This document shows, piece by piece, positions 1-23,651 of a DNA stretch of 23,651 nt (position 1 is its first letter; the number at the start of each line of letters is the position of its first letter). The notes under the pieces were generated by a model. That model was given only the letters and a program-made list of their open reading frames with translations, was not told the DNA's origin and made no database searches. Source of the DNA: Desulfobacterales bacterium (GTDB lineage Bacteria > Desulfobacterota > Desulfobacteria > Desulfobacterales > JAFDCJ01); assembly GCA_020345785.1 (NCBI GenBank), contig CP070771.1:5208838-5232488 (forward strand). The letters are read 5' to 3'. The position numbers and the translations under genes were made by a program.

Positions 1-928
1 CTCCGGTAAAGACGCCTTCTTTTTCGTACTCCTCAATGGAACGAGGGGAACGATCTTGCAGTGAAATTTTTTCAACAAATTCATCGATCTCCTTTTGCTG
101 GGGAGTTCCTCTGGAGAGCTTTGACACCAACGGATGTTCCGGCGCCAGGACCATAAACGTTGCTCCGAAAACCGTATCTTGGCGGGTTGTAAATACCGGG
201 ATCACATCATCCTGGTTTTCAACGGCAAAGTTGATTTGAGCCCCGACGCTTTTGCCGATCCAGTTCTTTTGCATGGTGATCACCTTTTCGGGCCAGCCCG
301 GCAGTTTGTCGCAGTAAATCAGGAGATCGTCCGCATAGTCGGATATTTTAAAAAACCATTGCCAGAGTTGCTTCTGACGAACCTGTCGGCCGCATCGCCA
401 GCACAGGCCGGCTTCGACCTGTTCATTGGCCAATACTGTCTGACAATCCTCACACCAGTTGACAAATGATTCTTTCCGATAGGCCATCCCTTTTTGGTAC
501 ATTTGCAGGAACAACCACTGTTCCCAGCGATAGTATTCGGGGGTGCATGTAGCAATTTCTCTATCCCAGTCGTAACTGAAACCCAGACGCTTAAGCTGTT
601 TGCGCATGGCATCGATATTGGCATAGGTCCATTTGGCCGGATGGGTCTTATTGGCAATGGCGGCATTTTCGGCCGGCATACCAAAAGCATCCCATCCCAT
701 TGGATGGAGAACATTAAATCCTCGCATACGCTTATAACGGGCTACCACATCACCGATGGTGTAGTTGCGAACATGTCCCATATGAATCTTACCTGACGGA
801 TATGGAAACATTTCAAGCAGATAGTATTTCGGTTGCCCGGGAACTTCGTTTGCATTAAACAAATGCCAGGCTTCCCATTTTTTTTGCCACTTGGTTTCAA
901 TTGCTTCAGGGGAGTATTTCTCTTCCAT
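1..928 (-). CDS. leuS: Leucyl-tRNA synthetase, N-terminal part (cut by window edge)
   Basis: This enzyme charges tRNA-Leu with leucine in the cytoplasm. About 309 codons are visible; the 3' end lies beyond position 1. Reading from the ATG at 928-926, the class I signature is HMGH at residues 49-52. A Cys-rich zinc-binding insertion (CEDC followed by CWRC) comes next, and the start of the CP1 editing domain has TTRQDT at residues 247-252. These positions coincide with the E. coli LeuRS numbering as I remember it, which supports the start. The editing motif has Gln where the textbook form has Pro (TTRPDT). An AGAGG Shine-Dalgarno lies about 11 nt before the ATG. The gene diverges from rng. The frame has no stop and looks intact. 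The family is certain. Confidence 0.97.
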
Positions 929-988
929 CACTTGTTTTTTCCTCTGTTCAAATGTTCAGATTTTAACCGATCGAATTTCCTTTTCAGC

Positions 989-994
989 ATTATA
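989..994 (-). promoter_or_regulatory. Candidate -10 box for leuS
   Basis: A perfect TATAAT reads on the minus strand here, about 60 nt before the leuS start, in an AT-rich divergent intergenic region. No good -35 hexamer sits 16-18 nt upstream of it, so the call rests on the -10 box and its location alone. Confidence 0.35.
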
Positions 995-1107
995 TTGTTT
1001 TAACTCCAAAACTCGTTAAAGAAAAGCTTTAAATTTCAAAATATAATAAAAACAGCCGATCATCGCGAAATCTGGCCGTCGGCAACATGGCATCAGCCAA
1101 AAATCGT

Positions 1108-1136
1108 TTGACTTGTATCTAACAATTTAATATTCA
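1108..1136 (+). promoter_or_regulatory. Sigma-70 type promoter for rng
   Basis: TTGACT (1108-1113), a 17-nt spacer and TATTCA (1131-1136) match the vegetative promoter consensus at 5/6 and 4/6. The predicted start near 1143 gives an AT-rich leader of about 65 nt before rng. The rest of the 929-1209 gap shows no gene. Confidence 0.55.
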
Positions 1137-1209
1137 AGCAAATAGACACATATTATCAATCAGTTTATTATTATTATCTCTTTTATACCCAGTGCAAGGA
1201 TAAAAATTT

Positions 1210-2673
1210 ATGAGTATAAAAATATTGGTGAATGCAATCGACCCTGAAGAATGCAGGGTCGCAACGGTCAAGAACAACAAACTTGAAGAGTTTCGCATTG
1301 AAAGCAGCTTAAAGGAGATCACTCACGGCAATATATATAAAGGTGTCATCTCCCGCATCGAACCCGGTCTGCAGGCCGTATTTGTCGATTACGGTGCGGA
1401 GCGTCACGGTTTTCTGCAAAGAAATGAAATTCACAGCGATTACTTTAGGGACCCCGAAGACGGTCAGCAATCCATCGACAGACTGGTCAAACGTGGACAG
1501 GAATTGATGGTGCAGGTTATCAAAGATCCTTTCATGAAAAAGGGGGCGATGCTGACCACCTACATTTCTTTACCAGGAAGGTATCTGGTTCTAAGGCCGG
1601 GCAGCGATAACCGGGGGGTTTCACGCAAAATCGAAAATGATGAGGAGCGCCAGCGTCTGAAGGAGATTATAACCAAGTTAAAAATCCCCGAGGACTATGG
1701 AATTATCGTGCGCACGGTGGCCGAAAATACCAGCAAAACAGTCCTGTCAAAAGATTTAACCTACCTGTTTCGCTTGTGGAAAACAATCAAGGACAGCGTG
1801 ATGAAAGTGAAGGCCCCCGCCCTGCTCTACAAAGAACGCCATCTGGTCGTACGCTCAATAAGAGACTCCTTTATTCCTGATGTGGCCGAGATTCTGATTG
1901 ATGACGCCACCGTATTCAATGAAGTGCGAGAATTTATTAAGCTTTTTTCGCGCAGACACGACAAAATCGTCAAGCACTATAAAGGAGCCAAACCTATTTT
2001 TTCCAAGTTTCAGCTCGAAGATCAAATCGCTTCGATATTTGAAAGCCGAGTCGGTTTGAAATCCGGCGGAACCCTTGTCATTGAGCAAACCGAGGCCATG
2101 GTTTCAGTGGATGTTAATTCCGGCAAATCGACCCATGAAAAATCCATTGAGCAAACGGCATTTCAAACCAACCTGGAGGCAGCCGAAGAAATTGCGCGTC
2201 AGCTCCGGTTAAGGGATCTGGGCGGATTAATCGTCGTTGACTTTATTGACATGAAGGATTCCAAGCATCGATCGGAAGTTGAACGCTGCCTGAGGCAATT
2301 CGTAAAAGAAGACAAGGCGCGAACGAAGGTCGGCAAAATTTCCCGCTTTGGATTGCTGGAAATGTCGCGGCAGCGCATCCGCCCCTCGATCGAATTCGGC
2401 AGTTACCTGCCCTGTAAATATTGTCAGGGCAAAGGTTTAGTTCCATCTGCCGAGACGCTGGGCATCGGTTTTCTCCGCAAACTGAGCCTCGAAACGCTCA
2501 AAGAAAAAGCCAAGCGGGTCAAGGGGATCGTGCCCGTGGATGTGGCTGAATATCTTTTGAATAAAAAACGTCGGGAGATTGTTGATCTGGAAATTAGGCG
2601 TGAGCTCAATGTGGAAATTGAAGGCGATCATTCCATGGTGCCGGGAGACAGCAAGATTATTTGTGGCGAGTAA
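1210..2673 (+). CDS. rng: Ribonuclease G (RNase E/G family)
   Basis: This endoribonuclease cuts single-stranded RNA with 5'-monophosphate preference and takes part in rRNA maturation and mRNA decay. The 487-residue length is that of RNase G (E. coli about 489), without the long scaffold tail of RNase E. An S1-like domain spans roughly residues 37-125. The catalytic aspartates are D301 (in SVDVNSGK) and D344 (in IVVDFIDM), matching D303 and D346 of E. coli RNase E. The zinc-link cysteines C402 and C405 lie in CKYCQGKG, which supports a Zn-bridged dimer. An AAGGA at 1196-1200 sits 9 nt before the ATG. It is followed by a 158-nt gap that contains a separate promoter, so yajC can be expressed independently. 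Confidence 0.96.
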   Translation: MSIKILVNAIDPEECRVATVKNNKLEEFRIESSLKEITHGNIYKGVISRIEPGLQAVFVDYGAERHGFLQRNEIHSDYFRDPEDGQQSIDRLVKRGQELMVQVIKDPFMKKGAMLTTYISLPGRYLVLRPGSDNRGVSRKIENDEERQRLKEIITKLKIPEDYGIIVRTVAENTSKTVLSKDLTYLFRLWKTIKDSVMKVKAPALLYKERHLVVRSIRDSFIPDVAEILIDDATVFNEVREFIKLFSRRHDKIVKHYKGAKPIFSKFQLEDQIASIFESRVGLKSGGTLVIEQTEAMVSVDVNSGKSTHEKSIEQTAFQTNLEAAEEIARQLRLRDLGGLIVVDFIDMKDSKHRSEVERCLRQFVKEDKARTKVGKISRFGLLEMSRQRIRPSIEFGSYLPCKYCQGKGLVPSAETLGIGFLRKLSLETLKEKAKRVKGIVPVDVAEYLLNKKRREIVDLEIRRELNVEIEGDHSMVPGDSKIICGE

Positions 2674-2709
2674 CATTTTCCGCGGGGCGTAAAAAAAATC
2701 AAGAAAGAT

Positions 2710-2738
2710 TTGACGAATTCGATCTTTTGAAGTATATC
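2710..2738 (+). promoter_or_regulatory. Candidate promoter for yajC
   Basis: TTGACG (2710-2715), 17-nt spacer, TATATC (2733-2738): 5/6 and 4/6 matches to the sigma-70 consensus. It lies in the rng-yajC gap, about 95 nt before the yajC start. Confidence 0.5.
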
Positions 2739-2831
2739 ATCGTGATTTTAAAAAATAGATGATTACGTTAATTCTGACCGAATAATGAATGGATTAACAC
2801 ATCTTGCACTAACCCGGAAGGAGGAAATGTC

Positions 2832-3170
2832 TTGTTTGATATAGCATATGCATTGGGCACAGGGGGCACCGGAGGCGAAGGCGCCGGTGGTTTCGCAGGC
2901 TTTATCCCGCTAATTTTGATGTTTGTCATTTTTTATTTTTTATTGATCCGGCCCCAGCAAAAGAGGACAAAAGAGCACCGCCAGATGATCTCCAATCTTA
3001 AAAAAGGCGATCGTATCATTACCAGCGGCGGTATCCACGGCCGCATTACGGGAATGGATGAAACCACGTTGACAGTCGAAATTGCCGACAAGGTTCGCGT
3101 AAAAGTCGCCCGCGGCAATGTATCGAACCTGGCTCAGCCGGCATCCCAAAGTCAACCGGAAAAAAAATAA
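2832..3170 (+). CDS. yajC: Preprotein translocase accessory subunit YajC
   Basis: YajC is the small inner-membrane partner of the SecDF complex that assists Sec-dependent export. The 112-residue protein has a Gly-rich N-terminus, one membrane segment at about residues 23-40 (PLILMFVIFYFLLI) followed by the family signature RPQQKR, then a cytoplasmic domain with GDRIITSGGIHGRI. The start codon is TTG: a strong AAGGAGG (2818-2824) lies exactly 7 nt before it. The nearer ATG at 2827 would be too close to that site and runs into a stop after five codons. yajC precedes secD and secF, as in most bacteria, though here 351 nt separate it from secD. Confidence 0.95.
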   Translation: MFDIAYALGTGGTGGEGAGGFAGFIPLILMFVIFYFLLIRPQQKRTKEHRQMISNLKKGDRIITSGGIHGRITGMDETTLTVEIADKVRVKVARGNVSNLAQPASQSQPEKK

Positions 3171-3192
3171 TCCGTAAATGATGGATTCCCAA

Positions 3193-3220
3193 TTGGTTTC
3201 TGAAACAATTGGGGTATAAT
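3193..3220 (+). promoter_or_regulatory. Weak candidate promoter after yajC
   Basis: A perfect TATAAT (3215-3220) follows TTGGTT (3193-3198) with a 16-nt spacer. The -35 is poor, and the site overlaps a small hairpin (3189-3212, about 10 bp with one bulge). If used, it would transcribe the palindrome at 3242-3375. Confidence 0.3.
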
Positions 3221-3241
3221 AAGGGTTAATAACAAAACCTC

Positions 3242-3375
3242 AGCCCCATACAATTTCGTTAAATGGTGGCGCGTTAAATTGCTCACGGTGGGTAAATCGA
3301 TTTAAGTTCCCGCTGGCTCACCGATTACCTCGCTGCAATGTAACCGCCGAGCCATTTGACAAATTTTCTGGGGCT
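3242..3375. repeat. Nested imperfect 134-bp palindrome upstream of secD
   Basis: Seven paired blocks nest in order: AGCCCCA (3242) with TGGGGCT (3369); AATTT (3252) with AAATT (3361); AAATGG (3261) with CCATTT (3352); GGCG (3268) with CGCC (3345); TTAaATTGC (3274) with GCAATgTAA (3335); CGGTG (3286) with CACCG (3319); TAAAT (3293) with ATTTA at the tip. It has no reading frame of note and no flanking target duplication that I can see. It could be a structured RNA, a DNA cruciform or a palindromic non-autonomous element. The rest of the 351-nt yajC-secD gap holds only promoters and the secD leader. Confidence 0.6.
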
Positions 3376-3385
3376 TTCGTATGAT
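3356..3385 (+). promoter_or_regulatory. Strong sigma-70 promoter for secD-secF
   Basis: TTGACA (3356-3361, 6/6), an 18-nt spacer and TATGAT (3380-3385, 5/6). Transcription would start near 3392, leaving a leader of about 130 nt. The -35 hexamer lies in the right arm of the palindrome at 3242-3375, so extrusion or binding there could affect promoter use. Confidence 0.65.
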
Positions 3386-3521
3386 CATTGCAGACAACCG
3401 GTGTTTTGACGGGTGAAGCGGCCGACGCAATCAAAAGACGGATGATTCACAACCAACCCGCCGGATAGTCGAAACTGTATCTTAAAATCGGATCCACAAC
3501 CCAAAAGAAGGAAAAAGATCA

Positions 3522-5099
3522 TTGAAGAATATTTCATGGAAATTGGTTTTAGTGCTTGTCGTTGTCGTAGCGGCGATCATTTATATTCTTCCAACCCTGA
3601 GGCCCAATCTCTGGCCGCACAAAAAAATCAACCTCGGTCTTGATCTTCAGGGCGGCATGCACCTGGTATTGGAAGTGGACTCGGGAAAAGCTGTTGAAAG
3701 CACCGTCGAGCGTATTTCTCAGGAAATCCGGGAAATGTTGAAAAAAAAGAACATCCGGCACGTTACGGCGGATGTAATCGATGGGACCAGGATATCCACC
3801 CAGGTCAAAAACGAGGAAAACATCGAAAAATTCAAAGCGCTGCTTGATGATGATTTTAGAGACCTGCGGAAGATTTCGGAAAAAAGGAACGACGGTAACC
3901 TCTCGATCATTTTGAGCCTTACCGATAACGACCGCGATCATATAGAAAAACTGGCTGTTGACCAGGCCCTTGAAACCATCCGCAATCGTATTGATCAGTT
4001 CGGTGTCGCCGAACCGGATATTCGACGTCAGGGTGAGAATCGAATTTTAATTCAGCTGCCCGGTATTAAAGACACTGAAAGAGCCAAGGATCTGATCGGA
4101 AAAACTGCACTGTTGGAATTTAAGCTGGTCGATGATACCTATTCAATCGATGATGCACTCAAGGGCAATGTCCCGCCGGGAACCGAAATTCTCTACAAAG
4201 TTGAAGAAAATCCTGAAACCCAGCGGACGCTGAAAACGCCCTTTCTCCTCAGTAAAAGAACCTTGTTGACGGGTGCCTACCTGACGGACGCGCGGGTTCA
4301 AATTGACTCACAATTCAATGAACCCTATGTCTCCATTGATTTTGATAAAAAAGGCGCGCGCCTATTTGAAAGAATCACCGGAGATAATGTGAACAAGCGG
4401 CTGGCCATTGTGCTGGACCAAAATGTCTATTCGGCTCCGGTTATCCAGGAGAAAATTGCCGGCGGTCAGGCACGCATCACCGGACGTTTTACCACTGAAG
4501 AAGCGCGTGATCTTGCCATCGTGCTGCGTGCCGGTGCCTTGCCGGCACCGGTAAATATACTCGAAGAACGGTCTGTGGGCCCTTCGCTGGGTGCCGACTC
4601 CATCCGTAAAGGCCTGCTTTCCATGTGTATCGGCGGTTTTCTGGTGGTCGTTTTTATGATCATCTACTATAAATCGGCCGGCCTGATCGCAGACGTTGCG
4701 CTGGTTCTCAACATCATGTTGATCGGCGCCGGGTTGGCCGGCTTCCAGGCCACCCTGACGCTGCCGGGAATTGCCGGAATAATTCTGACTATCGGCATGG
4801 CTGTGGATGCCAACGTGATCATATTTGAACGCGTCAGAGAGGAATTAGCCTTGGGCCGAACACCGCGGGCAGCCATTGACGCCGGCTATAACCGCGCCAC
4901 ACTGACCATTTTGGATGCCAATGTAACGACCCTGATTGCTGCTGTCGTGCTTTTCCAGTTTGGTACCGGACCGATCAAGGGATTTGCGGTGACCTTGAGC
5001 CTGGGTGTTATTGCCAGTCTGTTTACCGCCCTGATTCTGTCGCGGTTGATCTTTGATTATCTCCTGATGTACCGCCAGGCGAAAACATTGAGTATATAA
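3522..5099 (+). CDS. secD: Protein translocase subunit SecD
   Basis: SecD and SecF form an RND-type, proton-driven inner-membrane complex that pulls exported proteins out of SecYEG. The 525-residue protein has a first membrane helix at about residues 6-26 and the motif GLDLQGGMHL just after it. A large periplasmic domain includes TIRNRIDQFGVAEPDI and ILIQLPGI. Five clustered C-terminal helices start near VGPSLGADSIRKG and include GMAVDANVIIFERVREE. The start is TTG, with AAGGA (3508-3512) 9 nt before it; the next in-frame ATG would remove the first helix. secF follows after 60 nt. Confidence 0.97.
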   Translation: MKNISWKLVLVLVVVVAAIIYILPTLRPNLWPHKKINLGLDLQGGMHLVLEVDSGKAVESTVERISQEIREMLKKKNIRHVTADVIDGTRISTQVKNEENIEKFKALLDDDFRDLRKISEKRNDGNLSIILSLTDNDRDHIEKLAVDQALETIRNRIDQFGVAEPDIRRQGENRILIQLPGIKDTERAKDLIGKTALLEFKLVDDTYSIDDALKGNVPPGTEILYKVEENPETQRTLKTPFLLSKRTLLTGAYLTDARVQIDSQFNEPYVSIDFDKKGARLFERITGDNVNKRLAIVLDQNVYSAPVIQEKIAGGQARITGRFTTEEARDLAIVLRAGALPAPVNILEERSVGPSLGADSIRKGLLSMCIGGFLVVVFMIIYYKSAGLIADVALVLNIMLIGAGLAGFQATLTLPGIAGIILTIGMAVDANVIIFERVREELALGRTPRAAIDAGYNRATLTILDANVTTLIAAVVLFQFGTGPIKGFAVTLSLGVIASLFTALILSRLIFDYLLMYRQAKTLSI

Positions 5100-5159
5100 C
5101 GGGCTCTAAGAATTAGAGGCCACAACTGCTAAATTGTCAAACAATCAGAAGGAAGTTAA

Positions 5160-6212
5160 ATGCAATTCATCAGACCGGACGTTAATATAAATTTTATCGG
5201 CAAAAGAAAAATCGCTTTTGGTTTGTCGATCGCGATGATCATCATCAGTATTGGTTCTCTCATCGTGCACGGGGGTCCAAAACTTGGCGTTGATTTCCAG
5301 GGCGGCACCCTGATCCAGGTCAAATTTAAGGCACCGGTTAAAATCGAAGATATAAAAACCGGCATGAAAGACGTCGGAATCGACAAATCCTCCGTGCAGC
5401 AGTTCGGTGAGCAGAAAACCCATGAATATCTGATTCGCACCGACAGTTCGGTGATGACCACCGAAGGTTTCTCGAAGGATATGAAAAAAGCCCTGGACGC
5501 GGAAACCGGCGGCGACGCGGAAATTAGACGGGTGGAAATGGTCGGACCCAAAGTTGGACAGGACTTGCGGGAAAAAGCATTATTCGCCATGTTTTACGCC
5601 CTGTTGTTTATCACCATTTATATATCAGGACGTTTCGAGTTAAAGTGGATTTTAAGCGGCATTATGACGGCGGCTTTAATCGGGGCGGTATATATTTTTA
5701 CGCTGTTTAATGTCAGTATTCCTTTTCTGATTGTTGCGGCTTTAATAGTTTCCATTGTTTTATTCTGGTTTCTTGAGCTCAAATACGCCATGGGCGCCAT
5801 TGTTGCCCTGATCCACGATGTCACCATTACCGTCGGTATCTTTTCCATTTTCGGCAAAGAATTCACTCTGGCAATTATCGCTGCCTTGCTGACCATTATC
5901 GGGTATTCGTTAAACGATACCATTATCGTCTTTGACCGTATCAGGGAAAACTTGCGCAAGTATCACAAAAATCCATTGGGAATCATCTTAAACCGCAGCA
6001 TCAATGAAACGCTCAGCCGCACCATTCTGACATCGGCGACCACCCTTTTTGTGGTGGTCACCCTTTTTGTTCTGGGCGGCGGCATCATACATGATTTTGC
6101 CTTTGCATTGCTCGTAGGAATCGTAGTGGGAACCTACTCGTCCATATTCGTGGCAAGTCCGATTCTTTTGGCCTGGCAGGCGAAGCAATCAAAAAGCAAG
6201 GGCAGATCGTGA
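5160..6212 (+). CDS. secF: Protein translocase subunit SecF
   Basis: SecF is the partner of SecD in the SecDF-YajC export complex. The 350-residue protein is slightly longer than E. coli SecF (about 323). It has an N-terminal helix at about residues 17-36, then GVDFQGGTLIQVKF, the SecF counterpart of the SecD motif. A periplasmic domain follows, then five helices from about residue 138, with GYSLNDTIIVFDRIREN. The C-terminus is short and basic. A GAAGGAAG Shine-Dalgarno sits about 6 nt before the ATG. dprA follows only 16 nt later, so it is probably on the same transcript. Confidence 0.97.
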   Translation: MQFIRPDVNINFIGKRKIAFGLSIAMIIISIGSLIVHGGPKLGVDFQGGTLIQVKFKAPVKIEDIKTGMKDVGIDKSSVQQFGEQKTHEYLIRTDSSVMTTEGFSKDMKKALDAETGGDAEIRRVEMVGPKVGQDLREKALFAMFYALLFITIYISGRFELKWILSGIMTAALIGAVYIFTLFNVSIPFLIVAALIVSIVLFWFLELKYAMGAIVALIHDVTITVGIFSIFGKEFTLAIIAALLTIIGYSLNDTIIVFDRIRENLRKYHKNPLGIILNRSINETLSRTILTSATTLFVVVTLFVLGGGIIHDFAFALLVGIVVGTYSSIFVASPILLAWQAKQSKSKGRS

Positions 6213-6228
6213 ATTAAGATGGGCTGCA

Positions 6229-7341
6229 ATGGATAACATTCTGCCATGGTTTTGTCTTAAAAGTGTACCGGGAGTCGGCAATCTTCTTGGCAAACGTCTG
6301 ATAGATACGTTCAAGTCCGCGCACGAAGTCTTTCAGGCATCCGATGAAGCGCTCCTTCGGGTGGATGGAATCACCGTGCGTCATGTCGCAGCACTAAAAG
6401 CAAATAAAATACCTGAGGGCGTGGTGGCCGAACTGGACCTTGTGGCCCGCAGAGGCTATCACATCGTAACCCTGACGGATCCGGATTATCCTAAACTGTT
6501 ACGTCAAATCCCTGATCCACCACTTTTTCTATACGCTTGTGGCCGGCTCGAAAGTTCTCGCGCAAAAATTGCCGTGGTCGGCTCCAGAAACGCGACCGGT
6601 TACGGTGTGACGACGACCAAAAGTCTGAGCAGCACCCTGGCATCTCTCGGCCTAACCATCGTCAGCGGAATGGCACGCGGCATTGACACCGCCGCTCACG
6701 AAGGTGCGCTGGGGGTTGGCGCAAAAACAATTGCCGTGCTGGGTAGTGGTCTGGAGAGAATTTATCCGGCAGAAAACAAACAACTTTTTCACCGGATTTC
6801 CGAGAGGGGTGCGGTTGTTTCCGAATTTCCATTGATGACGGGACCCGAGGCACATAATTTTCCGATACGCAACCGGATCATTAGCGGCATGTCGCTGGGA
6901 ACTGTCGTTGTGGAGGCCAGCAAAAACAGCGGTTCGTTGATCACCGCCCGCCTGGCCGCCGAGCAAAATCGTGAAGTATTTGCAGTACCCGGCAGTATTC
7001 AGTCATTCAAAAGCATTGGGACGCATACGCTTATAAAACAGGGGGCTAAACTGGTAGAACATGCCCAAGATATCATCGAGGAACTTACCCCGATCATCCG
7101 GCTTGACAAGCGCCCAGCGCGTCTCAACCCGAACAGGGTTGAGGAAATAAAGATTGAGCTGACGGATGAAGAAAGCCGGGTATTTGAAGCTTTAGGACCG
7201 TATCCAATCCACATCGACGATCTGGTCAGAAAAATCTCCATGGGACCCGGCAAATTATCCAGCATTTTATTACAATTAGAGCTCGCCGGACTGGTACGGC
7301 AATCACCCGGTAAGTACTTTAACGTCTCGCCTAAGCCGTAA
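6229..7341 (+). CDS. dprA: DNA-processing protein DprA (Smf)
   Basis: DprA binds incoming single-stranded DNA and loads RecA during natural transformation; it is also conserved in bacteria not known to be competent. The 370-residue protein has a helix-hairpin-helix-like N-terminus (about residues 1-60; VPGVGNLLGKRL) and a central Rossmann-like domain with VVGSRNATGYG, then SGMARGIDTAAHEGAL and GSGLERIYPAENKQLF. A C-terminal winged helix covers about 305-365. This full three-part architecture is that of longer family members. It begins 16 nt after secF. Only 240 nt without any gene separate it from topA, a neighbour it often has. Confidence 0.96.
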   Translation: MDNILPWFCLKSVPGVGNLLGKRLIDTFKSAHEVFQASDEALLRVDGITVRHVAALKANKIPEGVVAELDLVARRGYHIVTLTDPDYPKLLRQIPDPPLFLYACGRLESSRAKIAVVGSRNATGYGVTTTKSLSSTLASLGLTIVSGMARGIDTAAHEGALGVGAKTIAVLGSGLERIYPAENKQLFHRISERGAVVSEFPLMTGPEAHNFPIRNRIISGMSLGTVVVEASKNSGSLITARLAAEQNREVFAVPGSIQSFKSIGTHTLIKQGAKLVEHAQDIIEELTPIIRLDKRPARLNPNRVEEIKIELTDEESRVFEALGPYPIHIDDLVRKISMGPGKLSSILLQLELAGLVRQSPGKYFNVSPKP

Positions 7342-7581
7342 AAGCCGACAGGAGCGAAGCGCAATTTCCGGTTTAGCAAGGAAACCAAAAGGATAAGTAT
7401 AGGCAAAAATATCTGCCCAGCTATTGACAACATACAACCGGCAATTAGTTTTTACAGGCCTAAAGTTTTTTGTCTGTCACCCGATGATATCAAATAGTCG
7501 TCCTGAAGGCTGATACAGTAATGATTTTTTACTTCATGGGAAAAATTTGACAGCTTACCAGAATTGACGCGAGGATGAACT

Positions 7582-9858
7582 GTGAGCAAACCCTTAGTTG
7601 TCGTTGAATCACCGACAAAAGTTAGAACCATAAAAAAATATCTCGGCAACGCGTATAACGTCGCGGCGACCGTCGGGCATATCAAGGACCTTCCGAGCAA
7701 AGAGATGGGCATTGATGTGGAAAACGGCTTCAAGCCCATATACAAATATATCCCGGGCAAACAGAAAATCATAAAAAGCCTGAAGCAGGCCGCCGGTGAC
7801 ACCAGTGACGTTTATCTGGCTCCGGACCCCGATCGCGAAGGAGAGGCCATCGCCTGGCACACGGCCGATGTTTTAAAAAGAAAGGGCCGCAATTTTTACC
7901 GAGTGCTTTTTCATGAATTAACAAAAAATTCAATTCAAAAAGCCATGGCTGAACCCGAAGCGCTTCATCGCTCCAAGTATGAAGCCCAGCAGGCCCGCCG
8001 TATACTCGACCGGTTGGTGGGCTATCAGGTTTCACCGCTATTATGGCGCAAGGTAAAAGGCGGTTTGAGCGCTGGAAGGGTGCAGTCGGTGGCAGTCAGG
8101 ATTATCTGCGAAAGAGAGCGGGCCATTCAGGCATTCCTACCGGAGGAATACTGGTCGATTACCGCCCATCTCGAAAGTGATACCCCTCCCCTCTTTGCGG
8201 CCAAGCTGGTAAAAAAAGACGGGGAAAAAATAAAAATTCCGAATGAAAAAGCGGCCAACAAAATTTTAAAGGATCTGGACGGTGAAAATTTTATTGTCGA
8301 TAAAATCCAAAAAAAGACCGTCAAAAAAAATCCTCTGCCGCCCTTTACCACGAGCAAACTGCAACAGGAAGCCATCCGCAAGCTCAGATTCAGCGCCCGC
8401 AAAACCATGATAATTGCCCAGCAGCTTTACGAGGGCATTGATCTGGGTCCGGGGGAACCTGTCGGGTTGATCACCTACATGCGAACCGATTCCACTCGTA
8501 TTTCGGCCGAGGCGGCCGCCGAGGCTCAACAGTTGATACTGGACCGTTTCGGTCGAGACTACGCCTTACCAAAACCACGGTTTTTCAAAAATACCAAAAA
8601 GGTGCAGGATGCTCATGAGGCCATCCGCCCGACTTCGGTTTTAAATACACCGGAAAAGGTCAAACCCTATCTATCACCGGAACAGCTGAGCTTGTATCAG
8701 CTCATCTGGCAACGATTCGTAGCTTCTCAGATGGCAGAGGCTCTGATTAATCAGATTTCTTTATCAATTAAAGCCGGCGCCTATCTTTTTTCGGCCAGCG
8801 GTTCTTCGATAAAATTCCCCGGATTTATGGCGCTCTATATGTCGGTGGACGATGAAATTGCGACCGAAACCGAACAAAAGAAACCAAAGCTGCCCGAAAT
8901 TTCACAGGGAACCTCCCTGAAGCTAAACCAGCTGGAACCCAAACAGCATTTTACCATGCCGCCGCCGCGATTTTCTGAAGCCTCGCTGGTAAAAGAGCTT
9001 GAAGAAAACGGCATCGGGCGGCCCAGCACTTATGCTTCCATCCTTTCAACCATCCGCGACAAGGGCTATGTGGACCTCGTAAAGGGTTATTTCAAACCGA
9101 ATGAACTGGGTTTTATCGTCAACGATCTGCTCGTGCAAAACTTTCCGGAAATATTCGAAGTTAAGTTTACCGCCCGAATGGAAGAAAATCTGGACCAAGT
9201 AGAATCGGAAAAGATCGACTCTCTGCAGGTCTTAAACCGGTTTTACAAGCCGTTCAAAAAAGATCTGGATTCCGCATTCGAGGGGATGCTCAGCGTTAAA
9301 GGCGTCGGCCTGCCGACCGAACTCAGCTGCCCGGAATGCGGTAAACAGTTGCGCATCAAGATCGGAAAAAACGGACACTTTCTGGCCTGCAGCGGTTATC
9401 CGGACTGTACCTATTCCAGAGACTACACTCGGGACGAGAAGGGCAACATCCAGCCGATTGAACTTCCTGAAGAAGAAGTCACGGATAAGGCATGTGAAAA
9501 ATGCAGTAAACCCATGGTCATCAAAAGAGGCCGCTACGGTGATTTCCTGGCCTGCAGCGGTTATCCCGAATGCAAAAACAGCCAGTCCCTAAATTCCAGC
9601 GGCAACGGCAAAACCATTGGCGTCGGGTGTCCCCAGGATGGCTGCCCGGGTGAAATCGTAGAACGCAGCTCCAAACGCGGCAAACTTTTTTACGGCTGCA
9701 ATCGCTTCCCCGAGTGCGACTTTGCAACCTGGGACAAGCCAATCGATCGAGAATGCCCGGTGTGCGGAACCAAATTTCTGGTCGAAAAAACCACCAAAAA
9801 ACTAGGAACCTTTGTCACCTGCCTGACGGAGGATTGTGGATTCAAAGAAAATGCTTGA
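7582..9858 (+). CDS. topA: DNA topoisomerase I (type IA)
   Basis: TopA relaxes negative supercoils by passing DNA through a single-strand break. The 758-residue protein has an N-terminal TOPRIM domain with E9 (VVVESPTK) and the acidic set D82, D84, E86 (DPDREGEA). The nucleophilic tyrosine is Y299 in LITYMRTDSTR. At the C-terminus, from C583 on, there are four zinc-finger-like Cys clusters (CPECG..., CEKCSK..., CPQDGC..., CPVCG...); the first three are complete four-Cys type. The start is GTG, with GAGG (7571-7574) 7 nt before it. The stop overlaps the -35 box of the ilvB promoter. Confidence 0.97.
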   Translation: MSKPLVVVESPTKVRTIKKYLGNAYNVAATVGHIKDLPSKEMGIDVENGFKPIYKYIPGKQKIIKSLKQAAGDTSDVYLAPDPDREGEAIAWHTADVLKRKGRNFYRVLFHELTKNSIQKAMAEPEALHRSKYEAQQARRILDRLVGYQVSPLLWRKVKGGLSAGRVQSVAVRIICERERAIQAFLPEEYWSITAHLESDTPPLFAAKLVKKDGEKIKIPNEKAANKILKDLDGENFIVDKIQKKTVKKNPLPPFTTSKLQQEAIRKLRFSARKTMIIAQQLYEGIDLGPGEPVGLITYMRTDSTRISAEAAAEAQQLILDRFGRDYALPKPRFFKNTKKVQDAHEAIRPTSVLNTPEKVKPYLSPEQLSLYQLIWQRFVASQMAEALINQISLSIKAGAYLFSASGSSIKFPGFMALYMSVDDEIATETEQKKPKLPEISQGTSLKLNQLEPKQHFTMPPPRFSEASLVKELEENGIGRPSTYASILSTIRDKGYVDLVKGYFKPNELGFIVNDLLVQNFPEIFEVKFTARMEENLDQVESEKIDSLQVLNRFYKPFKKDLDSAFEGMLSVKGVGLPTELSCPECGKQLRIKIGKNGHFLACSGYPDCTYSRDYTRDEKGNIQPIELPEEEVTDKACEKCSKPMVIKRGRYGDFLACSGYPECKNSQSLNSSGNGKTIGVGCPQDGCPGEIVERSSKRGKLFYGCNRFPECDFATWDKPIDRECPVCGTKFLVEKTTKKLGTFVTCLTEDCGFKENA

Positions 9859-9883
9859 CAACCTGTTCGATAGTTGTTAAACA
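9855..9883 (+). promoter_or_regulatory. Promoter of the ilvB-leuA operon
   Basis: A perfect TTGACA (9855-9860) overlaps the topA stop codon. It is followed by a 17-nt spacer and TAAACA (9878-9883), with an extended -10 TG at 9875-9876. Transcription near 9890 would place the leader-peptide ATG (9912) about 20 nt into the RNA, as expected for an attenuator. Confidence 0.6.
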
Positions 9884-9911
9884 TCGCTGAAATTAAACGC
9901 GTGAAGCAGCT

Positions 9912-10013
9912 ATGTCTAAACTAATTGCCATGAACAGCCTTATTAGCCTTATTCTCGTACTCGCCGGAATCATAATTATTTCCGGCGAGATAAAGGGGCT
10001 GGTAATGGCATAA
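9912..10013 (+). CDS. Branched-chain attenuator leader peptide
   Basis: This 33-codon frame (ATG to TAA) has 16 Leu, Ile or Val codons: 8 Ile, 6 Leu, 2 Val. Codons 20-23 are four Ile codons in a row (9969-9980). The composition, size and place before a terminator and ilvB fit a sensor peptide whose translation reports charged tRNA levels. The TAA ends 3 nt after the antiterminator arm, so a ribosome finishing translation would cover that arm, while one stalled at the Ile run would leave it free. The Shine-Dalgarno is weak (GAAG at 9903). No function for the peptide itself is expected. A membrane micropeptide is the alternative, but the RNA layout argues against it. Confidence 0.85.
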   Translation: MSKLIAMNSLISLILVLAGIIIISGEIKGLVMA

Positions 10014-10077
10014 TTTCACCATCAGATAAAACAAAAAAATCCGTTACCGGCCCCAGCGCCGGTAACGGATTTTTTTT
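9960..10077 (+). promoter_or_regulatory. Transcription attenuator of ilvB-ilvN-ilvC-cimA-leuA
   Basis: There are three mutually arranged structures. (1) A hairpin inside the leader frame: CTCGCCGGAA (9960-9969) pairs with TTCCGGCGAG (9980-9989), with the Ile codons mostly in its loop. (2) An antiterminator: GGGGCTGGTAATGG (9995-10008) pairs with CCGTTACCGGCCCC (10041-10054), 14 bp with two G-U pairs. (3) The terminator, whose left arm uses the same bases 10041-10051. Structures 2 and 3 exclude each other. Scarcity of charged Leu/Ile/Val tRNA should favour structure 2 and readthrough into ilvB; plenty should favour termination. The mechanism is inferred from well-known ilv, leu and trp leaders. 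Confidence 0.88.
10033..10077 (+). terminator. Intrinsic terminator within the ilvB leader
   Basis: CCGTTACCGGC (10041-10051) pairs perfectly with GCCGGTAACGG (10058-10068) around a 6-nt loop. The stem is extended by an A-tract on the left and followed by eight T's (10070-10077). It ends only 15 nt before the ilvB ATG, and the ilvB Shine-Dalgarno (AAGGA, 10080-10084) follows at once. It therefore controls entry into ilvB and is more than the end of topA, although the A/T symmetry could also make it work for topA. Confidence 0.92.
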
Positions 10078-10092
10078 GAAAGGAAAAACCCT

Positions 10093-11781
10093 ATGAAGCT
10101 CACCGGCGCACAAATTTTGATGGAAATTCTAAAGGAAGAAGGAGTCGACACGATTTTCGGTTATCCGGGAGGAGCCGTCATCGATATTTACGATGAGTTG
10201 GCCAAAACAGACATTCACCATGTTCTGGTCCGCCATGAACAGGGTGCCGTGCACGCCGCCGATGGATATGCCAGGGCCGCCGGTCGGGTGGGCGTCTGTC
10301 TGGTAACTTCAGGTCCCGGGGTCACCAACACCGTCACCGGGATCGCGTCGGCCTATATGGACTCGATCCCGCTGGTGATTCTCAGCGGTCAGGTACCGAC
10401 CGGACTTATCGGCAACGATGCATTTCAGGAAGTTGACATCGTCGGCATCACGCGTCCCTGCACCAAGCACAATTATCTCGTAATGTCCGTAAACGATCTG
10501 GCCTCAACGGTTAAGGAAGCTTTTTATCTGGCACGCTCCGGTCGGCCGGGGCCCGTTCTGGTGGATATTCCAAAGGATGTAACCAAGGCCGAAATAGAAT
10601 ACGAACCACCCGGGGAGGTGAAGCTAAGATCCTATAATCCCACATACAATCCTAACATGAAGCAGCTAAAGAAAATCATAGGACTTATTGAACGCTGTGA
10701 AAAACCCATTATTTTTGCCGGAGGCGGCGTCATATTGTCCAAGGCTTCCCGCGAGCTGACCGAATTGGCCCACAAAACCCAAATCCCGGTGACGACATCG
10801 CTCATGGGTCTCGGGGCATTTCCGGGCACGGATCCGCTGTCGCTGGGAATGATTGGCATGCACGGCACCTATCGAGCGAATATGTGCACTTCTGTCTGCG
10901 ACCTGATTTTGTCTATCGGTGTGCGGTTCGACGATCGGGTCACAGGTAAAACGGATGCATTTGCATCGCAGGCCGCGATTGTGCATATCGATATCGATCC
11001 CACTACCATCCGCCGCAACATACCGGTAACGGTTCCCGTGGTGGGGGATTGCAAGATCAGCTTGCAACATTTAAACCGGCTATTGGCAGAAGTCGATCTG
11101 GGTGATCTGAATGAAAAGAGGAAAAATTGGTTTGCTCAGATCGATGAATGGAAAAGCACAAGACCGCTGGCATACGAACAGGGCACGGATGCCATCAAAC
11201 CGCAGTATGTGGTCGAGAAGCTCTACGAACTGACAAAAGGTCAGGCAATCATCACCACCGAAGTCGGTCAAAATCAGATGTGGGCTGCGCAGTATTATCT
11301 TTATGATCAGCCCAATCATTTCATCACCTCGGGAGGTTTGGGCGCCATGGGGTTTGGACTCCCGGCTGCCATTGGCGCGCAGGTGGCCTGCCCTGACAAA
11401 ACGGTGGTGGATATTGCCGGTGATTCCAGCATCCAGATGAATATTCAGGAAATGGCCACTGCCGTCCAGAGCTGTTTGCCGGTGAAAATAGTTATTTTGA
11501 ACAACGGATATATGGGAATGGTCAGGCAGTGGCAGGAGTTATTTTACAATAAGCGATATGTCTGCACCTGCATGGATTGCGCCCCTGATTTTGTAAAACT
11601 TGCCGAAGCTTACGGCGCGGTGGGCCTGCGGGCAACGAAACCGGAGGAAGTCGAATCCGTTCTCTCAGAGGGCCTTTCGATACCAAAGCCGGTTATCATG
11701 GAATTTGTCGTCGAAAAAGAAGAAGGCGTCTACCCGATGGTTCCGGCCGGAGCAGCCATCACCGAAATGTTGCTAGTTTAG
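10093..11781 (+). CDS. ilvB: Acetolactate synthase, large (catalytic) subunit
   Basis: This ThDP- and FAD-dependent enzyme condenses two pyruvates to acetolactate (valine, leucine), or pyruvate with 2-oxobutyrate (isoleucine). The 562-residue protein has the usual three domains: an N-terminal ThDP pyrimidine domain with catalytic E49 in RHEQGAVHAADGYAR and GPGVTN; a central domain (about 190-330); and a C-terminal ThDP domain with GDSSIQMNIQE leading to LNNGYMGMVRQWQE. AAGGA lies 8 nt before the ATG. It is the first structural gene after the attenuator. A 305-nt heptamer-repeat region separates it from its regulatory subunit gene. Confidence 0.97.
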   Translation: MKLTGAQILMEILKEEGVDTIFGYPGGAVIDIYDELAKTDIHHVLVRHEQGAVHAADGYARAAGRVGVCLVTSGPGVTNTVTGIASAYMDSIPLVILSGQVPTGLIGNDAFQEVDIVGITRPCTKHNYLVMSVNDLASTVKEAFYLARSGRPGPVLVDIPKDVTKAEIEYEPPGEVKLRSYNPTYNPNMKQLKKIIGLIERCEKPIIFAGGGVILSKASRELTELAHKTQIPVTTSLMGLGAFPGTDPLSLGMIGMHGTYRANMCTSVCDLILSIGVRFDDRVTGKTDAFASQAAIVHIDIDPTTIRRNIPVTVPVVGDCKISLQHLNRLLAEVDLGDLNEKRKNWFAQIDEWKSTRPLAYEQGTDAIKPQYVVEKLYELTKGQAIITTEVGQNQMWAAQYYLYDQPNHFITSGGLGAMGFGLPAAIGAQVACPDKTVVDIAGDSSIQMNIQEMATAVQSCLPVKIVILNNGYMGMVRQWQELFYNKRYVCTCMDCAPDFVKLAEAYGAVGLRATKPEEVESVLSEGLSIPKPVIMEFVVEKEEGVYPMVPAGAAITEMLLV

Positions 11782-11783
11782 AC

Positions 11784-11825
11784 GGGTTGCGGGGTACGGG
11801 GTACGTGGTGCGTGTTGCGGGTTAA
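11784..11825. repeat. Heptamer array A (6 units)
   Basis: Six contiguous 7-bp units of the GGGTTGC / GGGGTAC type start 2 nt after the ilvB stop. They are the reverse complement of the unit in array B (CGTAACC / CGCAACC), so the two arrays face each other across a core of about 104 bp. Confidence 0.8.
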
Positions 11826-11929
11826 GGCACTTTCAGCGCCGGCTGATAGTTCATGGTTGATAGTTGGTAAAATGAAGGAAAAAGACGCAGGGCTCGCGGT
11901 GTAAGGCGTATGGCGTCTATCGCACTACT
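11826..11929. repeat. Core between inverted heptamer arrays A and B
   Basis: No gene is seen here. The core contains two more short heptad runs of different sequence: TGATAGT-type (about 11841-11868) and GGCGT-type (about 11898-11918). Arrays and core together fill the whole 305-nt ilvB-ilvN gap. Confidence 0.5.
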
Positions 11930-12075
11930 CGGAACCCGTGATGCGAAACCCGCAACCCGTAACCCGTAACCCTGAAGACTTAACCCGGAACCCGTAACTC
12001 GCAACCCGTAACGCGAACACGTAACCCGTAACCCGCAACGCGCTAAACGAAACGCGCCACGCGAAACTCGAATCA
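11930..12075. repeat. Heptamer array B (21 units)
   Basis: Twenty 7-bp units and one 6-bp unit, consensus CGTAACC with frequent CGCAACC and CGGAACC variants, keep phase for 146 bp. The last unit reaches the ilvN Shine-Dalgarno (12075-12079). There are no spacers, so this is not CRISPR. Confidence 0.85.
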
Positions 12076-12086
12076 AGGATATTGTT

Positions 12087-12575
12087 ATGGAAGAAGAAAA
12101 GCACATTATGACGATGCTGGTGGACAACCAGCCGGGCGTACTGTCGCGGGTCGTCAGTTTGTTCAGCGGTAAAGGCTTTAATATTGAAAGCCTGGTTACT
12201 GCCCCGACCATGGATCCCCAGGTTTCACGAATCACTATCTCCACAAAAGCAAACCCTCCGGTCATTGAACAGATCGAGAAGCAATTAAGGAAACTGATCA
12301 ACATTATTAAGCTCCGGGATATGACCGGGCCCAAAGCCGTCAAACGGGAAATGGCTCTGATTTGTGTCATCGCCAAACCGGAGCATCGCGCGGAAATCCT
12401 GCGAATCGTAGATATATTCAGGTGCAAGGTGATAGATATCGGGCTTGAGCATTTCATTATCGAAGTCACCGGTGATGAAGCAAAAATAGAGGCCCTGTTG
12501 AATCTTTTAAAACCCATGGGCATCAAAAAGCTGGCCAGAACCGGTCCGTTGGCACTGTATCGTGAGCCCAAATGA
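12087..12575 (+). CDS. ilvN: Acetolactate synthase, small (regulatory) subunit
   Basis: This subunit binds valine and activates and feedback-regulates IlvB. The 162-residue length fits the longer IlvN/IlvH type. An N-terminal ACT domain (about residues 5-75) opens with MTMLVDNQPGVLSRVVSLFSGKGFNIESL, given here as MTMLVDNQPGVLS followed by FSGKGFNIESL, including the conserved allosteric segment. A second ferredoxin-like ACT domain (about 85-160) follows. AAGGA (12075-12079) lies 7 nt before the ATG and directly follows the heptamer array. It is followed after 88 nt by ilvC; that gap holds a small perfect hairpin (GGATCG with CGATCC, 12620-12635). Confidence 0.96.
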   Translation: MEEEKHIMTMLVDNQPGVLSRVVSLFSGKGFNIESLVTAPTMDPQVSRITISTKANPPVIEQIEKQLRKLINIIKLRDMTGPKAVKREMALICVIAKPEHRAEILRIVDIFRCKVIDIGLEHFIIEVTGDEAKIEALLNLLKPMGIKKLARTGPLALYREPK

Positions 12576-12663
12576 GGGCACTGCCTGGTAGCAGGCGAAA
12601 CGGTATTTTCAAATTGATCGGATCGAATACGATCCTAACCAATAATAAAAAGAAGAGGTAAAC

Positions 12664-13719
12664 ATGGCAGAATTTAATTTTGGCGGCGTCGTTGAAGACG
12701 TCATTACATCGGAAGAATTCTCTTTGCAAAAGGCCAGACAAGTACTGGAAAACGAAACCGTGGCTATTTTAGGCTATGGTGTTCAGGGACCGGGGCAGGC
12801 TCTGAATCTGAGGGACAACGGCATCCGCATTATCGTAGGTCAGCGTGAAGGCGGAAAAACATGGCAGCGTGCGGTAGAAGACGGATTTATCCCCGGTGAA
12901 ACCCTGTTTCCCCTTGAAGAAGCTGCAAAGAGGGCCACCATCGTTCAAAATTTGCTTTCCGACGCCGGGCAGGTTGCCACCTGGCCGCGCATAAAAGAAT
13001 GTTTGGATGATGGCAATGCGCTTTATTTTTCCCATGGTTTCGGCATCGTGTATAAAGATCAAACCGGCATCATCCCACCGGAAAATGTTGATGTCATCAT
13101 GGTAGCACCTAAAGGGTCCGGCCGCAACGTACGGTTGAATTTTCTGGACGGCAGCGGCATTAATTCCAGCTACGCCATATTCCAGGATTACACGGGCCGG
13201 GCCAAAGAAAGAACCCTGGCGCTCGGTATTGCCGTGGGTTCCGGATATCTGTTTCCGACAACCTTTCAGAAAGAAGTACACAGTGACCTGACCGGCGAAC
13301 GGGGCGTTCTGATGGGATGCCTGGCGGGTGTCATGGAGGCACAGTACAATTTGCTGCGCAAGCACGGACACAGCCCGAGCGAAGCCTTCAACGAAACCGT
13401 GGAAGAGTTGACCCAGAGCCTGATCCGGCTGGTGGCCGAAAACGGCATGGACTGGATGTTTTCCAATTGTTCGACAACCGCTCAGCGGGGTGCCCTGGAC
13501 TGGAGCCCGCGGTTCCGGGATGCGGTGGCGCCGGTGTTTGATGAACTTTACAATAAAGTGATTTCTGGCGAAGAAACCCGGCGGGTGCTTGCGGCCAACA
13601 GCGCACCGGACTACCGCGAAAAATTGGATAAAGAGCTTGCTGAACTTAAAAGTTCAGAAATGTGGCGAACCGGTACAACAGTCCGCTCGCTGCGGCCGGA
13701 AAACCGCAAAAAACTATAG
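12664..13719 (+). CDS. ilvC: Ketol-acid reductoisomerase
   Basis: This NADPH- and Mg-dependent enzyme isomerises and reduces acetolactate (or acetohydroxybutyrate) to the dihydroxy acid. The 351-residue protein has a Rossmann domain with GYGVQG at 37-42 and a knotted helical domain with likely Mg ligands D208 and E212 (EVHSDLTGERG) and E244 and E248 (NETVEE). The text resembles the yeast/plant branch (GQREGGKTW, GINSSYAIFQD, GSGYLFPTTF) more than the usual roughly 330-residue bacterial form. An AGAGG Shine-Dalgarno precedes the ATG. cimA starts 12 nt after its stop. The function is secure; the subgroup is from memory of family sequences. Confidence 0.95.
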   Translation: MAEFNFGGVVEDVITSEEFSLQKARQVLENETVAILGYGVQGPGQALNLRDNGIRIIVGQREGGKTWQRAVEDGFIPGETLFPLEEAAKRATIVQNLLSDAGQVATWPRIKECLDDGNALYFSHGFGIVYKDQTGIIPPENVDVIMVAPKGSGRNVRLNFLDGSGINSSYAIFQDYTGRAKERTLALGIAVGSGYLFPTTFQKEVHSDLTGERGVLMGCLAGVMEAQYNLLRKHGHSPSEAFNETVEELTQSLIRLVAENGMDWMFSNCSTTAQRGALDWSPRFRDAVAPVFDELYNKVISGEETRRVLAANSAPDYREKLDKELAELKSSEMWRTGTTVRSLRPENRKKL

Positions 13720-13731
13720 CTGGAGAAAACC

Positions 13732-15384
13732 ATGGAATCGACGCTTTTGTTATACGACACCACCTTGCGGGACGGCACCCAGGGTGAGAATATCACGTTT
13801 TCGGCCGAGGAAAAAATTAAGATCGCATTACGGCTGGATGATATCGGGATACATTACATTGAAGGTGGATGGCCCGGATCAAATCCGAAAGACATGCAAT
13901 TTTTCGATCTGGCCAAACGCGTGAATCTCAAAACAGCACGTCTGGTCGCCTTTGGCTCCACCCGCAGACCGGGTGTCCAGACCGGCAATGATGATAATTT
14001 GAAGGCCCTGCTGGCCAGCGAAACCGGAACGGTCGCCATATTTGGCAAAAGCTGGGACTTGCATGTTGAAGCAGTCATGAATAACAGTCTGGCGGAAAAT
14101 CTGGCCATGATCAGCGATTCGGTGAAGTTGTTAAAATCGAACGGTCGTGAGGTTATCTACGATGCCGAGCATTTTTTTGACGGCTATAAGAACAACCGTG
14201 AATATTGCATGCAAACCCTGTATGCCGCCATCGAAGGCGGAGCGGATTTCGTTGTGCTTTGCGACACCAATGGCGGCACGCTGCCCTTTGAGGTCGATTC
14301 CATCTTCCAGGAAGTGAGGGAAGCGCTAAATCAAAAAAAGATATCCGACTCTCAGCATCATTCTGTTCGATTGGGGATTCACACCCATAACGACTGCGGT
14401 CTGGCGGTGGCAAACTCAATTACCGCCGTGCGGGCCGGCGCTGAAATGGTCCAGGGTACCATCAACGGTTACGGCGAAAGATGCGGCAACGCAGATTTAA
14501 ATTCGATCATTCCCATTCTGAACCTGAAAATGAATCGACCCTGCGTATCCGAAAAAAATTTGAGGAAACTCAAATCTCTCTCAAGATATGTTAGTGAAAC
14601 GGCCAATCAGGTTCCCTTGAACAACCGGCCGTTTGTGGGGCAAAGTGCATTTGCCCATAAAGGCGGCATCCATGTCAGTGCCATTATGAAAGTTCCCAGG
14701 GCCTACGAACACACGGATCCGGAGCTGGTGGGTAATCAACGGCGGGTACTGGTGTCTGATTTGTCGGGCAAAAGCAATGTGGAATACAAAGCGCGGGAGC
14801 TGGGTGTCGAGCTGGGCAACAACGGATACGACAGCAGCAAAATAGTCGCTGAGATCAAACAGCTGGAGCAGCAGGGATATCAGTTCGACGTAGCGGAGGG
14901 ATCGTTTAAAATCCTGATGGAAAAATTCACCGATCAATTCGAGCCCTTATTCGAGTTGGAATCTTTCCGGGTCAGTATTGAAAAGGATAAAGATCAGCCG
15001 TGCTCGGCCCATGCCACGATAAAGATTTCCGTGGGCGGCAAGCATGAAATCACGGCCGCCGAGGGCTATGGTCCGGTCAGCGCCCTGGACAATGCCTTGC
15101 GCAAAGCCTTGGACAGATTTTATCCGGATCTCGATACCATGAGCCTGGTAGATTTCAAGGTGCGGGTCATCGACGGCGCCCGCGGTACCGCAGCCAAAGT
15201 GCGGGTTTTTATCGAATCCCGTGACCAGGATCAAATTTGGAGCACCATTGGGGTTTCAGAAGATATTATAGAAGCCAGCTGGCAGGCATTGGCCGACAGC
15301 TTTCAATACAAACTGGCAATTGAAAAACAAATTCGCAGCCGACAAATACCGGCTCAGGAGGAATTGCCTTTATTCGCCAGGTAA
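13732..15384 (+). CDS. cimA: (R)-citramalate synthase
   Basis: CimA condenses pyruvate and acetyl-CoA to citramalate, making 2-oxobutyrate for isoleucine without threonine. The 550-residue protein has an HMGL-like TIM barrel opening with [12 protein letters not shown] (residues 8-19), metal ligands in IHTHNDCG (H217, H219), and [13 protein letters not shown]-terminal LeuA-type allosteric dimer domain covers about 415-525. GTQGE instead of GEQSPG, and [11 protein letters not shown], separate it from LeuA and point to the citramalate/homocitrate-like branch. It starts 12 nt after ilvC with a GGAGA Shine-Dalgarno. The true LeuA lies next in the operon, which supports a separate role. Confidence 0.93.
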
Positions 15385-15733
15385 AAAGCCCTGGCCGGAT
15401 AAATGGCAAACATTTTCAATTTTAATCAAACACTGACTACCCGGTTTTCCCTCCGGGCTGCAAGCCCATCGGGTCGGAAGCCTGGTGAAGATTCTTTATT
15501 CAGATTTCCCGCATTACCGATGCGGGATTCCAAGGAGAAAATCCGAGATGAAAAAGGAAGGTACAAATGCCGCAGGAGTTGCACACCACCGCACCCTGCG
15601 GCCCATGCTCTCTGCGTTTTAGTTAAATAGTCAATTCGTTAAATCGTCAAATTGTGGAGAGGACAAGACCCTTTTTTCCGATTCAACTAGTCAAATATTC
15701 CACTATGATACTGAGAACAAGGAGAGTATAAAA
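15385..15733. other. cimA-leuA intergenic region
   Basis: I see no gene here. It holds copy 1 of a 60-bp dispersed repeat (15441-15500); a perfect 7-bp hairpin CCCGCAT/ATGCGGG (15508-15526); an 8-bp hairpin GCCGCAGG/CCTGCGGC (15569-15602); three heptamers (15601-15621); and four octamers of the CGTTAAAT type (15621-15652). No T-run follows either hairpin. A weak promoter-like TATGAT (15704-15709) with TTCAAC upstream might allow separate leuA expression. Confidence 0.5.
15441..15500 (+). repeat. Dispersed intergenic repeat, copy 1
   Basis: This 60-bp stretch aligns without gaps to 18561-18620 at 42 of 60 positions. The best-kept parts are CCCTCC-GGCTGCA, GGAAGC and GATTCTTT. No coding function is evident. 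Confidence 0.6.
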
Positions 15734-17272
15734 ATGAGTGACCGCGTAATCATATTCGATACCACGTTAAGAGACGGAGAGCAGTCTCCGGGAGCCAGCA
15801 TGAATTCCGCCGAAAAATTGAGGCTTGCCACCCAGCTGGAGAAGCTGGGTGTCGATGTGATTGAAGCCGGCTTCCCGGCTGCTTCCGAAGGCGATTTGGA
15901 CGCTGTTTCCCGGATCGCCGCCAAGATTGACAAATCAGAAGTTGCCGCTTTGGCACGGACCTCGAAAGACGACATTGACCGGGCCTGGCAGGCAATCAGC
16001 CATGCCGCCCGACCCAGAATTCATACGTTTATTGCCACCTCGGACATCCATTTGGAGTATAAGTTGAAAATGACCCGGGATGAGGTGGTCAAAACGGCGG
16101 TGGAGGCTGTTAAATATGCTCAATCCTTCACCGACAATATTGAGTTTTCATCAGAAGACGGCTCCCGCAGCGACCGCGACTTTTTATGCCGGATATTCGA
16201 AGCGGCCATTGATGCCGGCGCCACAACCATCAATTTGCCGGACACGGTGGGTTATGCCGTGCCGGAAGAATTTGCGGAACTTGTCAAATATGTCATCAGC
16301 CACACGCCCAACATTCACAAGGCCGTGTTCAGCGTTCACTGCCATAATGACCTGGGACTGGCAACCGCCAACACAATTGCCGCCATCAAGGCCGGCGCCC
16401 GCCAAGCAGAAGTCACCATTAACGGCATCGGGGAACGCGCCGGCAACACCTCGCTGGAGGAAGTTGTCATGGCTTTGCATACGCGGCATAATATTCTGCC
16501 CGCCACCACCGGTATTCGCACCGAGTTTATCCATCCAACCAGCCGCCTGGTCAGTATGATCACCGGCATTATGGTGCAGCCGAACAAAGCCATTGTGGGT
16601 GCCAACGCATTTGCCCATGAAGCCGGCATTCATCAGGACGGTGTTCTGAAAAATCCGATGACCTATGAGATTATGAAACCGGAAACCATCGGGCTGAGTG
16701 CCAACAAACTCGTTTTGGGCAAGCATTCCGGCAGACACGCGCTACGCACACATCTGAAGGATATGGGCTATGAACTTTCGGACGAGGAACTCAATCTGGT
16801 TTTTGAAAAGTTCAAAGAATTGGCCGACAAGAAAAAACATATTGTGGATGAAGACCTGGAAGTGATTGTCACCGAGGGTATTTTGCGCACCGCGGATATT
16901 TTCCGGCTTGAGTACCTGCATGTGACCGCCGGCACAACCGTACTGCCTATGGCCAGCGTGAAGCTTCAAATCAACGGTCGATCCGTGCAAAGCGCCGGTT
17001 ACGGCAACGGTCCCATTGACGCCGCTTACAATACCATTTCCAAAATCACCGGCACAGAGTCCGAATTGCTGCGGTTTTCCATCAGCGCCTTAACCGGCGG
17101 AACCGACGCCCAGGGTGAGGTAACGGTGCGTCTGAGGGAAAACGGACTGGTCGCGCTGGGGAAAGGCGCTGACCCGGATATTATCACCGCCAGCGCCAAG
17201 GCTTATATCAACGGGCTCAACAGACTGGAATACTTAAAAACCCATCCCATCAAAGAAACCTCGCCGGTTTAA
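15734..17272 (+). CDS. leuA: 2-isopropylmalate synthase
   Basis: This enzyme makes the first committed step to leucine: 2-oxoisovalerate plus acetyl-CoA to 2-isopropylmalate. The 512-residue protein has a TIM barrel with the signature FDTTLRDGEQSPGASM (about residues 8-23), metal-binding VHCHNDLG (H202, H204), and NGIGERAGNTSLEE. A linker and a C-terminal leucine-sensing domain (about 390-505) follow. AAGGAG (15719-15724) sits 9 nt before the ATG. It is the last gene of the attenuated operon here; leuB, leuCD and ilvD are not in the window. A heptamer array starts 1 nt after the stop. Confidence 0.97.
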   Translation: MSDRVIIFDTTLRDGEQSPGASMNSAEKLRLATQLEKLGVDVIEAGFPAASEGDLDAVSRIAAKIDKSEVAALARTSKDDIDRAWQAISHAARPRIHTFIATSDIHLEYKLKMTRDEVVKTAVEAVKYAQSFTDNIEFSSEDGSRSDRDFLCRIFEAAIDAGATTINLPDTVGYAVPEEFAELVKYVISHTPNIHKAVFSVHCHNDLGLATANTIAAIKAGARQAEVTINGIGERAGNTSLEEVVMALHTRHNILPATTGIRTEFIHPTSRLVSMITGIMVQPNKAIVGANAFAHEAGIHQDGVLKNPMTYEIMKPETIGLSANKLVLGKHSGRHALRTHLKDMGYELSDEELNLVFEKFKELADKKKHIVDEDLEVIVTEGILRTADIFRLEYLHVTAGTTVLPMASVKLQINGRSVQSAGYGNGPIDAAYNTISKITGTESELLRFSISALTGGTDAQGEVTVRLRENGLVALGKGADPDIITASAKAYINGLNRLEYLKTHPIKETSPV

Positions 17273-17273
17273 A

Positions 17274-17350
17274 GCGAGTTGCGGGTTGCGAGTAGCGGGG
17301 TACGTGTTACGAGGTGGGCGTTACGAAGCTAGTGTTGCGCTGAACGTAAT
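17274..17350. repeat. Heptamer array C (11 units)
   Basis: Eleven in-phase 7-bp units of the GCGGGTT / ACGTGTT type start right after the leuA stop. They are in the same orientation as array A and increasingly degenerate away from the gene. The 319-nt leuA-pyrD gap has no gene and no clear terminator. Confidence 0.75.
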
Positions 17351-17548
17351 AAGAATTGATAGGCGTGGAACAAGAGCCCGCCAGCGGCATTTGCCGTGTT
17401 GCGTGGTGCGGATCAAAATAAATGTATTGAGGGTGCCGGGTTGAGGCTAAAGAATTATAAAGATTGCGATTCGTCACCCTTTCTCATAATTCTGAATTTA
17501 CAATGAATTTGTCTTCGGACGCCTGTTTTCTGTGCGCTCACATCTTTT

Positions 17549-17576
17549 CGCTATGCGCTATGCCCTCTGCGCTAAA
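17549..17576. repeat. Short heptamer array (4 units)
   Basis: Four 7-bp units (CGCTATG twice, CCCTCTG, CGCTAAA) lie 15 nt beyond the 3' end of pyrD. A related run of three units is at 15601-15621. Confidence 0.6.
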
Positions 17577-17591
17577 TTTCCGCAATTTTGA

Positions 17592-18512
17592 CTAGGTCTC
17601 CAGCGTCCCAATCACATCTGATATGCTGGCGATGTTTCTCTCAATCAGGAATTTTTCAATTCCGTCAATAATATCGGTGGTCGCATGCGGGTTGACAAAA
17701 TTGGCGGTGCCCACCTGGATGGCCGTGGCGCCGGCGATAAAATATTCCAGCGCATCCTCAGCGGACATGATCCCCCCGATGCCGATGATGGGAACTCCGA
17801 CGACCTGAGCCACCTGCCAGACCATGCGCAAGGCGACGGGTTTGATGGCGGGCCCGGACAGTCCGCCGGTGATGTTCGCCAGTCTCGGACGCCGGGTATT
17901 TATATCAATCGCCATAGCGGTCAGGGTATTGATCAGCGAGAGACAGTCCGCACCCGCATCCTCCACCGGTCGGGCAATGGCCGTGATGTCGGTGACATTC
18001 GGTGATAATTTTACTATCAGCAGTTTTGTGGTCTGTTTGCGAACCGCCCGGATGACACTGTACGCGGCTTGCGGATCAACACCGAATATCATTCCGCCTG
18101 CCTTTACATTGGGACAGGAAATATTCACCTCAATCGCGTCAATTGCCTCAACTTCCTCGATGCGAGCCGCCAGCTGCACATATTCCTCTTCGCGCTTGCC
18201 ATAAATATTAACAATAATCGGCGGCTTAAGCGTTTGCAGAAAAGGCAGTTTTTCCGCCACGAAGGCCTCGATCCCTACATTTTCAAGACCGATGGCGTTC
18301 AGCATGCCGCAGGGTGTTTCATAAATTCGCGGCGGCGGGTTGCCCTTGGTGGATTCCAGAGAGAGTCCTTTGACAATAATGCCCCCGAGTCGGTTCAGGT
18401 CAACGAGATGCTCATATTCCCTGGCATAGCCAAAAGTGCCGGAGGCCGTCAGTACGGGATTTTGGAGTTCCAGCCCACCGATGTTTACCTTTAGATCCGG
18501 TTTTTTCGACAT
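17592..18512 (-). CDS. pyrD: Dihydroorotate dehydrogenase B, catalytic subunit
   Basis: PyrD oxidises dihydroorotate to orotate in pyrimidine synthesis. Class 1B enzymes use FMN here and pass electrons via the PyrK FAD/Fe-S subunit to NAD. The 306-residue protein begins with LKVNIGGLELQNPVLTASG and carries the catalytic cysteine C133 in EVNISCPNVKAGG, which is the class 1 feature (class 2 has Ser). FMN phosphate-binding motifs GIGGIMSAEDALE and GATAIQVGTA are near the end. No pyrK lies in the window, so it is probably encoded elsewhere. The Shine-Dalgarno is weak. The upstream minus-strand gene ends 144 nt away, so co-transcription is possible. Confidence 0.95.
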   Translation of the reverse strand: MSKKPDLKVNIGGLELQNPVLTASGTFGYAREYEHLVDLNRLGGIIVKGLSLESTKGNPPPRIYETPCGMLNAIGLENVGIEAFVAEKLPFLQTLKPPIIVNIYGKREEEYVQLAARIEEVEAIDAIEVNISCPNVKAGGMIFGVDPQAAYSVIRAVRKQTTKLLIVKLSPNVTDITAIARPVEDAGADCLSLINTLTAMAIDINTRRPRLANITGGLSGPAIKPVALRMVWQVAQVVGVPIIGIGGIMSAEDALEYFIAGATAIQVGTANFVNPHATTDIIDGIEKFLIERNIASISDVIGTLET

Positions 18513-18560
18513 AAGAGGTTTGTTCCCAATTTAATTTCGTTTTATTCTAAAATTGAAAAT

Positions 18561-18620
18561 CTGGTCCTCCCTCCAGGCTGCAGGCCATATGGGCAGGAAG
18601 CTGGGACAGGATTCTTTTCT
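18561..18620 (+). repeat. Dispersed intergenic repeat, copy 2
   Basis: This is the partner of 15441-15500 (42 of 60 identical, no gaps). It sits in the 144-nt gap between pyrD and the next minus-strand gene. Confidence 0.6.
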
Positions 18621-18656
18621 TGCCCGGCAAAATTTGGAATATATTGCACCAGAGCC

Positions 18657-19586
18657 TTAGTTTGCATATTCCAAGTTCTCTGATTTATTCCCCGAACGCT
18701 TCTTAATCGCATTTACCTTGGCCTCCAGGTTTAGCAGATAGGCCGCCTCGATTTGCTTAAGTCCTTTGACAGGATCGTATTCAATCGCCTTTATCCGCGA
18801 TATAACTTTCTGCACATCACCGCCTTCTTCGATCAGGGAAGTCTCAACTTGGTTTAAAAAACGCCGGCAGTCAGCCATTGATTTTTGGAAATACTTTTTC
18901 GCGTCCTGACCGGTAAGGGCGTATCTGTGCCCCAAACAAAGAACTTCATATTCGACTTCGCTTAAGCGGCGCATGGATTCGAAATATTGGTCGTAGTCCA
19001 CCAGTGCCTCGGAGACAATATAACCGGTGGCATCCGGTATCCCCGCGGCTTCAGAGCAAAACAGCACCTTTTTCTGAAGGATGAAATAACTCAGACAATC
19101 CCGGGTGTGTCCAGGTGTTTCAAATGCATGGACTGTTACATCTGCTGACAATTCCAATAATTGTCCGTCTTTTAGGGTGACATCAACCTCAAAAGGTTCA
19201 AAGGGATCGAATTGGGCCAATTCAACCCCGATGCTTTTGACCATCTTTTCAGCAGCATGAGTTAACTCACCGATCAGAGCAAGGGCATTGGGGCGGCCGA
19301 GCACCTTTTTCACTCCTTCGGAAGCCACCACTTTAAGCGTCGGAAAGGATTTCTTGAGCACAGCAACCGATCCGCAATGGTCGAAATGAGAATGACTCAA
19401 AAAACAATAGTGAAGATCGCGATTGCCCAGTATCGCCCTTATTCCGTCAGTATATATCCTGCCGAGAAACGCCAGTCCGGCATCAAAAATGGCGGGTTTC
19501 TCACCGTCAAGAAGATAAACCGGCATCGCGGGTGTGCCCACCATGTACAAGTCGTCGATAATTTTACCCGAATCACCAATGATCAT
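18657..19586 (-). CDS. Metallo-beta-lactamase-fold hydrolase
   Basis: This is a 309-residue soluble protein of the MBL superfamily; the substrate is unknown. The zinc motif HSHFDH is at H65, H67, D69, H70, with further ligands H160 (ETPGHTRD) and H220 (LGHRYALTG). At the usual bridging-Asp position the sequence reads CSEAAG, so E179 may replace Asp. The N-terminus (DDLYMVGTPAMPVYLLDG) is typical of glyoxalase-II-like or thioesterase-like members. The C-terminal part (about 225-309) is helical and charged. The ATG at 19586-19584 has only a weak GAGAG upstream. It lies upstream of pyrD in the same direction, but I see no functional link. Confidence 0.85.
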   Translation of the reverse strand: MIIGDSGKIIDDLYMVGTPAMPVYLLDGEKPAIFDAGLAFLGRIYTDGIRAILGNRDLHYCFLSHSHFDHCGSVAVLKKSFPTLKVVASEGVKKVLGRPNALALIGELTHAAEKMVKSIGVELAQFDPFEPFEVDVTLKDGQLLELSADVTVHAFETPGHTRDCLSYFILQKKVLFCSEAAGIPDATGYIVSEALVDYDQYFESMRRLSEVEYEVLCLGHRYALTGQDAKKYFQKSMADCRRFLNQVETSLIEEGGDVQKVISRIKAIEYDPVKGLKQIEAAYLLNLEAKVNAIKKRSGNKSENLEYAN

Positions 19587-19981
19587 GAGACAGTCTCTCT
19601 ATTTCTAAAACGTAAATCTTAAAAAACGAACCCGCTTTCTAAATATTATATTTTATTTGCAGACAGATATTGGATTCTGGTTTCTTGATAATGGATATTC
19701 GGAAGTCGAATTCAATTCTCTAAAATTCATTGCCAAAACAGAATCATCGGGGATATGTATAGAATATCTGTGATCGGATGGCAAGGCGTTGTTTGATAAA
19801 TTGGGTTGGATAGTTGAGTTTGGTTGAAATCGTCCCGACAAGATCAAACTCGGTATTAAGGCGGCAATGGGCTGGCACCCGAAACCTCGTGTGAAACTTC
19901 CTAAACGGAACAGCGAACTGCAGAATATCGAAGGGTGGTTTCGCTTCGCTCAGTCTTTTTTATAAAATAGACAGATACCTT

Positions 19982-20023
19982 CCTTCGACATTCGACATTC
20001 GTTATTCGTTATTCGCTTTTTGA
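19982..20023. repeat. Heptamer array E (6 units)
   Basis: Six in-phase 7-bp units of the CATTCGT / TATTCGT type. The degenerate run just left of the core (19906-19934) reads as the reverse complement, giving the same inverted layout as arrays A and B. Confidence 0.7.
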
Positions 20024-20072
20024 ATTTTCTTTTTTAATCAGATCGATCGTTCTATTGGCCGGTGGCGGTACT

Positions 20073-20100
20073 GGCACCTGAAACCTGACACCTGACACCT
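20073..20100. repeat. Heptamer array F (4 units)
   Basis: Four 7-bp units of the GACACCT / GAAACCT type end 11 nt before the ATG of the radical SAM gene. This leaves no recognisable Shine-Dalgarno for that gene. Confidence 0.7.
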
Positions 20101-20111
20101 CCATAAAATTG

Positions 20112-22004
20112 ATGACCCAAACAACTAAAAAACCAAAAGCGGTTGCTTTAATTTCTACCCCCTGGCCCCTTTACAACCGTCCTTCGATTCAGCTGGGCGC
20201 TCTCAAAGCCTATCTCCAATTAGAGCATCCGGAGGTGCGGGTGGACGCCCGCCATTTTTATTTGAAACTGGCCGAATCTATCGGATATAAACGCTATCAG
20301 ATGATATCGGAGCGCACCTGGCTGGCGGAAAGCATCTATGCCGCCCTGCTCTTTCCGGAGCGTTTTAAAGTAATTGAAAGGCTGTTTGATCGTGAAGTTC
20401 GCTTAAAACCCGAATTAAAGGAAGACGGACTGGAAAAAATTGTGACCCTTGCAAAAAAGGCAACAGACGCTTTTATCAGCAGCCTGCGCGGGGAAGACTA
20501 CATGCTGGCCGGTTTCTCGGTTTCTCTCTGCCAGCTTACGTCCACCCTGTACTTTATCAAGCGCATCAAACAAAAGTTCCCCGATCTTATCATTGTCATT
20601 GGCGGCTCAACTTTTTCGGGCACGGCTGCAGGGAAATTATTTGAATTCTTCCCTGAAGTTGATTTTGTAGTAAACGGCGAGGGCGAACTGCCTTTGAGTC
20701 AATTGGTCGGCTGCTTGAAAGCGTCCTCTGATCCGGGTAATTTACCCTCCCTCAAGGGGGTCATAACGCCAACATCGTCTGGTAACGGCGACGGTAGAGA
20801 TAACTTCAATCAACTGAATAGTCTGAACAAACTCCCGCCGCCGAACTACGATGATTATTTTGCCTTGCTTAAATCATTTCGGCAGGCCAATGTTTTCTTC
20901 CCCGTTCTACCGGTTGAAACATCACGCGGCTGCTGGTGGCAGAAAACGATGGCACCCGGCAGGACAACCTCAGATAATCCTAAACGTTCCGCCGGCTGTG
21001 CCTTTTGCAATCTGAACTTACAGTGGCGGGGATATCGTCACAAAGATCCGGCCCGCGTGGTCAATGAAATCGATCATCTGACCGGCAAGTTCCAGACGCT
21101 CGCGGTATCCATCGTGGACAATGTTCTGCCAAGGAAATCTGCCAGAGAATTATTCAAGAAAGTGAGCAACTTGAAAAAGGATCTCCATTTTTTTGCAGAG
21201 ATCAGGGCCGACACACCGGCGTCGGAGTTGGAAGTCATGAGGGACGCCGGGATGCAGGAGCTGCAAATCGGCATCGAAGCACTGAGCACGTCCCTGCTGC
21301 TAAAGCTCCACAAAGGTACCAGTGCAATCCAGAATCTTGAAGTCATGCGCAACTGCGAGGCACTGGGTATCGCAAACCGTTCAAATCTGATCCTTCATTT
21401 TCCGGGAAGCGATGAACAGGATGTTGCCGAAACACTTCGCAATCTTGACTTCGCCCTGCCCTTTCGCCCGCTTCAGACCGTGAACTTCTGGCTTGGGCTG
21501 GGAAGTCCGGTGTGGCAAAATCCCACGGCCTACGGGATTAAAGCAGTCTTCAACCATCCCAATTGGTCCCGCCTTTTCCCACCCGGAATTTCTCGATCCA
21601 TGGCGTTTATGATCCAGGCCTACCGTGGGGACCTCGGCTTCCAGCAAAAAATCTGGCAGCCGGTCAAAGAGAAAGTCACCTCATGGCAAAAAACGTATAC
21701 CGGACTCCAACACGGACCGCTATATTCACCTATATTGAGTTTACGCGACGGTCGCGAATTTTTAATCATAAAACAGCGGCAGTATCAGGCCGATTCGATA
21801 AAGCACCGTCTGGTTGGAACATCTAGGCTGATCTATCTTTTCTGTATGCAGCGTCGTTCTCTTACACATATTCGAAGCCAGTTTCCGTCTTTTGCCGAAG
21901 ACAAAATCGTTGCATTTTTAAAAATGATGGTCGATAAAAAGTTGATGTTTGAAGAAAAGGAAAATTATCTGAGTCTTGCGGCTCCTAAGAAGCCGGGGAA
22001 ATGA
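20112..22004 (+). CDS. B12-binding radical SAM protein, RiPP C-methyltransferase type
   Basis: The 630-residue protein opens with VALISTPWPLYNRPSIQLG, a style typical of the radical SAM proteins annotated as RiPP-maturation C-methyltransferases. A cobalamin-binding-like domain (about 30-230) ends in IVIGGSTFSG and FVVNGEGE. The radical SAM core starts at ETSRGCWW. The cluster cysteines would be C274, C296 and C299, spaced C-x21-C-x2-C, where relatives as I recall them have about C-x7-C-x2-C. A C-terminal PqqD/winged-helix-like part (about 540-625) follows. I chose the ATG at 20112 over the TTG at 20109; neither has a Shine-Dalgarno. No precursor peptide is evident, so the substrate is unknown. 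A selenoprotein-like MerB homologue follows 104 nt later. Confidence 0.82.
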   Translation: MTQTTKKPKAVALISTPWPLYNRPSIQLGALKAYLQLEHPEVRVDARHFYLKLAESIGYKRYQMISERTWLAESIYAALLFPERFKVIERLFDREVRLKPELKEDGLEKIVTLAKKATDAFISSLRGEDYMLAGFSVSLCQLTSTLYFIKRIKQKFPDLIIVIGGSTFSGTAAGKLFEFFPEVDFVVNGEGELPLSQLVGCLKASSDPGNLPSLKGVITPTSSGNGDGRDNFNQLNSLNKLPPPNYDDYFALLKSFRQANVFFPVLPVETSRGCWWQKTMAPGRTTSDNPKRSAGCAFCNLNLQWRGYRHKDPARVVNEIDHLTGKFQTLAVSIVDNVLPRKSARELFKKVSNLKKDLHFFAEIRADTPASELEVMRDAGMQELQIGIEALSTSLLLKLHKGTSAIQNLEVMRNCEALGIANRSNLILHFPGSDEQDVAETLRNLDFALPFRPLQTVNFWLGLGSPVWQNPTAYGIKAVFNHPNWSRLFPPGISRSMAFMIQAYRGDLGFQQKIWQPVKEKVTSWQKTYTGLQHGPLYSPILSLRDGREFLIIKQRQYQADSIKHRLVGTSRLIYLFCMQRRSLTHIRSQFPSFAEDKIVAFLKMMVDKKLMFEEKENYLSLAAPKKPGK

Positions 22005-22066
22005 GCAGCTGGGAAGTTGGGATGCGGGAAGGCTGGGAAGATAGAAGGCTGGGAGGCTGGAAGGCA
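22005..22066. repeat. Heptamer-like array G
   Basis: Degenerate GCTGGGA / AGGCTGGGA units of 7 and 9 bp start at once after the radical SAM stop and fill most of the gap to the MerB-like gene. Confidence 0.6.
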
Positions 22067-22108
22067 TTCGCAATATTGCGGAGTAATTAAAACACAAAGG
22101 AGAAACAA

Positions 22109-22813
22109 ATGGCCGGGTCCACGAATCTGGATCGAATCTTCCACCTGATAATGATGCGTATGGTCAAAACTGGTCAGGCGCCGCACTTCACCGAAATTGC
22201 AGCAGAGCTGAAAATCTCGATGGAGGAAGGCCGCCGGGCTTTGCATGAGCTTTTTGGAGCAGGTATTCCAGGGTGGCTGTTTCCAAATACCGATCTTATC
22301 GTTTCCTTTGCACCGTTTAACAATCTTCCTACCCAGTATCGCGTCACTGTCGATGGTGAGCAAAAATGGTTCGCCCAGTGAGGATTTGAATCGCTGGCGG
22401 TCTGCTGGCTGTTTCCTGGAAAAAACGTTCAGATCGATGCCCCGTGTCTGGATTGCGGGAAGCAGATTAAATTAGTAATGCGGGATGGTAAGGTCCTCAA
22501 CGCGGAGCCGGTGGGATTGATGGGATACGTGGCGGTGCCGTTTGGAAAATGGTTCGAAGATATCCCTTATGCCTGAGCCACCATGAATCTCTTCCGGTCG
22601 GAAGAGCACATCCGCAATTGGCCCGGTTTTGAGTCTGGTACCGAAGAGGGAATCGTGCCCCTTGATGATCTGGTGAAACTATTTTCCGGCAGTTACTTTC
22701 GAAATCGCTTAGACTCGGACTGGGTATCCTGCAGCCGAGAGTATGCCCGGGAGATGGTCAAAACATTCAAAGAAATCGGAAAAACCGGACCTTTCTGGCA
22801 GCGATCGCGCTGA
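22109..22813 (+). CDS. MerB-like (alkylmercury lyase family) protein with two predicted selenocysteines
   Basis: Read through two in-frame UGA codons (22379, 22574), this is one 234-residue protein. An N-terminal winged helix (about 1-75) resembles the MerB helix-turn-helix domain. The core reads WFAQ-U91-GFESLAV, then APC113LDC116G, then PYA-U156-ATMNLFRS. Against E. coli R831b MerB, U91 falls on catalytic C96 (YAWCALDTL), E94 on D99, C113 near C117, and U156 on C159 (FCCHVHFFAS). Each UGA is followed by a SECIS-like hairpin. There is no frameshift and no UAA/UAG inside. AAGGAG lies 6 nt before the ATG. MerB cleaves carbon-mercury bonds with these thiols; selenols would bind mercury more strongly. 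The family is clear, but the true substrate is unproven, and no merA or merR is present. The final UGA is followed by UAA two codons later and by no SECIS. Confidence 0.85.
22388..22414 (+). other. SECIS-like hairpin 1 (for UGA at 22379)
   Basis: CTGGC (22394) pairs with GCTGG (22404) around the loop GGTCT (22399-22403). The stem extends outward to 22388/22414 with one C-U mismatch and several G-U pairs. The loop begins 17 nt after the UGA. E. coli fdhF, from memory, has a GGUCU loop 18 nt after its UGA. Confidence 0.78.
22589..22606 (+). other. SECIS-like hairpin 2 (for UGA at 22574)
   Basis: CTCTTCC (22589-22595) pairs perfectly with GGAAGAG (22600-22606) around a GGTC tetraloop. The loop begins 19 nt after the UGA. 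It codes in frame for LFRSEE, so the hairpin is embedded in conserved MerB-family sequence. Confidence 0.85.
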
Positions 22814-22839
22814 GAATAATGCCGCGAATCAAAAGGCAA

Positions 22840-23580
22840 TCACAGCGTGAAGGAAAATGAATCACCCGGATGCAGCAATTTACCCTTGATGTCGGGTGCC
22901 TGCTTTTTGAGTTGGTCTAAAAATTCATGGCCTTCGTCGAATCGATAGTGCATGGGAATGGCAACTCGGACTCCCAGCCAGCGGGCCGCAAGGGCGGCTT
23001 CATCCGGGTACAGCTCGGTTAAAGGCTGACCGTGGACGTCGACGCCGCCGACACCCAACATGGCCACATGGGGCCGGTAAAGTTCACCGTAAAGCTTGAT
23101 GTCGCTGTGGATCGAGGTGTCGCCGCCGAAAAATACCCGTTCGCCGGTTGCAAAGGTGAGCAAGTAGCTCAACGGCTGGGCGTTGATAAAACCTCGCGCT
23201 GTTTTGCCAAATGACAGATGCCGGGCGGGCAATGCCTTGACTTTGACGTCTGCGAAGACATACTGGACGCCGGAAACCATATGATAGATGCGATCCTCGG
23301 GAATACCGGCCTCCTCGAGCGCACGAAATTTTGTGGCCACATCGCATACCAGAATCGCATCCGAGATTTTCATGATATCGAAGGCCTGACCGACGTGATC
23401 GGTTGCCGTGTGCGTCACCAGGAGGAGGTGTAGGTTTTGAAAAGCCTCAGGCTTTTCAGCGCCGGGAGGAATACCGTCCTTTGGGTCCCCGCTGAGCATT
23501 GGATCTAACAGCATGGTTGTCCCCTCTTCGGTCGACAGTTGAAATGCCGTCCAGCCAAGATAACGAATGTTGATTGTCAT
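22840..23580 (-). CDS. Metallo-beta-lactamase-fold hydrolase (UPF0173/UlaG-like)
   Basis: This 246-residue protein of the MBL superfamily is of the type annotated as UPF0173 metal-dependent hydrolases; its substrate is unknown. The expected HxHxDH motif reads HTATDH (H57, A59, D61, H62), so the second His is Ala. Other ligands look present: H121 (ARHLSF), D154 (FGGDTS) and H211 (PMHYR). I chose the ATG at 23580-23578 because AAGGAG sits 6 nt before it and the protein then begins MTINIRYLGW as in relatives. A start at 23622 would add 14 unconserved residues. It is convergent with the MerB-like gene, 26 nt apart, so shared regulation is not implied. Confidence 0.85.
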   Translation of the reverse strand: MTINIRYLGWTAFQLSTEEGTTMLLDPMLSGDPKDGIPPGAEKPEAFQNLHLLLVTHTATDHVGQAFDIMKISDAILVCDVATKFRALEEAGIPEDRIYHMVSGVQYVFADVKVKALPARHLSFGKTARGFINAQPLSYLLTFATGERVFFGGDTSIHSDIKLYGELYRPHVAMLGVGGVDVHGQPLTELYPDEAALAARWLGVRVAIPMHYRFDEGHEFLDQLKKQAPDIKGKLLHPGDSFSFTL

Positions 23581-23651
23581 AAGCGGCTCCTTGGTCGATT
23601 CTTCACGCTGATGTTGACCCATCGTTAGGAAAAATCAGCGACCACCAGCAG

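What the first reader, a model, noticed from the sequence alone, without database searches (positions are those of the whole stretch)
22109..22813. MerB-family protein with both catalytic cysteines encoded as UGA (predicted selenocysteine)
Seen: two in-frame UGAs in an otherwise intact frame; 64 sense codons between them; MerB-like sequence before, between and after. Known: MerB uses C96 and C159 (63 apart) with D99. The UGAs are at residues 91 and 156 (65 apart), and flanking residues align at both sites (WFAQ-U-GFESL with YAWCALDTL; U-ATMNLFRS with CCHVHFFAS). Inference: a diselenol organomercury-lyase-like active site, with Glu replacing the catalytic Asp. Replacing both thiols of one active site with selenols would be unusual, and I do not know of a description of this for MerB.
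Basis: partly seen in the sequence, partly recalled or inferred. Interest (0 to 1): 0.95.

Follow-up and report, generated by a model that had tools for sequence, protein, structure and literature searches.

The report
Mercury lyase relative with two selenocysteines
A bacterial gene related to the enzyme that breaks down methylmercury has UGA codons exactly where that enzyme has its two metal-gripping cysteines; both are predicted to be read as selenocysteine, which would give the protein an all-selenium active site, likely for splitting carbon-metal bonds, in a gene that standard gene finding cuts short.

The parts
22109..22813 (+). Coding sequence of the two-UGA MerB-like protein (234 residues, final stop UGA)
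   Evidence: Pfam MerB 69.9 bits; AlphaFold2 mean pLDDT 94.8 with Cys in place of Sec
22098..22102 (+). AGGAG, a likely ribosome-binding site six bases before the ATG
   Evidence: read directly; inferred function
22379..22381 (+). UGA codon 91, predicted Sec, at the column of MerB Cys96
22388..22390 (+). Glu94 codon, at the column of MerB Asp99
   Evidence: Glu in 90% or more of the 31 rows of A1
22393..22409 (+). Predicted SECIS hairpin 1: GCUGGC-GGUCU-GCUGGC, loop 17 bases after the UGA
   Evidence: 98.8% of cells paired in 28 UGA rows against 52.6% in 26 Cys rows
22445..22447 (+). Cys113 codon, invariant in A1, at the column of MerB Cys117
22574..22576 (+). UGA codon 156, predicted Sec, at the column of MerB Cys159
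22589..22606 (+). Predicted SECIS hairpin 2: CUCUUCC-GGUC-GGAAGAG, loop 19 bases after the UGA
   Evidence: 98.1% of cells paired, 13 cells changed on both sides, 0 of 500 shuffles as high, 54 rows; z -3.09 for the short stretch

Best explanation
The gene encodes a protein with a predicted MerB fold in which UGA codons stand at both metal-binding cysteine positions, each predicted to be read as selenocysteine, giving what would be a selenium-selenium active site that likely cleaves carbon-metal (probably carbon-mercury) bonds. Shown here: the two UGAs, their alignment to Cys96 and Cys159, their conservation and their exchange with Cys among relatives, and a conserved hairpin after each. Inferred: SelB and Sec-tRNA read each UGA with the help of its hairpin; the two selenolates take up an organometal cation; Glu94 takes the proton-relay role of MerB Asp99 and protonates the carbon; the hydrocarbon leaves; and the metal stays bound between the two selenols until thiols or a partner protein remove it.
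Against: The window's own genome is not held, so its Sec machinery is untested. In the class of G001 selB is so common (258 of 291 at E 1e-62) that co-occurrence says little, and 2 of 17 family-A genomes there (G106, G261) show no selB at that threshold. In the phylum set of G019, G390 has the gene (L077) and no selA; completeness is unknown. For the window alone, hairpin 1 is weak (p about 0.10; z -0.08 for the short stretch). It overlaps conserved codons, and one Cys relative (L015) also has it. Hairpin 1 is not convincing in subfamilies B and C, and the single-sequence p values of hairpin 2 in subfamily C are only 0.15-0.30. The window's neighbours tested by Pfam are no mer genes, and no neighbour is widely conserved. 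MerA is over cut-off in only 2 of 27 carriers. Glu replaces the catalytic Asp in family A, although B and C keep Asp. No substrate is shown, and two Hg-Se bonds could trap the product (recalled chemistry).
Confidence: 0.7

Rival explanations
1. A two-Sec metal or organometal scavenger: the protein binds Hg(II) or organomercury between the two selenols and holds or hands it on, without breaking a carbon-metal bond.
For: Two selenols should bind Hg very tightly (recalled chemistry). No widely conserved partner and few full MerA, and the catalytic Asp is Glu in family A. PMC8261052 (passages) notes that MerB without MerA poses a product-removal problem.
Against: The predicted MerB fold and an acid at the +3 position are kept; subfamilies B and C keep Asp. 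A mere binder would not need the acid.
Confidence: 0.2
2. A lyase for a different organometal or organometalloid (tin, lead, arsenic, cobalt-alkyl) rather than mercury.
For: The gene stands apart from mer genes. The known MerB-like selenoprotein SaoL is named an organometallic lyase. MerB itself binds tin and lead compounds (recalled, from no call).
Against: The closest solved relatives are mercury enzymes. Genomes with the two-UGA genes are enriched in hgcA, the mercury methylation gene.
Confidence: 0.2
3. UGA is read as Trp or Cys rather than Sec (recoded genome or a suppressor tRNA).
For: 49 of 120 database homologues carry Trp at both columns.
Against: UGA ends 5 of the other 15 window genes and is internal in none, and Trp is written TGG in the same gene (7 TGG). 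The 49 Trp proteins lie on contigs of 0.9-2.7 kb and are best explained by a gene caller using table 4 (inference; their DNA was not seen). Every locus read in DNA has TGA or a Cys codon, none TGG. SECIS-type hairpins and selA are present.
Confidence: 0.04
4. A decaying or artefactual gene with two stop mutations.
For: Standard calling gives only a 90-residue product, and many database homologues end exactly at the second site (61 of 120).
Against: Same two codons in 36 loci, dN below dS after both UGAs, covarying hairpin.
Confidence: 0.01

Closest known systems
MerB organomercurial lyase (PF03243; PDB 3f0o, 3f2f, 5c17)
   Different: Both ligand cysteines are UGA; Asp99 is Glu; the model continues past residue 202, where the best MerB alignment ends; no mer gene among the window's tested neighbours; 32.4 and 25.3 bits against NCBIfam MerB cut-offs of 193 and 200.
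SaoL, MerB-like organometallic lyase selenoprotein (NF040728)
   Same: MerB-like; Sec at the second site. L056, the one locus over the SaoL cut-off (165 bits, 1 of 291 genomes), has UGA in the same column as codon 156.
   Different: One Sec (table in PMC13188914: motif CU, 1 Sec) and Cys at the first site in L056; our protein scores 40.2 bits against a cut-off of 140. SaoL is named after the SAO system, a selenoprotein operon (PMC13188914 passage; that saoL lies in it is recalled).
Cys/UGA members of the same family (L015-L027, L066-L074, L077, L078, L081, L093)
   Same: Same family, UGA at the second site, most with the same hairpin.
   Different: Cys at the first site, where the hairpin columns pair no better than shuffles. 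My paper searches found no description of these either.
Other prokaryotic selenoproteins with 2-3 Sec (for example UxxU metal-binding protein NF041115, FmdB-like)
   Same: More than one Sec per protein (PMC13188914 passages).
   Different: In those two the motif given is UxxU; here the two are 65 residues apart and would meet in one lyase-type active site.

Membership tests
MerB domain (Pfam PF03243) | Score over Pfam's gathering cut-off | tested here: met
   69.9 bits, cut-off 27
Canonical MerB (NF009710, NF033555) | Score over the curated cut-off | tested here: not met
   32.4 of 193 and 25.3 of 200 bits
Canonical MerB (NF009710, NF033555) | Cys96, Asp99, Cys117 and Cys159 | tested here: not met
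   Cys117 column kept (Cys113); UGA, Glu and UGA at the other three
Canonical MerB (NF009710, NF033555) | MerB fold | tested here: met
Canonical MerB (NF009710, NF033555) | Organomercurial cleavage | not testable with these tools
   needs an assay
SaoL (NF040728) | Score over the curated cut-off of 140 bits | tested here: not met
   40.2 bits
SaoL (NF040728) | Cys at the first, Sec at the second ligand column (as in L056) | tested here: not met
   UGA at both
SaoL (NF040728) | Lies in the SAO operon | tested here: inconclusive
   no widely conserved neighbour among 29 loci; tested window neighbours are radical SAM and metallo-beta-lactamase proteins and biosynthetic enzymes; SAO families were not searched by name
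Bacterial selenoprotein | In-frame UGA aligned with Cys of homologues, conserved | tested here: met
   both sites
Bacterial selenoprotein | SECIS hairpin just after the UGA | tested here: met
   site 2 strong; site 1 supported by comparison with Cys relatives, weak for the window alone
Bacterial selenoprotein | Sec machinery in the same genome | tested here: inconclusive
   own genome not held; carriers: selA 28 of 28, selB 25 of 27, tRNA-Sec 24 of 27; selD was not searched

The most novel reading that the evidence does not exclude
Selenium-based MerB enzymes, with both catalytic thiols replaced by selenols in several lineages, are an overlooked class of organomercury lyase and account for part of the methylmercury breakdown that is not explained by known merB, including in anaerobes that also carry the methylation gene hgcA; surveys miss them because gene callers stop at the UGAs and because residue filters demand Cys96, Asp99 and Cys159.
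Probability: 0.3. Interest if true: 0.95.

Novelty: new variant of a known kind. Interest (0 to 1): 0.86.

Why it matters
If both UGAs are Sec, this would be an enzyme-type active site in which the whole Cys pair of a metal-handling fold has become a Sec pair, apparently more than once. It offers a natural test of what selenium buys in carbon-metal chemistry, because Cys/Cys, Cys/Sec and Sec/Sec relatives exist side by side. It also bears on an open question in mercury cycling. A survey of 2026 discarded merB sequences lacking Cys96, Asp99, Cys117 or Cys159 (PMC12874090, passages), and mer-independent demethylation is acknowledged (PMC12997803, passages). UGA-truncated genes of this kind would be invisible to such surveys. 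The enrichment of hgcA in carrier genomes (19 of 24 against 105 of 267) makes a link with methylmercury testable, though it is not corrected for kinship.

Tried and rejected
Recoded or decaying gene: rejected on stop usage, dN/dS and conservation. Rfam search for a known element: no hit at gathering score in the window; at E up to 10 one hit of E 8.7, taken as chance. The hairpins therefore rest on comparative counts. Genomic context as a clue to function led nowhere: apart from two clusters made of ORFs that overlap the gene itself, no cluster is shared by more than 4 of 29 loci. Plasmid search found 8 records at 25-28% identity, annotated merB, merBA or without a feature, so there is no sign that this gene travels on the plasmids of that collection. 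Promoter scan: none found; the single terminator-like hit is hairpin 1 itself, with 1.2 expected by chance. Sec-machinery co-occurrence in the class of G001 and the phylum set of G019 is uninformative because base rates are high (selB over cut-off in 254 of 291; selA in 83 of 95). Literature: searches for selenocysteine or selenoprotein with MerB, organomercurial lyase, alkylmercury lyase, selenol or protonolysis listed no paper whose title or abstract start describes a two-Sec MerB; of those papers only PMC13188914 and PMC9312934 were opened. PMC2398784 and PMC5029168 hold no MerB or mercury term in the main text. The Haft papers on SaoL are not held and are known to me only by recall and through the review PMC13188914 (passages).

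Rows dropped before counts: duplicate loci L029, L030, L031, L033, L064, L065, L075, L076. Incomplete, frameshifted or pattern-missed loci (L045, L047, L054, L055, L057, L059, L061, L079, L080, L082, L084-L086, L089) are not in the 70; L083 and L056 were added. By eye L057 and L059 look Cys/Cys. Nine rows were left out of the tree as close to others. L045 has UGA at site 1 and then breaks frame. In the 120 proteins, 3 could not be read and 5 were exceptions, among them Ser (P0056) and Gly (P0121) at site 1. In the hgcA count the 17 family-A genomes include G150 (L045, partial) and leave out the fragments in G272 and G212; without G150 it is 13 of 16, with the fragments 15 of 19, Fisher p about 0.001 either way. 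In one search the N-terminal segment of L041/L042 (dN 1.08, dS not estimated) and the last segment of L020/L021 (dN 0.73, dS 0.76) are probably misaligned by indels.

Full report
What is in the sequence. Window 22109-22813 (+) is one frame of 234 codons with UGA at 91 and 156 and a final UGA. By the standard code the ORF from this ATG is 90 residues long. UGA is an ordinary stop in this genome: of the other 15 main genes of the window 5 end in TGA and none has an internal TGA.

Relatives in DNA. Of 28 genome loci, 15 have TGA/TGA; their titles name Desulfobacterales, Desulfobacteraceae, Desulfarculaceae, Syntrophaceae, Desulfatiglandales, Desulfatitalea, an Olavius symbiont (Delta 1) or Deltaproteobacteria. 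The other 13 have TGC/TGA: Nitrospinae, Alphaproteobacteria (3), Rokubacteria (4), Burkholderiales, Chloroflexota, Actinomycetes, Acidimicrobiaceae and one Deltaproteobacteria (L018). In 291 genomes of the class of G001 (the genome of L001, a Desulfobacterales MAG), 26 matched. The 16 complete close matches are TGA/TGA, and so is a subfamily at about 30% identity (L048, L052, L053), which keeps Asp at the +3 position. A search with the SaoL model found a third TGA/TGA subfamily (L058, L060, L062, L063), also with Asp, and one locus over the SaoL cut-off (L056), which has Cys at the first site and UGA in the same column as our second. In 95 genomes of the phylum of G019 (genome of L020, Rokubacteria by title) 29 matched; the complete close ones are Cys/TGA, except L083, which is TGA/TGA. 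In all, 36 loci are TGA/TGA, 30 Cys/TGA and 6 Cys/Cys among those my patterns could read, plus two Cys/Cys proteins; none is TGA/Cys.

Database proteins. Of the 120 homologues listed (590 passed the E-value, 120 were shown), 61 have Cys at the first site and end exactly at the second; 49 have Trp at both sites; 2 have Cys at both; 5 are single exceptions and 3 could not be read. The 49 Trp entries come from contigs of 0.9-2.7 kb, so I infer that their gene caller used table 4; their DNA was not seen.

Tree. With both columns masked, 67 rows give UGA/UGA 6 changes (at least 5 forced by starred branches). L043 and L044 (UGA/UGA) nest among Cys/UGA rows. P0037 (Cys/Cys) nests among UGA/UGA rows and P0047 (Cys/Cys) among Cys/UGA rows (quick method; long branches between subfamilies make the deep order unsure, and the tool warns of it). 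Cys and UGA thus swap at both columns, as expected for Sec.

Hairpins. After the second UGA, 54 family-A sequences were aligned; the consensus is CUCUUCC-GGUC-GGAAGAG, the loop starting 19 bases after the codon. Of 378 cells 98.1% pair, with 13 cells changed on both sides (0 of 500 shuffles as high), and slid controls pair 44-61%. All four subfamily-C loci keep the GGUC loop; their stems differ on both sides from the consensus, and three have Trp for Arg there, though each alone has p 0.15-0.30. After the first UGA, 28 sequences share GCUGGC-GGUCU-GCUGGC or close forms, loop 17 bases after the codon, 98.8% paired (3 of 500 shuffles as high). The same columns in 26 relatives with Cys pair 52.6% (364 of 500 shuffles as high). 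The loop pattern [GA]GT[CT] at that place is in 28 of 28 against 6 of 26; at site 2 it is in 27 of 28 and 22 of 26. Against synonymous-codon shuffles the mean z at site 1 is -1.62 (12 of 28 at p 0.05, 1 of 28 at 0.01) in UGA rows and -0.07 (2 of 26 at 0.05) in Cys rows (Mann-Whitney p 1e-7); at site 2 it is -2.47 and -1.80 (24 of 28 and 23 of 26 at 0.05). The rows are related, so these p values are too small. For the window alone site 2 is clear only in the short stretch (z -3.09; -0.42 for 48 bases), and site 1 is weak (z -1.72 for 48 bases, -0.08 for the short stretch). In subfamilies B and C the site-1 hairpin is not convincing. That bacterial SECIS loops carry G early in the loop and lie roughly 16-37 bases after UGA is recalled.

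Machinery. The window's genome is not held. In carriers selA is over cut-off in 28 of 28, selB in 25 of 27 (only fragments or weak matches in G007 and G012) and tRNA-Sec in 24 of 27 (not G002, G004, G008). Base rates are high in the class of G001 (selB at E 1e-62 in 258 of 291; 15 of 17 family-A genomes there, G106 and G261 missing) and in the phylum set of G019 (selA 83 of 95; the carrier G390 missing). They are low in the class of G016 (24 of 190), where both held carriers have selA.

Function. No neighbour is widely conserved; the window and its two closest loci L001 and L002 share an upstream radical SAM B12-binding protein. MerA is over cut-off in 2 of 27 carriers, both Cys/UGA. hgcA is over cut-off in 13 of the 15 UGA/UGA genomes and 0 of the 12 Cys/UGA genomes held. 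Within the class of G001, hgcA (E 1e-60) is in 14 of 17 family-A genomes against 110 of 274 others (Fisher p 8e-4), and in 19 of 24 for all three subfamilies against 105 of 267 (p 2e-4); B and C alone are 5 of 7 (p 0.14), and the four Cys/Cys genomes have none (sensitivity). Four of these genomes (G001-G003, G013) are in both counts. Kinship is not corrected for, so this is a lead. In MerB, Hg is held by Cys96, Cys159 and Asp99, bond cleavage is proton-assisted, and external thiols remove the metal (PMC4525700, abstract and passages). I infer the same cycle with two selenolates and Glu94, and expect slower metal release. MerB without MerA is already seen as a puzzle (PMC8261052, passages).

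Novelty. The 2026 review of 119 selenoprotein families and subfamilies names one MerB relative, SaoL, with one Sec, and says that a small subset of families has 2-3 Sec (PMC13188914, passages; the table of PMC9312934 has one MerB-like entry, passage). No NCBIfam model of June 2026 covers the members that I scanned. My searches found no print describing a MerB with both ligands as Sec (open-access library only). I file it as a new variant of a known kind: a MerB-like selenoprotein with a complete Cys-pair to Sec-pair replacement, seen in three subfamilies.

Noticed in passing
L048, L052, L053 and L058, L060, L062, L063: Two further divergent MerB-like subfamilies with UGA at both ligand columns and Asp kept at the +3 position. 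L048 is below all NCBIfam cut-offs; the second group scores 50-55 bits against SaoL's 140; other models were not tried on it.
   Followed up: partly
G001-G027 and 291 genomes of the class of G001: hgcA (mercury methylation) is enriched in genomes with the UGA/UGA genes and absent from the 12 Cys/UGA genomes searched.
   Followed up: partly
P0002-P0058 (database proteins): Trp at both UGA columns in 49 of 120 homologues, all from contigs of 0.9-2.7 kb: probably a gene-caller artefact that may hide selenoproteins in metagenome databases.
   Followed up: partly
P0056 and P0121: Ser and Gly at the first site in two short-contig homologues that end at the second site: real substitutions or sequencing errors.
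   Followed up: no
L088, L090, L092 (phylum set of G019): A Cys/UGA MerB-like group with a CAID motif at the first site, a similar second-site stem, and GUAC in place of GGUC.
   Followed up: no
20109-22004 (+): Radical SAM protein with a B12-binding domain directly upstream; among the 29 loci clustered it is shared only with L001 and L002.
   Followed up: partly
18657-19586 (-) and 22840-23622 (-): Two metallo-beta-lactamase-fold proteins near the gene, one directly downstream on the other strand.
   Followed up: no
11947-12039, 20071-20100, 22008-22065: Short tandem repeats (units AACCCGT, CTGACAC and GCTGGGAAG-like), the last just upstream of the gene.
   Followed up: no
L024 (= L075) near codon 5: An in-frame TAG near the start of this Rokubacteria copy; the true start may be later or the copy damaged.
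   Followed up: no
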